From assembly GCA_002790835.1 (NCBI GenBank), contig PFVX01000006.1, forward strand, positions 1-60,266: a DNA stretch of 60,266 nt, given 5' to 3'. The translations under genes and the position numbers were made by a program. The notes below the pieces were generated by a model. That model saw nothing but the letters and a program-made list of their open reading frames with translations. It was not told the origin of the DNA and made no database searches. The DNA is from a bacterium CG_4_9_14_3_um_filter_65_15. Lineage in GTDB: Bacteria; Krumholzibacteriota; Krumholzibacteriia; LZORAL124-64-63. Below are positions 1 through 60,266 of this stretch, one piece after another; the stretch's first letter is position 1, and the number at the start of each line of letters is the position of its first letter.

Positions 1-59
1 TGTTACGCGACGATTTTCATGGCGACTGGAACTACACCATTAAGCCGCGTCCGCAATGA
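1..59 (+). pseudogene. 3' end of an ISAzo13-type transposase (partial at window edge)
   Basis: An open frame enters from the left edge and ends at TGA 57-59. The last residues read LRDDFHGDWNYTIKPRPQ. A FHGxWNYTI.P tail is what I recall for the C-terminus of DDE transposases of the ISAzo13 (Rhodopirellula) group, but only 18 residues are visible, so the family call rests on one short motif. Whether the element is complete cannot be seen. It ends about 25 bases before the surviving part of the antitoxin gene, which suggests it inserted into or next to that gene. Confidence 0.5.
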
Positions 60-80
60 TTACTTGCGACACTTATATAA

Positions 81-212
81 TCGCAGGCCCTTACCGAAAC
101 GCCGGAAGGGTACCAGCTCGTGGCCCACGATCCTGATTTCGAGAAAACCATGCAGGCCGCCGAAGGGTTCATGAGCCGCTACCGAAATGCGCTGCGGGAA
201 TTGGCCAAATGA
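81..212 (+). pseudogene. AbrB/MazE-type antitoxin, N-terminal DNA-binding domain missing
   Basis: After an in-frame TAA at 78-80 the frame reads ...LTETPEGYQLVAHDPDFE, then MQAAEGFMSRYRNALRELAK, and stops at 210-212. In AbrB/MazE/SpoVT antitoxins that partner Doc toxins, this C-terminal half (LTETP.G, DPDFE, RNALRELAK) follows a swapped-hairpin DNA-binding domain of about 35 residues. That domain is absent here; the upstream sequence is transposase tail. The stop overlaps the Doc start (ATGA at 209-212), as expected for coupled antitoxin-toxin translation. Internal starts exist (GTG 120, ATG 150), so a short toxin-binding peptide might still be made. Expression is not known. Confidence 0.7.
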
Positions 213-610
213 CGCCTCCGAAATGGCTATCCAAGGTGGTCATTTTGGCGATCCACAGCCGCCTGTTGGCCGAACACGGCGGCGATTCAGGGCTGCGCGA
301 TGAGAGCCTGCTGGAATCGGCGTTGGCCGCTCCGCTCAACCACCACGAGTACGATCACGCCGACATCTTCACTCTGGCGGCGGCGTATGCCCATGCTTGG
401 GCGACCAACCATCCGTTTGCCGACCGCAACAAGCGCACGGCGTTCGTGGCCGCCGGCCTCTTTCTGGAATTGAATGGTTTTTCCCTGAATGCCCCCGAAC
501 CGGACGCAGTGCTGGCCGTGATGGCGCTGTCCCGCGGCGAGATGGCGGTTGGGGAATTCGGCAAGTGGCTGCAGATATCTTCCGTCGCCCTGGGCGAGGG
601 CGACGGCTGA
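209..610 (+). CDS. doc: Doc-type death-on-curing toxin (Fic fold)
   Basis: This 133-residue protein is the usual length for Doc. The family signature is HPFADRNKRTAF: the Fic/Doc HxFx(D/A)xNKR loop with its catalytic His, phosphate-binding Asn-Lys-Arg and flanking hydrophobic helix. The middle Gly of the commoner HPFADGNKR is Arg here, a variant I believe also occurs in Doc proteins. Doc toxins phosphorylate elongation factor Tu and halt translation; assigning that activity here is by family. The start ATG overlaps the stop of the antitoxin remnant by four bases. No frameshift is visible, so the toxin looks intact while its antitoxin has lost its DNA-binding domain. Confidence 0.9.
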   Translation: MTPPKWLSKVVILAIHSRLLAEHGGDSGLRDESLLESALAAPLNHHEYDHADIFTLAAAYAHAWATNHPFADRNKRTAFVAAGLFLELNGFSLNAPEPDAVLAVMALSRGEMAVGEFGKWLQISSVALGEGDG

Positions 611-613
611 TCC

Positions 614-2329
614 CTACTCTTCCAGCAGCTTGTTCAGCCGCTCGATCTGCGGCTGGATGATCTCATCGTCCAGCCGCGGGAAGAGGATCTCCGGCTTGCC
701 CAGCGTGCGCCCGGCGGGGATGCGGTCGATGCCCTCGTCCCAGCCCCCGTGCCACAGGTCGGTCTGCATGCCCAGCCAGTCCCACACCTTCTCCATGGCA
801 AACGGCACCACCGGCGAGAGCATGACCACGAGCTTGGCGATGATCTGGATGCTGACCACGAGGCTGTGGCCGCAGCGGTCCATGTCCGTCTTGCGCGTCT
901 TGAAGGGCGCGGCCTCGTCGAAGTAGCGGTTGCCCACCTGCCCGGCGTGAAAGCACGACTCCAGGGCGGCCTTGACCTCGAAGCGTTCCATGTGGCCGGC
1001 CCAGGCGGCCAGGTCGGCTTCCACGTCGGCCAGAGCCTGCTTGTCGAGGTCGGTCATCACCTCCGGGCTCCACTGCGGCACCACGCCCTCGAAGTACTTG
1101 TGGATGAAGGTGAAGACGCGGTTGATGAAGTTGCCGAAGTTGTTGCCCAGTTCGTTGTTGTTGCGCGCCTGGAAGCCCTCCCAGGTGAAGTTCATGTCCC
1201 GGGTTTCGGGGGCGTTGCGGGCCAGGGTGTAGCGCAGGGGGTCGGGCTCGAACTGGTCGAGGAACTCGGGCAGCCACACGGCGAAACCGCGGCTGGTCGA
1301 AAGCTTCTGCCCTTCGAGGTTCAGGAACTCGTTGGCCGGCACGTTGTCCGGCAGCACGTAGTCCTCGCTGTGGGCCATGAGCATGGCCGGGAACATCACC
1401 GCGTGGAAGAACACGTTGTCCTTGCCGATGAAGTGGACCAGCTTCGTTCCGGGATCCTGCCACCACTGGCGCCACGCCTCGGGATCGCTGTCCGGACCTG
1501 TCTGGGCGGCGGCCCATTCGCGCGTCGAGGAGATATAGCCGATGGGCGCCTCGAACCACACGTAGAACACCTTGCCCTCGTGATCCGGCAGAGGCACCGG
1601 CACGCCCCAGTTCAGATCGCGCGTGACGGCGCGGTCGGACAGGCCGTCCTGGAACCAGCCGCGGCAATACTGCAGCACGTTGTCCTTCCACTCCGGGTGC
1701 GCGTCCATCATGGCGACCAGGCGGTCCTGGAAGTCGCCCAGGGGCAGGAACCAGTGGGTGGTCTGGCGCAGCTCCAGCGGGCTGTTGTCCTGCACGTTGC
1801 GCGGCTCGAGGAGCTCCGTGGGATCCAGCGATGAGCCGCAGGCCTCGCACTGGTCGCCGCGGGCGCCTTCCTTGTGGCACTTGGGGCACGTGCCCTCGAT
1901 GTAGCGGTCGGCCAGGAAGCGCTGCTGGCTGGGACTGTAGAACTGGTCGGTGGTCTTCTGCACGAACACGCCCTGGTCGAACAGGTCCTTGAAGAAGGCC
2001 TGGCTCGTTTCGGTGTGGATGTCCCGGCTGGTCTGGCTGAAGTTGTCGAAGCTCATGCCGAAGCGCGCGAAGCTGTCCTTGATCGAGGCGTGGTTGCGGT
2101 CCACCAGCTCCTTGGGGCTGATGCCCAGCTTCTCGGCCGTCAGGGTGATGGGCACCCCGTACTCGTCCGAGCCACAGATGTACAGCACCTCGCGGCCGCG
2201 CAGACGCAGGTAGCGGGCGTAGATGTCCGCCGGCAGGTAGGCGCCGGCCAGGTGTCCCAGATGGATCTCCCCGTTGGCGTAGGGCAGGGCGCTGGTGATC
2301 AGGGTGCGCTGGAACTTGCGATCGCTCAA
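614..2329 (-). CDS. metG: Methionyl-tRNA synthetase
   Basis: Charges tRNA-Met with methionine in the cytoplasm. The N-terminus (SALPYANGEIHLGH) carries the class I HIGH motif as HLGH, residues 23-26. A zinc knuckle follows with Cys pairs C148/C151 and C161/C164, and the KMSKS loop appears as KLSTS at 342-346. At 571 residues the protein has the catalytic and anticodon-binding parts but no C-terminal EMAP-like tRNA-binding domain, as in shorter bacterial forms. I chose the TTG at 2329 because GGAGG (2337-2341 on the plus strand as CCTCC) lies seven bases upstream. The frame also stays open upstream to 2401 but that stretch is low-complexity Arg/Pro and unlike MetG. Confidence 0.95.
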   Translation of the reverse strand: MSDRKFQRTLITSALPYANGEIHLGHLAGAYLPADIYARYLRLRGREVLYICGSDEYGVPITLTAEKLGISPKELVDRNHASIKDSFARFGMSFDNFSQTSRDIHTETSQAFFKDLFDQGVFVQKTTDQFYSPSQQRFLADRYIEGTCPKCHKEGARGDQCEACGSSLDPTELLEPRNVQDNSPLELRQTTHWFLPLGDFQDRLVAMMDAHPEWKDNVLQYCRGWFQDGLSDRAVTRDLNWGVPVPLPDHEGKVFYVWFEAPIGYISSTREWAAAQTGPDSDPEAWRQWWQDPGTKLVHFIGKDNVFFHAVMFPAMLMAHSEDYVLPDNVPANEFLNLEGQKLSTSRGFAVWLPEFLDQFEPDPLRYTLARNAPETRDMNFTWEGFQARNNNELGNNFGNFINRVFTFIHKYFEGVVPQWSPEVMTDLDKQALADVEADLAAWAGHMERFEVKAALESCFHAGQVGNRYFDEAAPFKTRKTDMDRCGHSLVVSIQIIAKLVVMLSPVVPFAMEKVWDWLGMQTDLWHGGWDEGIDRIPAGRTLGKPEILFPRLDDEIIQPQIERLNKLLEE

Positions 2330-2408
2330 GGGACGGCCTCCGGGCTGGCGGTTGGACAGGCGGCGCCGGCGCGGCGCGACCGGGGTCCAATGTACAACCA
2401 CCAGGAGA

Positions 2409-4043
2409 CTAGATCAATTGTTCCACCGGAGGCAGGGCGCTGGTGCCGTAGACGTAGCTGTCCAGCCACAGGGCGCAATCCACGCCGGTGACCTCGTGGA
2501 TGACCTGCACCAGGTTCTCCCGGCTCAGGGGCCGATCCCGGTAGCGATCGAACAACACGCGCAGCACCTCGTCCAGGGGCTGCATCATGCCCGAGCGGGC
2601 GGCCAGGCGGCGCTCCAGGGCGATGCACGCGGCCACGCCACCGGCATAGGCGAAGCGGACCTGCTCGGGTGAGGCCATCACCTCGGCCGCGGCGCCGGCC
2701 ACGGACATCCGGCCCAGCAGGGGACTTTCGGCGTAGTTGCGGCTCAGGCGATCGGCCAGGACCTCGCGGGCGTGGGCGGGGGTCCAGATCCCGCAGGCGT
2801 GCAACATGCGGGCGGCGAACCAGGTGGCCATGCCCTCGGTGAACCACAGGGTTTCGGGATCCGTCTGGGGAATGGCCTCACCCAACCAGCCGTGGAACAT
2901 CTCGTGGGCGATGATGCTGGCGACGTCTTCGTGCAGCTGCTCCGGTGTGGTGGCGGGGTTCAGCAGCACCAGCACCGAGCTGCCGGTGTGCAGCCCGTAG
3001 GCGTCGAAGCCGCCGGCGGCGGTGATGTCGTTGGCCGCCAGCAGGATGGTGATCTGGTTCGAGGGCGCGCCGCCGAAGAAGCCGATCTCGGTGCGGGCGA
3101 TGGCTGCGGCCAGGTCGCACGCATCGGCCAGGGTGAAGGGCCAGTCCCGGTCGGTCCCCAGCTGGATGACCGTGCCGCGGGCCTGGGTCACCGCGGTCCG
3201 CAGGTTGCCGCAGGCCAGCAGGGCGTTGCCCATGTCCGCCAGGTCGCGGGGGTGAAAGAGCAGGTTCGACGGCACCGGTGCCGCCGTGGGGTCGGTGGAG
3301 GCCGTGGCGCGGGGGATCTTGTCCCCGTCGAAGGGCCGATAACCCAGCCCCGAAGCCACGCTGGCGCGACCGGTCTCGGGGTGCGGAGCAGCTATGGCCC
3401 CATCGCTGCGCACCAGCGCGGGCCACGGCGACAGGAAGGTCAGCGCGAGCGGGTTGTGGACCGCCACGGTGATGTCGCCGCCGGCAAATGGCTGCGGCTG
3501 GAGGAAGACCTCGAAACCGGCGGCGCGCACCCCGCCGTCCACCGGCGCGGAGATGTGGTGCCGGATATCCCCCTGACCCCGGGAAACCACCGGCAGCAGC
3601 ACCCGGTAGCTCACTGCGAGGCGGGCGACGCCGCGGCTGTCGATCTGCCAGGTATCAGCGGTTCGTCGGCTGGGCAATTCGCGCAGGCGAATTCCCCCGT
3701 CATCCAGTTCCCACGCGGTGAAGCGCACGATGCGGTGCAGCGGGTCGGCCCCACTGAAGGACGTGGGGGCCAGGCCGATTTCCAGATGCTCGGGCAGGGA
3801 GCCGGTCACCATCAGGGTGACGCCGAGTTCGCCGCGGGGAGCGGCGCCCAGATCGAGCTCGTAGGTCAGATCCAGGGGAGCTGACGACGGGCCCTGCGCG
3901 CGATGGACCAGGGCGTAGATCAGCACCGGGATCACGGCCAAAACGGCCAACAGGGGCCAGTTGGTGTGGTGACACGCGACGGCCGGCGAGGCTCCCCGCC
4001 GGACCTTGTAGCGCTGCAATGCGGATTGCGAAGGTCGGAACAT
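2409..4043 (-). CDS. Membrane-anchored M1-like zinc metallopeptidase
   Basis: A 544-residue protein with one N-terminal membrane segment near residues 25-45 (WPLLAVLAVIPVLIYALV) and no obvious cleavage site, so probably anchored with the enzyme outside. The zinc site is H380-E-M-F-H384 (HEMFHGW) with E403 in WFTEGMATW. The HExxH-x18-E spacing matches M1 aminopeptidases; the region before it looks like the beta-sandwich found in M1/M61 proteins. A GAMEN substrate motif was not recognised, so substrate is open. The start at 4043 avoids overlap with the divergent SDR gene at 4132; the frame stays open further upstream but that part is shadow of the SDR. It is followed at 2401-2329 by metG on the same strand. 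Confidence 0.8.
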   Translation of the reverse strand: MFRPSQSALQRYKVRRGASPAVACHHTNWPLLAVLAVIPVLIYALVHRAQGPSSAPLDLTYELDLGAAPRGELGVTLMVTGSLPEHLEIGLAPTSFSGADPLHRIVRFTAWELDDGGIRLRELPSRRTADTWQIDSRGVARLAVSYRVLLPVVSRGQGDIRHHISAPVDGGVRAAGFEVFLQPQPFAGGDITVAVHNPLALTFLSPWPALVRSDGAIAAPHPETGRASVASGLGYRPFDGDKIPRATASTDPTAAPVPSNLLFHPRDLADMGNALLACGNLRTAVTQARGTVIQLGTDRDWPFTLADACDLAAAIARTEIGFFGGAPSNQITILLAANDITAAGGFDAYGLHTGSSVLVLLNPATTPEQLHEDVASIIAHEMFHGWLGEAIPQTDPETLWFTEGMATWFAARMLHACGIWTPAHAREVLADRLSRNYAESPLLGRMSVAGAAAEVMASPEQVRFAYAGGVAACIALERRLAARSGMMQPLDEVLRVLFDRYRDRPLSRENLVQVIHEVTGVDCALWLDSYVYGTSALPPVEQLI

Positions 4044-4131
4044 GCTGCCCGCAGGATGCAACCGGTGTGCCACGCCCCCGGGTGTGCTATGGTCGGGGAA
4101 ATCAGGCTTCCCGGCGAGGAAAGGAAATGGG

Positions 4132-4941
4132 ATGGATCTCGGCATAAAGGGAAAAACGGCAATGGTTTGCGCGGCATCGCGCGGCTTCGGACGGGCCGTG
4201 GCCCTGCAGCTGGCGGCCGAGGGTTCCCGGGTGGCCATGTGCGCCCGCGGCCAGGCCGATCTGGAAGAGGCTGCCGCCGAGGTGCGCCATGTGGCCGCAT
4301 CTGCCGGTTCGGGGCCGGACGCGGTGCTCGCCCGCAGCGTCGATGTGACCGATGCGGCGGCCATGGAGGCTTTCATCGCCGAAACCGAGCAAAGCCTGGG
4401 TGGGCCGGACATGCTGCTGATCAACGCCGGGGGGCCACCCGCCGGCCGCATCTTCGAACTGGACGACGCAGCCTGGGACGCGGCCTACCGCCTGAATCTG
4501 GCTGCGGCGGCCTCCCTGTGCCGCCGGGTGGCCCCGGGTATGGCCGAGCGGGGCTGGGGGCGCATCGTGCAGATCACCTCGGTGAGCGTGCGCCAGCCGG
4601 TGGAGAATCTGGTGCTCTCGAGCGTGATCCGACCGGCGGCCCACGCCCTGATCCGCTGTCTGGCCGAGGAAGTCGCCACCGCAGGCGTGACCGTGAATTC
4701 CGTGGCGCCCGGATTCCACACCACCAGCGCAGTCGAGCGGCTCATCACCCGCAAGATCGCCGACGAGGGCTGCACCCGGGCCGATGTGTTGGCCGGCTGG
4801 ACGCGCGAGATTCCCCTGGGGCGGTTGGGCAAACCGGATGAGCTGGCCGCCCTGGTGGTCTTCCTCATGTCCGAACCGGCCGGTTACATCACCGGGCAGC
4901 TGATCACCGCCGACGGCGGTTGGGTGCGGGGCACTTTCTGA
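4132..4941 (+). CDS. SDR-family oxidoreductase lacking the Tyr-Lys pair
   Basis: A 269-residue Rossmann-fold protein. The cofactor loop is CAASRGFG at residues 13-20, followed by a conserved NAG-type strand (LLINAGGPP) and a C-terminal FLMSEPAGYITGQLITADGG that is standard for FabG-like SDRs. The region where SDRs carry YxxxK reads LVLSSVIRPAAHAL, so the catalytic Tyr is missing and Arg stands where Lys is expected. Similar Tyr-less SDRs form a recognisable branch usually annotated as 3-oxoacyl reductase-like; their reaction is not settled. The ATG at 4132 is preceded by a purine-rich GAGGAAAGGAAA. It is divergent from the metallopeptidase gene. Substrate unknown. Confidence 0.85.
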   Translation: MDLGIKGKTAMVCAASRGFGRAVALQLAAEGSRVAMCARGQADLEEAAAEVRHVAASAGSGPDAVLARSVDVTDAAAMEAFIAETEQSLGGPDMLLINAGGPPAGRIFELDDAAWDAAYRLNLAAAASLCRRVAPGMAERGWGRIVQITSVSVRQPVENLVLSSVIRPAAHALIRCLAEEVATAGVTVNSVAPGFHTTSAVERLITRKIADEGCTRADVLAGWTREIPLGRLGKPDELAALVVFLMSEPAGYITGQLITADGGWVRGTF

Positions 4942-4959
4942 GCCTAGGGGCTAGGGGCC

Positions 4960-4987
4960 TTGACACCGACGCGGAAGGTCCTACATT
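4960..4987 (+). promoter_or_regulatory. Sigma70-like promoter for the 5061/5227 genes
   Basis: TTGACA at 4960-4965, a 16-base spacer and TACATT at 4982-4987. The -35 is a perfect consensus and the -10 matches four of six. It sits just past the SDR stop and about 75 bases before the small membrane peptide gene. Confidence 0.55.
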
Positions 4988-5060
4988 GTTGTAAAGCAAT
5001 TGCGAAGATTGATATGTTTTTCCGTTTGAGGAAAACGCAGAAAGTCCGGGGAGTCCCAGC

Positions 5061-5144
5061 ATGCTGAAGTTCGTGGCCATTTTCGTCATCTACCTGGTGG
5101 TCGTGAACTTCGTGTTCCCCAAGCTGGGCATCAAGCCGGGCTGA
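5061..5144 (+). CDS. 27-residue single-span membrane peptide
   Basis: ATG at 5061 opens a frame of 27 codons ending at TGA 5142-5144. The peptide starts MLKFVAIFVIYLVVVNFVF and ends PKLGIKPG: one continuous hydrophobic helix with a short, basic, Gly/Pro-containing tail. A weak purine stretch (CCGGGGAG) lies 8-13 bases upstream, and a good sigma70-like promoter lies about 75 bases upstream. The following gene encodes an FmdB-type zinc ribbon and is probably co-transcribed. The helix composition and upstream signals support a real micropeptide, but at this length a chance frame cannot be excluded. I do not recognise a family. Confidence 0.5.
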   Translation: MLKFVAIFVIYLVVVNFVFPKLGIKPG

Positions 5145-5226
5145 AGCGCCGATTCATGCTCGATCGGTGATCGAGACGAGAAAAAACCGTAAACCTGGGG
5201 GCAACCCCCAACACGGAGGTGGGCTC

Positions 5227-5430
5227 GTGCCGATGTACGAGTTTTCCTGTCAGAAATGCGGTCATCATTTCGAGGATCTGGTGACCCTGGCCGAGCTCGA
5301 CGCCGGCGACGTGGCGTGCCCGTCCTGCGGCAGCGAGCAGGTGGTGCGGGAGATGTCGACTTTCGCCACCGGCGGCAATACCGGAGGAGGAGTTTCCTCG
5401 TCCGGTTGTGGATCCGGCGGATTCACCTGA
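5227..5430 (+). CDS. FmdB-family zinc ribbon protein
   Basis: A 67-residue protein of the FmdB/CxxC_CxxC_SSSS type. It opens MPMYEFSCQKCG and has two Cys pairs, C8/C11 and C31/C34, forming one zinc ribbon, followed by a Gly/Ser-rich low-complexity tail. That architecture and length are typical of the family, whose members are proposed regulators or small metal-binding proteins with no settled role. GTG at 5227 is the start because GGAGGT (5215-5220) lies six bases upstream and the encoded MPMYEF matches the family N-terminus. A hairpin terminator follows directly. Confidence 0.85.
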   Translation: MPMYEFSCQKCGHHFEDLVTLAELDAGDVACPSCGSEQVVREMSTFATGGNTGGGVSSSGCGSGGFT

Positions 5431-5444
5431 GCAAGTTGATTCGT

Positions 5445-5472
5445 GCGCGGCCGTGGGCCGCGCTTTTATTTT
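5445..5472 (+). terminator. Rho-independent terminator after the FmdB gene
   Basis: Perfect 8-bp stem GCGCGGCC (5445-5452) and GGCCGCGC (5456-5463), 3-base loop, then TTTTATTTT. It lies between the FmdB gene and the convergent glycosyltransferase remnant. Confidence 0.8.
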
Positions 5473-5484
5473 GCCCGGAACCGA

Positions 5485-6447
5485 TCAGATGAGCCCGGCC
5501 TTGCGCGCCAGTTCTTCGCACTTCGCGGTCAGGCGGGCGTATTCGTGCAGATCGGGCGCAAGCACGGTGATGCGTCGTCCCACCGCGATGGCCTCGACGA
5601 GGCGCTCGCAGTTCACCAGGATCTTGAATTTTTCCCGCAGCAGCAGCACGTGATCGGGGAAGCGGGCTTCGGCGCGGCCGGCGACCCCCAGGGCTTCCGG
5701 CCATCGTTCCAGTTCACCCAACAGCTGCAGATAACCCGTCCAGCCGAAAATCCAATTCGGCGAAGCCGTCACCGTGGTCTCCAGGATGGACAGGGCTTCG
5801 TCCGTGCGGCCGTCCTCGTGATACAGCTTGGCCAGCATGGTCCGCGCCCGATCCACGCTGGAGCCGCCGCCGGTCAGGACCGCCATCTTCTCCAGCATCG
5901 GGAACGCCTCGCGGCCCCGGCCTTCCTGGATCAGGATCCACGCCAGTTCCAGCGCGGCTATGGGGTCCTCGGGCTGGGCTTCCACTTTTTTTCGCACCAG
6001 CCGGGCGTAGAATTCGTTCCGGGAATCGTTGGCCGCAGGTCCCTGCACGTAGCCGTAATGGTGGATGGGGATGTCCAGCAGGCGTGGGGTTAGGCCCAGG
6101 CGGGCCAGGGAGGCCGACAGGTCCTCATGCACGCAACCTTCCCAGCGCAGACCCGGCACCACCGCAAAGAAACGGTACTGGTGGGCGACGAAGAATCCCC
6201 CGTGACCCTTTTCCATTTCCGGGTAGCGGCCGGTCACCGGCTGCCATTCCTGATGCCGGGCCTCGTCGTAGTAGTTCCACTGGGGAAGCAGATACCCACG
6301 AGGTGCGCCTTGGGCGAGGTCGCGCAGGCGGGCGAAGTCACCGGCGGCGATGCGCTCGTCGATGTCCAGGGCGATGACCCAGTCTCCGCGGGCGGCATCC
6401 AGGGCGGCGCCGGGGCCGTCCGCAGGTCGAATCGCGCATGAGACCGG
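5485..6447 (-). pseudogene. 5'-truncated family 2 glycosyltransferase with TPR tail
   Basis: The open frame begins after an in-frame stop at 6448-6450 and has no upstream ATG. It opens inside the catalytic domain: GPGAALDAARGDWVIALDIDE matches the GT2 stretch where the metal-binding DxDE motif normally sits about 80 residues into the protein. The N-terminal nucleotide-binding part (I-V-x-N-E type) is missing. Downstream are WEGCVHEDL, typical of GT2-TPR proteins, and then a TPR-like helical region (about residues 150-310). The frame abuts the 3' end of the PAP2 gene (6494), so the first part was probably lost in a deletion. A GTG at 6237 could still yield the 250-residue C-terminal part. Confidence 0.7.
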
Positions 6448-6493
6448 TCACAGCGAGCAGACTAACCCCATTCCGAGGGGTGGGCAAAGGGAA

Positions 6494-7426
6494 TCAGAAG
6501 CGGGCGAAATTCCGCAACCGATCCCGCGCGGTGTCGCCCAGGCGGTCCATGGTGTAGACCACGAAGATGGAAAGCATCATGCCGGCCGCGACGTCCACCA
6601 CGTAGTGGTAACGGCAGTAGACCGTGGACATGCACAGCAGGATGAACAGGATCGTCATCCACCAGCGATGGCGGGGAAAACGTCGCCAGGTGTGCAGCCA
6701 GGGGATGAACGATGCGGCCACGTGGGAGGAAGGGAAGGCCGCGCCCAGGATGGCGCCGTTCTGGTGGATGTGGAGCATGATGCGCGTGAAGACCCATCCG
6801 CCCACGTCCACGAATCCGGCGCGGAAGTACTTGGGTCCCCAGGCGGGAAAGATGGTGTACAGGGTGTAGCAGATCAGCATGACCGCGCTCAGGTCCCGCA
6901 CGAATTCCCGTACGGCATCCCACCGCGCTTCGCGTGACAGATCGCGGGCGCGAAAGACCAGCACCAGGAAGATCACGGCCAGGAAGTAGTAGCTGAAGTA
7001 GGCGAACTCCATCAGTTCGTGGAACCAGGGCCAGGGCCAGACCTCGGACCAGCGCAGGCTGGGCTGGAAACCGAAGATCACCTGCTCCATGTGGATCAGA
7101 CCTGGGTCGAGGCTGCTCTCGAAACTGAAGAAGATCAGGCCCAGGTACTGCAGCTCGGTATAGAACAGGGGAAAGATCAGGGGCAGGTAGATTTCGCCCA
7201 GCAGTCGCGCGGCGACATGGCGGCGTGAGCGCAGCCAAGGCGGCAGGAACCAGATGGCCACAGCCATGGCGCCGTGCACCAGGGCGTTGAGCCACGGATG
7301 GGGGAAGATGGACGGTCTCAACAGGGGGAAGCAGGCGCTGACCAGCAGGTAGATCACCGCCCAACGGTCGATGTTCATCCGGCCCAGGGACAGACGCACC
7401 AGCGGGTTGCGGGGGCTCAGAGCCAT
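6494..7426 (-). CDS. AUR1-like PAP2-family membrane protein (candidate sphingolipid head-group enzyme)
   Basis: A 310-residue polytopic membrane protein with about six hydrophobic segments. PAP2 catalytic motifs are present: FPSSHVAAS with H235, and STVYCRYHYVVDV with H274 and D278. The long N-terminal membrane region and the YxRYHYVVDV form resemble inositol-phosphoceramide synthases (AUR1-like PAP2_3) more than soluble-substrate phosphatases. In Bacteroides a PAP2 protein performs inositol phosphorylceramide synthesis. Its start overlaps the stop of the reductase gene upstream by ten bases, so it is in the same operon as the serine palmitoyltransferase-like, GNAT and reductase genes. Head-group transfer is an inference; a plain lipid phosphatase is the alternative. 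Confidence 0.75.
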   Translation of the reverse strand: MALSPRNPLVRLSLGRMNIDRWAVIYLLVSACFPLLRPSIFPHPWLNALVHGAMAVAIWFLPPWLRSRRHVAARLLGEIYLPLIFPLFYTELQYLGLIFFSFESSLDPGLIHMEQVIFGFQPSLRWSEVWPWPWFHELMEFAYFSYYFLAVIFLVLVFRARDLSREARWDAVREFVRDLSAVMLICYTLYTIFPAWGPKYFRAGFVDVGGWVFTRIMLHIHQNGAILGAAFPSSHVAASFIPWLHTWRRFPRHRWWMTILFILLCMSTVYCRYHYVVDVAAGMMLSIFVVYTMDRLGDTARDRLRNFARF

Positions 7427-8433
7427 CGTTCCCTCCGGTAGAAGGCGACCGTGTCCGCGAAGCCCGATGCGGCGTCATGCGCGGCGGAAAACCCGGTGGC
7501 AGCGCCCAGACGGCTCCCGTCGCACGCCCATCCGCAAACTTCCAGATCCTTGAGACGATCCGCGCGGAGCACCGATATCCCGCCGCCGGTCAGGGGCCTC
7601 AGCAGACCCGCGATGAATTTCAGCAGGCCCAGCGGCACGGTCACGGTGCGGACCTTGCGCCCACAGGCCAGAGCCAGGGCGGAAGTCAGATCCTTGTTGT
7701 CATAACCCCGGTGGCCGTCGTCCACGAAGAACACGCCGGTCGCTTCGGGGGTCTCCAGCAAGGAAACGGCCGCCCGTGCGGCGTCCCGTCCGTGGACCAG
7801 GGAAAGGCCGGCCATGGGGCCGGTGAAGCGCACGGTCCAGCCCCGCAGGGCGGCTTTGACCAGGGGTAGGAATCCGCGGTCGCGCGGGCCGTACAGGGCC
7901 GGCGGGCGCAGCACGACGGTGCGGAAGGGATGGTCGTGTTCCAACAGCAGCTTTTCCGCCGCGACCTTGCTGCGGCCGTAGCCGGTGACGGGCCGGCAGG
8001 GGTCGTCCTCGCGGGCCGGGCGGGCCGGGGCGGCGGGACCGTGGGCCGCGAGGCTCGAGATCAACAGGAACGATCCGCCGCCCTGGGGATGCCATTCGCG
8101 GCGACAGGCTGCCAGCAGGCAACGGGTGGTCTCCACGTTGGCCCGCAGGTAGGACTCGTCGTCGGGAGCGGTCACGCGCCCGGCGCAATGGATCACCGCA
8201 CGCACCCCGCGCACGAAATCGGTGCAGGCGGCCGCATCGCTCAGATCGAGGGGGAAGGATTCGATGTCCTTGTCCGCGATCCAGCGCAGATCGCTGGTGG
8301 GTCGGATCGAGGCGCGGACCCGGAAGCCGCTGTCGAGGAGCTCGTCGGCGATATGACTGCCCAGAAACCCGGTGGCCCCCGTCAGGGCGATCACCGGGCC
8401 GCGGCCCGGCCGGCTTGCCGCACCGTGGGGCAT
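7417..8433 (-). CDS. NAD(P)-dependent epimerase/dehydratase-type reductase (candidate ceramide reductase CerR)
   Basis: A 338-residue extended SDR. The cofactor motif TGATGFLG is at residues 18-25 and the catalytic Tyr-Lys pair is Y152/K156 in GYGRSK. Family resemblance is to the 3-beta-HSD/NAD-dependent epimerase group that includes the bacterial ceramide reductase of Caulobacter. The ATG at 8433 overlaps the stop of the GNAT gene by one base (TAATG). Position between a GNAT ceramide-synthase candidate and a PAP2 gene, downstream of a serine palmitoyltransferase-like gene, supports reduction of the 3-keto group of an oxidised ceramide. On sequence alone a nucleotide-sugar or sterol-type substrate cannot be excluded. 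Confidence 0.75.
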   Translation of the reverse strand: MPHGAASRPGRGPVIALTGATGFLGSHIADELLDSGFRVRASIRPTSDLRWIADKDIESFPLDLSDAAACTDFVRGVRAVIHCAGRVTAPDDESYLRANVETTRCLLAACRREWHPQGGGSFLLISSLAAHGPAAPARPAREDDPCRPVTGYGRSKVAAEKLLLEHDHPFRTVVLRPPALYGPRDRGFLPLVKAALRGWTVRFTGPMAGLSLVHGRDAARAAVSLLETPEATGVFFVDDGHRGYDNKDLTSALALACGRKVRTVTVPLGLLKFIAGLLRPLTGGGISVLRADRLKDLEVCGWACDGSRLGAATGFSAAHDAASGFADTVAFYRRERWL

Positions 8434-9551
8434 TATACCTCGCGCTCGTAGATGCGGTAGGTCTTGTAGCAGTCGCCCCCGTAGCCTTCGAGGATGCGGT
8501 TCATGGGCTTGTTGTCGGCGAGGATCCACGAGCATTCCCCGCTCGTGATGCCCTTGCTGAACCCGTACTGCATGGTGCGGTACACCATGGCCATGTCGAT
8601 GCCCAGCTTGCGGAATTCGGGCAGGACACCCATCAGGATGGTGCGGGCGTACTGGATGCGGCGCTTGGCCAGCAGGAACTTCAACCAACCGAAGGGCCAC
8701 AGCTTGCCGCGCAACGGTTGCATGGCCTGGTTGAAGTCGGGAATGGTCAGGCTGAAGCCCACCGGCTTGCCCTCCATCTCGGCGATGAGCATGAACTCGG
8801 CATCGACCATGGACTTCATGTCCTTGGCCATGTAGGCGAACTCGGCGTCATCCAGGGGGATGAAGCCCCAGTTCTGGCTCCAGCAGGCGTTGTACAGCTC
8901 GCGCACGAGGCTGGCTTCCTCGATGAACCGCTTCATGTTCATGGGCCGGATCACCAGGCCGGGGCGGTCCAGGATGCGGTCGATGAGATTCTGCATCTTC
9001 GGCGGCAGTTTTCCCTCGGTGTGCATCTCCCAGGCCAGAAGATCCTTGGCCCCGGTCAGCCCGAAGTCCTCGAAATGGCGCTCGTAGTAGCGCCGGTTGT
9101 AGGGCATGCCGACGACCGGGCGGTTGAATTTGCCCCCGACCTGCAGGCCGTACCAGTCGTGGTTGGATGTGAAGCAGCCGGGTCCGCGCATGATCTCCAT
9201 GTCGCGCGAGGCGATCCAGGCGCGGGCCGATTCCAGCAGGGCGGCCGCGGCCTCGGGGTCGTCATCCACCTCGTAGAAGCCGAAGAAACCGGTTTTTTCG
9301 TCCCAGTGCTTGTTGTTGGCCTCGTCGACGCAGGCGGCGATCCGGCCGACGACTTCCCCGTCCCTCCGGGCCAGCCACAGGGCCGCTTCGGCGTGCTTGA
9401 AGAACGGATTCTTCTGCTTGTCCAGGAAGTGGCGCATCTCGCCCAGCAGGGGAAACACGTAGTTGGGGTCGTCGCCGTAGAGGCGGTAGGGGACCTGGAG
9501 GAAGGCGTCGATGTCGGCCTTGGAGCCTACGGGATGGATCGTCAAGGGCAT
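8433..9551 (-). CDS. GNAT-fold acyltransferase (candidate bacterial ceramide synthase bCerS)
   Basis: A 372-residue protein opening MPLTIHPVGSKADIDAF, followed by VPYRLYGDDPNYVFPLL and RDGEVVGRIAACVDE, the pattern of a family of long GNAT proteins often annotated as hypothetical or dATP pyrophosphohydrolase-like. Bacterial ceramide synthases described in Caulobacter belong to this family. A central GPGCFTSNHDWYGLQV block and a second GNAT-like half (from about residue 190) are consistent. The ATG at 9551 has AAGGAG nine bases upstream. It lies directly downstream of the serine palmitoyltransferase-like gene and overlaps the reductase gene by one base. N-acylation of 3-ketosphinganine is inferred from family and context. 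Confidence 0.75.
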   Translation of the reverse strand: MPLTIHPVGSKADIDAFLQVPYRLYGDDPNYVFPLLGEMRHFLDKQKNPFFKHAEAALWLARRDGEVVGRIAACVDEANNKHWDEKTGFFGFYEVDDDPEAAAALLESARAWIASRDMEIMRGPGCFTSNHDWYGLQVGGKFNRPVVGMPYNRRYYERHFEDFGLTGAKDLLAWEMHTEGKLPPKMQNLIDRILDRPGLVIRPMNMKRFIEEASLVRELYNACWSQNWGFIPLDDAEFAYMAKDMKSMVDAEFMLIAEMEGKPVGFSLTIPDFNQAMQPLRGKLWPFGWLKFLLAKRRIQYARTILMGVLPEFRKLGIDMAMVYRTMQYGFSKGITSGECSWILADNKPMNRILEGYGGDCYKTYRIYEREV

Positions 9552-9615
9552 AGCCGGATTCTCCTTGGCAGGGTCCGGCGGGGTGCCGGGCCACGCAATG
9601 GCGGGGGGGTCCGGG

Positions 9616-10800
9616 TCAGGCGGGTACGACGCCCAACTTTCGGCCCACGGCGACCATGATGTCCATGGCCTTGTTGATCTCATCCTCGGTGTGGGTAGCC
9701 ATGAGGCTGAGGCGGATCAGGGCGTTGCCGGGTTCGACGGCCGGGCTGACCACGGGGTTGACGAACACACCCTCGTCGATGAGCAGGCGGCACATCTTGA
9801 AGGCGACCATGTCCTCGCCGACGACCGCGGGGATGATGGGGGTCTCGCTGGGCCCGGTGTTGAATCCCGCGTCCCGCAACCGTTCGCGCATGAGGTCGTT
9901 GTTGCGCCACAAGGCCTCGTGACGCCACTCCTCTTCGAGCATGACGTCCACCGCGGCCGAAACCGAGGCCACCGAGGCCGGCGGCATGCTGGCGGAGAAC
10001 ATCAGGGCGCGGGAGATGTGCTGGATGTAGTGGATGGTGTCGGTGTCGCTGGCCACGAACCCGCCCACCGAGGCCAGGGATTTGCTGAAGGTCCCCATGA
10101 TCAGGTGGGCGCGCGAGGTCTCGCCGAAGTGGTCGCAGGTGCCGCGGCCCTGCTTGCCCAGCACGCCGATGCCGTGGGCGTCGTCCACCATGACGAGGGC
10201 TCCGTTGGCGGCGGCCAGGTCCAGGATCCCGGGCAGCTTGGCGATGTCCCCTTCCATGGAGAACACGCCGTCGACGATGATCAGCTTGTTGTCGCCCGGG
10301 ACGTTCTTCAGGACCTGCTCCAGGGACTCCATGTCGTTGTGCTTGAATTTCACCACGTTGGCATAGGAAAGCCTGGCGCCGTCGATGATGGAAGCGTGGT
10401 CGGTGCGGTCCACCAATATGGTGTCGTTGCGGCCGGCCAGGGAGCTGAGGACGCCCTGGTTGACCATGAACCCGGTGGAGAAGACCAGGGCCTTCTCCTT
10501 GCCCACCAGCTTGGCCAGCTTTTCCTCAAGCTCGATGTGGATGTCCAGGGTTCCGTTCAGGAAGCGGGATCCGGCGCAACCGGTGCCGTACTTGGCGATG
10601 GCGTCCTGGGCGGCCTCCTTGACCCGGGGGTGGTTCGTCAGCCCCAGGTAGTTGTTGCTGCCCAGCATGATCACTTCGTGGCCCTTGTACCTGACCGTAT
10701 TCTCCTGGGCCGATTCGATGACCCGGAAGTAATTGTACAGGTCGGCGGCCATCAGTTCTCTGGCGGCGGTGAACTTGCGGACTTTATCAAGCAGGCCCAT
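9616..10800 (-). CDS. spt: Serine palmitoyltransferase-like alpha-oxoamine synthase
   Basis: A 394-residue PLP enzyme of the alpha-oxoamine synthase family (KBL, BioF, SPT, HemA). Key segments: MLGSNNYLGLTNHP near residue 50, the VDDAHGIGVLG strand, and the PLP lysine K240 in GTFSKSLASVGGF. The N-terminal extension (MGLLDKVRKF ... YNYFRVIESAQ) is characteristic of the soluble SPT proteins of Bacteroidetes-type bacteria rather than of KBL or BioF. It would condense serine with a long acyl-CoA to 3-ketosphinganine. First gene of the minus-strand lipid cassette, followed by GNAT, reductase and PAP2 genes. 2-amino-3-ketobutyrate-CoA ligase is the main alternative, but no threonine dehydrogenase gene is adjacent. 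Confidence 0.85.
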   Translation of the reverse strand: MGLLDKVRKFTAARELMAADLYNYFRVIESAQENTVRYKGHEVIMLGSNNYLGLTNHPRVKEAAQDAIAKYGTGCAGSRFLNGTLDIHIELEEKLAKLVGKEKALVFSTGFMVNQGVLSSLAGRNDTILVDRTDHASIIDGARLSYANVVKFKHNDMESLEQVLKNVPGDNKLIIVDGVFSMEGDIAKLPGILDLAAANGALVMVDDAHGIGVLGKQGRGTCDHFGETSRAHLIMGTFSKSLASVGGFVASDTDTIHYIQHISRALMFSASMPPASVASVSAAVDVMLEEEWRHEALWRNNDLMRERLRDAGFNTGPSETPIIPAVVGEDMVAFKMCRLLIDEGVFVNPVVSPAVEPGNALIRLSLMATHTEDEINKAMDIMVAVGRKLGVVPA

Positions 10801-10902
10801 CGGATCTCACTTCCATGCCATGAAAAACGGCGAAGGCACTGTCGTGCCCCGCCAGCGGGATTCGTAGCGGCTGAAATTAGCCGTTTTTTCGCAATTGGAC
10901 AA

Positions 10903-11469
10903 CTAGAAAACCTCGGCAGTGAAAACCCGGAACCGGGCCCCATCCTGCCACGCGTGGGGGGGCAGGCCGGCCTTGAGAGCCAGGTGCCCCAAAGTGGTCT
11001 CCAGGTTCCAGCCCTGTTCGGGGGCGACCTGGGGCAGAAACACCGCGCGGCGCCCGGCTTTTTCGAGCAGGATGCCGTGTTGGCCGATGATGATGTCCTC
11101 GGGGCCGGGCACCATTCGCAGGGGGCTGAGGGCGGAAATCTCCAGTTCCAGGGAGGGCACTTCGCGTGGGGTCACCGGGGCGAAGCGGGGATCCCGGACC
11201 GTCGCGGCGGCGGCGTTCTCGGCGACGGCATCCATCAGGGGCTGGATCCCCTCGATGGTGCCGATGCAGCCCCGCAGGTTGCCGGCGGCGGTCAGGGTCA
11301 CGAAGGCGCCGCGATCCTGCTTGAGGGAGGGACCCGGTTCGAGGCCCCTTTCGGTGGCCAGCAGGCGGGGATCCGGGCCGGGCTTTCCAGCAGCCGCGGC
11401 CTCGACTCCCAGCCAGGCCAGATCCCGCAGGAATTCCCGTTCTTCGGCGGTGAGGGTGGATTCAGCCAT
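10903..11469 (-). CDS. amrA: AMMECR1 domain protein (AmmeMemoRadiSam system protein A)
   Basis: A 188-residue AMMECR1-family protein. The diagnostic LRGCIG motif is at residues 65-70, followed by AAAATVRDPRFAPVTPREVP and the LEISALSP strand, all conserved in the family. Its start overlaps the end of the MEMO gene by eight bases, the usual AMMECR1-MEMO pairing. In many genomes a radical SAM gene completes the trio; it is not in this window. Biochemical role is unsettled. The gene is followed after about 100 bases by the spt-like gene on the same strand. Confidence 0.9.
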   Translation of the reverse strand: MAESTLTAEEREFLRDLAWLGVEAAAAGKPGPDPRLLATERGLEPGPSLKQDRGAFVTLTAAGNLRGCIGTIEGIQPLMDAVAENAAAATVRDPRFAPVTPREVPSLELEISALSPLRMVPGPEDIIIGQHGILLEKAGRRAVFLPQVAPEQGWNLETTLGHLALKAGLPPHAWQDGARFRVFTAEVF

Positions 11470-12340
11470 GGGTTTCCTTTCCGGCCCCGGCGCAGATCAG
11501 GATGGCGGCGTAACTGACCGACCGGGAGAAATCCCCGTTCAAATCGGCGCTGCGCCGGTAATCCAGCAGGGCGGCCTCGTATCCGGGGGGCAGGCCGCAG
11601 GTCAGCGCCATGGCGCAGGCCTCCAGGCCGCACATGGTGATGCCCGTGCGGCGGCCGTAGTCGACCAGACCCGCGGCGTCGCCGGCCAGGATCTTCAGGA
11701 TGGCGCCGGCATCCAGCTTTTCCAGGGCGTCGGGCACATCCTCCATGAACGGCTCGTAACCGTAGGATGCGCCGAAATGGGTGAAATCCGAGGAAACAAC
11801 CACCAGAGTTTCTTCGTCCCAGAGGTTTCCCAGCGCGTCGGCCGCCTCGCTGCGCACCCGGTCGTCCAACCGGGGGACCAGGACGGGCACGATGGGGGGC
11901 GGGCAGTCCGGCCAAAGCCGCTGCAAAAAAGGCAGCTGGATCTCCACGGCGTGTTCGCCGGCGTGGGCGGGGTCGGCGCGGACGAATCCGGGTCGGGTGG
12001 CCAGATCCGCGCAGGCCGCCGTGTCCAGGGGGACATTCCCCAGGGGAGTGGCGAACGATGTGGCCGAGGAGACGGCGCAGCGCACCAGGGGCGTGCGGTG
12101 GTTGGGGGCCAGGATGACCACGCGCCGCGGCCTCTGGTTGCGCAGCAGGCCGAAGGCCAGGCCGGCGCTGGGACCGCTATAGGAGTAACCGGCGTGGGGG
12201 ACGACGGCGAGCAGGGCCCGTCCGTCCGGTCGCAAGGATGGATCGGCGGCAGCCAGGTAGCGGTCGATTTCCGCGGCCAGATGCGCCGCATCGGCGGAAT
12301 ACCAGGAGCCGCTGAGAACGGAAGCGCGAACAGGGTTCAT
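11462..12340 (-). CDS. amrB: MEMO1-family protein (AmmeMemoRadiSam system protein B)
   Basis: A 292-residue MEMO-family protein related to extradiol dioxygenases. Conserved pieces are VVPHAGYSYSG (H49), ILAPNHRTP, SSDFTHFG and the C-terminal ITMCGLEACAMAL with its conserved Cys. Human MEMO1 binds iron/copper through equivalent His, Asp and Cys residues. Start chosen at ATG 12340, where the protein opens MNPVRASVLSGSWYSAD, the standard family start. A much longer frame continues upstream but is antisense to the STAS and Nudix genes. It is the first gene of the minus-strand run and is divergent from the STAS gene; the interval 12341-12460 must hold both promoters. Confidence 0.9.
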   Translation of the reverse strand: MNPVRASVLSGSWYSADAAHLAAEIDRYLAAADPSLRPDGRALLAVVPHAGYSYSGPSAGLAFGLLRNQRPRRVVILAPNHRTPLVRCAVSSATSFATPLGNVPLDTAACADLATRPGFVRADPAHAGEHAVEIQLPFLQRLWPDCPPPIVPVLVPRLDDRVRSEAADALGNLWDEETLVVVSSDFTHFGASYGYEPFMEDVPDALEKLDAGAILKILAGDAAGLVDYGRRTGITMCGLEACAMALTCGLPPGYEAALLDYRRSADLNGDFSRSVSYAAILICAGAGKETHG

Positions 12341-12460
12341 GCCGGCCTTGCTCCAGGGACACAATCCAGGTTGGAATCCGGCCTGGATGATCCTATCATA
12401 AGAAGGAATCGGAACGGTTTCGGCCAGCATACCACAATAAGGCCACATGGGAGGCGTCAG

Positions 12461-12805
12461 TTGAATATCAAGGAGAACCTCAAGGGCGAGATCATGGTTC
12501 TGAATCTGGGCGGCAAGATCATGGGCGGCCCCGATCATGAGAAATTCCAGAGCCAGATCAAGACCCTCGTCAGTCAGGGGCATGTGGATATCCTGTTGGA
12601 TATGAGCAAGGTCAGCTGGGTGAACTCCACCGGACTGGGCATCCTGGTCTCGGCTTTCCACACCCTGAAGAAGAACGGCGGCACCCTGAAGATCTGCAAC
12701 GTCAGTGATCGCATCGACAACATTCTCAACGTCACCCAGCTCAAGCTGGTGTTCGAGACCTTCGCCGATTGCGACGAGGCCCTGGCGTCCTTCGGCGCCG
12801 AATGA
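12461..12805 (+). CDS. STAS-domain anti-sigma factor antagonist
   Basis: A 114-residue single STAS domain. The phosphorylatable serine of SpoIIAA-like proteins is S56 in WVNSTGLGIL, with the preceding strand VDILLDMSKV. Such proteins bind anti-sigma kinases and release a sigma factor or signal partner when dephosphorylated. The start is TTG 12461: GGGAGG (12449-12454) lies six bases upstream, and no in-frame ATG precedes a family-like N-terminus. The stop overlaps the Nudix start (ATGA 12802-12805). No RsbW-type kinase or PP2C phosphatase is in the window, so its partner lies elsewhere. Confidence 0.9.
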   Translation: MNIKENLKGEIMVLNLGGKIMGGPDHEKFQSQIKTLVSQGHVDILLDMSKVSWVNSTGLGILVSAFHTLKKNGGTLKICNVSDRIDNILNVTQLKLVFETFADCDEALASFGAE

Positions 12806-13263
12806 TCCGGAGTCCCGCCGTGGACGCCCCGAACGAATCCCCGTATCGCAACCCCGCCCTGACGGTGGACGCCGTGGTCGTCCACCGTTCGGCGCGCGGG
12901 GATTTCCTGCTCCTGGTCCGCCGCGGGTGCGAGCCGTTCGCGGGCTCCCATGCCCTGCCCGGGGGGTTCGTCGAATATGGCGAGGATCCCAACCTGGCCG
13001 TCGGCCGCGAGGTGGCCGAGGAGACGGGATTGACCGGACTGCTCTTCGAGCAACTGGGCGTTTTCGGCAAGCCGGGGCGCGACCCTCGCGGGCACACGGT
13101 CTCGGTTGCCTACACGGCCCTGGTTTCGGGACCCTGCCCGGAGGTTGTCGGTGGGGATGATGCGGCCGCGGCGGTCTGGGTTGCGGTGGGCGAGTTGCCC
13201 GACCTGGCGTTCGACCACGCCGACATCGCGTCCGCAGGACTTGCCTTCCTGTCCCGTCGGTAG
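12802..13263 (+). CDS. Nudix hydrolase
   Basis: A 153-residue Nudix-fold protein. The full Nudix box GX5EX7REUXEEXGU runs from G55 to L77 (GFVEYGE ... REVAEETGL), all metal-binding glutamates present. The N-terminal TVDAVVVHR and the SHALPGG approach are like ADP-ribose pyrophosphatase/NrtR-type Nudix domains, but no DNA-binding domain is attached. It begins within the stop of the STAS gene, so the two are translationally coupled. Nucleotide-sugar or ADP-ribose substrate is plausible from the family; not determinable here. Confidence 0.88.
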   Translation: MIRSPAVDAPNESPYRNPALTVDAVVVHRSARGDFLLLVRRGCEPFAGSHALPGGFVEYGEDPNLAVGREVAEETGLTGLLFEQLGVFGKPGRDPRGHTVSVAYTALVSGPCPEVVGGDDAAAAVWVAVGELPDLAFDHADIASAGLAFLSRR

Positions 13264-13316
13264 TTCCTTTTGTCCTGAACCGAAGATTTTTCCGCCCCTC
13301 AGCAGGAGCGTTATCC

Positions 13317-14396
13317 ATGAGTACCCAGTTGAACCCCGACATCGTGCGCCAGGCCCTGACCGAGGTCATGGTGCCCGGGACCAAGGTGAATGTCCTGACC
13401 GTCAACCTCATCGGCGAGATCACCGTCAGCGGTGGCGATGTCACCGTCTCGGTCGTCCATACCTCCGAGAAGGACGAGACCATCGCCGCGGTCCGGGAAA
13501 ACGTGGCGAGGGCCGTTTCCGCCCTGCCCGGGGTCTTGGCAGTGAACGTCCCGGTCGACGATCGCCGAGCGCCGAAGAAGGCCCCCACCGGACCCCACGG
13601 CCAGTCTCCCGACCCCTTTTCCGACCGCGCCAAGCTGCCCGGCGTGGCCAAGGTCATCGCCGTGGCCAGCGCCAAAGGCGGAGTGGGCAAGTCCTCGGTG
13701 GCGGTGAATCTGGCCCTGGCCCTCAAGGAGCGCGGGCTGAAGGTCGGCCTGCTGGATGCCGACGTCTACGGACCCAGCGTGCCGACCATGCTGGGCATCG
13801 AGGAAGGTCCCGAGGTGACCGAGGACCGGAAGATCCATCCGGTGAACTCGCACGGCCTGCAGGTCATCAGCATGGGCCTGCTCATGCCCCCGGATCAGCC
13901 GGTGATCTGGCGCGGGCCAATGGTGTTCGCCGCGGTGAAACAGTTCTTGAAGGACGTGGTGTGGGACGGCTTGGATTACCTGGTGGTGGACATGCCCCCC
14001 GGAACCGGCGACGCCCAGTTGACCCTGGTGCAACAGGTCCCCTTGAGCGGCGTGGTCATGGTGACCACGCCCCAGGAAGTCGCCCTGGCCGACGTGCGCC
14101 GCGGCATCCGCATGTTCACCGAAGTCCAGGTTCCGGTGCTGGGGATCGTGGAGAACATGAGCTACTTCGTGTGCCCCGATTGCGACACCGAGCACGACAT
14201 CTTCGGTCGAGGGGGCGGGGGTCGCGTGGCGTCGCAGTTCGGGTTTCCGTTGCTGGCGGAGATTCCCATCACCGCGGCCATCCGCACCGGCGGTGATACC
14301 GGCGAACCGGCCGTCGAGACCATCGGCAGTCCCGCTCACCAGGCCTTCAGCAAGCTTGCGGGCATGGTGGATGAGCTGGCGGTGGCGGTGCCTTAA
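13317..14396 (+). CDS. apbC: Mrp/ApbC-family iron-sulfur cluster carrier ATPase
   Basis: A 359-residue P-loop protein. Residues 1-85 form an MIP18/DUF59 domain, then a linker, then the MinD/Mrp ATPase with deviant Walker A KGGVGKSS (K120-K125), DADVYGPS, and VVDMPPGTGD. The paired cysteines C286/C289 (CPDC) bind the transferable Fe-S cluster at the dimer interface. The family transfers 4Fe-4S clusters to cytoplasmic apoproteins. Length and domain order are standard. ATG 13317 has AGGAG about eight bases upstream. The last codons form one arm of a long inverted repeat with the following intergenic DNA. Confidence 0.95.
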   Translation: MSTQLNPDIVRQALTEVMVPGTKVNVLTVNLIGEITVSGGDVTVSVVHTSEKDETIAAVRENVARAVSALPGVLAVNVPVDDRRAPKKAPTGPHGQSPDPFSDRAKLPGVAKVIAVASAKGGVGKSSVAVNLALALKERGLKVGLLDADVYGPSVPTMLGIEEGPEVTEDRKIHPVNSHGLQVISMGLLMPPDQPVIWRGPMVFAAVKQFLKDVVWDGLDYLVVDMPPGTGDAQLTLVQQVPLSGVVMVTTPQEVALADVRRGIRMFTEVQVPVLGIVENMSYFVCPDCDTEHDIFGRGGGGRVASQFGFPLLAEIPITAAIRTGGDTGEPAVETIGSPAHQAFSKLAGMVDELAVAVP

Positions 14397-14506
14397 GCCC
14401 GACCAGGTGTGACAACAAGAGCCCCTCGGAATGTCCTCGTGCCTGCGGGTTTTTCCAAGGGGCTCTTGTTGTCGCCCCAGGACGCCCAAGGCATCGCCAC
14501 CGCCAG
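14376..14506 (+). repeat. Long imperfect inverted repeat spanning the mrp stop, with strong hairpin core
   Basis: Outer arms 14376-14394 and 14488-14506 are inverted copies with 18 of 19 bases matching; inner arms 14411-14426 and 14458-14473 are a perfect 16-bp inverted repeat around a 31-base loop. The outer left arm lies inside the last codons and stop of the mrp gene. In RNA this is one long stem with an internal loop. No clear U-run follows the inner stem, so it is not a textbook terminator, though it could stop transcription or protect the 3' end. Confidence 0.8.
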
Positions 14507-14528
14507 GGTCGTGTGATCGGGAAAATAG

Positions 14529-14562
14529 TTGTTGCAACAAATAAAAATAGGATTATTATAGT
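14529..14562 (+). promoter_or_regulatory. Palindromic operator overlapping a promoter for the MarR-YceI operon
   Basis: TTGTTGCAACAA at 14529-14540 is a perfect 12-bp palindrome. A -35-like TTGCAA (14533-14538) overlaps it, and TATAGT (14557-14562) lies 18 bases on as a -10. Placement about 45 bases before a MarR-family gene fits autorepression, which is common in that family. Confidence 0.55.
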
Positions 14563-14584
14563 ACGGAAACGAATGGAGCTCCCC

Positions 14585-15085
14585 ATGACCTCGCTGCGGC
14601 AGGAAATCCGCCAGAACCGACCGTTCGCTTCTGCGGAGCAGGAGACCGTCCTGAACCTGGTGCGGACCGTCGGCATCCTGGACGGGCCCCTGCGGGGCTT
14701 GTTGCGGCGCGAGAGCCTCGGGGTTTCCCTCTACAACATCCTGCGCATTCTGCGCGGGCAGCAAGGGGAGCCGTTGAGCTGCTCGGCCATCGGGGAGCGC
14801 CTTGTCACCCGGGTGCCCGATGTGACCCGGTTGATCGAGCGGCTGGCGCGGCGCGGGCTGGTGGAGCGCCGGCGGTGCCCGCAGGACGGGCGCAAGGTGC
14901 TGATCACGCTTTCGGACCGGGGAGCTGGGCTGCTGGCCAGACTGGACGAGCCGGTTCTGGTGTTGCACCGCGAGATGCTGGGGCATCTGACCCGACAGGA
15001 AATGAAGACTCTCAACGAGCTGTTGACCAAGACCCGCCGACCGCATCTGGCGGCGGATATTCCCGCAGAAGGAGATCGCACATGA
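14585..15085 (+). CDS. MarR-family transcriptional regulator
   Basis: A 166-residue winged-helix protein. The core has SLYNILRILRG, then a recognition helix VTRLIERLARRGLVERR and a wing CPQDGRKVLITLSDRG, the standard MarR arrangement, with long flanking helices for dimerisation. ATG 14585 is preferred because GGAG lies six bases upstream; an in-frame ATG at 14573 would add four residues. The stop overlaps the YceI start (ATGA at 15082-15085), so it is co-transcribed with a periplasmic lipid-binding protein. A palindromic operator candidate lies in its promoter. Ligand unknown. Confidence 0.9.
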   Translation: MTSLRQEIRQNRPFASAEQETVLNLVRTVGILDGPLRGLLRRESLGVSLYNILRILRGQQGEPLSCSAIGERLVTRVPDVTRLIERLARRGLVERRRCPQDGRKVLITLSDRGAGLLARLDEPVLVLHREMLGHLTRQEMKTLNELLTKTRRPHLAADIPAEGDRT

Positions 15086-15678
15086 AGGCACGCATTGCAG
15101 GAGGGGCGGCCGTGTTGGCCATCCTCGTCGTCATGGCCGGGGCTTCCCTGGCCGCCGAGTACAGCATCGACAACACGCACAGCGAGATCGGTTTCCAGGT
15201 CCGCCACCTGGCCATCAGCAAGGTCAACGGCAAGTTCGCTTCCTACGCCGGAAGCTTCAACTTCGCCCCGGACAAGCCGCAGGAATGGACGGCGGAGGTG
15301 ACCATCGACGTGGCCTCCATCGACACCGACAACACCAAGCGCGACGACCACCTGCGCTCGCCCGATTTCTTCGACGCGGAAAAATTCCCGCAGATCTCCT
15401 TCAAGTCCACGGGTGTGACCATGAGCGACGACAGCGAAGGAACGGTCACCGGCGGGCTGACCATGCGCGGGGTGACCAAGCCGGTGACCCTGGACCTGGA
15501 GTTCCTCGGGGCGGTGGTCGACCCGTGGGGTAACCAGCGGGCGGGATTTTCCCTGTCCGGAACCATCGATCGGCAGGATTGGGGGTTGAGCTGGAGCCAG
15601 ACCCTCGAGACGGGCGGTCTGGTGGTCAGCGACAAGGTCAAGCTGATGATCGATGTCGAGGGCATTCAGGCCAAGTAA
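15082..15678 (+). CDS. YceI-family periplasmic lipid-binding protein
   Basis: A 198-residue protein with a signal peptide (MKARIAGG, then a hydrophobic core, cleavage after about ASLAA) and a YceI lipocalin-like barrel. Family motifs are YSIDNTHSEIGFQVRHL, KFPQISFKST, GGLTMRGVTKPVTLDLE and GFSLSGTIDRQDWGL. YceI proteins bind long isoprenoid or amide lipids in a central pocket. AAGGAG sits before the ATG at 15082, which overlaps the MarR stop. The MarR-YceI pairing suggests induction by a lipid or stress signal. Confidence 0.92.
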   Translation: MKARIAGGAAVLAILVVMAGASLAAEYSIDNTHSEIGFQVRHLAISKVNGKFASYAGSFNFAPDKPQEWTAEVTIDVASIDTDNTKRDDHLRSPDFFDAEKFPQISFKSTGVTMSDDSEGTVTGGLTMRGVTKPVTLDLEFLGAVVDPWGNQRAGFSLSGTIDRQDWGLSWSQTLETGGLVVSDKVKLMIDVEGIQAK

Positions 15679-15700
15679 CGATCGCATCGGTTGCATGGGG

Positions 15701-15735
15701 ACGGGGCCGGCGGTTTGTGCCGGCCCCGTTTTCTT
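15701..15735 (+). terminator. Rho-independent terminator after yceI
   Basis: Perfect 11-bp GC-rich stem ACGGGGCCGGC (15701-15711) and GCCGGCCCCGT (15719-15729), 7-base loop, then TTTCTT. Confidence 0.85.
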
Positions 15736-15765
15736 GGGGGGCGGACGGCCCGCAGAGAGGCGGGG

Positions 15766-17274
15766 TCACTCGGCGTAGCCCAGATCCTTCAGGCGCTGGA
15801 GCACCTCGCCGTCCACGTCGTTCCAGGAATTCCCGCCTTCTTCCCCGGTAGCGCCCCATCCGGTGTCCCGCCACCGCTTGGCAATGGCGGTCAGTTCCGC
15901 CAGCACTTCCGGTTCCCGGTTGCCGACATCCCGCAATTCCTGGGCATCGCTCTTTAGATCGAACAGGGCCAGGGGGCGGCCGTCCCGCCGGGCGACCAGC
16001 TTCCAGCGGCCGCGGCGGACGGCGACCAGATCCGGACCGTAGGCCAGGGCCTCGGAAAGAACCACGCGGTCGGGGTCCGGGCTTGCGGGTCGGGCCAGGC
16101 CGTGGCCGGTCAGCAGCGGGGCCATGTCGCCGGGCAGTCCCCGGTGCGCCGGAAGGGTCGGCAAGCCCAGCCAATCCAGCAGGGTAGGCGCGAGATCCAG
16201 CAGGCTGACGGGTTCCTGCCGGCGCACCCCCGTCGGCACTCCCGGACCCCAGGCCAGCCAGGGCACACGAAGCACCTCCTTGAACAGCGAATGACCGTGG
16301 CCGATGCCGCAGATGCCGCGGGGGTCGTGATCGCAGCTGCGCGCGTACTCCCAATGGTCCAGGAACTCCTCGCCGTGATCGGAGAAAACAGCGCGGAGCG
16401 TGACATCGCCCAGATCCCAACGAACCAACTGGTCCTCCAGTTCTCCCACGGCGCGATCGACCTGGTGGATGGAGGCGTCGTAGATGGCCAGTTTCACGGC
16501 CAAGGCGGCCTGAATTTCGGGCGATGTGATATCGGCCGCTTTGCCCAGATCCGGTGCGGGGCCTTCGCCCCAGCGGGCCAGGGCGCGCAGCATGGCGATG
16601 GAAGTGTCCGCGCCCTGGGCGGCGACCGCCGGTAGGAACGGTTCCAGGTCCCGGGGCCGCGGGGTGGTGGGTTCGTGGGGGTCGTTGAGCAGGATGAAAC
16701 AGAAGAAGGGCCGGTCGCCGTTGCGTCGGATCCAATCCTGAGCGGCCGCGACGACGGATTGGGCTTCATCGTTGAGATAGACGCGATGGTCGAAGCTTTC
16801 GGCCAGGCCGAAGGCGAAAAATTGGTTGGAGTAAAAGGCGGCCGTGCGGTAGCCCTGGGCGCGCAGGTGGCCGGCCAGGGTGACCACGCCCTCATTCAGG
16901 CGACTCGGCGGCTGGGCGTCCATGTTGCGCACGGGGCCGGATAGGTAGGCGCCGTGCAGGCCCGGCATCATTCCGGTCAAAGCCGAGGCGAAAGAAGGCA
17001 GGGTCCAGGGTGCACCTGCGGTGACGTCGGCGAAAAGGGTGCCCTGTCCGCCCAGCCGGTCAAGGTGAGGAGAGGTGGGCTTTCCATATCCGTAACAGCC
17101 GAGATGGTCCGCGCGCAAGGTGTCGACGCCCACCAGAACGAGGTTGGAGGGGCCGTTCCGGCTGGAATTCCGGCGCGTGGGCCGAACCGGGCGCAACAGG
17201 GCACGCCGCAGGCGGATCAACCAGCGTCGCCGTCTTTGCCTCAGGGTCAACGGAGCGAAGGGGTCGCGGAACAT
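15766..17274 (-). CDS. Sulfatase-like hydrolase of the alkaline phosphatase superfamily
   Basis: A 502-residue protein. The first metal site is GVDTLRADHLGCYGY near residues 49-63 and a second is FSDHGEEFLDHWEY. At the nucleophile position arylsulfatases have C-x-P-S-R followed by a LLTG-type turn; here the sequence is PWTLPSFASALTG with T91 in that place. A Cys or Ser for formylglycine formation is therefore absent. Thr is the nucleophile in phosphoethanolamine transferases and some phosphodiesterases, so phosphoester hydrolysis or transfer is more likely than sulfate ester cleavage. The N-terminus is basic with no clear signal peptide. Convergent with yceI and divergent from the EIIA gene. 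Confidence 0.8.
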   Translation of the reverse strand: MFRDPFAPLTLRQRRRRWLIRLRRALLRPVRPTRRNSSRNGPSNLVLVGVDTLRADHLGCYGYGKPTSPHLDRLGGQGTLFADVTAGAPWTLPSFASALTGMMPGLHGAYLSGPVRNMDAQPPSRLNEGVVTLAGHLRAQGYRTAAFYSNQFFAFGLAESFDHRVYLNDEAQSVVAAAQDWIRRNGDRPFFCFILLNDPHEPTTPRPRDLEPFLPAVAAQGADTSIAMLRALARWGEGPAPDLGKAADITSPEIQAALAVKLAIYDASIHQVDRAVGELEDQLVRWDLGDVTLRAVFSDHGEEFLDHWEYARSCDHDPRGICGIGHGHSLFKEVLRVPWLAWGPGVPTGVRRQEPVSLLDLAPTLLDWLGLPTLPAHRGLPGDMAPLLTGHGLARPASPDPDRVVLSEALAYGPDLVAVRRGRWKLVARRDGRPLALFDLKSDAQELRDVGNREPEVLAELTAIAKRWRDTGWGATGEEGGNSWNDVDGEVLQRLKDLGYAE

Positions 17275-17353
17275 GACGCCTTTCCTGGCTGAAAGGAGAT
17301 TCTCTCGGGCGGGTTACTGGACACCACCATGTCCGACCGTTAACGTTGCCGCC

Positions 17354-17812
17354 ATGGACCTGCAAAACTATACACGAGAAAGCGCGGTGATACCGCAACT
17401 GAAGTGCGCGACGCTCGTCGAGGCCGTCACCACCCTGGTGGACCGTCTGGCCGAGGCCGGAGTGGTGAAATCCGCATCCGAACTGGTGGCCGAGGTCATG
17501 CGCCGGGAGGAGGAAGGCAGCACCGTTGTGGGTGGGGGGCTGGTCGTTCCGCATGCCCGTTGCCGGGGCCTGGATGAGGTGCACATCGCCCTAACCACCC
17601 TGGATCCTCCCCTTGAGCTTGAGGCCGAGGACGGCGAGCCGGTGGATATCGTCATGCTTCTGGTGGGTCCGGAGCGCGACCCCCGGCAGATGCTGCGTGT
17701 GCTGGCCCGGCTGGCCCGCCTGGTCAAGGACCGCGCATTCCTCGACCGCATCCGCGAGGCGGGGACCGCCTCCGACTTGCTCGCGGTGTTCGGCGAGGCC
17801 TCGGACTCGTAA
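17354..17812 (+). CDS. PTS EIIA domain protein (fructose/nitrogen type)
   Basis: A 152-residue stand-alone EIIA of the PtsN/mannitol-fructose family. The phospho-acceptor is H67 in GGGLVVPHARC, preceded by EVMRREEEGST and followed by a DIVMLLVGP strand, as in the family. No EIIB or EIIC partner is nearby, so a regulatory role like PtsN is more likely than sugar uptake. The window holds a second EIIA at 30111-30572 with a similar site, so the cell has at least two. Start at ATG 17354 gives a family-like N-terminus, though the Shine-Dalgarno is weak. Confidence 0.85.
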   Translation: MDLQNYTRESAVIPQLKCATLVEAVTTLVDRLAEAGVVKSASELVAEVMRREEEGSTVVGGGLVVPHARCRGLDEVHIALTTLDPPLELEAEDGEPVDIVMLLVGPERDPRQMLRVLARLARLVKDRAFLDRIREAGTASDLLAVFGEASDS

Positions 17813-17931
17813 TTTCGACTAACTATTTTCTTTTCCGCGTGTTAAAATCCATCCCATTGCACTTCACCGCTTCCGGGACCATGATTTCCGGGATTCTATG
17901 CCAACTTCGTTGCATTTTCTGGAGGTTCATC

Positions 17932-19218
17932 ATGCGCAGATCACCTGTAATTCTCGGTATCGTAGCTTTGGCTCTGGTGTGGGGGTGCTCCTCGGAGCAG
18001 GTCACCGCACCGGAAGGAACCGTTTCGGAGGTGGGGGATTCCGGCCAGGGGATGAACAATCCCGGCATCGTCACTCTCGCGGATCTGGAAGCGGGGATGG
18101 GTGCCGGAGAAAAATTGAGCGGCCCCGATGTGGCGGTCACGGCCTTCACCGCGAGTCCGTCCGCTCTGCTGCCTGGGGACCTGCTGACCATCCAGGCCAC
18201 GGTCGCGAACCTGGGTTCGGCCACCGCGGTGGGCCCGTTCGACGTCTGGATCGGTGTGCTGAACGCGGGCTTCGAGTTTGCCCGGGTCACCATCGATCGC
18301 CTGGCTCCCGGGGAGGTCCGCGGGGGCACGGTGCATTTCACCCTTCCGATCGCCAAGTTTGCCACGGCTTATCCGCCGGGAACCTACACCCTCTACTGCA
18401 CCCACAATTTTGGGGACAGCAATCCCGTCAACAACTACATGCTGGCCGATGTGGAACTCACAGATACCCAAACCGGCGCCATTCAGATCACCGTGACCCC
18501 GAGCGGCCTCAATGCTCCCTGGACCCTTACGGGCGCCGGGGGAGGCACCCAGTCGGGATCGGGATCAACTCTGCTGACGGGGCTGGTTCCGGGGGACTAC
18601 ACGATCACCTGGGGGGATGTGGCCGGGTACGACACTCCGACGGCGGAAACCGCGACCCTGGCCACGGGGGCAACCTTGACCTTCACCGGGGCTTACACCT
18701 CCAGCGGTGATCAGGAAGCCTTGCGGATGTGGTTCGAATATCCGGACAGCTTCTGCACGACGGCGGCCTTTTTGGATCACGTTACCGCCCACATCGTGTA
18801 CATGAACCCGTCCATCCCCTCCACTCGCGGTTTCGAATGCGGATACGATGCGACCCTGCCGGGCGCCAAGGGCGCCCAGATCAACACCAACATCTCGGTG
18901 AGTTTCCCGGTTGATGTCATCGATGTGGGTCTGGATGACCCCGGAGCCGGCACCTACAACCGCATCGTGGGCTTCAACAACCCCTTGGCTACCAGCAGCG
19001 CCACCGTCGTGGCGACCCTGGACATCTTCGTTTTGGAAAGCGATGAGATCTTCATCACCATGCGCCCCGCCATTCCCCAGAGTCCGCCCATCGACGGCAA
19101 CCCCAAGGTTGTGAAGGAAGATTTCAATCTCGTGAGCGTCCCCCTGGGCCAAGCCCCCGGCTCGCCGTCCCTGGTCATCAACCCCGCCGGGCCGTGCCCG
19201 GTGATTTCAACCAAGTAG
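17932..19218 (+). CDS. Secreted lipoprotein with CARDB domain
   Basis: A 428-residue exported lipoprotein. The signal peptide MRRSPVILGIVALALVWGC ends in a lipobox with C19. Residues about 60-170 form a CARDB-type Ig-like domain (LTIQATVANLGSATA, FTLPIAKFATAYPPGTYTL). A PEGA-like beta segment follows (about 185-255, with GLVPGDYTITWGDVAGYDTP), and then a C-terminal domain of about 170 residues that I do not recognise, with two cysteines. ATG 17932 has TGGAGG seven bases upstream. It stands alone, ending in a GC-rich hairpin. Probably surface or periplasmic; function unknown. Confidence 0.8.
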   Translation: MRRSPVILGIVALALVWGCSSEQVTAPEGTVSEVGDSGQGMNNPGIVTLADLEAGMGAGEKLSGPDVAVTAFTASPSALLPGDLLTIQATVANLGSATAVGPFDVWIGVLNAGFEFARVTIDRLAPGEVRGGTVHFTLPIAKFATAYPPGTYTLYCTHNFGDSNPVNNYMLADVELTDTQTGAIQITVTPSGLNAPWTLTGAGGGTQSGSGSTLLTGLVPGDYTITWGDVAGYDTPTAETATLATGATLTFTGAYTSSGDQEALRMWFEYPDSFCTTAAFLDHVTAHIVYMNPSIPSTRGFECGYDATLPGAKGAQINTNISVSFPVDVIDVGLDDPGAGTYNRIVGFNNPLATSSATVVATLDIFVLESDEIFITMRPAIPQSPPIDGNPKVVKEDFNLVSVPLGQAPGSPSLVINPAGPCPVISTK

Positions 19219-19227
19219 GTTGCTTCC

Positions 19228-19251
19228 GGGGCCCGGCTCGCGCCGGGCCCC
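19228..19251 (+). terminator. GC-rich hairpin after the CARDB lipoprotein gene
   Basis: Perfect 10-bp stem GGGGCCCGGC (19228-19237) and GCCGGGCCCC (19242-19251) with a TCGC loop. No strong T-run follows, so termination is probable rather than certain. Confidence 0.55.
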
Positions 19252-19386
19252 TATACCTCCCAATTTCCTCCGTTATTAACCGGTTTTTCAACCGAAACAC
19301 CTTGCACCGCCAGCCCAAACCGGATACGTTTTCCGACCCACTTCCTTGGAAAAACTCACATTGGATCCCTTGAAGGGAGCGATTTC

Positions 19387-21780
19387 ATGTCCCGTGCAGA
19401 TTGGAAGCCGCGCCGCAGGTCGCTGCGGTTCGGTGCATCGGCGACGGCCTTGCTGGCCGCACTCGCAGTGGCCATGCCTTTGGCCGGGAGCGCCGTGGCG
19501 GCAGTGGCCGACCACGTGCTGCTGGCCGAGATCCAGACGATCAAGGCCGATGACTCCCGACGGCCCCTGAGCGCCGAGTTCATCGAGATCGTCAATCCCA
19601 CGGCGGCGGCCATCGATCTGAGCGATTACTACCTGACCGACGCCATTTTCGCGTCGAGCCAGCAGTTCTACTGGCGCATCGCCGAGGGCAATCCCAGTTC
19701 CAACACCGCCGGCGGCGGGGCCTTCGGTGATTTCCACGCCCGCTTTCCCGACGGCTACAGCATCGCCGCGGGGGATACGGTCGTCATCGCCGTCCAGGGC
19801 GGCAGCGCCACATACCAGACCGCCTACGGCAAGCTCCCCGACCTGGAGATCTACGAGGACGGGTCGGCCCCGGACGCGGTTCCCGAAATGCGCGAAGCCT
19901 TTCCCGGCGGCATCAACGCCGGCCTGGGTACCACCAATTCCAACAGTCCGGCCCTCAGCGACGGTTATGAATCCCTGGTGCTGTACCACTGGGACGGCAC
20001 CTCGGACCTGGTGGAGGATGTGGATTTCGCCTTCTGGAACTCGGGCTCCTCGACGTCGAGCCAGTTCGACAAGACGGGCGTGACGGTCGGTTCGAGCACC
20101 TACGCCGCCGACACCCCGATTGCCGGCCAGGTGCCCATCTCGACCTCGGCCCTGGTGGCGGGCAATGCCCAATCCTACATGCGCCAGAACGCGGACGAGG
20201 GCGCCGAGACCGGTACGGGCGGCAACGGTATCTTCGGGGATGACGAAACCAGCGAGCCTCTGGGGACGACTTGGCAGGTCGCGACCCAGGACCCAGCCAT
20301 CGCCCCCGCTACATTCTTCGCCACCGTTCCCTTCATCACCGCCCACGACGCCTCCCCGGCCGCGCCCACCGAGGGCCAGTCGGTCACCCTGTCGGTGACG
20401 GCGGTGTCCCACAGCGCCTTGACCGGCGCCACGTTCTTTGTGGCCTACGACGGCGGCGCCTTCAGCTCCGTGGCCGGCACGGCTCAGGGCGGCGGAGTCT
20501 ATACCACCACCGTGGCCGGCCAGACCGTGGGCACCGTGGTCTCCTGGTACGTCACCGTGACCAACGGCGACGGCCTCGACGACGTCTATCCCGGTGGAGG
20601 CGCGTCCGCTCCCGCGAGTTGGACCGTGGCCGGCACACCTCCGCCGAGCGAGGACCCGGACAAGCTGCTGCTGTCGGAAATCTGCACCTTGGGCACGGAT
20701 CAGGAGTTCGTCGAGATCTCCAATCCGAACGACTATGAAGTGGATATGACGGACTACTACCTGACCGACTCGGTCCATTCGAGCAACCAGTACTGGATGA
20801 TCACCCAGCCGAACCCGGAGAATTTCGTGGGCGGCGGAGCCTTCAACGACTTCTACGCCCGGTTTCCCGAAGGCTTCACCATTGCCGCAGGCGACACCAT
20901 CGTCATGACGGTTCCCGGCAGCACCGCCTTCTCCGCTTCCTACGGATTCCTGCCCGACCTTGAACTCTACGAGGACGACGCCTTCCCCGACAACGTCCCC
21001 GACATGCGGCCCCTGTGGGGTAGTGGAACCAGCAGCAGCATCCGGGGCGATGGCTTGGACCCCACCTTGACCAACGGTGGCGAGGGGGTCGTCCTGTTGC
21101 ACTGGGACGGAGTCAGCCCCTTGATCACGGACATTGACGTTTTCAACTGGAAAGACCCGGGCTACACAAGCTCAAGCTTCCTCTTCAGCAAGACCGGCGT
21201 GACCGTGGGCGGGGAAACTTACGGCCCGGATACGGATCCCGGAAGCCAGCACCCCTTCGCGCTTCAGTTGTCTTTCGGGCTGTCCTACCAGCGCATCGAT
21301 CCTCTGGAAACCGGACAGACCATCGGGGGCGGCAACGGCGTCAACGGCCGGGACGAGACCAGCGAGAACTTCAACGTGACGTTCACCGACCAACTGGCTG
21401 CGGATCCGTCCCGCCCGGGCGGGGCTACCGGAGAGGGCGGTTCGGTTGTCGAACTGGTGGTGGAAGCCAAGACCTTCATCCCCACCATGGGCGAGGCCTT
21501 CCCCATCCGCTTCGTCTCCAAGGTCCAGAGCGAGACCCGGTTGCGGATCTTCGACCAGCAGGGTCGCCTGGTGGTCAGCCTCTTCGACAGCCGCTTCAAC
21601 GGCGCGCCGTCGGTGATCCCCGGCGCCTACACCACCGTGGCGTGGGACGGCCGGGACGATACTTTCGAACGCGTCAAGGCCGGTATGTACATCATCCACC
21701 TTTCGGTGGTGAACAGGCAGACCGGCGACGAAGATACACTGACTGCGCCCGTGGTCGTGGCCACGCGGCTGAGCAACTAG
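19387..21780 (+). CDS. Secreted protein with two lamin-tail domains and a FlgD-like C-terminus
   Basis: A 797-residue exported protein. A signal peptide covers about residues 1-39. A lamin-tail domain (about 40-300) has FIEIVNPTAAAIDLSDYYL; a beta-rich segment follows (about 315-420); a second lamin-tail copy (about 425-680) repeats the same pattern, VEISNPNDYEVDMTDYYLTD. The C-terminus (about 700-785, TRLRIFDQQGRLVVSLFDS ... AWDGRDD ... VKAGMYIIHL) is a FlgD-like Ig domain often seen at the end of secreted FCB proteins. Lamin-tail domains frequently accompany bacterial nucleases and bind extracellular partners. First gene of a run of five exported proteins. No catalytic domain was recognised. 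Confidence 0.8.
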   Translation: MSRADWKPRRRSLRFGASATALLAALAVAMPLAGSAVAAVADHVLLAEIQTIKADDSRRPLSAEFIEIVNPTAAAIDLSDYYLTDAIFASSQQFYWRIAEGNPSSNTAGGGAFGDFHARFPDGYSIAAGDTVVIAVQGGSATYQTAYGKLPDLEIYEDGSAPDAVPEMREAFPGGINAGLGTTNSNSPALSDGYESLVLYHWDGTSDLVEDVDFAFWNSGSSTSSQFDKTGVTVGSSTYAADTPIAGQVPISTSALVAGNAQSYMRQNADEGAETGTGGNGIFGDDETSEPLGTTWQVATQDPAIAPATFFATVPFITAHDASPAAPTEGQSVTLSVTAVSHSALTGATFFVAYDGGAFSSVAGTAQGGGVYTTTVAGQTVGTVVSWYVTVTNGDGLDDVYPGGGASAPASWTVAGTPPPSEDPDKLLLSEICTLGTDQEFVEISNPNDYEVDMTDYYLTDSVHSSNQYWMITQPNPENFVGGGAFNDFYARFPEGFTIAAGDTIVMTVPGSTAFSASYGFLPDLELYEDDAFPDNVPDMRPLWGSGTSSSIRGDGLDPTLTNGGEGVVLLHWDGVSPLITDIDVFNWKDPGYTSSSFLFSKTGVTVGGETYGPDTDPGSQHPFALQLSFGLSYQRIDPLETGQTIGGGNGVNGRDETSENFNVTFTDQLAADPSRPGGATGEGGSVVELVVEAKTFIPTMGEAFPIRFVSKVQSETRLRIFDQQGRLVVSLFDSRFNGAPSVIPGAYTTVAWDGRDDTFERVKAGMYIIHLSVVNRQTGDEDTLTAPVVVATRLSN

Positions 21781-21792
21781 AGAGGGTGAGCA

Positions 21793-22683
21793 ATGTCCCG
21801 GAAACTGATTATTCTCATCGTAACGGCGGCGCTCGTCCTGACGGCCGGTTCCGCGGCGGCGTTTTTCGAAAACACCATGGTCAGCGCGCGGGCGCGTGCC
21901 ATGGGCGAATCCGCCGTGGCCGTGCCCGGAGATGCGTACCCCGCCTTTTTCAACCCCGGCCTGCTGGCGGTGCGCACCACCGGTGAGGCGGGCGCCAGCT
22001 ACGTCCAGCCGTTCGGGTTGGAGTTCAACGACTTCTACGCCCTCGGCGCCGTGCTGCCCCTGCAGACCCGCTACGGGGCCATCGGGGTGGGCCTGAGCCA
22101 GTTCAAGACCTCCTACCAGGATGTCGATCTGCTCAAGGAAACCCAGGTGACCTTCTCCCACGGTCTGACCGTGTTCGAGGACTTCCACTCGCGGGTGGAC
22201 ATGGGCTACAGCATCAACATCTACCGGGTGGAGCAGTCCGAGACCGTCAGCGGCCTGAACCCGGGTGACGACACCGTGGTCGGCGTCGATTTCGGCATGG
22301 CCGTGAACCTGCACCAGCGCACGACCATGGGCTTTCTGATCAAGAACATGAACAATCCCCAGATCGGCCTGGACGAGGAAGAACTCGCCCGCCGGTTGAT
22401 CGCCGGGGTGACCTACCAGCCCTACGAGGACGTGCTGACCACCTTCGAGATCGTCAACGAGCTGGGCCAGGACGTTCAGTACCACGGCGGCGTTGAGGCC
22501 ATGGTGGTCGATTCGTTCTACCTGCGCGCCGGCCTGGTGACCCATCCGAACAAGCTGACCGCCGGCTTCGGCTACAGCCGCGGCCGGGTCTCCGTGGACT
22601 ACGGGTTCGGCACCGGCGGCGGCACCCTCGACGCCACCCACCAATTCGGCGTGAAAGTCGCCTGGGGCGGTGAGGCGAAGTGA
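21793..22683 (+). CDS. PorV/PorQ-like outer membrane beta-barrel protein
   Basis: A 296-residue protein with a signal peptide (about 1-23) and a beta-barrel pattern of alternating residues. The N-terminus after cleavage, ARARAMGESAVAVPGDAYPAFFNPG, is the conserved opening of PorV/PorQ/UPF0164 barrel proteins. PorV and PorQ act as shuttle and anchor subunits of type IX secretion in Bacteroidetes; related proteins occur in phyla without that system. Begins 12 bases after the lamin-tail gene, and its stop overlaps the GTG start of the helix-hairpin-helix barrel gene. No other type IX components are visible, so a specific secretion role is not claimed. Confidence 0.75.
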   Translation: MSRKLIILIVTAALVLTAGSAAAFFENTMVSARARAMGESAVAVPGDAYPAFFNPGLLAVRTTGEAGASYVQPFGLEFNDFYALGAVLPLQTRYGAIGVGLSQFKTSYQDVDLLKETQVTFSHGLTVFEDFHSRVDMGYSINIYRVEQSETVSGLNPGDDTVVGVDFGMAVNLHQRTTMGFLIKNMNNPQIGLDEEELARRLIAGVTYQPYEDVLTTFEIVNELGQDVQYHGGVEAMVVDSFYLRAGLVTHPNKLTAGFGYSRGRVSVDYGFGTGGGTLDATHQFGVKVAWGGEAK

Positions 22684-25217
22684 GAAACCTCAAGCACAGG
22701 GGCGCCGCACGGATTCCGTGGCGCAGGAGGGCGACCCGCTGGGCGATGGGCCTGGCATTGGTCGCGCTGCTGACGCCGTGGACTTCCGCGACGGCCGCCG
22801 TGACGAAGGTGGACCTCAACAGCGCCTCCCTCGAGGAAGTCCTGGCTCTGCCCATCCAGGCAGACCTGGCCCAGCGCATCGTGGACCACCGCACCTACCT
22901 GCGTTTCTTCGACAACGTGTACGACCTGATGGAGATCCAGGGCATGACGCCGGAGATTCTGGCCCGGCTCAAGCCCCTGGTCGAGACCATCCCGCCGCCG
23001 GCCGTGGACGCCAGCGTGGCGCGGCTTTCGGCCGGTTACCGCCAGGTCCAGAGGTATCTCGGGCAGGAGGGCTCCAGCGAAGGCCTTTCGGACGAGTACC
23101 TGGACAAGATGCGCAATCCGGAAAACCTCAACGATATGGATCTGTTCGACCTCATGTCGTTCCAGAACGTCTCGCCGGTTGACGCGACCAACATCCTGAA
23201 GGCGCGCGATCGGCTGGGCCGCTTCGAGAGCCAGCGCCAGCTGCGCAGCGCCGATGGTCTGCGGTACTTCGCCTACCGCAACCTGCGGGACTTCGTGGTC
23301 TACAGCCCCGAGGAAATGGTCGACGCTTCCAGTCGCGGGGTCTCCGGTTACGCCCAGACGCGTTACTGGGAAACCCCCTTCGCCGCCGGCAGCGACGACG
23401 AATTGGGCAGCTTCGCCAGCGGCGCCCCGCGGGGGCGCTACACCGTCGACCAGAAGAACCTGTACGCCCCCGGATGGCTGAACAAGATCCGCTTCCAGGC
23501 CACCGGCGGCGTCGTCGGCGGCGTGATCACCGACCGTGAATTCGGGGAAACCGACTGGAACGAAACGGCCAAGGGGTACGTGGGCCTCACGGATCGCCGA
23601 TTCGGCAATTTTCGACTCAAGAGCCTGTACGTGGGCGACTTCCGGGTAGCCTACGGCCTCGGCCTGATCATGGACAACACCGACTACATCCACTTCCGCA
23701 AGACCGGCTACGGTTTCAACAAGCGGTTGCTGGGAGTCCACGGCGACCTGAGCCGCAGCTACGAATACACCATGCGCGGCGTGGCCGCCGAAGGGGCCTA
23801 CGGGCCCCTGAACGCCTCCGTTTTCGTCTCCAGTGACAAGAAGGACGGCATCCTCAACCCGGACGGCACCATCAACCGTTACGTGACCATGCGGCCGCGG
23901 CCTGAACCGGAGCTCCTCGAGGGCCGGACCGTGGACGGCATCGCTACGGGGTTGCGTCGCGACGCCTTCGACGAGGATATCGTGGGCGGCAATGTCAAGC
24001 TCATGCTCGCCCCCGGCACCTTCGTGGGGGTCACCAGCTACACGGCAAAGTACGATAAGGGGTGGCGAGCCGACGAGGATGTGCTCGTGGCGTCGACGGA
24101 CCTGCTCGAGGCCCGGGACAACGAGATCTGGAACGGCTACACCAGCGTCTACGAAGACACCTCCGGAAACGTCCATACCGCCAAATGGCGGCGGGTCGTT
24201 GGAGCCGAGGGACAGGCGGTGTTCGGCAATGTCGCGATCCAGGGCGAGTGCGCCTTCCTGCAGGATCCCAACTCACATTGGTATTCGTTCCAGGGGCCGA
24301 GCGCCTACGTCGTGAATTCCTTTGCCCAGTGGGACAACCTGCACCTGCTGGGCATCTGGCGGGACTACGATGTCGGGTTCGACAATCCGTACGGTCGCGC
24401 TTTCAGCAACGACAGTCGCTACGAGATGACCCTGCTGGATTCCCCGTACCGGTTGAACGACGACCTGTACACCTGGCTGGAGACCGACACGCCCCAGCCC
24501 AAAGCCGAGAAGGGACTCTACCTCGAGACTCGCTATCGGATCAGCCGCGCGCTGACACTCAGCGGGCTGTCGTTCGACAAGTGGACCCGCAAGGCCGACG
24601 GGGCGGATCTGATGCGCTACACCGTGAAGGCCGAATACCAGCCCATCTTCAACATTCGCTTTCGTGTGCGGCACCGTTACAGCAGCCGCAGCGAGAACAA
24701 TCCCGAGGATGTGCGGACCTACCGCAACTGGGAGACACGCTGGCAGCTCATCACCATGTTGAGCAATTACAACCGGTTGCAGTTCATGTACATGACCAGC
24801 AACGTGATGTTCCCGCCGCGGCCCCGTCTGGGTGGTACCGCCGATTCCGGCGCGGGCGACCCTTCGGTGGGCACGGCCGGCATGCCGGCCTACGCCTTCG
24901 AGGCGCGCTACGAGCACAACATCACCCCGGGATTTATGGTGTCGTTCGCCTCTTCGGTGTACGACGGGTTCCTGTGGAATTTCGAGGGTAACGAGTTCGT
25001 GCTGCTCGACGGCAAGGGCTTCCGCAACTGGTTCAAGATTCAGAGCCGCATTTCCCAGCGCATGCTCTTCCAGCTGAAAGTCACGCGGGACCATAACCTG
25101 CCCAAGACCTTCGTGGATGTGCGCTACTTCGGCGACCCGAGCGGGAACGAGCCGGACGCCGACTACGTCCCCAAGGATGACACCATCGTCCGTCTGCAGA
25201 TGGACTACACCTTCTGA
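22680..25217 (+). CDS. Helix-hairpin-helix (ComEA-like) outer membrane barrel protein
   Basis: An 845-residue exported protein. GTG 22680 overlaps the preceding stop (GTGA). After a signal peptide (to about residue 40), a ComEA-like helix-hairpin-helix unit starts with KVDLNSASLEEVLALP and ends near residue 103; a second HhH-like unit covers about 140-205 (NLNDMDLFDLMSFQNVSP, DRLGRFESQRQLRSADGL). The remaining 600 residues are Tyr/Arg-rich alternating strands ending in an aromatic residue (QMDYTF), typical of an outer membrane barrel. HhH units bind DNA non-specifically in ComEA. The architecture suggests a surface or periplasmic DNA-binding domain attached to a large barrel; uptake is inferred. 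Confidence 0.75.
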   Translation: MRNLKHRGAARIPWRRRATRWAMGLALVALLTPWTSATAAVTKVDLNSASLEEVLALPIQADLAQRIVDHRTYLRFFDNVYDLMEIQGMTPEILARLKPLVETIPPPAVDASVARLSAGYRQVQRYLGQEGSSEGLSDEYLDKMRNPENLNDMDLFDLMSFQNVSPVDATNILKARDRLGRFESQRQLRSADGLRYFAYRNLRDFVVYSPEEMVDASSRGVSGYAQTRYWETPFAAGSDDELGSFASGAPRGRYTVDQKNLYAPGWLNKIRFQATGGVVGGVITDREFGETDWNETAKGYVGLTDRRFGNFRLKSLYVGDFRVAYGLGLIMDNTDYIHFRKTGYGFNKRLLGVHGDLSRSYEYTMRGVAAEGAYGPLNASVFVSSDKKDGILNPDGTINRYVTMRPRPEPELLEGRTVDGIATGLRRDAFDEDIVGGNVKLMLAPGTFVGVTSYTAKYDKGWRADEDVLVASTDLLEARDNEIWNGYTSVYEDTSGNVHTAKWRRVVGAEGQAVFGNVAIQGECAFLQDPNSHWYSFQGPSAYVVNSFAQWDNLHLLGIWRDYDVGFDNPYGRAFSNDSRYEMTLLDSPYRLNDDLYTWLETDTPQPKAEKGLYLETRYRISRALTLSGLSFDKWTRKADGADLMRYTVKAEYQPIFNIRFRVRHRYSSRSENNPEDVRTYRNWETRWQLITMLSNYNRLQFMYMTSNVMFPPRPRLGGTADSGAGDPSVGTAGMPAYAFEARYEHNITPGFMVSFASSVYDGFLWNFEGNEFVLLDGKGFRNWFKIQSRISQRMLFQLKVTRDHNLPKTFVDVRYFGDPSGNEPDADYVPKDDTIVRLQMDYTF

Positions 25218-25238
25218 TAGATCGAGGAGACTGGAGAC

Positions 25239-26606
25239 ATGAACACGAATCGACTTCATAACGAAGGTGCCCTGCAGGCCGGTCGTCCCGCGGTGCGCAG
25301 AATGCTGCCGGGCGTAGCGGCGATGTTGGCCGTGGTAATGGTTGCGGGCGCCGGATTCGCCGGGCCGCAGCTTACGTCCGCCTACGGGGATCAGCTGGGC
25401 TGGATCAGTGCGGAGATCAACGCCATGGGTGGATCGGGAACGGCCCTGTATCGGGGTGGTTACAGCACGGTCTTCAACCCGGCTTTGCTCTCGCGGGCCT
25501 CGGGCTACCGCCTGGACGGAGGGCTCGCCCTGGACCAGGAACACGAGGACCGCTTCCAACCGCTGTTCGACTCCTTCGACAGCTACGTGACGGATGCGGC
25601 CATCGCGAGCAATCGCCATCACTATTTCGACACCGGGTTCGCTCTGGCGGGCCGGCCGGGTGGGGAAGACTCACCCTTCGGCGTGGGGCTGTCACTGACC
25701 GAGCGTTATCCCTTCAATTACACCTTCACCGAGGAATTGCGGAATCCCAGTCCGTACCCCCCCGGAACCGGTGAGCCTGCCCGTGACGCCATCATTGCCG
25801 AGCGCACTCGCGAGGTCTCCGGGGCCTTGCGCGACCTGTCGGTGGGTGTGGGCTTCGAGGTCAACGACCGGGTTTCGGTCGGCGCCGCCGCCCACTACGG
25901 TTTCGGCACCCGCACGGAGGTCATGCGTTCCCGGGACTTCGTCATTCCCCAGGACAGCTACAACCACAAGAGCGCCTTCGACATGAACGGGGTGAATTTC
26001 ACCCTCGGCGCCCACGGCGTCATCAACGAGCGGATCGAAGTCGGTGTGGCCTGGGAGAGCAAGTTGTCGGCAGATGGTGATTGGACGCAGACCGACTACG
26101 AGGCGGCGACCGATACGACCATCGAGACCATGTCCGACGCCTACTACAAGTACCCGCAAACCTTCCGCGCGGGCCTGGCTCTCCGGCCCCGTACGGACCC
26201 CCGCACGGTTTTCACCATGGAGATGGAGTACAAGACCTGGAGCGACATGGAGGATTGGCGGGTGCCGGGAGACGACAATCCCCAGCTCCTGGAGGACACC
26301 ACGGACGTGCGCATCGGCGTTCAGCACGAGTTCTACAACGGCATGGCGGCCCGCTTCGGGTTCCGTCATATTGAGAGCTACGCGGATCGGGATGCCTCGA
26401 CCAGCGTGTTCTCCGCCGGCGTGGGGGCTCCTTTGGGCGGCGGCATGTTCTCCGCCTCGGTGGAGTTGGCCAAGCTCACGACCATCCAGGCGCACCAGTT
26501 CGACTACCCGACCGACTATTTTGGAGACAGCTTCGTCGTCGATCCCATGGCCCGGGTTGAAGATACCCGGTTCCGGATCGGCGCCGGTTACAAGGTGGAG
26601 TTCTAG
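25239..26606 (+). CDS. FadL/OmpP1-like outer membrane beta-barrel protein
   Basis: A 455-residue outer membrane protein with an extended, Arg-containing signal peptide (to about residue 43). The mature start, INAMGGSGTALYRGGYSTVFNPALLSR, matches the beginning of FadL/OmpP1 and related PorV-like proteins, with strands such as RDLSVGVGFEVNDRVSVGA and the final RFRIGAGYKVEF. FadL-type barrels pass hydrophobic or aromatic solutes. AGGAG precedes ATG 25239, and the stop overlaps the GTG of the 5'-nucleotidase gene by one base (TAGTG), so both belong to one operon. Substrate unknown. Confidence 0.7.
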   Translation: MNTNRLHNEGALQAGRPAVRRMLPGVAAMLAVVMVAGAGFAGPQLTSAYGDQLGWISAEINAMGGSGTALYRGGYSTVFNPALLSRASGYRLDGGLALDQEHEDRFQPLFDSFDSYVTDAAIASNRHHYFDTGFALAGRPGGEDSPFGVGLSLTERYPFNYTFTEELRNPSPYPPGTGEPARDAIIAERTREVSGALRDLSVGVGFEVNDRVSVGAAAHYGFGTRTEVMRSRDFVIPQDSYNHKSAFDMNGVNFTLGAHGVINERIEVGVAWESKLSADGDWTQTDYEAATDTTIETMSDAYYKYPQTFRAGLALRPRTDPRTVFTMEMEYKTWSDMEDWRVPGDDNPQLLEDTTDVRIGVQHEFYNGMAARFGFRHIESYADRDASTSVFSAGVGAPLGGGMFSASVELAKLTTIQAHQFDYPTDYFGDSFVVDPMARVEDTRFRIGAGYKVEF

Positions 26607-28327
26607 TGATACGCAGCAAATTATCCCTGCTGGCCCTGGGTGTCCTGCTGGTCGTGGCGCTGGCCGCCGCCCTGCCTGTCGGCGCCGGGAATGCCGACGA
26701 CGGCATCCTCCGCCTGCACCTGATCTGGACCAACGACATGCACGGCCACATCGTTCCCGAGCCCGCCCGGTTCATGAACCCCGACTTTCCGCCTCCCCTG
26801 GGCGGCGGCTATTCGGCGGCCCGCTACATCGCCGGCGTGCGCGAGCAGGCCGCAAAGGACGGCGACGAGGTCCTGCTGATGGACGTGGGAGACATCTTCC
26901 AGGGCACTCCGGTCGGCAACAAGACCGAGGGCGCGGCCGTGGTCAAGTACTACAACGCCATGGGCTATCGTTTCCTGGTGCCGGGCAACCACGATTTCGA
27001 CAAGGGCCGCACCAACACCGAGCGGCTGGCCCGCATGTCGGATTTTCCCTGGTTGAGCGCCAACATTCTGGAAAAGGACACCGGCAAGATCCCCGACTGG
27101 CTCATTCCCACCCTGATGCTGGAGTATCAGGGGATCAAGATCGGCGTGGTGGGCATCACGACCCCCAGCACCGCGGTCATGTCCTTTCCGGAAAACATCG
27201 AGGGGCTGGAATTCAAACCCATGCCCCCGGTGATCGAGGAATACCGGGACAAGCTCAAGGCCGATGGGGCCGATCTGATCCTGCTGGCCATCCACGAAGG
27301 CCTGCCCTATGACCCGGAGGAGGGTTGGAAGCGCATCGCCGGGAGCACCGAAACCGAAACCACCCAGGAGCAGACCGGGACCTTCGGCAGCAACTACTCC
27401 TACGGCGGCATGAACCTCATGGAGCTGGTCAACAGTGTGCCCGGCATCGATGTCGCCGTGGGCGGCCACACGCACCGCGGCTACTATGAGCCGTGGATCG
27501 ACCCGGTGAATCACACCATGTGCTTCGAGACCTTCGGCAATGGCTCGAGCCTCGGTCACGTGATCCTGAAGATCGACCGCAAAACCGGGTCCCTGATCGG
27601 ATACGAGAACGCCGACAGTCGCGGCACCCTGATCACCCTCTTCGAGGACGAGATCTGGCCCGATGCGGAAACCGAGAAGATTCTCAAACCCTACCGCGAC
27701 GAGGCGGAAGCCGAGATGAACGCCGTCGTGGGAGTCACCAGGGTGAGCCTCGGTCGCGGCGGTCCGGGGGCCAACCTGGTGGGCAACCTGGTCACCGACG
27801 CCATGCGGGAGTACTTCAACGCCGACTTCAGCTTCCAGAACATGGGTGGCCTGCGGGCCGACATCCCCTCGGGCAACATGTCCGCCCGGGACATCTTCAG
27901 CGTCCTGCCTTTCGGCAACGAGCTGGTCAGCGTGGAAATGGACGGGCGCATGTTGCGCCGCATCCTGGAACGCAAGGTCGCCGGCAACAGCGGTGGTATC
28001 TGTGTTTCGGGAGTCCAGTGGGCCTACGATTCCGGGCGTCCGGACTACGATCGCGGGGTCGAGCTGCTTGTCGGCGGCAAGCCATGGGATCCGGACCGCA
28101 TCTACAAGGTCGTTTGCACCAACTTCCTCATGGAGGGTAACAGCGGCCTCGATTTCCTGACCGGGATTCCCGCCAGTCAGGTCACGCCGACGGGGATCAC
28201 CACCCAGGAAGCCGTGGAGCATTACATCAAGCTGAACACGCCGGTTCGGCCCCGGGTGGACGACCGCTGGGTCGAGAAACCGGGCCAGCCCCAGGCTGAG
28301 TACATGAAACAGCATTATCTTCCGTGA
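26606..28327 (+). CDS. 5'-nucleotidase/UshA-family metallophosphoesterase, exported
   Basis: A 573-residue enzyme with signal peptide (MIRSKLSLLALGVLLVVALA, cleavage near 30). The N-terminal calcineurin-like domain has TNDMHGH (D44, H46), MDVGDIFQG (D93-D96), GNHDFD (N128-D130) and GGHTHRG. The C-terminal 5'-nucleotidase substrate domain has NMGGLRADIPSG and FGNELVSVEM. UshA-type enzymes remove the 5' phosphate of nucleotides, or hydrolyse UDP-sugars, in the periplasm or at the surface. GTG 26606 shares a base with the stop of the FadL-like gene. Last gene of the export cluster, followed by a strong terminator. Confidence 0.9.
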   Translation: MIRSKLSLLALGVLLVVALAAALPVGAGNADDGILRLHLIWTNDMHGHIVPEPARFMNPDFPPPLGGGYSAARYIAGVREQAAKDGDEVLLMDVGDIFQGTPVGNKTEGAAVVKYYNAMGYRFLVPGNHDFDKGRTNTERLARMSDFPWLSANILEKDTGKIPDWLIPTLMLEYQGIKIGVVGITTPSTAVMSFPENIEGLEFKPMPPVIEEYRDKLKADGADLILLAIHEGLPYDPEEGWKRIAGSTETETTQEQTGTFGSNYSYGGMNLMELVNSVPGIDVAVGGHTHRGYYEPWIDPVNHTMCFETFGNGSSLGHVILKIDRKTGSLIGYENADSRGTLITLFEDEIWPDAETEKILKPYRDEAEAEMNAVVGVTRVSLGRGGPGANLVGNLVTDAMREYFNADFSFQNMGGLRADIPSGNMSARDIFSVLPFGNELVSVEMDGRMLRRILERKVAGNSGGICVSGVQWAYDSGRPDYDRGVELLVGGKPWDPDRIYKVVCTNFLMEGNSGLDFLTGIPASQVTPTGITTQEAVEHYIKLNTPVRPRVDDRWVEKPGQPQAEYMKQHYLP

Positions 28328-28345
28328 TGGTGAGGTTGTTTGCAA

Positions 28346-28356
28346 TTTGATACAAT
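28346..28356 (+). promoter_or_regulatory. Extended -10 promoter candidate before the terminator
   Basis: TTTGATACAAT contains TGATACAAT, an extended -10 (TGnTACAAT; five of six matches). No good -35 lies at 16-18 bases. A transcript starting here would pass through the hairpin at 28385-28435 before the AAA gene. Confidence 0.3.
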
Positions 28357-28384
28357 AGGACGAGTTATACGTTTTTTCCCTTAA

Positions 28385-28435
28385 GCCCGCCCCGCCGAGA
28401 CCGATCATGTGTTTCAGGGGCGGGCAACTTTTTTT
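28385..28435 (+). terminator. Rho-independent terminator between the nucleotidase and AAA genes
   Basis: Perfect 9-bp stem GCCCGCCCC (28385-28393) and GGGGCGGGC (28417-28425), 23-base loop, then AACTTTTTTT. It ends about 17 bases before ATG 28453. Confidence 0.85.
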
Positions 28436-28452
28436 CGCCTCCTTGGACAAGG

Positions 28453-29748
28453 ATGTCCTGGCAATGCGTCGCAGGGGCGCGCAACGACAAGGTGGTCGAT
28501 CTCGTGAAGACTCTGCGAAAAGAAATCCGCAACGAGCAACTCACGCGCTTCTCCACCCACATGAACAAGATCGTCGTCGGCCAACCCCAGGCCATCGACC
28601 GCCTCTCCGACAGCTTCAGCCGCTTGATCGCCGGGGTCCACGATCCCGAGCGGCCTCTGCTGACCATGATGTTCATGGGGCCGACCGGTGTCGGCAAGAC
28701 CGAAACCGTGCGCGCCTTGTCCGAGACCATCTTCGGCAACAAGCGCGCCTATACGCGAGTCAACTGCCAGGAATATTCCGCCCACTACAACATCTCCAAG
28801 TTGCTGGGGTCGCCTCCCGGATACGTGGGCGGCGAGATTCGGCCGCTGCTGGCCCAGGAAAACCTGGACCGCCACCACAAGCGGGCCCTGGAGTGTCAGA
28901 CCGGCCTTGTCAGCGAGGCGGGCAGCAAGTTGAACCGGCTGTTCCCCCCCGAGTCCGAGCGATACCTGAACATCGTGCTGTTCGATGAGATCGAAAAGGC
29001 GCATCCCAAGCTGTGGAATCTTCTGCTGGGCATCCTCGAGGACGGCACCGTCGTGCTGGGCAACAACGAGGAGGTGGACTTCCGCCAGTCCATCATCATC
29101 CTGACCACCAACGTGGGCAGCGACGCCATGGGCGCCCACTTGGGCCAGACGAACATCGGCTTCTCCGCGGGCACCGACAGCGCGCTGATGAACAAGAATA
29201 TCGAGGAGTCCGCGCTGCGTGCGGCCAAGAAAGTCTTCCCCTTCGAGTTCCTCAACCGCTTCGACGACATCATCACCTACCACACCCTGGAAGAGGATCA
29301 TCTCTACGGCATCCTGGACATCCTGATCGGCCAGGTCCATCAGCGGTCGCTGATGTGCGCGGAGCCGTTCCTCCTGGAGATCTCCGATCAGGCCAAGGCC
29401 CGTCTGGTCGAAGCCGGTCGCGATCTGCAATACGGGGCCCGGCCCCTGAAGCGCGTGGTGGAGAAGGAGATCGTCACTCCCATTTCCCGCTACATCTGCT
29501 CGGATCAGATCCGCAAGGGCGACCTGATCACGGTCGATGTTGATGGGGTCGATGGTGGACTGGTCTTCCGCAAGGAGACCGGGGTGACGAGCTGGGAGGA
29601 ACTGGAGAGTCTGGGACCCTTCCCGCAGAACCAGTGGTCGAAGAACGACCTGGGCGTCAAGGACGACGGCGGGGAGAAGAAGGAACTCGTTGAGGAGATA
29701 ACCCAGGTCGTGGCCACAGCCGGTTGCATGACCGGGGCCGAAGACTGA
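28453..29748 (+). CDS. Single-ring Clp/HSP100-type AAA+ ATPase
   Basis: A 431-residue protein consisting of one AAA+ module like the second (D2) ring of ClpA/ClpB: Walker A GPTGVGKT at 76-83, a pore loop GSPPGYVGG, Walker B NIVLFDEIEKAHP, sensor-1 IIILTTNVGSD, and the C-terminal small domain (LQYGARPLKRVVEKEI). There is no N domain, no first ring, no middle domain and no IGF/IGL loop that I can see for ClpP docking. An acidic tail of about 40 residues ends the protein. The start could also be GTG 28504 because ATG 28453 lies only 17 bases after a terminator. Probably a chaperone or remodelling ATPase; partner unknown. Confidence 0.85.
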   Translation: MSWQCVAGARNDKVVDLVKTLRKEIRNEQLTRFSTHMNKIVVGQPQAIDRLSDSFSRLIAGVHDPERPLLTMMFMGPTGVGKTETVRALSETIFGNKRAYTRVNCQEYSAHYNISKLLGSPPGYVGGEIRPLLAQENLDRHHKRALECQTGLVSEAGSKLNRLFPPESERYLNIVLFDEIEKAHPKLWNLLLGILEDGTVVLGNNEEVDFRQSIIILTTNVGSDAMGAHLGQTNIGFSAGTDSALMNKNIEESALRAAKKVFPFEFLNRFDDIITYHTLEEDHLYGILDILIGQVHQRSLMCAEPFLLEISDQAKARLVEAGRDLQYGARPLKRVVEKEIVTPISRYICSDQIRKGDLITVDVDGVDGGLVFRKETGVTSWEELESLGPFPQNQWSKNDLGVKDDGGEKKELVEEITQVVATAGCMTGAED

Positions 29749-29769
29749 CAAGCCCGCAGGACCGGGGTC

Positions 29770-30108
29770 CTACGGCCAGTAGAGGATCCGACCACAGCTT
29801 TCGCAGTACTGCAGGCGGCCGGCGTTGGTCTTGCTCACGAACGAAGCCGGGATCAGGGCGAAGCAACCGGTGCACGAATTCCCGATCACGGGAACCACGG
29901 CCCGGCCGAACTTCCCGGTCAGGCGACGAAATAATCCCATCACCTGGGGATCGATCTTCCCCTCCAGCTCTTCGCGCGCGTTCTTGAGGTCATCGAGGCC
30001 GGCGGTCTTGAAGCCCATGTCTTCGAGCTCGGAGCCTTTTTCCTCGATCTCCCGGATCATTCCCATCATGTCCTGCAGGGCGACCAACTGTTGCAGTTGC
30101 GGATGCAT
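29770..30108 (-). CDS. C4-type zinc ribbon protein with N-terminal coiled coil
   Basis: A 112-residue protein. Residues about 1-55 are a charged helical coiled-coil segment (LQDMMGMIREIEEKGSELED), and the C-terminus is a zinc ribbon with C79/C82 (CTGC) and C102/C105 (CESCGRILY). This is the layout of the zf-RING_7/C4-type ribbon family, here with a shortened coiled coil. Members are often annotated as putative nucleic-acid binding, without proof. It follows the PTS EIIA gene on the same strand with a two-base gap, so the two are one operon. Confidence 0.8.
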   Translation of the reverse strand: MHPQLQQLVALQDMMGMIREIEEKGSELEDMGFKTAGLDDLKNAREELEGKIDPQVMGLFRRLTGKFGRAVVPVIGNSCTGCFALIPASFVSKTNAGRLQYCESCGRILYWP

Positions 30109-30110
30109 GA

Positions 30111-30572
30111 CTATTCCCCCTTGAGGGCCGCACAGAAGGCCTCGTAGTTGTCGGCAGCCATGAGCTTGTCGCGAAGGTCGGTGTCCTGGACCGAGTCGAT
30201 GAGCGTGGCCAGCGACTTGATGTACTGGTGTCCCATGTCCTGGGGCGGGGCGATCAGCACGAAGAACAGATGGGTGGGCCCGCCGTCCTCGGAATCGAAA
30301 TCCACTCCCTTGGTGGAGCGGGCCATCAGGATGGAAAGCTGCTGAACCGCCAGGGTTCGACCGTGCGGGAAGGCGATGCCGGGTCCCACCGCGGTACTGC
30401 CCAGGGATTCCCGGCTCTGCAGCATCTGCAGGATGGTGTCGGGGTTCTGGATGTTCATGCCGGAGGAAAGTCCGCTTACCAGTTCCTGGATGGCTGATTC
30501 TTTGTCGGTGGCTTGCAGGTCGGGAAGGAAGAGTTCGGATGAGGTATGTTTGAGAACATCGGCAATGTCCAT
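30111..30572 (-). CDS. PTS EIIA domain protein (PtsN-like)
   Basis: A 153-residue EIIA of the fructose/nitrogen class with phospho-acceptor H70 in VGPGIAFPHGRT, preceded by MLQSRESLGSTAV and followed by FFVLIAPPQ, matching PtsN and mannitol EIIA. The ATG at 30572 gives the family-like start MDIADVLKH; the frame is open a further 63 bases upstream. There is no EIIB/EIIC gene nearby, so a regulatory PtsN-type role is likely. It is followed by a C4 zinc ribbon gene with a two-base gap and is divergent from rsgA. Confidence 0.85.
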   Translation of the reverse strand: MDIADVLKHTSSELFLPDLQATDKESAIQELVSGLSSGMNIQNPDTILQMLQSRESLGSTAVGPGIAFPHGRTLAVQQLSILMARSTKGVDFDSEDGGPTHLFFVLIAPPQDMGHQYIKSLATLIDSVQDTDLRDKLMAADNYEAFCAALKGE

Positions 30573-30659
30573 AGGAACTGCACCGCCTTGAGCTAGCGTG
30601 GTAAATGTGCTAGGACTACCGGCAAAGCTAATCAAAGATCAGGATCCAGACAAGCCGCA

Positions 30660-31694
30660 ATGGCGGGTTTCCGGATCCTGGTGGTACCGGCAGTCGAAGG
30701 GGACGAGACAATCGACACCACCGAAAACGCCATTCATCCGCCGAATGCCACGGGTGTGGTCATGCGCACGGGCGGCGAGCGCAGTATCGTCGCCCATGGC
30801 GGGCGCGTGTGGAGCTGCCAGTTGCGCGGCAAGCTCAAACAGGGCAAGCGCCGCGAGCAGACCGTCACGGTGGCCGGTGACCGGGTGGTCCTGGGCGCCT
30901 TGCAACCGGAGCACGAGCCGCCCGAGGCGGTGATCGAAGAAGTCCTCCCGCGCCGCAACCGCATTTCCCGGATGGGCACCCGGCGCAGCGGGGGGAATAT
31001 CGAGCAGGTCCTGGTGGCCAACCTGGATCAGGTGGTGGTGGTGCAGTCCCTGACCGAGCCCGACCCCCAGAAGGGTTTCGTGGATCGGTTGCTGGTGGCG
31101 GCCGAACGCTTCGAGGTCGCCGGTCACCTTGTGTTGAACAAGGTGGACCTGGTGACCGAGTCGGCGCTCCAGCAGGACTGGGACTACTTTGCCGGTCTGG
31201 GCTACACGGTCCTGCGCACATCCGCCACGTCGGGCCAGGGTGTGGCTGAGCTCGCCGAACTCCTGCGCGGTCGCACCTCCATCCTGATGGGCGCCTCGGG
31301 GGTGGGCAAGAGCACCCTGCTGAACACCATCGACCCGGACCTGGCCCTGCAGGTCTCCACGGTGGCCTCGCGGACGGGATTGGGCCGCCACACCACCACC
31401 AGCACCGAGCTGTTCCCCCTGCCGCAAGGGGGGTTCATCGCCGATTCCCCCGGTCTGCGCGGCTTCGAGCCCTGGGATGTTGATCCCGAAGAGGTGCGCG
31501 ATTACTTTCCGGATTTCACGGACGGTGCGCAGGAGTGCCGGTTCCGGACCTGTCTGCACGATCAGGAACCGCAGTGCGGAGTGAAGAAGCTGGTGGGGGC
31601 GGGAAAGATACCGGACTGGCGTTACGCGGCCTATCTTGCCCTGGTGCGGGATCTCAAGGATCGACGGCGCAGCCTCAGGAAAGGCGGCTGGTAG
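30660..31694 (+). CDS. rsgA: Ribosome small-subunit GTPase RsgA
   Basis: A circularly permuted GTPase of 344 residues that checks late 30S maturation. An N-terminal OB-like domain (RVWSCQLRGKLKQGKR) is followed by the permuted G motifs: G4 LNKVDLV, then G1 GASGVGKSTL and G3 DSPGLRGF, with the RHTTT switch I. The C-terminal zinc-binding domain has Cys and His ligands in ECRFRTCLHDQEPQCGVK. I keep ATG 30660, because the next in-frame ATG (30762) would cut into the OB strand GVVMRTGG. The first 30 residues resemble nothing and may be untranslated. It overlaps a small convergent gene by 20 bases. Confidence 0.93.
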   Translation: MAGFRILVVPAVEGDETIDTTENAIHPPNATGVVMRTGGERSIVAHGGRVWSCQLRGKLKQGKRREQTVTVAGDRVVLGALQPEHEPPEAVIEEVLPRRNRISRMGTRRSGGNIEQVLVANLDQVVVVQSLTEPDPQKGFVDRLLVAAERFEVAGHLVLNKVDLVTESALQQDWDYFAGLGYTVLRTSATSGQGVAELAELLRGRTSILMGASGVGKSTLLNTIDPDLALQVSTVASRTGLGRHTTTSTELFPLPQGGFIADSPGLRGFEPWDVDPEEVRDYFPDFTDGAQECRFRTCLHDQEPQCGVKKLVGAGKIPDWRYAAYLALVRDLKDRRRSLRKGGW

Positions 31695-31956
31695 GATCCC
31701 GCCGGGAATCCGCCAAGCCCGTGATCATTTCGTAGTAGAGCCAGGCTTCCCGGCATTCGTGCACGACCTTGTCCAACGGCAGAATATGGGTATGGGGCTG
31801 CCAGGGTACGCTGCGTTCGACCCTTGCGGTCTGGACCCAACCCGGCAAGGCTTGCCCCAGCAGGCGGGGTGATTTTGCCGTCAATTCGTAGCCGCCGAGG
31901 GCCACGATGGCCAGGACCGCCAGGACAAAGGCTGTTTCCAACAGGTTACGGCGCAC
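31675..31956 (-). CDS. Small single-span membrane protein, unknown
   Basis: A 93-residue frame starting at GTG 31956, seven bases after a GGGAG on the minus strand. Residues about 8-25 (ETAFVLAVLAIVALGGYEL) form one N-terminal membrane helix, followed by a soluble part with LPGWVQTARVERSVPWQPH and LDKVVHECREAWLYYEMI. It overlaps the 3' end of rsgA by 20 bases in the opposite direction and is divergent from the GT9 gene. No family recognised. Good Shine-Dalgarno and membrane topology favour a real gene; the short length keeps confidence moderate. Confidence 0.5.
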   Translation of the reverse strand: MRRNLLETAFVLAVLAIVALGGYELTAKSPRLLGQALPGWVQTARVERSVPWQPHTHILPLDKVVHECREAWLYYEMITGLADSRRDPTSRLS

Positions 31957-32032
31957 GGGGTGCTCCCTGGTTTCGAGGACCGAATGGCATCGATCCCCAG
32001 GGGGCAAGGGGCATGCCCGCAAGGAGGTGACC

Positions 32033-33187
32033 ATGGCCGACAGCCCGACTCGCCGTCTGAAACGCAAGCTGGCCGCAGCGGTCACCAGCTTGTGGAGGCG
32101 GCCCAAGATCTCCCCGGAAGAATTGCGCGCCCTGCGCCCGGTTCGCATCCTTCTGGTCCGCCAGCACAACCAGATGGGTGATATGGTGTGCGCCCTTCCC
32201 GCCCTGCGGGCCCTGCAGGAGACCTGGCCCGCGGCCGAGCTGCACTTGGTCACTTCACCGGTCAACGGGGCGGTGGTACGGGATCTCCCATACCTTGCCG
32301 GGATGCTGACCTTTTCCCAGCGGATGTGGCGCCGGCCCTGGGCCCTGCTGCGTTTCGTGAGGGCCATGCGCCGGTTGCGCTGCGAGGTGGCTTTCGTGCT
32401 GGGCAGCGTGTCGTTCTCGGTGACCAGCGCGGCGATCGCCCTTGTCAGCGGCGCCCGCTGGATCGTCGGCCCGGACAGCCGGCCCTACGGTTGGGATCTC
32501 AGCCATAATCTCTTCGCCTTGGAATTGCCGGCCTCGCCCGTGGTCGACCGGCCTGCGGTGGAGCACAACCTGGCGCCGTTGCAGGCGGTGGGCATCGACA
32601 CCGCCGACCACGAACCACGACTGGATCCGGGTGCCGAGTCACAGGCCCGGGCCAGGCAGATCATGGCCGACCTGGGACTGGAGGACGGCTTCTGGGCCCT
32701 TCATCCCGGGGCGGGCAAATGCCAGAACGTCTGGCCGGCCGACCGTTTTGCCGCCGTTGCCGAGCGGGCCGTTGCGGCGGGCCACGGGGTCCTGGTCATG
32801 CATGGGCCGGCCGACGGGCCAGCCCTCACGGCCCTGAAGGCGGCCCTGGGGCAAGCGAACAGTTCCGGGGTGGTCTTCGCCCCGCTGCTGGAGGTGGCTG
32901 TCTGCTCCGCCCTGCTGGCGCGATGCGGGCGCTTTCTGGGTAACGACACCGGGATGATGCACGTCGCCGGCGCGGTGGGCACTCCAACGGTAGCCTTGTT
33001 CGGTCCCACCGATCCGGCCCTGTGGAAGCCGCCGAGCCCGCGGGTCATCGCCCTGCGCAGTTCGCGCCGGACGCCGGATGACCGCGGCGAAGAATTCGGT
33101 TGGATGGAGAACCTGAGTATCGAAGAGGTGTGGGAGGCCTGGCGCGACCTGGCTCCCGCCACGAGAACCATGGAGCGGGATGCATGA
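32033..33187 (+). CDS. Family 9 glycosyltransferase (heptosyltransferase-like)
   Basis: A 384-residue GT-B enzyme. The N-terminal domain starts with ILLVRQHNQMGDMVCALPALRAL, the acceptor-binding opening of GT9, and the C-terminal domain has WALHPGAGKCQNVWP, then GNDTGMMHVAGAVGTPTVALFGPTDP, the nucleotide-heptose binding signature. Such enzymes add heptose or other sugars to lipopolysaccharide core on the cytoplasmic face. An excellent Shine-Dalgarno AAGGAGGTGA (32021-32030) fixes ATG 32033. Its stop overlaps the M50 protease start (ATGA). No other LPS core genes adjoin it, so the acceptor is not known. Confidence 0.9.
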   Translation: MADSPTRRLKRKLAAAVTSLWRRPKISPEELRALRPVRILLVRQHNQMGDMVCALPALRALQETWPAAELHLVTSPVNGAVVRDLPYLAGMLTFSQRMWRRPWALLRFVRAMRRLRCEVAFVLGSVSFSVTSAAIALVSGARWIVGPDSRPYGWDLSHNLFALELPASPVVDRPAVEHNLAPLQAVGIDTADHEPRLDPGAESQARARQIMADLGLEDGFWALHPGAGKCQNVWPADRFAAVAERAVAAGHGVLVMHGPADGPALTALKAALGQANSSGVVFAPLLEVAVCSALLARCGRFLGNDTGMMHVAGAVGTPTVALFGPTDPALWKPPSPRVIALRSSRRTPDDRGEEFGWMENLSIEEVWEAWRDLAPATRTMERDA

Positions 33188-33894
33188 GCGGAAGCGGTCT
33201 GGAAAACATCATCATCGATATCCTCGCCCTGATCTTTTCGGTGGTCTTTCACGAGGTGGCCCACGGCTGGATGGCCTTGCGCCACGGAGACGAGACGGCC
33301 CTGCGTCTGGGGCGGTTGACCCTCAATCCCTTGCCGCACATCGACCCGGTGGGCAGCATCATCGTGCCGTTGATGCTCTCGTTCACCAGTTCGATCATGT
33401 TCGGCTGGGCCAAGCCGGTTCCGGTGGATCCGCGCCGGCTGCGGGATCCCTGGAACGACCATCCCAAGGTGGCCGCCGCCGGGCCGGCGGCGAACCTGCT
33501 GCTGGCCTTGATCTGTGCGGTGTTGCTGGGGCTGGTCATCGGGTTGGCTGCGCTGACGGGCGCGACGGCCCAGGTCTTGTCGGCCGGCCCCTCGCCGTTG
33601 AAGTTCCTCGTGTCACTCTTCCAGACCGGGATCATGATCAACGTGGTTCTGGCCATGTTCAATCTGATCCCCGTGCCGCCCCTTGACGGCAGCTGGATTC
33701 TGACCCGCTTTCTGCCCCGTGACCTGCACTTCCGCTACGAGAAATTGCGCCGGTTCGGGTTTGCGATGGTGATCGGGTTCCTGTTGCTCATGCGGTATAC
33801 CCCACTGGGAAACGCCTTCAGCGGCATTCTCATGGCCGTGGTTCACCCGTTTTTCGGCCTGGCCATGGCCATCGCCCGGATTTTCGGCGCCTGA
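33184..33894 (+). CDS. M50 site-2 protease family membrane metallopeptidase
   Basis: A 236-residue polytopic protein with about five membrane segments. The zinc motif is FHEVAHGW (H23, E24, H27) in the first helix, and the third ligand lies in NLIPVPPLDGSW near the C-terminal helices; GWAKPVPVDPRRLRDP is also a family hallmark of the minimal, PDZ-less group of site-2 proteases (Rip/YwhC-like). These cut membrane-embedded anti-sigma factors or signal peptides. It overlaps the GT9 gene by four bases and is followed by a bidirectional hairpin. Confidence 0.92.
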   Translation: MSGSGLENIIIDILALIFSVVFHEVAHGWMALRHGDETALRLGRLTLNPLPHIDPVGSIIVPLMLSFTSSIMFGWAKPVPVDPRRLRDPWNDHPKVAAAGPAANLLLALICAVLLGLVIGLAALTGATAQVLSAGPSPLKFLVSLFQTGIMINVVLAMFNLIPVPPLDGSWILTRFLPRDLHFRYEKLRRFGFAMVIGFLLLMRYTPLGNAFSGILMAVVHPFFGLAMAIARIFGA

Positions 33895-33922
33895 CCCCTC
33901 TCGACATCGGCCGGATAACCGA

Positions 33923-33955
33923 AAAGCCCTCCCACCTCGGCGGTGGAAGGGCTTT
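33923..33955. terminator. Bidirectional terminator between the M50 and lipoprotein genes
   Basis: A 14-bp stem with one mismatch: AAAGCCCTCCCACC (33923-33936) and GGTGGAAGGGCTTT (33942-33955). A/T tracts at both ends let it serve the two convergent genes, ending at 33894 and 33987. Confidence 0.75.
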
Positions 33956-33986
33956 GCAGCACCCAGCGAATTGGGTATCGACCGAC

Positions 33987-34409
33987 TTAATCGGAGGAGA
34001 CATGTTCGCCGTGGGACTGGGCCAGCACGACCGACACGCGCTGAACGGCACTCTCGTTGCCGAACAGGTCCACAGCATAAATGCTGTACAGGTTGATGCC
34101 GGGCCGCGGGCTCAAGTCCGCAATCTGGGTCGACATCGTGGGGGTGGCGACCAGGGATACCACGCTGCCCTTGTTCTCGCGGGTTACCATGTAGCCGGCC
34201 AGGTCGGTGTCGACCGTGTTGGGGGCCCAGCTGATGGTCGCGGTGCCGGCATTGTAGTCGACGTTGCTGCGCACAGCAAAGACGGCGGCGGGGGGAGCGG
34301 TATCGAGGGGGGTGTCGAGGGCGACGGGGTTACTGTCGCTGCAGCCGGTGGCCGCGATGGCCAGGATCGTCAGCAGCGTCGCAATCAAGATCTTCTTGGT
34401 GTTCGCCAT
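33987..34409 (-). CDS. Small lipoprotein with fibronectin type III-like domain
   Basis: A 140-residue lipoprotein. The signal peptide MANTKKILIATLLTILAIAATGC ends in a lipobox with the lipidated Cys at residue 23. The mature part contains one beta-sandwich resembling fibronectin type III: GTATISWAPNTVDTDLAGY, then YSIYAVDLFGNESA. AAGGAGG lies about nine bases before ATG 34409. It has a leader of about 180 bases with a strong hairpin. Function unknown; FN3 lipoproteins are usually surface or periplasmic binding modules. Confidence 0.75.
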   Translation of the reverse strand: MANTKKILIATLLTILAIAATGCSDSNPVALDTPLDTAPPAAVFAVRSNVDYNAGTATISWAPNTVDTDLAGYMVTRENKGSVVSLVATPTMSTQIADLSPRPGINLYSIYAVDLFGNESAVQRVSVVLAQSHGEHVSSD

Positions 34410-34459
34410 GTGTGTGTCCTCCTTACAATTCGCCAGATCGTGCAGGTTTTTTTTGTTGT

Positions 34460-34517
34460 GCGGCCGGAGGAGATCGGTTGCAGCGGCACGTTGTTCTTGA
34501 GCAGCTCCTCCGGCCGC
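34460..34517 (-). repeat. Perfect 13-bp inverted repeat in the leader of the FN3 lipoprotein gene
   Basis: GCGGCCGGAGGAG (34460-34472) and CTCCTCCGGCCGC (34505-34517) are perfect inverted copies with a 32-base loop. In the minus-strand transcript the hairpin is followed by an A-rich stretch and then the AAGGAGG of the lipoprotein gene, so it is a leader structure rather than a terminator. The 416 bases between 34410 and 34825 hold no gene; apart from this hairpin and the HU promoter I see nothing else there. Confidence 0.6.
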
Positions 34518-34739
34518 GACTTGCCGGATCGATTGCAAAGGGGGGACCACGCGAAAACAAAAAATCGAAAAACCGGCCAAGATGGCATATGTGAATCAGT
34601 TACCGTGATGATTAGGAAACGACTCGGAAGCTCGGGAAACGATGAGCCACCATTCACCATTTCCAGATGCCCTGTTCCCGGGCCCGGGGCGTTGCATCCT
34701 GCCCGGTTGACCCGGTCACCGGAAGTCTGTGTTTACTCC

Positions 34740-34769
34740 TTGACATTGAGGGGCTTAAGCTGGAATAAT
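34740..34769 (+). promoter_or_regulatory. Sigma70-like promoter for the HU gene
   Basis: TTGACA at 34740-34745, 18-base spacer, AATAAT at 34764-34769 (five of six). It lies about 57 bases before the HU start codon. Confidence 0.65.
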
Positions 34770-34825
34770 CGCCTAGATCTCTGGATTCCCGGCGTTGAGC
34801 GTGGACAGGTCAGGGGAGGCTCGAA

Positions 34826-35107
34826 ATGACCAAAGCCGATATTGTCGAGGACATTGCCCAAAAGACGGGGCTGACCAAGAAGGAAGTCGCCGAGACGGTT
34901 GATCTCTTCCTGGCGCGGATCGGCGATTTGCTTGTCTCTGGCAAGCATCTGGAAATCCGGGGTTTCGGTACCTTCAAGGTGAAGGAACGCAAGGAGCGCA
35001 TGGCGCGCAATCCTCGCACCGGTGATGCCGTGCCCGTTCCGGCGCGCAAGGTCCCGGTGTTCAAGGTTTCCAAGATGCTCAAGGACAAGGTCGCCGGAGG
35101 CATCTGA
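34826..35107 (+). CDS. hup: HU/IHF-family nucleoid protein
   Basis: A 93-residue histone-like protein of standard length. It opens MTKADIVEDIAQKTGLTKKE, has the hinge GFGTFKVKERKERMARNPRTG with the conserved Asn-Pro at the DNA-bending arm tip, and ends VFKVSKMLKDKV. HU dimers bend and compact DNA. A near-consensus sigma70 promoter lies upstream, and a Shine-Dalgarno GGGGAGG precedes the ATG. A hairpin with a T-rich tail follows, so the gene is probably monocistronic. Confidence 0.95.
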   Translation: MTKADIVEDIAQKTGLTKKEVAETVDLFLARIGDLLVSGKHLEIRGFGTFKVKERKERMARNPRTGDAVPVPARKVPVFKVSKMLKDKVAGGI

Positions 35108-35135
35108 GGGGCCACCTGTGGTTAAACTTGTTGTT

Positions 35136-35176
35136 CCGGTTTCCCGCCGCCGGTCGGGGGGAAGCCGGTTCCTTTT
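35136..35176 (+). terminator. Probable terminator after the HU gene
   Basis: CCGGTTTCCC (35136-35145) pairs with GGGGAAGCCGG (35158-35168) with one bulge and a G-T pair; TTCCTTTT follows. Confidence 0.5.
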
Positions 35177-35234
35177 GTGAAACCCGCTTTGCGAACGCCG
35201 AATCGCAGGGCTGAGCCTCCGGGAAGGATCCCTC

Positions 35235-36269
35235 ATGTCAAATTCCTTGGTCGATATGCGCAGCGATACGGTGACCCGGCCGAACGAGGGTATGCGCCAG
35301 GCCATGGCCTCTGCCGAGGTGGGAGACGATGTCTTCGGTGACGACCCCACCGTGAACCGGTTGCAGGAAAAGGTGGCGGGCCTGCTGGGCAAGGAAGCCG
35401 CCCTTTTCGTTCCCAGCGGAACCATGGGCAACCAGCTCGCCCTGCGCGCCCAGACCCGCCACGGGGACCAGATCCTCCTGGAGGACGGCGCCCACATTTT
35501 CCGCTATGAGGTGGGCGGCCCCGCCGCCCTCAGCGGCCTTCTGACCACCTGCATTCCCGCCCCCGGAGGCATCCTCACCGCCGCTCTGGTGGAGGCGGCC
35601 CTCAATCCGGACAACGTCCACTGCGCGCCGCCGTCCCTGGTGTGCGTGGAGAACACGCATAACGGCGCCGGGGGGCGGATCCTGCCCCTGAAAAACCTGC
35701 GGGAAATCGCCGAACTGACCCACGGTCGCGGCCTGCGGGTGCACCTCGATGGGGCTCGCCTGTGGCACGCCCACATCGCGACGGGAACGTCCCTCGCGGA
35801 GCTGGCCGCTCCGGTCGATTCGGTGAGCGTGTGTTTTTCCAAGGGATTGGGTGCGCCGGTGGGCTCGGTACTTGCGGCAGACCGCGATACCATCACCCGG
35901 GCTCATCGCTTCCGCAAGATGCTGGGCGGGGGGATGCGCCAGGTGGGAATCCTGGCGGCTGCCTGCTTGTACGCCCTCCAACACAATCTGGCTCGGCTGG
36001 CCGATGACCACACCCACGCCGCCCGCATCGCAGCGGAACTGGACAATGCGCTGCTGGCGGTGAATCATCCGGTGGAGACCAACATCGTGATCATCGACGC
36101 CCCCGCACCCGGCGGGGATGTGGCCCTGCTGGCGCATTTGGCGCAGTGGGGCGTGCTGGGGGTGGGATTCGGCCCCGGGCGGGTGCGCCTGATTCCCAAC
36201 CTCGACACCGATACCGCCGGGGTGGATCGGGCTATTGCCGCGCTGAACAGTTATGCGGGCGGTCGCTGA
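35235..36269 (+). CDS. ltaE: Low-specificity L-threonine aldolase
   Basis: A 344-residue PLP enzyme of fold type I that cleaves L-threonine and L-allo-threonine to glycine and acetaldehyde. The N-terminus DMRSDTVTRPNEGMRQAM and GDDVFGDDPTVNRL are diagnostic; the PLP lysine is K203 in VSVCFSKGLGAPVGS; HLDGARLW supplies the ring-stacking/Asp region. Length is typical. It precedes nadE by 36 bases and may share a transcript with it, since no terminator intervenes. Confidence 0.93.
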   Translation: MSNSLVDMRSDTVTRPNEGMRQAMASAEVGDDVFGDDPTVNRLQEKVAGLLGKEAALFVPSGTMGNQLALRAQTRHGDQILLEDGAHIFRYEVGGPAALSGLLTTCIPAPGGILTAALVEAALNPDNVHCAPPSLVCVENTHNGAGGRILPLKNLREIAELTHGRGLRVHLDGARLWHAHIATGTSLAELAAPVDSVSVCFSKGLGAPVGSVLAADRDTITRAHRFRKMLGGGMRQVGILAAACLYALQHNLARLADDHTHAARIAAELDNALLAVNHPVETNIVIIDAPAPGGDVALLAHLAQWGVLGVGFGPGRVRLIPNLDTDTAGVDRAIAALNSYAGGR

Positions 36270-36305
36270 CCGCGACGGGAATTCCTGAATCAACCAGGAG
36301 AGGCC

Positions 36306-37142
36306 ATGAAGGACATTTTCGCCGGCCTGGACCGGCCGGACTGGGCCATCGAGCCGGAAGATGCTTGCGAGAGGGCCGGAGCGTTCATCCGGCAGGTTCT
36401 GGACGACTCCGGATTACCGAACCTGGTGATCGGTCTGTCCGGCGGCATCGATTCGGCGGTTTCCGCCGGCCTGGCCGCGCGCGCGGTGGGAGCCGACCGG
36501 GTCCGCGGCTTTCTGCTACCGTACGCCACCAGTTCGGCCGCTTCGCTCAGCGACGCCACCGCGGTGGCCGAGACCCTGGGGATCGCCCACGAGACCGTGC
36601 CCATCACGCCCATGGCGGACACCTTCCTGGCCGACATCCCCGCCGATCAACGGGTCCGTCGCGGCAATGTCATGGCGCGCTGCCGCATGATCGTGCTCTA
36701 CGACCGCTCGGCCGCCCATCAGGCCCTGGTCCTGGGCACGGGAAACCGCACCGAGGCCCTGTTGGGCTACACAACCATGTACGGCGACAACGCCTGCGCC
36801 CTGAATCCCCTGGGTCAGCTTTACAAGACCGAGGTCCGCCTGCTGTCCGCCTGGCTGGGGTTGCCCCGGTCGGTGCTGGAAAAGGCCCCGAGCGCCGATC
36901 TGTGGGAAGGTCAGGCCGACGAGGATGAGCTGGGTTTCAGCTACGCCGAGGCCGACCGGCTCCTGCACGAGATGATCGACAACGGGCGTGATGCCGCCGC
37001 CCTGGCCGAACGGGGCTTTGCCGCCCCGCTGGTCGAAAGGGTGTCCACACGGGTGCGCGCCATGCGGTTCAAGCGACAGGGACCCCCGGTGGCGGTCATG
37101 CCCGGCCGCCCGGACCCGGACCGGGACGGAGGTCCCCGGTGA
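36306..37142 (+). CDS. nadE: NAD+ synthase (ammonia-dependent type)
   Basis: A 278-residue NadE that amidates deamido-NAD with ATP. The P-loop SGGIDS is at residues 45-50, followed by GFLLPYATSS, the VMARCRMIVLYD helix, and the GTGNRTEALLGYTTMYGDNA block that binds deamido-NAD. No glutaminase domain is attached, so ammonia or a separate glutaminase supplies nitrogen. The stop overlaps the GTG start of rsmI. This begins a run of four overlapping genes: nadE, rsmI, CDP-alcohol transferase, tmk. Confidence 0.95.
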   Translation: MKDIFAGLDRPDWAIEPEDACERAGAFIRQVLDDSGLPNLVIGLSGGIDSAVSAGLAARAVGADRVRGFLLPYATSSAASLSDATAVAETLGIAHETVPITPMADTFLADIPADQRVRRGNVMARCRMIVLYDRSAAHQALVLGTGNRTEALLGYTTMYGDNACALNPLGQLYKTEVRLLSAWLGLPRSVLEKAPSADLWEGQADEDELGFSYAEADRLLHEMIDNGRDAAALAERGFAAPLVERVSTRVRAMRFKRQGPPVAVMPGRPDPDRDGGPR

Positions 37143-37867
37143 CCACCATCGAGCTGCCGGACATCGAGATGCCCGGCGGTCTGTGCCACTTCGTGGCCAC
37201 GCCCATCGGCAACATGCAGGATGTGACCCTGCGTGCGTTGGGGGTGCTGGCGGCGGCCGAGGTGATCTACGCCGAGGATACGCGCCACACGTCCGGCCTG
37301 CTGAAGCGCTACGGCCTGCGGGCTCCCCTGGTCAGCTACCACGATCACAACAAGCAGCAGGTGGTGCCGCGCATCGTGGCGGACCTACAGGTGCAGAAAA
37401 GGGTGGCGATCGTCAGCGACGCGGGCATGCCCTGCGTCAACGACCCCGGCTATTCCCTGGTGCTGGCCCTGTTGCGGGAGGGCCTGCCCTGGACGATCAT
37501 TCCCGGGCCGTCGAGCGTGCTCGCCGGGCTGGTGCTGGCGGGTTTTTCGCCGGACAGATTCCTTTTCGCAGGGTATCCTCCGCGCAAGAAAGGCCAGCGC
37601 AGCCGCTTCCTGGAGGAGATGCTGGCCGCCGGCTGCACCGTGGTGCTGCTGGAGTCCTGCCACCGCATCACCAGCACCCTGGAGATGCTCGCGGAGCTCG
37701 ATCCGCAGCGACAGGTGGCGGTCGTGCGGGAAATCACCAAGATTTACGAGGAGACCCTGCGGGGTACGGCCTCCGAGGTCGCCCCCCGGATGACGGGCAA
37801 GCGCCTGCGGGGGGAACTGGTTTTGGTCCTGGACGGGCCGGGCAAGAAGGAGTCCCGTGGTGAGTGA
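37139..37867 (+). CDS. rsmI: 16S rRNA (cytidine-1402 2'-O) methyltransferase
   Basis: A 242-residue member of the tetrapyrrole-methylase fold. TPIGNMQDVTLRAL (about 21-34), YAEDTRHTSGLLKRY, VSDAGMPCVNDPGY and PGPSSVLAGLVLAG are the family signatures, followed by FAGYPPRKKGQR. Methylates C1402 of 16S rRNA together with RsmH. GTG 37139 overlaps the nadE stop. Slightly shorter than E. coli RsmI because the C-terminal extension is absent, as in many bacteria. Its end overlaps the next start. Confidence 0.95.
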   Translation: MTTIELPDIEMPGGLCHFVATPIGNMQDVTLRALGVLAAAEVIYAEDTRHTSGLLKRYGLRAPLVSYHDHNKQQVVPRIVADLQVQKRVAIVSDAGMPCVNDPGYSLVLALLREGLPWTIIPGPSSVLAGLVLAGFSPDRFLFAGYPPRKKGQRSRFLEEMLAAGCTVVLLESCHRITSTLEMLAELDPQRQVAVVREITKIYEETLRGTASEVAPRMTGKRLRGELVLVLDGPGKKESRGE

Positions 37868-38495
37868 TCAGAACGTGCCTTTCAAGCGCCGGATGCGCGA
37901 CCGGCTGCGGCCGGTGATTCTGACCCTGGACAGCCTCGGAGCCACGCCGCTGAGCGTATCGGTCGCCGGACTCGTGATCACCGCCTTCAGCGGACTGATC
38001 GTGGGCTCGGGACACCTGTTCTGGGGCGGGATCGTGTTCCTGCTCGGCTCGGCTTTCGACATGCTGGACGGCGACCTGGCCCGGTTGCAGGGCACCGTGT
38101 CGGCGCGCGGGGCGTTCCTGGATTCCTGTTTCGACCGCCTGGGCGAGGCCTTCCTGTTGGCGGGCCTGACCTGGCACCTGGCCACCCGGGGCGAGCCCGC
38201 CGGGTGGACCCTGGTGCTGATCGTGATCACCCTGACCGGCAGCCTGACCACCAGCTATGTGCGCGCCCGGGCCGAGGGCGTGGGGGAGACCTGCTTCGTG
38301 GGCTGGCTGCAGCGCACCGAACGGGTGATCCTGCTGGTCGCGATGCTGCTTCTGGGCCGGTGGACCATCACCCCGGTCCTGGCTTTCCTGGCCGTCGCCA
38401 CCATGGCGACGACCCTGCAACGATTGGTTCATGTCGCGGCCAAGCTGCCCGGGCCCATGTCCCGGGAACCGGAAGAAGAGGACCCGTGGCAATGA
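37857..38495 (+). CDS. CDP-alcohol phosphatidyltransferase family protein
   Basis: A 212-residue integral membrane enzyme with about six helices. The complete CDP-alcohol motif DX2DGX2ARX8GX3DX3D runs D68, D71, G72, A75, R76, G85, D89, D93. Candidates are phosphatidylglycerophosphate, phosphatidylinositol-phosphate or archaetidyl-type synthases; the sequence seen does not separate them. The frame overlaps rsmI by 11 bases; either GTG 37857 or GTG 37860 may be used. Its stop overlaps tmk. If the PAP2 protein at 6494-7426 transfers an inositol head group, this gene is one possible source of the donor lipid, but that is only speculation. Confidence 0.88.
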   Translation: MVSDQNVPFKRRMRDRLRPVILTLDSLGATPLSVSVAGLVITAFSGLIVGSGHLFWGGIVFLLGSAFDMLDGDLARLQGTVSARGAFLDSCFDRLGEAFLLAGLTWHLATRGEPAGWTLVLIVITLTGSLTTSYVRARAEGVGETCFVGWLQRTERVILLVAMLLLGRWTITPVLAFLAVATMATTLQRLVHVAAKLPGPMSREPEEEDPWQ

Positions 38496-39142
38496 ACGCC
38501 GGTGAAGCAAGCGGCCTGTTGATCACCTTCGAAGGCCCCGAGGGCAGCGGCAAGACGACCCTGATCGAGGGGATCACCCGGCGCCTGGTCGCCGCGGGGG
38601 AGGAACCGCTGCTCATCCGGGAACCGGGGGGCACGGACATCGGGGAGCGCATCCGGGAGATCCTGCTGGACCCGGCCTCCGAGGACATGAAGCCGGAGAC
38701 CGAGCTTCTGCTCATGGTGGCCAGCCGCGCCCAGCTCGTGCGGGAGAAGCTGCGGCCCGCCCTGGAAGCGGGAATGATCGTGCTCTGTGACCGCTTCGCC
38801 GACGCCTCGGTGGCGTACCAGGGGTTCGGGCGTGGTCTGGGCGAGAAAGCGGTCAAGGAGCTGAACGCCTTCGCGCTCGACGGGATCACACCCGACCTGA
38901 CCCTGCTTTGTATGCTGCCGCCGGAAGTGGGACAGGCCCGGTTGGAGGGGCGCTCCACCGACCGGTTGGACCGCGAGGCCATGGAGTTTCATCAGCGGGT
39001 CTACGAGGGCTATCGGACCATGGCCGACGGCGGCGAGATGCGGTTCAAGGTGATCGACGCGGCCGCCGAGCCCGCGCAGATGCTCGAGGAAGCCATCGAC
39101 CAGCTCAAGAAGCTGGAACACGGCTTGCTGAATTATCTTTAA
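38492..39142 (+). CDS. tmk: Thymidylate kinase
   Basis: A 216-residue dTMP kinase. P-loop GPEGSGKT at residues 15-22, REPGGTDIGERIREILL, the CDRFADASVAYQGFGRG segment with the DR(Y/F) motif, and the LID region LEGRSTDRLDREAMEFHQRV. It makes dTDP for DNA synthesis. ATG 38492 overlaps the stop of the upstream gene. About 100 bases without a gene follow before the CtpA gene; I see no clear terminator there. Confidence 0.95.
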   Translation: MNAGEASGLLITFEGPEGSGKTTLIEGITRRLVAAGEEPLLIREPGGTDIGERIREILLDPASEDMKPETELLLMVASRAQLVREKLRPALEAGMIVLCDRFADASVAYQGFGRGLGEKAVKELNAFALDGITPDLTLLCMLPPEVGQARLEGRSTDRLDREAMEFHQRVYEGYRTMADGGEMRFKVIDAAAEPAQMLEEAIDQLKKLEHGLLNYL

Positions 39143-39242
39143 GCTGGAGCAACGATCGGAGCGGGGAGCCGTATTTGCCCCTTACCAGGGGCGGTAATCG
39201 TCTGCACCGCCGGCCTTTACAGTATGGAACGAAGGATCAGCC

Positions 39243-41036
39243 ATGAAAAACCGAACAGATAGACCAGTCACCCGCCGCAACGGATTTGCCGTGGTGCGGC
39301 TGATCCTGCTGGCCATGGTGCTGCTTTTTGCCGTTGGCGATGTCGCGGCTCAGGGGACCGCCCCCGCCGATTCGAGCGCCGACAATCCCGTCCTGACGGA
39401 TCCGGCGGTGCGCCGCCGCGCTTTCTACGAGGACCTGAAAATGCTCGGGGACGCCTATGAGCGTCTCGTCAACAACTACGTCGACGTCCTGGATCCCCAC
39501 GAAGTCATGGTGGGAGCCATCGAGGGAATGCTCAAGGAGCTGGACCAGCATTCCAACTACCTGCCGCCGGTCAACTACGAGGATCTGATGACCAGCACCG
39601 AGGGTGAATTCGGCGGGCTGGGCATCTCCATCCAGGTGCGCGACCATTACCCGACGGTGGTCTCGCCCATCGAGGGCACCCCGGCCTACTACATGGGCAT
39701 CCAGGGGGGCGACCAGATCATCGAGATCGAGGGCCAGAGCAGCCGGGACTTCACCAGCAACCAGGCGGTCGAGCTGCTGCGCGGCGCCCCGGGCACCAAG
39801 GTGAACATCACCATCGAGCGGCCGGGCCGCGAGGATCCCATTCCGCTGACCATCACCCGCGACATCATCAAGCTCGAGAGCGTGCCCTACGCGTTCATGA
39901 TGGGGGACGTCGGGTACATCCGGATCCAAAACTTCGCCCGCACCACTCCGCAGGAAGTCCGCGACAAGCTGGATATGCTGACCCGCGACGGCATGAAGGG
40001 GTTGATCCTGGACCTGCGCTTCAATCCGGGCGGCTTGCTGGAAGCGGCCAAGGGAGTCAGCGAACTGTTTCTGGAGCGCGGCGAACTGATCGTTTCCACC
40101 AAGGGGCGTTTGCCGTCCCAGGACCAGAAGCTCATCAGCGAGGCCCGGGGCCAGATCTACGACAAGGTGCCGCTGGTGGTGCTGGTCAACGGCTCGTCGG
40201 CCTCGGCCAGCGAGATCGTGTCGGCCGCCATCCAGGACCACGATGCGGGCCTGGTGGTGGGGATGACCAGTTTCGGCAAGGGCTCTGTGCAGACGGTGTT
40301 CCGCCTGGACGAGGACGAGGCCCTGAAGCTGACCACGGCGCGGTACTACACGCCCAGCGGGCGCTCCATCCACAAGGACCGGCCGCGACACCCGGATATT
40401 GGGGATGAACAGGGTGCCAACGCGCCGGCCCTGGATTCCGAACCGGCCGAGAAGGAGAAGCCCCGCTTCGAGAAGGAGAAGTACTACACCGACAGCGGTC
40501 GCGTGGTGTACGGCGGCGGGGGCGTGACCCCGGACATCGAGATCGACCAGGATTTCCTGACCGACTTCGAGGTGGCCGTCGAGCGCGACGGCGCCCTGTT
40601 CTCCTTCGCGGTGGATTACGTCGCCAAGCTGGACGCCATTCCCGAGAACCCGGTCGTCGATGATGCCACCTTCCGGAGCTTCGAGACGTTCCTCAAGGAT
40701 CGGGAAAACATCGAGGATTACCTGGGGGCCTTCAAGCTGACCATGAGCGATTCACTGATCGAGGCCAACCGGCCCTTCATCGAGCGCGGCATCCGGCGCG
40801 AAGTGGCTCGCCGCGCCCACGGCGCCCAGGCCGCCTACCGGGTGGCCATCGAGGCCGACACCCAGCTCCACCAGGCGTTGGATCTGTTCAAGAAGGCCCA
40901 CACCCTGCCCGAGATGATGGAGTTGGCCAAGGAATGGAACGCCGAGCAGCTGGCCAGGCACCAGGCCGAGACCGCGGCCGCGGAGGCGGACACGACGGCT
41001 GAGGCCAAGGTGGCCGAGACCGGCAAAGCCTTCTGA
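39243..41036 (+). CDS. C-terminal processing peptidase, S41 family (CtpA-like)
   Basis: A 597-residue exported serine protease. An N-terminal signal/anchor (about 17-36) precedes an S41 cap, a PDZ domain (FGGLGISIQVRDHYPTVVSP through about 215), and the catalytic domain with DLRFNPGGLL. The nucleophile is S321 in NGSSASASE and the general base K346 in SFGKGSVQT, the 25-residue Ser-Lys spacing of CtpA/Prc. A C-terminal region of about 190 residues (helical, ending with an Ala/Glu-rich tail) extends past the usual end. It trims periplasmic proteins. A strong terminator follows. Confidence 0.93.
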   Translation: MKNRTDRPVTRRNGFAVVRLILLAMVLLFAVGDVAAQGTAPADSSADNPVLTDPAVRRRAFYEDLKMLGDAYERLVNNYVDVLDPHEVMVGAIEGMLKELDQHSNYLPPVNYEDLMTSTEGEFGGLGISIQVRDHYPTVVSPIEGTPAYYMGIQGGDQIIEIEGQSSRDFTSNQAVELLRGAPGTKVNITIERPGREDPIPLTITRDIIKLESVPYAFMMGDVGYIRIQNFARTTPQEVRDKLDMLTRDGMKGLILDLRFNPGGLLEAAKGVSELFLERGELIVSTKGRLPSQDQKLISEARGQIYDKVPLVVLVNGSSASASEIVSAAIQDHDAGLVVGMTSFGKGSVQTVFRLDEDEALKLTTARYYTPSGRSIHKDRPRHPDIGDEQGANAPALDSEPAEKEKPRFEKEKYYTDSGRVVYGGGGVTPDIEIDQDFLTDFEVAVERDGALFSFAVDYVAKLDAIPENPVVDDATFRSFETFLKDRENIEDYLGAFKLTMSDSLIEANRPFIERGIRREVARRAHGAQAAYRVAIEADTQLHQALDLFKKAHTLPEMMELAKEWNAEQLARHQAETAAAEADTTAEAKVAETGKAF

Positions 41037-41072
41037 GATTTGCCGACTGTTGATTGATGTTGTGCGCGAGCG

Positions 41073-41104
41073 CCGCACCCCCGGAAACGGGGGTGCGGTT
41101 TTTT
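41073..41104 (+). terminator. Rho-independent terminator after the CtpA gene
   Basis: Perfect 11-bp stem CCGCACCCCCG (41073-41083) and CGGGGGTGCGG (41088-41098), GAAA tetraloop, six T. Confidence 0.95.
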
Positions 41105-41185
41105 GGGAGGGGCACGTCAGCGGACCAATGACATCTTGCCGGACACCTCCTGGTTGCCGGCGGTGATGCCTCTGCCGTTCTCCCT

Positions 41186-41215
41186 TTGGCCACGCCGCCC
41201 CGACTCCTGTATATT
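41186..41215 (+). promoter_or_regulatory. Promoter candidate for the DUF4197 lipoprotein gene
   Basis: TTGGCC (41186-41191, four of six), 18-base spacer and TATATT (41210-41215, five of six), about 118 bases before the start. Confidence 0.35.
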
Positions 41216-41332
41216 GCCCTGAGGTCCAGCGAACCCGGCACCGACCTGCGTCACGACGAGATCCTCGAGGCCATTGCCGCACTTTTCCACCCCAACATCC
41301 TCGCTGTCTTCGCTTTCGAGGGAGGTTGCCCA

Positions 41333-42055
41333 TTGTTGCGTTCACGAGTGTTGATCATGCCTGCGGTCCTCATTTTGGCCGGCCTGTCCGGTTGTGCGGC
41401 CATCCAGGACGGGACCCTGGGCGACATCCTCTCGGGAAACCTGCCCCTGGATGAGAGTACCGTGACCGCGGGCCTGAAGGAGGCCCTGCGCGTGGGCACC
41501 GAGCGGTCTACCCTGACGGTGGGTGCGGTGGACGGCTATCTGGGCAACGAGCTGATCCGGATTGCGGTGCCGCCTTACCTGCGGGGGGTGACGGACAAGC
41601 TGCGCACCATCGGGATGGGGAGCTATGTGGACGAGTTCGAGGTCGGCATGAACCGCGCCGCCGAGGCCGCGGCCGGTGAGGCTCGGACGGTGTTCTGGGA
41701 GACGATCACCTCGATGACCATCGCCGATGCCTTCGGGATCCTCGACGGGCCGGACGACGCGGCCACCACCTACTTCGTCGGACGCACCCGCCGGACCCTG
41801 GAGACCCGTTACCGCCCGATCGCCGACCAGGCGATGCAGGAGGTCGGGCTGGCCCAGGTCTACAACCGGATGCTCGAGGTCTACGATGCCATCCCGCTGC
41901 TGTCCAAGCCCGAAATGGTTGAGCTGGACGAATATGTCACGACCGAAGCTCTCGACGGCCTGTTTGCCACTCTGGCCCTCGAGGAGGGCAAGATCCGCAA
42001 CGATCCTGCTGCGAGGACCAGCGCCTTGCTGCGACGAGTGTTCGGGGGCGGTTGA
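41333..42055 (+). CDS. DUF4197 family lipoprotein
   Basis: A 240-residue lipoprotein. Signal peptide MLRSRVLIMPAVLILAGLSGC with lipobox LSGC, then the DUF4197 body: LKEALRVGTERS, IAVPPYLRGVTDKLR, VDEFEVGMNRAAEAA, then TTYFVGRTRRTLETRYRPI and a LALEEGKIRNDPAARTSALL tail. These match the all-helical DUF4197 family, of unknown function. TTG 41333 is chosen because GGAGG (41321-41325) ends seven bases upstream; frame upstream of it lacks a family-like start. Followed by the efflux operon on the same strand. Confidence 0.85.
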   Translation: MLRSRVLIMPAVLILAGLSGCAAIQDGTLGDILSGNLPLDESTVTAGLKEALRVGTERSTLTVGAVDGYLGNELIRIAVPPYLRGVTDKLRTIGMGSYVDEFEVGMNRAAEAAAGEARTVFWETITSMTIADAFGILDGPDDAATTYFVGRTRRTLETRYRPIADQAMQEVGLAQVYNRMLEVYDAIPLLSKPEMVELDEYVTTEALDGLFATLALEEGKIRNDPAARTSALLRRVFGGG

Positions 42056-42177
42056 GGGGAGACCTGCCCGGGAACCCGAAAATCGGCCCCTTTGTTCGCG
42101 GGCGAAATCCCCGGCGATATATTATTATACCTGATTCAAACGCCTGACCTCATTCGCCCATTTCCGCGGAAGGCATC

Positions 42178-43812
42178 ATGTCCAGTTACCTGCGATCCCC
42201 ATTCATATGGGTATTCTGTTTGGTTTGCCCGGCCCTGGTTCTTGCGGCGGACTCCCCTCAACCGGACCTTTCGGCCCAGGCCATTTTGTCGGCGAGCCCG
42301 GACAGCGCCCTGACCGCGGCCCTGCAGAAGCTGCCCGGCGAACACCTGCACCTGGATGAGGCCGTACTTGCCGCAGCCGCCCAGGCCACCGACGCCCGGG
42401 TGGCCGAGGCCGTGATGAAGGCGGCCGGCCAGACGGTGCGGCGCGAAAAAGGGATCTTTGATCCCGAACTGTTCGGTTCCGCCGACTGGTCGGGGGCCGA
42501 TACGCCCTCGGCTTCGCTGTTTTCCGGCGCCGAGGTTCTCGAGACCGATGCGACCAGCCTCGTGGCCGGCGCCCGCATGCGCTTGCCTCTGGGAACGCAG
42601 CTGACCGCCAGCCTCAATTCCCGGCAGCTGGGGTCGAACTCGACCTTCGCCTCCCTGGATCCCGAATACCAGGCCTACGGATCGCTGTCGGTGCGGCAAC
42701 CATTGCTCAAGGGCTTCGGGCCCTCGGCACTCAGTGACCTGAGTTTTGCCGAACGCAACCTGGAAGCGGCCGGCGCCCGCTATGACGGCGCCCTGCTCGC
42801 GGTGCGCGCCAATGTGGAAATCCTGTACTGGGAGCTGTTCGCCGCTGAACGCAACCACGCCGTGACCCTCATCATCCGCGACCGGGCCGAGGCCTTCCTG
42901 GCCGATGCCCAGTTGCGGGCCACCGCCGGCATGATCGGACCCAGCCAGGTCGCCAACGCCGAATATTTCCTGACCGAGGCCGAGCAGTCGGTTCTCGATT
43001 CCGAGGAACAGCTCGACCTGTTCAGCGACCGACTGGCCAGCCTCATGGGACGCCGTTCGGATAAGGTGCGTTACCGTGCGGTCGACGAGCCGCCCCGGCA
43101 GTTCAAGGTCGTGGATCCGGATTCGCTGGTGGCCGTTGCCCTGCGCCTCAATCCCGAGCTGAGGGCCCGCGCCCGCGAGGTCGACGCGGTCAAGGCCCTC
43201 GAGCAAGGCGCCAAGTGGGACGCCCGACCCACCCTCGATGTGATCGGCAGTCTGGGCGGCAACGGATTGTCGGGCACGGCGCAGGATGTGTATTTCCCCG
43301 GCGACCCTACTCCCGTCCGTTCCGACATCGACGGCGGACGCGGTGACAGCATCGACAACGTCCTGGGTCGCGACTATCCGACGTGGAATGTGGGTTTCGT
43401 GTTTGCGGTGCCGCTCGGCAACCGCGAGGGCTCGGGCGAGCGGGGGCGCGTGCGGGCCGAAGTCGTTCGCGCCGAGCAGAACCTGCTGGCCGCCCAACGC
43501 TCTTTCGCCGAGCAGGTGCGCGCCCAGTACCGGGAACTCGCGCGGGGACAGGAACGCATGGCCTGGGCCGCGCGCGGCGCGGCGGCCTCGATTAAACAGG
43601 TGGAAATCGGCCTCATCGAGTATCGCAACGGACGCTCGACGGCTTTTGAAGTGGTGCGCCTGGCCGCCGACCTGGCCACCGCACAGCAACGATATTCGGC
43701 GGCCCTGGTGCGCACCGCGCGCGCCGCCGCCATCCTGCGTCAACTCACCGGTGGCTGGTACTGCGGCACAAACACGGGCAACGACCCGGTCGACAGGGAG
43801 AACGGATCTTGA
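42178..43812 (+). CDS. TolC-family outer membrane efflux protein
   Basis: A 544-residue TolC-like protein with a signal peptide (to about residue 24). Two repeated helical hairpins carry the pattern FAERNLEAAGARYDGALLAV with YWELFAAERN, and the second copy FAEQVRAQYRELARGQERM with AAASIKQVEIGLIEYRNG. It forms the outer membrane duct of tripartite pumps. The first 75 residues before the first helix are longer than usual. Stop overlaps the TTG start of the adaptor gene (TTGA), and the next gene overlaps too, so the three genes form a single operon. Confidence 0.9.
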   Translation: MSSYLRSPFIWVFCLVCPALVLAADSPQPDLSAQAILSASPDSALTAALQKLPGEHLHLDEAVLAAAAQATDARVAEAVMKAAGQTVRREKGIFDPELFGSADWSGADTPSASLFSGAEVLETDATSLVAGARMRLPLGTQLTASLNSRQLGSNSTFASLDPEYQAYGSLSVRQPLLKGFGPSALSDLSFAERNLEAAGARYDGALLAVRANVEILYWELFAAERNHAVTLIIRDRAEAFLADAQLRATAGMIGPSQVANAEYFLTEAEQSVLDSEEQLDLFSDRLASLMGRRSDKVRYRAVDEPPRQFKVVDPDSLVAVALRLNPELRARAREVDAVKALEQGAKWDARPTLDVIGSLGGNGLSGTAQDVYFPGDPTPVRSDIDGGRGDSIDNVLGRDYPTWNVGFVFAVPLGNREGSGERGRVRAEVVRAEQNLLAAQRSFAEQVRAQYRELARGQERMAWAARGAAASIKQVEIGLIEYRNGRSTAFEVVRLAADLATAQQRYSAALVRTARAAAILRQLTGGWYCGTNTGNDPVDRENGS

Positions 43813-44876
43813 AACACCCCAAACGAGTCTCTGCCCTCTGCCTGGCGGTTCTGGTGGCTGGATGCAGCACGGAATCGGAGCAGGCCGGAGGCGGTTTTCC
43901 GCGCCCACCCACCCCGGTCGAGGCTTCGCTGGTCTCCGGGAGCGCGGTGACGGACAAATTCACCACCGTGGGCACCATCGAAGCCAGCGAATCGATCACC
44001 GTGACCAGCGAGATCAACGGCATCGTCACGGCTATCCCGTTCCGTGAGGGCGGCCGTCTGGCCGCCGGCGACGTGATCGCCAGGCTGGACGACGCCCAGC
44101 TCAAGGCCGAGGCCCTGCGCGCCGGCGCCATCAAGGATCAGCGGCAGGCCGCCTGGAGACGGATCAAGTCCGTCGTCGACCAGGGAGCCGGCGCCCCGCA
44201 GGATCTGGACGACGCCGTGGCGGCCCTGAAGGTGGCCGAGGCGGATCTGGCCCTGGCGGAAACCCGGCTGGCCAAGACACGCATCACCGCGCCTTTCACG
44301 GGAGTGGCCGGCAAACGTCAAATCAGCAGCGGCGGGTTCCTGAGGACGGGGGATCCCATCACCGACCTGTCCCGGATCGACAAGCTGCGCGTGAGTTTCG
44401 CGGTTCCCGAGCGCCTGCTTCCCTCCATGAAACTGGGCGCCAAGATCTCCGTCCTGACGACCGCCTATCCGGACCGCGAGCTGGCCGGAACCATCGATGT
44501 GATCGAGCCCAAGCTGGATCCGGTGTCCCGCAACGTGGGTATCGTGGCCGTTTTCGACAATCCGGATGAGCTGTTGCGTCCGGGCATGTCCGCGACGATC
44601 ACCGCGGTGCTGAAGGAACGGCCCCAGGCCCTGACCGTGCCCAGTGCAGCGGTTTTTGTCGAAGGGGGCCAGGCCTTTGTCTATGTGATCAAGCCCGACA
44701 GCGTCGTGACGCGCACGCCCGTGGTCCTGGGCACCCGCCTGGCGGATATCGTCGAGGTGACCGAGGGCGTCGGCGAGGGGCAGTGGGTCGTGCGGGCCGG
44801 ACACCAGAAGCTTTACGAGGGTGCCAAGGTCGCCCCGACGAGCGCCGGCGATGAGACCCCGGGAGCCGCCCAATGA
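43809..44876 (+). CDS. RND efflux adaptor (membrane fusion) lipoprotein
   Basis: A 355-residue HlyD/AcrA-type periplasmic adaptor. TTG 43809 is the start, overlapping the TolC stop and preceded by AGGGAGAA. Signal peptide with lipobox ending in C19 (VAGC). A lipoyl/barrel-sandwich part (TVTSEINGIVTAIPFREGG), a short helical hairpin, then KTRITAPFTGVAGKRQISSGG and a beta-barrel domain are in usual order. It links the TolC duct and the inner membrane pump. The stop overlaps the pump gene (ATGA). Confidence 0.93.
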   Translation: MKHPKRVSALCLAVLVAGCSTESEQAGGGFPRPPTPVEASLVSGSAVTDKFTTVGTIEASESITVTSEINGIVTAIPFREGGRLAAGDVIARLDDAQLKAEALRAGAIKDQRQAAWRRIKSVVDQGAGAPQDLDDAVAALKVAEADLALAETRLAKTRITAPFTGVAGKRQISSGGFLRTGDPITDLSRIDKLRVSFAVPERLLPSMKLGAKISVLTTAYPDRELAGTIDVIEPKLDPVSRNVGIVAVFDNPDELLRPGMSATITAVLKERPQALTVPSAAVFVEGGQAFVYVIKPDSVVTRTPVVLGTRLADIVEVTEGVGEGQWVVRAGHQKLYEGAKVAPTSAGDETPGAAQ

Positions 44877-47800
44877 AATTGAGTGAAATCGCCATCAAAC
44901 GGCCGGTTTTCGCCGCGGTGATGAGCCTGTCGATCATGTTGCTCGGCTACATCTCGTTCACCCGCCTGCCGGTGCGCGAGTACCCCGAGACCGATCCCCC
45001 CATCGTATCGGTGACGACGATCTACCGGGGCGCGAGCCCCAACGTGGTGGAGACCGAGATCACGGACGTGCTCGAGGACCAGTTCTCGACCATCGAATCG
45101 GTCAAGACCATCACCAGCAGCAGCCGCGAACAGGGTTCGGTCATCACCATCGAATTCGAGCTGAACCGCGACGTGGACGAAGCGGCCAACGACGTGCGCG
45201 ACCGGGTTTCGCGGGTCGGCGGGCTGCTGCCGCGGGCGGCCGACGACCCCATCGTGGCCAAGGTCGATGTGAACGCCCAGCCGATCATCTGGCTGGCCGT
45301 ATCCAGCGACCGACACTCGACCCTGGAGTTGTCCGGGTATTCGGACCGCATCCTCAAGGAACGGCTGCAGCGCCTGCCGGGCGTGGGAAACGTGTTCATC
45401 GGTGGAGAGCGTCGCTACGCCATGCGGGTCTGGATCGATCCCTTGCGCATGGCCACCTACGGCTTGACGGTGCAGGACGTGGAAGCCGCCATCCGGACGG
45501 AGAACGCCGAGATTCCCGGTGGCCGGGTCGAGGGTACGGCCCGCGAATTCGCGGTGCGCACCCGGGGTGAACTCAATACACCCGAGGGTTTCGGCGCCAT
45601 TATCGTATCCCACGTGGGGGACCAGATCGTGCGCCTGAGCCAGATCGCCGAAATCGAGGTCGGGCCGGAGGACGAGCGCACCAAGACCCGCTTCAACAGC
45701 CTGCCCAGCGTGGGGCTGGGCATCGTGAAACAGAAACAGGCCTCCACACTGGACGTGGCCGCAGCCGTGCGCGGGGCCATCCCCGAGTTGCAATCGATGT
45801 TGCCGGCGGGTATGCGGATCCAGATGGCCTACGACTCCTCGGAATTCATCCAGTCTTCGGTCGACGAGGTCAAAAAGACCATCATCATCGCCATGTGTCT
45901 GGTTGTGCTCGTGGTGCTCGTATTCCTCAAGAGCCTGCGGGCGACCGTGATCCCGATCCTGGCCATTCCCGTCTCGATCGTCGGCGCCTTTTCGGTGGCC
46001 CTTGCCCTGGGCTTCACAATCAACATCCTGACCCTGCTGGCCTTGGTGCTGGCCATCGGACTGGTGGTCGACGACGCCATCGTGGTGCTCGAGAACATCG
46101 TGCGGCACATTGAGATGGGAAAAACCCGGCGTCAGGCCGCTTTTGACGGCACCCAGGAAATCGGCTTTGCCGTGATCGCGACCACGGTGGCCCTCGTTGC
46201 GGTGTTCGTGCCGGTAGCCTTTTTGACCGGCTCGGTGGGGCGCCTGTTCCGCGAATTTGGCATCACCCTGGCCGTCGCGGTGCTGCTGTCCTCCTTCGTT
46301 GCCCTCACCCTGACCCCCGTTTTGTGTTCGCGCCTGCTGAACCAGAAAGATCCCGACAAGGAGCGCAGCTGGGCCGAGCGCAGTTTCGACGGCTTCTTCG
46401 ACCGGCTCGGTCGCACCTACGAAGCGACCCTGGGGTTCTGCCTGCGTTTCAAACCCCTGGTGCTGTTCGGCGGTTTGGCCCTGGTGGCGGCGGCGGCCTG
46501 GATGTTCGGCACGTTGCCCGAAGAACTGGTGCCGACTGAGGACCGGGGCACCGCCTTCGGGATCGTGCTCGCCCCCGAGGGCGCGACCCTCGAATACACC
46601 GACAGCTACATGCACATGGTCGAGGACCTGCTCCTGCCCCTGCCCGAACGCGATGGCCTGTTCTCCGCCACGGGGCTGGGTTTCGGCGGCCCGGGTCGCG
46701 TCACCAACGGATTCGTATTCCTGAATCTCAAGCCCCACAACGAGCGCAAGCGTTCGCAGCAGGAAATCGTGGCCCAGATGTTCCCCCGCATGCTGGGCAT
46801 CCCCGGGGTGCTCGCTTTTCTGGTCAACCCGCCCAGCCTGGGCGGCAATTTTTCGGGCTCGGATGTGGAGTACATGTTGCAGGCCGACAGCTACGAAGAG
46901 CTGGGCCAGGCCGTGGGTACGATGATGGCCAAGGCCGGGGAGCTGGGCTACCTGGTCAACCTCGACACGGATCTGCGCCTGAACAAACCGGAACTGCAGA
47001 TCAACATCGACCGCGAACGGGCTTCGGGGCTGGGGGTTTCGGTGACCGACATCGGCACCACCCTGGAGACCTATCTGGGCGGCCGGGTGGTCGGCAACTT
47101 CAAGCGCGGCGCCAAGCAGTACGATGTCATCGCCCAGATGCGGGCCGCGGACCGCGCCACGCCCGACATCATCGACGAGATCTATATCCGGGGCAACGGC
47201 GGCCTGGTGCAGCTGGCCAACGTCGTCAAGGTCGTGGAGACCGTGGCGCCGAAGGAGCTGAACCACTTCAACCGTGTGCGGTCGACCAAGATCACCGCCA
47301 GCCTGGCCCCGGGCGCCGGCATCGGGCAGGCCCTGGACGACCTGGACAACATCTGGCGCAACGATCTGCCGTCGTCGGTCAAACGCGACCTGGGCGGCCA
47401 GTCACGCGAGTACCGTGACAGCAAGGGCACGCTTTACTTCATGTTCGTGCTGGCGGTGTTGTTCATCTTCCTGGTGCTTTCGGCGCAGTTCGAAAGTTTC
47501 ATCGACCCGATGACGATCCTGCTGACGGTGCCGCTGGCCATTTTCGGCGCCCTGTTCTCGTTGTGGCTGTTCCACCAGTCGCTGAACATCTTCTCGCGCA
47601 TCGGCTTGATCATGTTGATCGGGTTGGTGACCAAGAACGCGATCCTGATCGTGGAGTTCGCCAACCAATTGCGTTCGCGCGGGCAGGACATCCAGAGTGC
47701 CGTGGTGGAAGCCGCGAGCATCCGTTTGCGGCCGATCCTGATGACTTCGTTTTCCACGGTGTTCGGCATCCTGCCCATCGCCATCGGTATGGGCGCGGGG

Positions 47801-47971
47801 GCCGAGTCCCGGCAGCCGCTGGGGATCGTGGTTGTCGGCGGCGTGCTGTTTTCCACTTTTCTGACCCTGCTGCTGGTGCCGGTCGTCTATTCCCTGTTGG
47901 CCCGGTTCACCAAGGCGGAGCGGGTGGGGGCAACCGAAGACTACACGGGCGAAAGCCGGAACGCAGGCTAG
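44873..47971 (+). CDS. RND-family multidrug efflux permease (HAE1 type)
   Basis: A 1032-residue inner membrane pump of the AcrB/MexB class. It opens MKLSEIAIKRPVFAAVMSLS, has the duplicated 12-helix layout with large periplasmic loops, and carries the proton-relay Asp pair in IGLVVDDAIVVLENI. Porter-domain motifs include FNSLPSVGLGIVKQKQAS and the final GLVTKNAILIVEFANQLR. Length is standard for HAE1 transporters. Drug specificity cannot be read. Strong terminator follows. Confidence 0.95.
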   Translation: MKLSEIAIKRPVFAAVMSLSIMLLGYISFTRLPVREYPETDPPIVSVTTIYRGASPNVVETEITDVLEDQFSTIESVKTITSSSREQGSVITIEFELNRDVDEAANDVRDRVSRVGGLLPRAADDPIVAKVDVNAQPIIWLAVSSDRHSTLELSGYSDRILKERLQRLPGVGNVFIGGERRYAMRVWIDPLRMATYGLTVQDVEAAIRTENAEIPGGRVEGTAREFAVRTRGELNTPEGFGAIIVSHVGDQIVRLSQIAEIEVGPEDERTKTRFNSLPSVGLGIVKQKQASTLDVAAAVRGAIPELQSMLPAGMRIQMAYDSSEFIQSSVDEVKKTIIIAMCLVVLVVLVFLKSLRATVIPILAIPVSIVGAFSVALALGFTINILTLLALVLAIGLVVDDAIVVLENIVRHIEMGKTRRQAAFDGTQEIGFAVIATTVALVAVFVPVAFLTGSVGRLFREFGITLAVAVLLSSFVALTLTPVLCSRLLNQKDPDKERSWAERSFDGFFDRLGRTYEATLGFCLRFKPLVLFGGLALVAAAAWMFGTLPEELVPTEDRGTAFGIVLAPEGATLEYTDSYMHMVEDLLLPLPERDGLFSATGLGFGGPGRVTNGFVFLNLKPHNERKRSQQEIVAQMFPRMLGIPGVLAFLVNPPSLGGNFSGSDVEYMLQADSYEELGQAVGTMMAKAGELGYLVNLDTDLRLNKPELQINIDRERASGLGVSVTDIGTTLETYLGGRVVGNFKRGAKQYDVIAQMRAADRATPDIIDEIYIRGNGGLVQLANVVKVVETVAPKELNHFNRVRSTKITASLAPGAGIGQALDDLDNIWRNDLPSSVKRDLGGQSREYRDSKGTLYFMFVLAVLFIFLVLSAQFESFIDPMTILLTVPLAIFGALFSLWLFHQSLNIFSRIGLIMLIGLVTKNAILIVEFANQLRSRGQDIQSAVVEAASIRLRPILMTSFSTVFGILPIAIGMGAGAESRQPLGIVVVGGVLFSTFLTLLLVPVVYSLLARFTKAERVGATEDYTGESRNAG

Positions 47972-47987
47972 ATATTCGACGAAAACG

Positions 47988-48019
47988 GACCGGCGCCCTG
48001 TGGCTCCGGTCTTTTTTTT
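47988..48019 (+). terminator. Rho-independent terminator after the RND operon
   Basis: Stem GACCGG (47988-47993) and CCGGTC (48006-48011), 12-base loop, eight T. Confidence 0.85.
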
Positions 48020-48051
48020 GCGAAGAATCGACCCGCCTGCGGGCGCGATCC

Positions 48052-48568
48052 CTACCGGTCCCGAGGGAAAGCCGGCCGCTCAGGCCACCTGGGCGGGTCC
48101 CGCTCGATATTCGTCTGCAGGTACCGGATCGCTTGCAGGAGCTGTGCGTCCTCGCCGTCGAAGGCCTTGCGGTTGTCCAGCTCCACGGTGATGTCGGGTT
48201 CGACGCCGTGTCCTTCGATGATCCACTCGCCCTGCGGGCTGTAGATCCGGTAGTCGGGGTCGAGGCCGCCGTTGTTGCAGCGCCCGTCCACGACCAGCCC
48301 CTGTTTGCGGGTCTGTCCCAGGAATTGCTTGGGGAATTCCCGCGCCGTGCCCAGATACGTGTCGGGAAAGTGCATGTACCCGATGGAGCCGCCGGAGATC
48401 TTATCCACGAGGCGGCGATTCGATTCCACCCAATCGGCATAACGCAATACCCCTTCGTTGCCCAGGGGGACGACAACGGCCTCGCTGCTGTTGCGCCCGT
48501 CCGCCCGGGGGCCCACCGTGAGTGTCACCGGCTTGCGGGCCATGCCCACGAACCAACTCAGCACGTTG
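48052..48568 (-). pseudogene. C-terminal piece of a tricorn-like S41 peptidase, catalytic region deleted
   Basis: Reads ...LVGMARKPVTLTV-like start, then VLRYADWVESNRRLVDKISG, IGYMHFPDT, QGLVVDGRCNNGGLDPDY, YSPQGEWIIEGHGVEPDI and ends with ERPAFPRDR. These match the last third of tricorn-type S41 proteases. Two parts are lost: everything before the end of the PDZ domain, and about 80-90 residues between NNGG and the PQGEW segment, where the nucleophile Ser (GSGGD) lies. No intact start exists. It abuts, head to head, a broken S9 peptidase on the other strand. Confidence 0.75.
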
Positions 48569-49044
48569 CGGCGCTGAAGAAACTGGCGGCGGACGGCCCC
48601 TGGATGGATCTGGGTCGCGTCGGCGTGCACGGTAAGAGCTGGGGTGGCTACTTCACGCTCCGGGCCCTGCTGCAGGCGCCGGAGTTCTACAAGGTCGGGG
48701 TGGCGAGCGCCTCGCCGGTCGATCTGGCCACGACCGCGGAATCAGCCGTCGTGCCCTACATGGGGCTGCCCGAGGATGCGGCCGAAGCCTATGGCATCGC
48801 CGACTGCCTCCCGCTGGCTGACCGGCTCCAGGGAGACATGCTGCTCACCATCGGAACCTCGGATCGCAATACCCCTTTCGGCCAGTCCATGCGGATGCTG
48901 GATGCTTTCCAGGCCGCGGGGAAGGACATGGACCTGGTGGTCTTCCCGGGAGAGAACCACTGGCTGCAAGGCGCCTCCTACGAGCGCTGGAAGCGGGCGT
49001 TACGCGAATACTTCCTGGAGCATCTGCCGCCGGATCCGCGGTAG
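48561..49044 (+). pseudogene. C-terminal piece of an S9 prolyl oligopeptidase-type peptidase
   Basis: The frame reads VAALKKLAADGPWMDLGRVG, then HGKSWGGYFTLRALLQAP with the GxSxGG nucleophile, DMLLTIGTSDRNTPFGQS with the Asp, and VVFPGENHWLQG with the His, ending in ALREYFLEHLPPDPR. All three catalytic residues of the alpha/beta-hydrolase domain are present, but the N-terminal half of the hydrolase and the whole beta-propeller are missing. Upstream DNA switches to the oppositely oriented tricorn piece at about 48555-48570. Without propeller or start it is unlikely to be made as a functional enzyme. Confidence 0.75.
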
Positions 49045-49202
49045 GGAATCCGTTCGCCGGCCTCGCCACCGGCAACCGCAAGCTTTTCTGCTGCGTAGAT
49101 CATCCTGCTGAACCACCGCGACAATTCTCGATCGGGGATCAACCCTACGTCCATTCCGGACGTCTCTAGGGGGAACCCGAATCCCGATGGCGAAAGGTTT
49201 CG

Positions 49203-49644
49203 ATGGATCTCCAGTTGCGCAGCAAAGAACCCCCAAGCCCCGGTCCTGTGGACGGCGACCCCGTGGTCCGGGCCGTCGAGGGCGACCGGATGGCCTTCGA
49301 GACCATCCGGTCGCCATGTGGATCGCGTGTATGGGACGTGTCTGCGCTTGATGGCCGACCGCACCGAGGCCGAAGGCCTCACCCAGGACACTTTCGTGCG
49401 GGCCTGGGTCGCCTTGGCCGGTTTCTCGGGGCAAGGAAGCCTGGGAGGCTGGTTGGCCCGGGTGGCGGTGAATCTGTGGCGGGACCGCATCCGGCAGGAC
49501 AAACGGCGCGACCGCCTGAACGAACAGGTCGCCAGGGAAGCTGCCATGACGGGAGAGCTGCCCTCGGGTCCGGGATGCCGCAGTGGTGTGTTTCCCCTGT
49601 TGACGGCCCTGGACCTCGAGCGGGCGGCGGGTTCCGGTTCATGA
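49203..49644 (+). pseudogene. Frameshifted, truncated ECF sigma factor
   Basis: ATG 49203 opens MDLQLRSKEP, then VVRAVEGDRMAFETI, the start of a sigma-70 region 2. At about 49306-49312 the frame breaks; the reading continues in another frame as HVDRVYGTCLRLMADRTEAE, LTQDTFVRAWVALAGF and GGWLARVAVNLWRDRIR, classic ECF region 2 with the RPO-binding and -10-reading helices. After LNEQVAREAAMTGELP the frame should enter region 4, but region 4 is absent and a D15 barrel tail follows. The frame break and missing region 4 make it a pseudogene. Confidence 0.75.
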
Positions 49645-49736
49645 TCGACCCGGATGAGCGCGTCAACCTCCGTGTGGATATCGGCGCGGGAAACGGCGAC
49701 GGCGGTTTCTATCTTTCGCTGGGAGAAGCGTTCTAG
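49620..49736 (+). pseudogene. C-terminal tail of a BamA/D15-type barrel protein
   Basis: The frame ending at TAG 49734-49736 reads GGFRFMIDPDERVNLRVDIG then GNGDGGFYLSLGEAF. The ..(F/L)MIDPxERxNLRxD(I/F)G...GFY(L/I)S(I/L)GEAF ending, with terminal Phe, is the last beta-hairpin of surface-antigen D15/BamA-like barrels. Only about 38 residues survive, fused out of frame to the sigma factor piece. The metal ABC permease gene on the other strand ends one base later. Confidence 0.65.
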
Positions 49737-50570
49737 TCAGCCTCTGCGGCTCCGCAACTGCAACCCGATCCCCAGCAGGACCAGCAGCCCTGTCAGCGAG
49801 ACCAGGACACTCGGCGCCGCCGGCAGATCCAGCTGGACCGACCCCACCAGCCCGACCACGCAGGCCGTGAAGGCGAACGCCCAGCCCACAAGCAGAGCCA
49901 GGCCGGTACTCTCGGTGGTCATCAGGCCGGCAACCGCCGGAATCACCAGCAGCCCGAACACGAGCAGCACGCCGGCGATCTGTACCGAACTGGTCACCAC
50001 GAAACCGAAGATCCCATAGAACAGGAAATCCCACAGGAAGAGGTTGCGGCCCCGCCGGCGCGCACCCTCGGGGTCCCGGGTAATCTCGAAGAACGGTCCG
50101 CGCAGTAGCCAGTGGGCGATTCCGATGACCGCGTACAGGACGGCGGTCTTGACCACGTGCATCGGCGCCACGGTAAACAACGCTCCCACAAGGGTTTCCT
50201 TGAGGTGTTCGGGACCGGAAGGGCTCTTGGCCAGGACCAGGAAGACGGCGGCCTGGGCGGTGGCGAACACGATGCCGATGAAGGCCTCCAGAGGTACGTG
50301 CTGCCGTTCCTGGGAGCGCAACCAGGCAAAGCAGGCTGCGCCGACCATGGTCATCCCCAGGGCCAGGAGATAGGTCTGCAGGGGATCCTCGTGGCGGCCC
50401 AGGACCACGGCGACGGCCACGCCGAGGGCCGCCATCTGGGCAAGCGCCAGGTCGACGAAAATCACGCCCCGGCGCACGACGTGGAAGCCCAGGTAGGCGT
50501 GGATGCCGGCGAGCAGAAAGCAGGCCAGCAGGGCGGTTCGGAAAAAGGGCAGGCTGAACGCGGCTGTCAT
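49737..50570 (-). CDS. znuB: Metal (zinc/manganese-type) ABC transporter permease
   Basis: A 277-residue ABC-3 family permease with about eight helices. It opens FFRTALLACFLLAGIHAYLG and has the VVRRGVIFVDLALAQMAALG block typical of ZnuB/MntB, GALFTVAP, and a TSSVQIAGVLLVFGLLVIPA helix. It would move Zn or Mn through the inner membrane with a solute-binding protein and an ATPase. The ZnuA-like gene lies 62 bases upstream on the same strand; no ATPase gene lies between or beside them. Confidence 0.92.
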   Translation of the reverse strand: MTAAFSLPFFRTALLACFLLAGIHAYLGFHVVRRGVIFVDLALAQMAALGVAVAVVLGRHEDPLQTYLLALGMTMVGAACFAWLRSQERQHVPLEAFIGIVFATAQAAVFLVLAKSPSGPEHLKETLVGALFTVAPMHVVKTAVLYAVIGIAHWLLRGPFFEITRDPEGARRRGRNLFLWDFLFYGIFGFVVTSSVQIAGVLLVFGLLVIPAVAGLMTTESTGLALLVGWAFAFTACVVGLVGSVQLDLPAAPSVLVSLTGLLVLLGIGLQLRSRRG

Positions 50571-50632
50571 GGAAAATCCCTCCGTTGGAAATCAGCGTGG
50601 GCGACAGCTCTCTCGGTCGCCCTCGGCCTGGT

Positions 50633-51532
50633 TCACGATCCCACGATTTCGGCGATCAACTTGTTGAAATGGGCCAGGTAACTGTCGGGCTGGGCGGAAT
50701 CGCACGAAGGCGAAGCCTTGATCACCCGAATTCCGGTCTGACGGGCCAGGAATTCCGGGGCATCCTGCGAATAGTAGGGTTCCTGGAGGAGAACCGGGAT
50801 CTGCCGCTGGCGGATCAGGTCGACGAGTTCCTGCAGGTGCCCGCCCGTGGGCGGAATCCCGGGGACCGGTTCGACGTGTCCCGGCACCTCCATGGCCACG
50901 GCCTCGGCGAAATACACCCACGAAGCGTGGTACGTGATCATGGTGCGGTTGGGTAGGGCCGCGATGCGGGCAACGCCGTCCACGCGGGAATCCTCGCACT
51001 CCTTGGCGAAGGTTTCGGCGCGCTGCCGGAACTCCACCTCGTGCGCCGGGTCGATCCGGCCCAGGGCGGCTGCGATATCGCGGGCCACGATGCCCCCGTT
51101 GCGGGGGTCCAGCCAGTAATGCGGGTTCCCGTTGGGGTGGACGTCGCCCTGGCGGCCATCCACACGGGTCGTCGGCACCTCCAGGGGGATGATGTGGGCC
51201 GAGCAGTCCAGGATCTCAACCTTGTTGTTGCGCGAACCGTCGATGATCTGGTCGGCCCACTGGTCGAGCATCAGGCCCACCTTCAGGTAGAGCCGGGCCT
51301 TGGACACGCTGACCATGTAGGAAGGCAACACCTCGACGTGGTGGGGGTCGGACTGGGGACGGGCGATGGTCTTCACCTCGACCTGGTCGCCCCCGACCGC
51401 TGCGGCGATGGATCCCAGATCGGTGAGTGAGGCGACGACCTTGATCTTGGCCATCGCCCGGGTGGACGAGGCAAGGCAGCACGCGAGGGCCAGCGCGGCG
51501 ACGACGGTGCGGAATGAAATGCGGTATGACAT
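50633..51532 (-). CDS. znuA: Metal ABC transporter substrate-binding protein (ZnuA-like)
   Basis: A 299-residue periplasmic binding protein with a signal peptide ending near residue 28 (STRAMA). Metal ligands typical of cluster A-I proteins are visible: H64/H65 in SDPHHVEVLP, H138 in NPHYWLDP, and H202 in TYHASWVYFAE; the fourth acidic ligand lies in the C-terminal lobe. There is no His-rich loop like that of E. coli ZnuA. Zinc is likely, with manganese or iron as options. It is flanked by a barrel protein upstream and the permease downstream. Confidence 0.9.
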   Translation of the reverse strand: MSYRISFRTVVAALALACCLASSTRAMAKIKVVASLTDLGSIAAAVGGDQVEVKTIARPQSDPHHVEVLPSYMVSVSKARLYLKVGLMLDQWADQIIDGSRNNKVEILDCSAHIIPLEVPTTRVDGRQGDVHPNGNPHYWLDPRNGGIVARDIAAALGRIDPAHEVEFRQRAETFAKECEDSRVDGVARIAALPNRTMITYHASWVYFAEAVAMEVPGHVEPVPGIPPTGGHLQELVDLIRQRQIPVLLQEPYYSQDAPEFLARQTGIRVIKASPSCDSAQPDSYLAHFNKLIAEIVGS

Positions 51533-51553
51533 GCCTTGTTTCCTTCCTGGCGC

Positions 51554-52690
51554 CTAGAACTGGTGGGTCTTGTGCGGACCCATGGAGAAGATCACCCGCA
51601 GGGTGAAGGTGTTGACGGGGTCCGGCTGGACATCGCCGGGAGCGGAGCCGGTTCGGAAACGTTCCCAGCCGACGCGAAAGGCGGTGGTTTCCTCCATCAG
51701 GGCGACGCCGCCGAACAGACCGAAGGCGCTGTTCCAGGCCTGATCACGGTCGGCGGCCTGGTATCGTTCAAAGGAGGCGCCCGCGTTCCATCGCAGATCC
51801 CAGTTGTAGTCGCCGTAGATGTACCATCCCCACGGTTTGACCGTTTCGTGGGCATAGCCGGTGGCGCAGGACCACCCCGCATCCTCGCGGTCGAGCTTCA
51901 GGACCTCGGCCTGCAACACCAGGTAGGAGCGTTCGGAGTTCCAGAGCTTGGCCTTGGCGTCGGCGCCGTACACGGTGGTGCGGGTGCCGGCGGCCACGTT
52001 GTTGGTGCCGCTGGTGGCCGAGAGTCCGAAATCCAACCCGGAGCGTTCACCGATCAGGGAAAATGCGCTGAGGCGGCCCAACACCGCGGGGCGCGATTCC
52101 TCGGAGCGATCGCCGGATAGGGAAATCGGGTCCCCCGAACCGATGGTGTCCCCGCGAACCTGGCGGAACGAATCACCCTGCAACCAGGCCAGCGAAGCGA
52201 CCAGGGACGATTCGCCGGGGGAAGGCAGGCGCTCGGACAGCTCCAGACCGGATTCGTTGAATGACTCGTCGCCCGGCAAGAACTCCGAAAGCACGTGGAA
52301 GCCATCGAAGAAGGGGTAGGTGTGGGGATGCTGGGCGTTGAGCTTGCCGAAGCCCTGCCGCCATTTGCCGCCCTTGAGGTTCAGCGCGCCGGGCAGGCCG
52401 CGGAGGATGCGGAACCAGCCCTCTTCGAGTTCCAGTCCGTCTTCATTCAGGGCTAGGGTGAAGTAGCCGCGGGTGAAGGGGTTCAGGTAGTCGTCGAATA
52501 CGACTTCCGTTTCCCCGGGGTCCATGCGCAGGCGGTCGTGGTCCGGATTCGCAGGGTCATCGGTGACCATCAGGTAGGGCTGGCCGATCACCGAGATGTT
52601 GGGGTTGACCACGCCGGCAACGGCGGGTGCACCGGCGATCCACAGCGAGATGAAGATGATGCAGGCCGGCGAATATCGTCGTCGGATCAT
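51554..52690 (-). CDS. Outer membrane porin-like barrel, linked to metal uptake
   Basis: A 378-residue exported barrel with a signal peptide (to about residue 26) and NPNISVIGQPYLMVTDDP, then alternating strands ending FTLRVIFSMGPHKTHQF with a terminal Phe. The opening resembles the zinc-regulated outer membrane porins seen next to ZnuA genes. It contains KGGKWRQGFGKLNAQHPHTYPF, rich in His near a probable eyelet. The gene ends 22 bases before znuA, so the two are co-transcribed. A role in letting metal cross the outer membrane is inferred. Confidence 0.75.
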   Translation of the reverse strand: MIRRRYSPACIIFISLWIAGAPAVAGVVNPNISVIGQPYLMVTDDPANPDHDRLRMDPGETEVVFDDYLNPFTRGYFTLALNEDGLELEEGWFRILRGLPGALNLKGGKWRQGFGKLNAQHPHTYPFFDGFHVLSEFLPGDESFNESGLELSERLPSPGESSLVASLAWLQGDSFRQVRGDTIGSGDPISLSGDRSEESRPAVLGRLSAFSLIGERSGLDFGLSATSGTNNVAAGTRTTVYGADAKAKLWNSERSYLVLQAEVLKLDREDAGWSCATGYAHETVKPWGWYIYGDYNWDLRWNAGASFERYQAADRDQAWNSAFGLFGGVALMEETTAFRVGWERFRTGSAPGDVQPDPVNTFTLRVIFSMGPHKTHQF

Positions 52691-52805
52691 GGGTGATTTC
52701 CTCCCGTATCTTGGGTGTCGGGATCAGCAGGCAAGGCCGGGGATTCACGGAGAATCCGCACCTGTCTTGGCAGCCGATCGAAATGGACGATGCAAAAAAT
52801 GCCGG

Positions 52806-53108
52806 CTAGGCGGCGGGAGGAGCGCGGGTGCGGTGCGCGCGGACGGGAACACCGACGGGGATGGACAGATCGGGACAACCGATGGTCCTTACGGGCAGAA
52901 ACTGCGTGATGGATAAGGCCGAAGCGTCGGGGGCCAGCAGATTGCCCGCGTGTTGCAGGGTCTGGCACAGGGGACAGTGTTCGCCGTTGTGATCGGCATC
53001 AGCGGTTGCGACGTGGATGACCGGGAGCAGAGCGAACAGCAGAAACGCGCAGGCGGCGATGAGCGCCGTCGTGCGGGAGTGCAGTTTCGTAATCACGGCC
53101 ACTTGCAC
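52806..53108 (-). CDS. DUF2946-like small exported protein with His/Cys motif
   Basis: A 100-residue protein with one N-terminal hydrophobic helix (about 13-35) followed by HVATADADHNGEHCPLCQTL. The HxxCPLC-type cluster (H44, C45, C48, H53) is the hallmark of DUF2946-like proteins often found next to metal uptake or resistance genes. It is first in the minus-strand metal operon, 115 bases before the porin gene. A metal-binding or metal-sensing role is inferred. C-terminus is Arg/Pro-rich. Confidence 0.7.
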   Translation of the reverse strand: MQVAVITKLHSRTTALIAACAFLLFALLPVIHVATADADHNGEHCPLCQTLQHAGNLLAPDASALSITQFLPVRTIGCPDLSIPVGVPVRAHRTRAPPAA

Positions 53109-53208
53109 TGTTGAAAGTCCAGCCTCAGGAACTTACGGAATCGGGTTTGGGTTCCGTGTATGATAAGATCGGCCTTCACTGCAGGCAAGCACGTATGGGA
53201 GAAGAATC

Positions 53209-53538
53209 ATGGCCTCGGATCGGGAATTCGTGGAATACGTCGCGGGTCAATTGGGGGCCTTGGAAGATATCTCCTATCGCAACATGTTCGGGGAGTACGT
53301 CTTGTATTACCGCGGGAAGGTTGTGGTCCTGATCTGCGACAACCGGATGCTCGTGAAACCGACGGCCGCGGGCCGCGCCTTCATCGGGGATGTGGTGGAG
53401 GCTCCTCCCTACCCGGGAGCCAAACCGGCATTCCTGATCGAGGACCGGCTGGAGGATGCGCAGTGGCTCTGCGATTTGATTCGCGTCACGGAGAAGGAAT
53501 TGCCTGCGCCCCAGCCGAAGAAGAAGCGGAAGAAATGA
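53209..53538 (+). CDS. TfoX N-terminal domain protein
   Basis: A 109-residue protein consisting of one TfoX N-domain: FVEYVAGQLGALEDISYRNM, FGEYVLYYRGKVVVLICDN and RMLVKPTAAGRAFIG. TfoX/Sxy domains regulate competence in proteobacteria, but stand-alone N-domains are widespread and uncharacterised. A Lys-rich tail (PQPKKKRKK) is unusual and may touch nucleic acid. Divergent from the metal operon; the ATG is preceded by GGGAGAAG. The following 215 bases (53539-53753) hold no feature I can support. Confidence 0.85.
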   Translation: MASDREFVEYVAGQLGALEDISYRNMFGEYVLYYRGKVVVLICDNRMLVKPTAAGRAFIGDVVEAPPYPGAKPAFLIEDRLEDAQWLCDLIRVTEKELPAPQPKKKRKK

Positions 53539-53753
53539 ATGCTGTGCGGTGTCCATTCACCACCGTGTCGCAGTTGAGGCAGGTCTTCACGATTCGCATT
53601 ATCCTTCCTGCTGGATCGGCAGGCTTCCTGCGGACCCCGCATGGGCCTGTGCCCGCTTGCGGCCCACCACCAACACCAATGTGCCGGGCCCTGCCCGCCG
53701 CGTCAATGCGCAGGTCGGCTCAGCCTCGCCTTTTCTTGTAAGGAATATGTCCC

Positions 53754-54383
53754 ATGACCTGGATCGAGATCCTCGGCTATGCGGCGTCGCTGCTGGTGGC
53801 CGTTTCCTTGAGCATGAAGTCCCTGGCCCGCCTGCGGGCGTTGAACCTGCTCGGTTCGGTGGCGTTTGCGGTCTACGGGTTGGTGCTGGGCGTCTATCCC
53901 GTCATGGTGGTCAACGCCTACATCGCCGTGATCAACGTCGTGTTCCTCATGCGGATGCAACCGGGGCATAGCGAAGCCTTCTCCCTGCTGGCGATCGGCC
54001 GGGCGGACAACGGCTACCTGCGCCGGTTCCTGGAGTTCCACGCCAGGGACATCGCCCGCTACTTTCCCGACTTCGATCCCGACCGATTGGCTGCTCCCCG
54101 GGTGGTCTTCATCCTACGCGACATGCTCCCGGTGGGCCTGGTCATCGGCCACCGCGACGACCAGCGGAACCTGATCGTGGATCTGGATTACGTCATTCCG
54201 TCGCATCGCGATTTCCGCTGCGCCGAATATTTCTACCGCGCCTGGCGGTCGGTGATGGATGATGACGGCATCGAGGGATTCCTGACGCGCAGCGAAGTGG
54301 ATGCGCACCGCAGGTATCTGAAAAAGCTGAACTTCCAACCTGCCCGGGATATCGGGGAACACTGGTATCTGCGTCCGGCCTGA
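53754..54383 (+). CDS. YgjV-like membrane domain fused to a GNAT-like domain
   Basis: A 209-residue protein. The first 75 residues hold about three hydrophobic segments (WIEILGYAASLLVAVSLSM, then LNLLGSVAFAVYGLVLGVYP) as in YgjV-type inner membrane proteins. The C-terminal part (about 90-205) resembles the second half of a GNAT fold, with VVFILRDMLPVGLVIGHRD, LIVDLDYVIPSHRDFRC and RRYLKKLNFQP. The combination is known in YgjV-like family annotations, but the activity is not. It lies between the TfoX gene and the broken mgtC. Confidence 0.7.
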   Translation: MTWIEILGYAASLLVAVSLSMKSLARLRALNLLGSVAFAVYGLVLGVYPVMVVNAYIAVINVVFLMRMQPGHSEAFSLLAIGRADNGYLRRFLEFHARDIARYFPDFDPDRLAAPRVVFILRDMLPVGLVIGHRDDQRNLIVDLDYVIPSHRDFRCAEYFYRAWRSVMDDDGIEGFLTRSEVDAHRRYLKKLNFQPARDIGEHWYLRPA

Positions 54384-54511
54384 GGTGCGTCGTCGCGGGC
54401 CGCCCCGCAAATCCCATCCCGAATTTCCCAAAGGAATCTGGTTGGACGAGCCATGATCGTGGTATCGTATCGAGGATCTAAATCGAAAGCCAAGGCACAT
54501 GGAGGTGCGGC

Positions 54512-54994
54512 ATGAACGACAAAAACTCCCGGGCGGATGGTGGGGGGGGTGCTGTTGGTGGCTGCCTTCCTTTCTCGTGAACGGGGAACATCCTTGCATG
54601 TCTGGGTTCCCCCGCGATCATCGTCGCCTTCGACAAGCTTTCGCGCAAACTGGGGGTGGGTGCGGAATCGGCCATCCGGATGGACCCGGCGCGGGCTGCC
54701 GCCGGGGTGATTACGGGCATCGGTTTTCTCGGTGCCGGCAGCATCATCAAGAGCAAGGAAATGGTGCGGGGCCTGACCACGGCCGCCTCCATCTGGGTGG
54801 TTGCGGCCATCGGGGTGACGGTGGGGCTCGGCGAGTACCTGATCGCCGTGGTGTTGACGGTGCTGGTGCTGGTGTCCCTTTACGTGCTGAATTTGCTGCC
54901 CCTCATCAGCGACCACTGCTACACCCTGTGCTTGAAGTGGACGGGGGCCCCCGCCTGCTCGACGAGATGGAGGATACGCGATTCGAGGAAGTGA
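54512..54994 (+). pseudogene. MgtC/SapB-family membrane protein, broken
   Basis: The main frame reads ILACLGSPAIIVAFDKLSRK, IRMDPARAAAGVITGIGFLG and VRGLTTAASIWVVAAIGVT, the core of MgtC. The ATG at 54512 lies in a different frame; the expected first helix (GGVLLVAAFLSRERG) is partly visible in a third frame, and about 15-20 residues containing GLIGLERE and AGLRT are lost. A second break near 54950 leaves a scrambled C-terminus. At least two indels therefore separate it from a working gene. It sits directly before the Nramp gene. Confidence 0.7.
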
Positions 54995-55099
54995 GCTGGA
55001 TTTGAAGCCATTTACCGTAACGAGGAGATTCGCCTGAGCGACCGCGACGGCATCACCAAGGCCGAAGCTGGCCACCAGAACGACAAGTCGCTTGACGAG

Positions 55100-56935
55100 G
55101 TGCACGGAACCGTCGGGACCAGCTATCCCAACATTTGGCGGCGCATTTTCGCGTTCGCCGGTCCCGCCTATCTGGTCAGCGTCGGCTACATGGATCCCGG
55201 CAACTGGGCCACCGACCTGGAGGGCGGTTCACGGTACGGGTACACCCTCATCTGGGTGATCCTCATGTCGAACCTGATGGCGGTGTTGCTGCAGAGTTTG
55301 GCGGCAAGACTGGGGATCGTCACCGGCAAGGACCTGGCCCAGGCCTGCCGCGCCGAATACAACAAGCCCACGTCCTTCGTCCTGTGGGTCTTGTGCGAAA
55401 TCGCCATCGCCGCCTGCGACCTGGCCGAGGTCCTCGGTACCATCCTGGGTCTGAACCTGTTGTTCGGTATGCCTTTGCTGTGGGGCGCTTTGGTGACCTT
55501 GTTCGACACCTTCCTGCTGCTCGCCATCCAACGCCTGGGCATCCGCAAGATGGAAGCCTTCATCCTGGGTCTGATCAGCATCATCGCCTGCGGTTTCATG
55601 GTGAACCTGTTCCTGGCCAAGCCCGATTGGAGCGCGGCTGCTTCCAGCTTGATTCCGGAACTGCCGCCCGGTGCCCTGTACATCGCCCTGGGCATCATTG
55701 GCGCCACGGTGATGCCCCACAACCTGTACCTGCACTCGTCCCTGGTGCAGACCCGGCAGGTGTCCCGCACCATGGATTCGCGGCGCCAGGCCTGCCGCTA
55801 CAACCTCCTGGATTCGGTCGTCGCCTTGAATCTCGCCTTCTTCGTCAACGCGGCGATCCTGATCCTGGCCGCGGCTGTCTTCCACCGCAATGGAATCGTC
55901 GTCACCGAGATCCAGCAGGCCCACCATATGCTCGATCAACTCGTGGGGTCGCGGGCCGCTCCCATCGCTTTCGGAATCGCGTTGCTGGCGGCCGGACAGA
56001 GCTCGACCCTGACCGGGACCCTGGCCGGCCAGATCGTGATGGAGGGGTTCATCCGCGTGCGGCTGCGCCCCTGGCTGCGGCGACTGGTGACGCGGTCGGT
56101 CGCCCTGGTTCCGGCCGTCGTGGTGATCTCGGCAACCGGCGACCACGGAACCTACACCCTGCTGATCCTCAGCCAGGTGATCCTCAGCCTGCAGCTTCCC
56201 TTTGCCGTCGTGCCCCTGGTTCACTTCACGAGCGACAGGGTGAAGATGGGCGCCTTCGCGAGCCGGAACTGGGTCAAGATCCTGGCCTGGTTCACTTCCG
56301 TCCTGATCATCGCCTTGAATGGGAAACTCGTCTGGGACCAGATCGGGTCCTGGTCGTCCGGGGGAACGCCTCTTGCCGTGACCCTGGCGGTGGGCGCCCT
56401 GGCCGTCGGCCTGGCCCTGTTCCTGCTGTACATCCTCGTGCTGCCGTTCTTCCGCCACAGCCGGCCCTGGGTGGCGGTGCGGGGTACCGATGCGGCAAGG
56501 GTGGTGGAGCGTATCACCAGCAGTCCGTCCAAGCACATCGCAGCGGCACTGGGGAGGGACGACGGAGATGCCAAGGTGATCAGCCACGCGGTGGCCCTGG
56601 CCAAGGCCGAAGACGCCCTGCTGACTCTCATCCATGTGGTCGATTCGGTGCCCTCACAGGTCTACAGCAGCGATATCTACGACGAGCACACCCGTGACGA
56701 CGAGCGCTACCTGGCGGAAATCGCCAAGGAATTGCGCGCCATGGGTGTTTCGGTGGAGATCGCCTTGCCCCACGGGGATCCCGTGAAGGAACTGGCGGAC
56801 TACGTGACTTCCCATGGCGTGGACCTGCTGGTGATGGGGTCGCACGGACACCGCCTGTTGGGCGACATCCTGCTGGGCGAAACGGTGGACCCGGTGCGAC
56901 ACCGGGTGGATATTCCCGTGCTGGTGGTCAGGTAG
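55100..56935 (+). CDS. Nramp-family divalent metal transporter fused to a UspA domain
   Basis: A 611-residue protein. Residues about 10-450 are a Nramp (MntH-like) transporter with the metal-binding DPGN at 32-35 (MDPGNWATD) and MPHNLYLHS in helix 6. Residues about 465-611 are a universal stress protein domain (AKVISHAVALAKAEDALLTL, LLVMGSHGHRLLGDILLGET), with the ATP-binding G-2x-G-9x-G(S/T) site partly kept. Mn or Fe import driven by protons is likely, and the UspA domain probably acts as a nucleotide-sensing regulator. GTG 55100 has no good Shine-Dalgarno; a CTG at 55034, in frame, has GAGGAG six bases upstream. Confidence 0.9.
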   Translation: MHGTVGTSYPNIWRRIFAFAGPAYLVSVGYMDPGNWATDLEGGSRYGYTLIWVILMSNLMAVLLQSLAARLGIVTGKDLAQACRAEYNKPTSFVLWVLCEIAIAACDLAEVLGTILGLNLLFGMPLLWGALVTLFDTFLLLAIQRLGIRKMEAFILGLISIIACGFMVNLFLAKPDWSAAASSLIPELPPGALYIALGIIGATVMPHNLYLHSSLVQTRQVSRTMDSRRQACRYNLLDSVVALNLAFFVNAAILILAAAVFHRNGIVVTEIQQAHHMLDQLVGSRAAPIAFGIALLAAGQSSTLTGTLAGQIVMEGFIRVRLRPWLRRLVTRSVALVPAVVVISATGDHGTYTLLILSQVILSLQLPFAVVPLVHFTSDRVKMGAFASRNWVKILAWFTSVLIIALNGKLVWDQIGSWSSGGTPLAVTLAVGALAVGLALFLLYILVLPFFRHSRPWVAVRGTDAARVVERITSSPSKHIAAALGRDDGDAKVISHAVALAKAEDALLTLIHVVDSVPSQVYSSDIYDEHTRDDERYLAEIAKELRAMGVSVEIALPHGDPVKELADYVTSHGVDLLVMGSHGHRLLGDILLGETVDPVRHRVDIPVLVVR

Positions 56936-56943
56936 ATGCTTCC

Positions 56944-58545
56944 TCAGCGGCCGGGGGCGGATTCCCGACGCTGGAAAACGACGAAATCCTCCTTCACTCC
57001 GACCGGATCGTAGGATCCTGCGATCAATTCCTTGAACCAGGAAATGTCCTGCATCTGTTTGACCGTCGCGTCCTTTTCGATGGCGTTGGCGTCGTTGCGC
57101 ATCAGGGCGATGATCCGCGGGGGGTGTTCGCGCAGGTCGTCGCGGAGCTGCCGTCTGGCCTGATCCCGCCAGCGCTCGGCCGCGGGCGAAGCGGGTGAGA
57201 AGTTGATGGGATAGTCGAAACAGAAGCGGCTGGCGGCCGGGCGGCGGGCCAGGAAATTCACCAACGGTTCAAAGCCCATGATCTGTACCCCATCGCCGGG
57301 TTCGGTGGTCCGTGCGAGCCAGACGGCGAAGTCGCGGTCGGCGGGGTAGGAGAAATCGTGGGCTTCGCGGAAGGCATCCTCGAATTCGCTGGGGGAGATC
57401 CGCCCCAGAGTGCGCTGGGTAGGAAGAGACAGCTGACGATTCCACAGGGGACCGCACCAGACGGCGAAGAGGGCCAGGCCCAGGACCATCGCCCCGGCGC
57501 GCACCCCGCGCGATCCCCCCGCCATTCGGGCGTGCCAAACGCGGGCGACCGTCAGCACGGCCAGGGCGACCAGCGGCGGAACGAGCAGGACAAGGTGGTA
57601 ATCGAAGAACTTCCGCTGCAGCGCCACCGCGCCGCAGGCGGCGGTGAACCAGGCGGCGAAAAAGACCGCCGCGGCTCTTGTGCCCGCGGCGCGCGGCCGG
57701 AGCCGCAGGGTGAGCGGAACCGCCGTCGCAAGCAGGCCCGGCAACCAGATTTGGCGCCCGAATTCCACGGTTCGGTGCCAGCGGTCCACGAGTACTCCGC
57801 CGCCGGCGTGGAAGGAATTGAAGACCGCCACCGCACTCCGGAATTCCGCGAGCACGCCGCGTGCGGCCAGCCAGACCAGCCAGGGCAGACAACCGAGGGC
57901 CGCCCCGATGAACATCCGCCATGCCACCGGAGTCAGCCGTTGTCGCCAGGAGACAGGGGCTTCGGCAAGAGCGAAAAAGCCGGCGCCGGCCAACCCCAGC
58001 AACGGCGCCCAGAGAAGGGCGACGGGCTTGAACCAGCAGGCGGTGACCAGGGCGGCGCCCGCCAGGAATAGCCGGCCGCGCAGGGCCAGCAGCAGGCCCA
58101 GGGCGATCCACAGGTTCATGAAGGCTTCGGGCTGGGCCAGGCTCCAGAAGCGTCCGTCCCAGAGCAGGAGGGTGAGTCCGGCCAAGCCCACCAGCCAGAC
58201 CGGGGCGTTGCGGCCTCCGGTCAGATGGGCGAGAATCCGGCCCAGCAGCCAGGCGGTGGCCAGACGCACCAGCAGGCTGAGCCACACCACGGCCTGGAAG
58301 TTCAGCCCGCCCAAGCTGAGCGCAAGGGCGTAGGCCGCATGGATGGCGGGCGGTTTGTGATCCCAGACCTGCAGGTAGGGGGCGTCCCCCTCGAGCAGGC
58401 GCCATCCGGAATAGCAGAAAAGACCCTGGTCGCGACCGGGGGGAGTGACGAGCGTCACGAGCATCGGCAGGACGGCCACGGTAAGCGCCACGCACCAAGG
58501 CAACAGGCGCCGGGATATCGTGGGAACAGTTTCGGGTATCGCCAA
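56944..58545 (-). CDS. GT-C family membrane glycosyltransferase (ArnT/PMT-like)
   Basis: A 533-residue protein with about ten predicted membrane helices. After the first helix the periplasmic loop contains PPGRDQGLFCYSGWRLLEGD, the acidic site of GT-C enzymes, then LQVWDHKPPAIHAAYALAL, a DxKPP-type segment typical of ArnT/PMT-like transferases using polyprenyl-phosphate sugars. The last 130 residues form a soluble domain. It stands alone, convergent with the Nramp gene. Sugar and acceptor are unknown; lipid or protein glycosylation at the outer face is expected for the class. Confidence 0.8.
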   Translation of the reverse strand: MAIPETVPTISRRLLPWCVALTVAVLPMLVTLVTPPGRDQGLFCYSGWRLLEGDAPYLQVWDHKPPAIHAAYALALSLGGLNFQAVVWLSLLVRLATAWLLGRILAHLTGGRNAPVWLVGLAGLTLLLWDGRFWSLAQPEAFMNLWIALGLLLALRGRLFLAGAALVTACWFKPVALLWAPLLGLAGAGFFALAEAPVSWRQRLTPVAWRMFIGAALGCLPWLVWLAARGVLAEFRSAVAVFNSFHAGGGVLVDRWHRTVEFGRQIWLPGLLATAVPLTLRLRPRAAGTRAAAVFFAAWFTAACGAVALQRKFFDYHLVLLVPPLVALAVLTVARVWHARMAGGSRGVRAGAMVLGLALFAVWCGPLWNRQLSLPTQRTLGRISPSEFEDAFREAHDFSYPADRDFAVWLARTTEPGDGVQIMGFEPLVNFLARRPAASRFCFDYPINFSPASPAAERWRDQARRQLRDDLREHPPRIIALMRNDANAIEKDATVKQMQDISWFKELIAGSYDPVGVKEDFVVFQRRESAPGR

Positions 58546-58700
58546 GGATGCGCTCCGCAGGATTGGCCGGCGCCGGGATGACGGGACCCGTTGAGACTAT
58601 ACAATTTCGGGAGGAAAGACAAACCGCCATGTGTGGTCTGGGCTGAAAAAAGGCCCCGGCGGGTGCCGGGGCCCGGGATCGCCACCCGAGGGTGGGCGGA

Positions 58701-59612
58701 TCAGCTTTTCTTGATCAGGCGGGTCGCCGCGGCCACCACACCGCCCACGTCGCTCAGGTCGGTGGGAATGATCATGGTGTTGCCGGCCTGGGCCAGGTTG
58801 CCGAACTCCTTGATGTATTGTTCGGCCACGCGCAGGTTCACGGCGTCAGCCCCGCCGGGGTCCTGGATGGCCGAGGCGATATTGCGGATTCCCTCCGCAG
58901 TCGCAATGGCCACCAGTTCGATTTCCTTGGCCCGCCCCTCGGCCTCGTTGATCCGCTTCATCTTCTCGCCCTCGGACTGCAGAATGGCCTGCTGCCTCGA
59001 TCCTTCGGCCACGTTGATGCTGGCCTGGCGTTCGCCTTCACTCGTGGCGATGGCGGCGCGTTTCTCGCGCTCGGCCCGCATCTGCTTCTCCAGGGCGTCG
59101 CGGACTGTCTGGGGGGTGTGGATGTTCTTGATCTCGTAGCGGGTGATCTTCACGCCCCAGGGATCCGACGCCTTGTCCACCGCCGCGATGATGGCGTGGT
59201 TGATGGCGTCGCGCTCCTCGAAGGTCTTGTCCAGTTCCAGCTTGCCGATCTCCGAACGCATGGTGGTCTGGGACAGCTGGGTCGAGGCGAACAGGAAGTT
59301 CTCGATGCCGTAGCTTGCCTTCACCGGATCGATGACCTGCAGGTACAGGACCCCGTCGACCTCGATGCCGATGTTGTCCCTGGTGATACAGATCTGGGGG
59401 GGCACGTCGACGGCCGTTTCCTTCAGGGAGTGCTTGTAGGCCACCCGATCCAGGAAGGGGGTCAGGATGTGGAACCCGGCCTGCAGGGTGCGCGAGTACT
59501 TGCCCAACCGCTCGACGATATAGGCGCTCTTCTGCGGCACGATGCGCGCGGTATTCAAGAGGGTGATGATCACCAGAATCACGATTCCGGCAGCGATGAT
59601 GGTTCCGGCCAT
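58701..59612 (-). CDS. SPFH/band 7 membrane protein (stomatin/QmcA-like)
   Basis: A 303-residue stomatin-like protein. One N-terminal membrane helix (TIIAAGIVILVIITLLNTA), the band 7 domain (VPQKSAYIVERLGKYSRTL, PQICITRDNIGIEVDGV, IRSEIG-type helix), then a long coiled coil (about 185-255, EKQMRAEREKRAAIA) and a hydrophobic tail. ATG 59612 has GAGGAGGT six bases upstream. It is paired with the NfeD gene just upstream on the same strand, the usual SPFH/NfeD operon, which makes detergent-resistant membrane microdomain proteins. Confidence 0.93.
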   Translation of the reverse strand: MAGTIIAAGIVILVIITLLNTARIVPQKSAYIVERLGKYSRTLQAGFHILTPFLDRVAYKHSLKETAVDVPPQICITRDNIGIEVDGVLYLQVIDPVKASYGIENFLFASTQLSQTTMRSEIGKLELDKTFEERDAINHAIIAAVDKASDPWGVKITRYEIKNIHTPQTVRDALEKQMRAEREKRAAIATSEGERQASINVAEGSRQQAILQSEGEKMKRINEAEGRAKEIELVAIATAEGIRNIASAIQDPGGADAVNLRVAEQYIKEFGNLAQAGNTMIIPTDLSDVGGVVAAATRLIKKS

Positions 59613-59648
59613 GTTCGACCTCCTCGGACGCACAGCGTCCCCAGTGGG

Positions 59649-60095
59649 TTATTGGGGTTCGATGATCAGGGTAATACCCTCGTGAGCGGTAATGATGGCG
59701 CGGTCGCCCTTGACCAGGGTCGTATCGCACAGGGCTTGCCAGGCTGCCCCCTTGAACTCGACGCGCCCTTTGGTACCGGGAGTCATGTCCTCCAACACCA
59801 CGACCAGACCGCCGACCTCGTCGTCGATGTTGTCCCCGGCGCGGCCTTCTTCGGTGACTTTTCCGAAGAACCCCTCCCGAAAACGGCGCCGCAATAAGAC
59901 CAGCGAGAGAACCGAGGTGATGGCGAAGACGAGGAACTGGATTTCCAGGTCGGGCGTCAGCCCCAGCCAGGTTACCAGAGCCGCGATCCAGGCCCCGATG
60001 CCGAAAAAGACCAGGATCACGCCGGGGAGCATGAATTCGCTGATAATCATAACCAGGCCGACCAGAAACCAGACGACGACGGGATTGATGGACAT
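59649..60095 (-). CDS. NfeD-family membrane protein
   Basis: A 148-residue NfeD-1b type protein without the serine protease domain. Three membrane helices occur in the first 75 residues (VVWFLVGLVMIISEFMLPGV, then LVFFGIGAWIAALVTWLG), followed by a cytoplasmic OB-fold (MTPGTKGRVEFKGAAWQALC ... KGDRAIITAHEGITLII). It begins MSINPVV at 60095, about ten bases after a GGGAG; a start at ATG 60122 is possible. Partner of the SPFH protein encoded 36 bases downstream. Confidence 0.9.
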   Translation of the reverse strand: MSINPVVVWFLVGLVMIISEFMLPGVILVFFGIGAWIAALVTWLGLTPDLEIQFLVFAITSVLSLVLLRRRFREGFFGKVTEEGRAGDNIDDEVGGLVVVLEDMTPGTKGRVEFKGAAWQALCDTTLVKGDRAIITAHEGITLIIEPQ

Positions 60096-60159
60096 GAGGA
60101 ATGATCTCCCAGTTGAAGCCATATTGCCAACCGGGGAATTTAACCACACTTGAAGGGGA

Positions 60160-60266
60160 TTATTCAAATGGAAGAGTGCCCGATAATCCGCCGTCTATGT
60201 CCGCAGACAACTCCGGCACTCGGATTTCCAGCACGCTTTCCACGCCGGCCTTGCCGGGATGAGCTG
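60160..60266 (-). CDS. 3' end of an unidentified gene, running off the window
   Basis: An open frame enters from the right edge on the minus strand and stops at 60160-60162. The visible C-terminus reads AHPGKAGVESVLEIRVPELS and ends DGGLSGTLPFE. No family can be named from 34 residues. It would be upstream of nfeD on the same strand, with about 65 bases between. Confidence 0.45.
   Translation of the reverse strand, partial: AHPGKAGVESVLEIRVPELSADIDGGLSGTLPFE

Follow-up and report, generated by a model that had tools for sequence, protein, structure and literature searches.

Does a run of four closely packed genes in a genome of the uncultured phylum Krumholzibacteriota encode both the synthesis of ceramide and the enzyme that furnishes its head group? 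The initial annotation of the locus had read it as a complete minimal operon for ceramide and a phosphate-linked head group. We examined the window, that is, the whole 60,266-nucleotide stretch of DNA analysed here, which lies on contig 25 of a 3.39 Mb host assembly (94 contigs, 95% complete), and compared 80 genomes of the phylum, 38 of them from the host's own family (coded f1). In light of the results presented below, the four genes almost certainly constitute a ceramide operon, and we consider it probable that this operon brings its own head-group enzyme, a PAP2 protein that would move phosphoinositol from phosphatidylinositol onto the ceramide.

A conserved four-gene arrangement

Four same-strand genes, with a TAATG junction and a ten-base overlap, had been claimed for the locus, and inspection of the sequence confirms the coordinates, the overlaps, and the residues K240 and Y152/K156 (Table 1): a single base is common to the GNAT stop and the SDR start, the SDR and PAP2 frames overlap by 10 bases, and spt is separated from the GNAT gene by a gap of 64 bases. 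Both the GC content and the third-position GC of the four frames are consistent with real genes. For the GNAT gene, 9551 is the most likely start: relatives keep it, whereas the longest frame, which opens upstream at 9683, is not conserved.

Table 1. Ceramide operon genes and the candidate head-group-donor gene in the window
Feature	Coordinates	Strand	Length (aa)	Residues and remarks
spt, serine palmitoyltransferase	9616-10800	minus	394	K240 within GTFSKSL; PLP; Bacteroidota/Sphingobacterium type
bcerS-like tandem GNAT N-acyltransferase	8433-9551	minus	372	
cerR-like extended SDR reductase	7417-8433	minus	338	Y152/K156 in YGRSK, numbered from ATG at 8433
PAP2_3 membrane protein, probable ceramide phosphotransferase	6494-7426	minus	310	H235, H274, D278; PF14378
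CDP-alcohol phosphatidyltransferase, PI-phosphate synthase type	37857-38495	plus		predicted head-group-donor supply; outside operon

The GNAT gene is found in 32 of the 38 f1 genomes and, elsewhere among the 80, as a strong match in two genomes of family f5 and a weaker, partial match in one of family f6. Every f1 locus that was fully read carries spt, GNAT, SDR and PAP2 in this order, on one strand and within ~4.3 to 6.0 kb, and the same order recurs in the f5 genomes G034 and G038; such recurrence of order and strand argues that the arrangement is not due to chance. PAP2 and GNAT occur together in 32 of the 80 genomes, are both missing from 45 and occur singly in 3, counts that derive from related and hence not independent genomes. 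In one of these 3, G018, the operon meets a contig edge; the f1 genomes that lack both are G011, G013, G016, G020 and G022.

Single loci in Acidobacteria (L068) and Gemmatimonadetes (L106) share the spt-GNAT-SDR-PAP2 order, and the same four genes are found in different arrangements in Myxococcota, Planctomycetota and Bryobacterales. When GNAT relatives in named genomes of many phyla were surveyed for neighbors within 8 kb, Spt was found in 49 of 80 cases, an SDR in 35 and a PAP2 protein in 17. The initial annotation had placed the operon in a lineage from which such lipids are not known to have been described. The gene set itself extends beyond Krumholzibacteriota; our literature search found no paper naming the phylum together with sphingolipids and located no lipid data for the lineage. 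A Black Sea survey, the main text of which names only some of the phyla concerned, detected Spt-like genes in 38 phyla (PMC11334938); Krumholzibacteriota may be among them, and given this breadth ceramide genes in one more phylum are unsurprising. The kind of pathway is accordingly known and apparently new for Krumholzibacteriota, with a last enzyme from a subfamily that seems uncharacterised.

Enzymes of ceramide synthesis

In the proposed pathway Spt, the GNAT and the SDR would together yield dihydroceramide, with serine as the presumed substrate of the first enzyme; the family membership of all three proteins is established by sequence and structure comparison. Among curated models Spt is best matched by NF047600, the Bacteroidota serine palmitoyltransferase, at 581 bits and thus below that model's cut-off of 640, with Kbl at 400 bits and BioF at 388 bits, and the solved Spt structures 3a2b and 8guh match it at E 1e-133 and 450 bits. 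A tree of 88 sequences assigns the Spt proteins of f1 to a 24-row clade shared with those of Bacteroidota and the solved Sphingobacterium enzyme (98% SH-aLRT). E. coli Kbl and BioF, as well as a second oxoamine synthase encoded by the host genome, fall outside this clade, and Spt of alphaproteobacteria occupies a different branch. The assignment of an SPT-type α-oxoamine synthase is upheld, with a Kbl or BioF identity rejected by both the model scores and the tree. Were this synthase to take alanine, glycine or cysteate instead, the product would be a 1-deoxyceramide or a sulfonolipid, lipids that are abundant in Black Sea waters alongside bacteria with Spt-like genes (PMC11334938). We regard this as highly improbable: the window protein is much closer to solved Spt than to the cysteate fatty acyltransferase 28eh, which it matches at 214 bits, and the head-group transferase of the operon would require the 1-hydroxyl that serine provides.

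The second gene product, the GNAT, matched no NCBIfam model and gave but a weak Pfam match, and a direct sequence search of the PDB returned nothing significant for it; its predicted structure (pLDDT 91) displays a tandem GNAT fold. As a reference set we used alphaproteobacterial genomes that have Spt, reading 20 kb around each Spt gene. One such locus (L156) holds an AMP-ligase, an epimerase-type SDR, an acyl carrier protein, Spt, two LptF/LptG proteins, a flippase-like gene and a GNAT, and its cluster (aasR-cerR-acpR-spt-LptF/G, identified by Pfam and gene order) resembles the published CC_1165-CC_1154 layout of Caulobacter crescentus. The GNAT of L156, which here stands in for the C. crescentus protein, aligns with that of the window over its full length at 40% identity (376 columns, E 5e-88), and in a tree of 112 rows the two belong to one family, Spt-linked in 74 of the 112. 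The window protein hence belongs with the GNATs that Caulobacter-type sphingolipid clusters encode, in agreement with its earlier placement in the family that contains bCerS, and would be responsible for N-acylation of the base.

The third enzyme, annotated as an extended SDR with Y152/K156, is confirmed as such, with its Y-x3-K motif present as YGRSK. Against a profile built solely from alphaproteobacterial CerR it reaches 203 bits (E 1e-60), much as do the SDRs linked to spt in other phyla; SDRs without this linkage reach at most 61 bits. It would reduce the 3-keto group, either before or after N-acylation, as published work disagrees on which of the two steps comes first, and one group has placed the CerR of Caulobacter in the periplasm (PMC11087976).

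The same three reactions are thus expected of the window genes as of the Spt-bCerS-CerR system of C. crescentus (CC_1162, CC_1154, CC_1164), with a homologous GNAT (40%, to such a cluster) and SDR (34%). Two features nonetheless set the operon apart from Caulobacter-type clusters. First, the window GNAT gene is flanked by spt and cerR within a single unit, whereas in published proteobacterial clusters cerS is always in a separate operon (PMC11324152). Second, the window Spt is of the Bacteroidota type, and its operon is not accompanied by acpR or aasR, whose products act with Spt in Caulobacter-type clusters. Rhodobacteria Spt is known to prefer acyl-AcpR and Bacteroidetes Spt to use acyl-CoA (PMC11324152, PMC9386255); the lack of both genes beside the operon makes acyl-CoA the likelier acyl donor here.

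A PAP2 protein with an Aur1-like fold

The product of the fourth gene matches Pfam PAP2_3 (PF14378), and a direct sequence search of the PDB with it gave nothing significant; matches came instead from profile and fold searches. In a Foldseek comparison of its AlphaFold model (pLDDT 86) with 350,542 chains, the sole matches with E < 0.001 were the yeast Aur1 structures 9vj4 and 9ivc, which align over the whole length with TM scores of 0.61-0.62 and one of which has ceramide bound. Next in rank were the sphingomyelin-synthase relative 8ijq, PAP2-type phosphatases and acid phosphatases, with query TM scores of at most 0.37. Consistent with this, a profile built from nine PAP2 relatives retrieved AUR1 (E 5e-5) and, almost as strongly but over a local stretch, phosphatase 5jki. 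Residues H235, H274 and D278 are unchanged among the relatives, and the His-39-His-4-Asp spacing (PSxH, HYxxD), counted on the profile alignment, is equal in the window protein and Aur1. Yeast Aur1, the structure of which was solved with its partner subunit Kei1, thereby provides the closest solved fold, yet the two proteins share about 16% identity and belong to separate sequence clades.

Phosphoinositol dihydroceramide synthase of Bacteroides thetaiotaomicron (BT_1522, encoded within BT_1522-1526) likewise features PF14378 and the His-His-Asp triad, in a genome that also has MIPS and PI-phosphate synthase. The window PAP2, however, gives no match to the corresponding model, NF052609, and in the tree the branch between it and the BT_1522-type and Aur1 sequences is fully supported and as long as 2.9 changes per site; together these results speak against a BT_1522 orthologue. 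Relatives within the subfamily are matched in equal numbers by the synthase model and by the lipid A phosphatase model (4 of 17 each). The earlier reading of an AUR1-like PAP2 protein is therefore borne out for fold and catalytic residues, whereas the sequence clade is neither that of Aur1 nor that of BT_1522. Judged by its sequence and modelled structure, the protein represents a separate subfamily with a predicted Aur1-like fold, which accompanies ceramide genes across several phyla; a literature search for PAP2 proteins in spt clusters found none, and the subfamily appears uncharacterised.

We hold it likely that this protein acts as a phosphotransferase. The alternative would be that the first three genes make ceramide and the PAP2 protein serves as a lipid phosphatase, acting for example on ceramide phosphate, phosphatidate or PI-phosphate, with no transfer of a head group. 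The PAP2 superfamily consists mostly of phosphatases, the lipid A 1-phosphatase LpxE model reaches E 3e-8 at best among the four matching relatives, and the phosphatases 5jki and 6ebu turn up in the profile and fold searches. Set against these resemblances, the whole-length fold comparison separates Aur1, with a TM score of about 0.6, from the phosphatases, and K-x6-RP and S-R, which are motifs of PAP2 phosphatases, were not seen in the PAP2 alignment. Overall a phosphatase appears unlikely.

Inositol lipids and the identity of the head group

If the PAP2 protein is a phosphotransferase, its donor should be sought among the lipids that the host can make. Myo-inositol-phosphate synthase (MIPS) is encoded in the host genome, outside the operon, and in 34 of the 38 f1 genomes, and is spread over the phylum regardless of whether the operon is present. 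The single PF01066 match in the host genome is the CDP-alcohol phosphatidyltransferase of the window, 27 kb from the operon, whose product scores 132 bits with the archaetidylinositol-P synthase model, 121 bits with PIPSynth and 30 bits with pgsA, all of the PI-phosphate synthase scores falling below the curated cut-offs shown; 17 relatives from f1, f2 and f5 also match PI-phosphate synthase models best, likewise below those cut-offs, and pgsA-type genes occur in families f3, f4, f6 and f7. No PgsA- or Pss-type gene is found among the host genome's PF01066 matches, and PS decarboxylase was not found in 21 of the 22 genomes searched, including the host genome and 13 family members, so that PE and PG seem to be absent insofar as their usual routes are concerned.

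With MIPS and a PI-phosphate-synthase-type gene present and PS decarboxylase not found, the most plausible donor is phosphatidylinositol, which would make inositol phosphorylceramide the most plausible product, and we consider a phosphoinositol head group probable. Inositol from MIPS would enter through the PI-phosphate synthase encoded in the window, the resulting PI-phosphate would be dephosphorylated, and PAP2, through its His-His-Asp triad, would transfer phosphoinositol from phosphatidylinositol to the ceramide 1-hydroxyl, yielding inositol phosphorylceramide and diacylglycerol. The phosphate-linked head group proposed at the outset thus gains support from both the Aur1-like fold and the inositol-lipid genes of the genome. 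Completeness of the operon can be maintained for its ceramide part, whereas the genes for the head-group donor lie elsewhere in the genome and, within the window, 27 kb away.

Transfer of another head group, such as phosphoethanolamine or phosphoglycerol, might be suspected from the distinctness of the PAP2 clade from known phosphoinositol transferases and from the weak fold match to 8ijq; since neither PE nor PG seems to be present, as noted above, we regard it as distinctly unlikely. The f1 genomes devoid of the operon are informative with regard to phosphatase activity on PI-phosphate: all five retain their single CDP-alcohol phosphatidyltransferase, and four of them MIPS. PAP2 therefore follows ceramide and not phosphatidylinositol: where the ceramide genes have been lost it has gone too, yet the gene of the PI-phosphate synthase type is retained, which renders a role as PI-phosphate phosphatase unlikely.

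Returning to inositol phosphorylceramide as the predicted product, precedent for combining bacterial ceramide genes with inositol head-group genes is offered by a Bacteroidota genome (L225), where spt, GNAT, SDR, MIPS, PgpA, PI-phosphate synthase and an Aur1-type PAP2 form one cluster. In Bacteroidota the Aur1-type PAP2 adjoins MIPS and PI-phosphate synthase, and that of L225 belongs to another subfamily than the window's. The placement of the gene thus differs: in Krumholzibacteriota PAP2 is part of the ceramide operon with the inositol genes elsewhere, whereas in Bacteroides it is found with the inositol genes. Members of the window's own PAP2 subfamily occur about 3 kb from spt, GNAT and SDR at the Myxococcus loci L076 and L077, divergently placed and with PSGH where the window protein has PSSH. 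Ceramide phosphoinositol has been reported from M. xanthus, according to a citation in PMC9246714, and the presence of subfamily PAP2 genes near spt in other Myxococcus species offers a lead toward the gene behind this lipid.

More speculatively, the operon PAP2 proteins might be inositol phosphorylceramide synthases of a second lineage, bacterial and distinct from Aur1 and BT_1522 and present in Krumholzibacteriota, Myxococcota, Acidobacteriota, Gemmatimonadota and others, which would explain the ceramide phosphoinositol of Myxococcus, and f1, lacking the usual PE and PG routes, might carry inositol phospho-head groups on glycerolipids and ceramides alike; as a whole we hold this extension to be rather doubtful. 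If the pathway proposed for the window is true, Krumholzibacteriota make sphingolipids by a one-operon route in which the ceramide genes and the head-group enzyme are inherited together. For other sphingolipid-making phyla, including Myxococcus, where the lipid could be matched to its gene in a laboratory strain, this PAP2 subfamily would then supply a specific candidate for the enzyme that transfers the ceramide head group, and f1, which apparently makes neither PE nor PG, would offer a natural test of membranes based on inositol lipids.

Flanks of the ceramide-type operon

Directly upstream of spt lies a gene for an AmmeMemoRadiSam system protein A, which many relatives likewise carry on the upstream side. 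On the opposite flank, the glycosyltransferase-like frame with its subsequent TPR repeats is open from about position 6452, with its first start codon not before 6237; its N-terminal part is seemingly missing, and this frame at the operon's edge is perhaps a broken gene.

Features in the window and in a Bacteroidota comparison locus
Feature	Location	Strand	Remark
Fic/DOC family gene	window 209-610		at edge of window
Glycosyltransferase-like frame, then TPR repeats	window 5485-6452	minus	follows PAP2 gene
AmmeMemoRadiSam system protein A gene	window 10903-11469	minus	upstream of spt
CDP-alcohol phosphatidyltransferase gene	window 37857-38495	plus	outside operon
L225 cluster	Bacteroidota genome 3264-13999	minus	

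Arrangements of the GNAT gene in other genomes

The GNAT tree contains bCerS-like clades from Ignavibacteria, Chlorobiota and Spirochaetes (loci L082, L088, L079, L074, L102, L105 and L110), and Spt was not found in the locus DNA examined for these. At loci L070, L072, L095 and L103 GNAT and PAP2 genes of the operon's families occur together, again with no Spt within the locus DNA examined; here Spt may be encoded elsewhere, or the acceptor may be a different one. In the Myxococcales loci L067 and L069 the SDR gene is flanked by two bCerS-like GNAT genes, whose products fall into two distinct clades of the same tree. The Bacteroidota locus L225 unites in one cluster spt, GNAT, SDR, myo-inositol-phosphate synthase, PgpA, PI-phosphate synthase, fatty acid hydroxylase and Aur1-type PAP2 genes, with a DUF5686 gene interspersed among them.

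Phospholipid head-group genes in the host family

In nine genomes of f1, the family of the window's host, each at least 90% complete, a single CDP-alcohol phosphatidyltransferase was detected per genome, and wherever f1 copies were scanned, the one in the window included, the enzyme is of the PI-phosphate synthase type. PS decarboxylase was found in none of the 14 f1 genomes searched for it. Together, the single CDP-alcohol phosphatidyltransferase and the lack of PS decarboxylase suggest that members of this family may do without both PG and PE.
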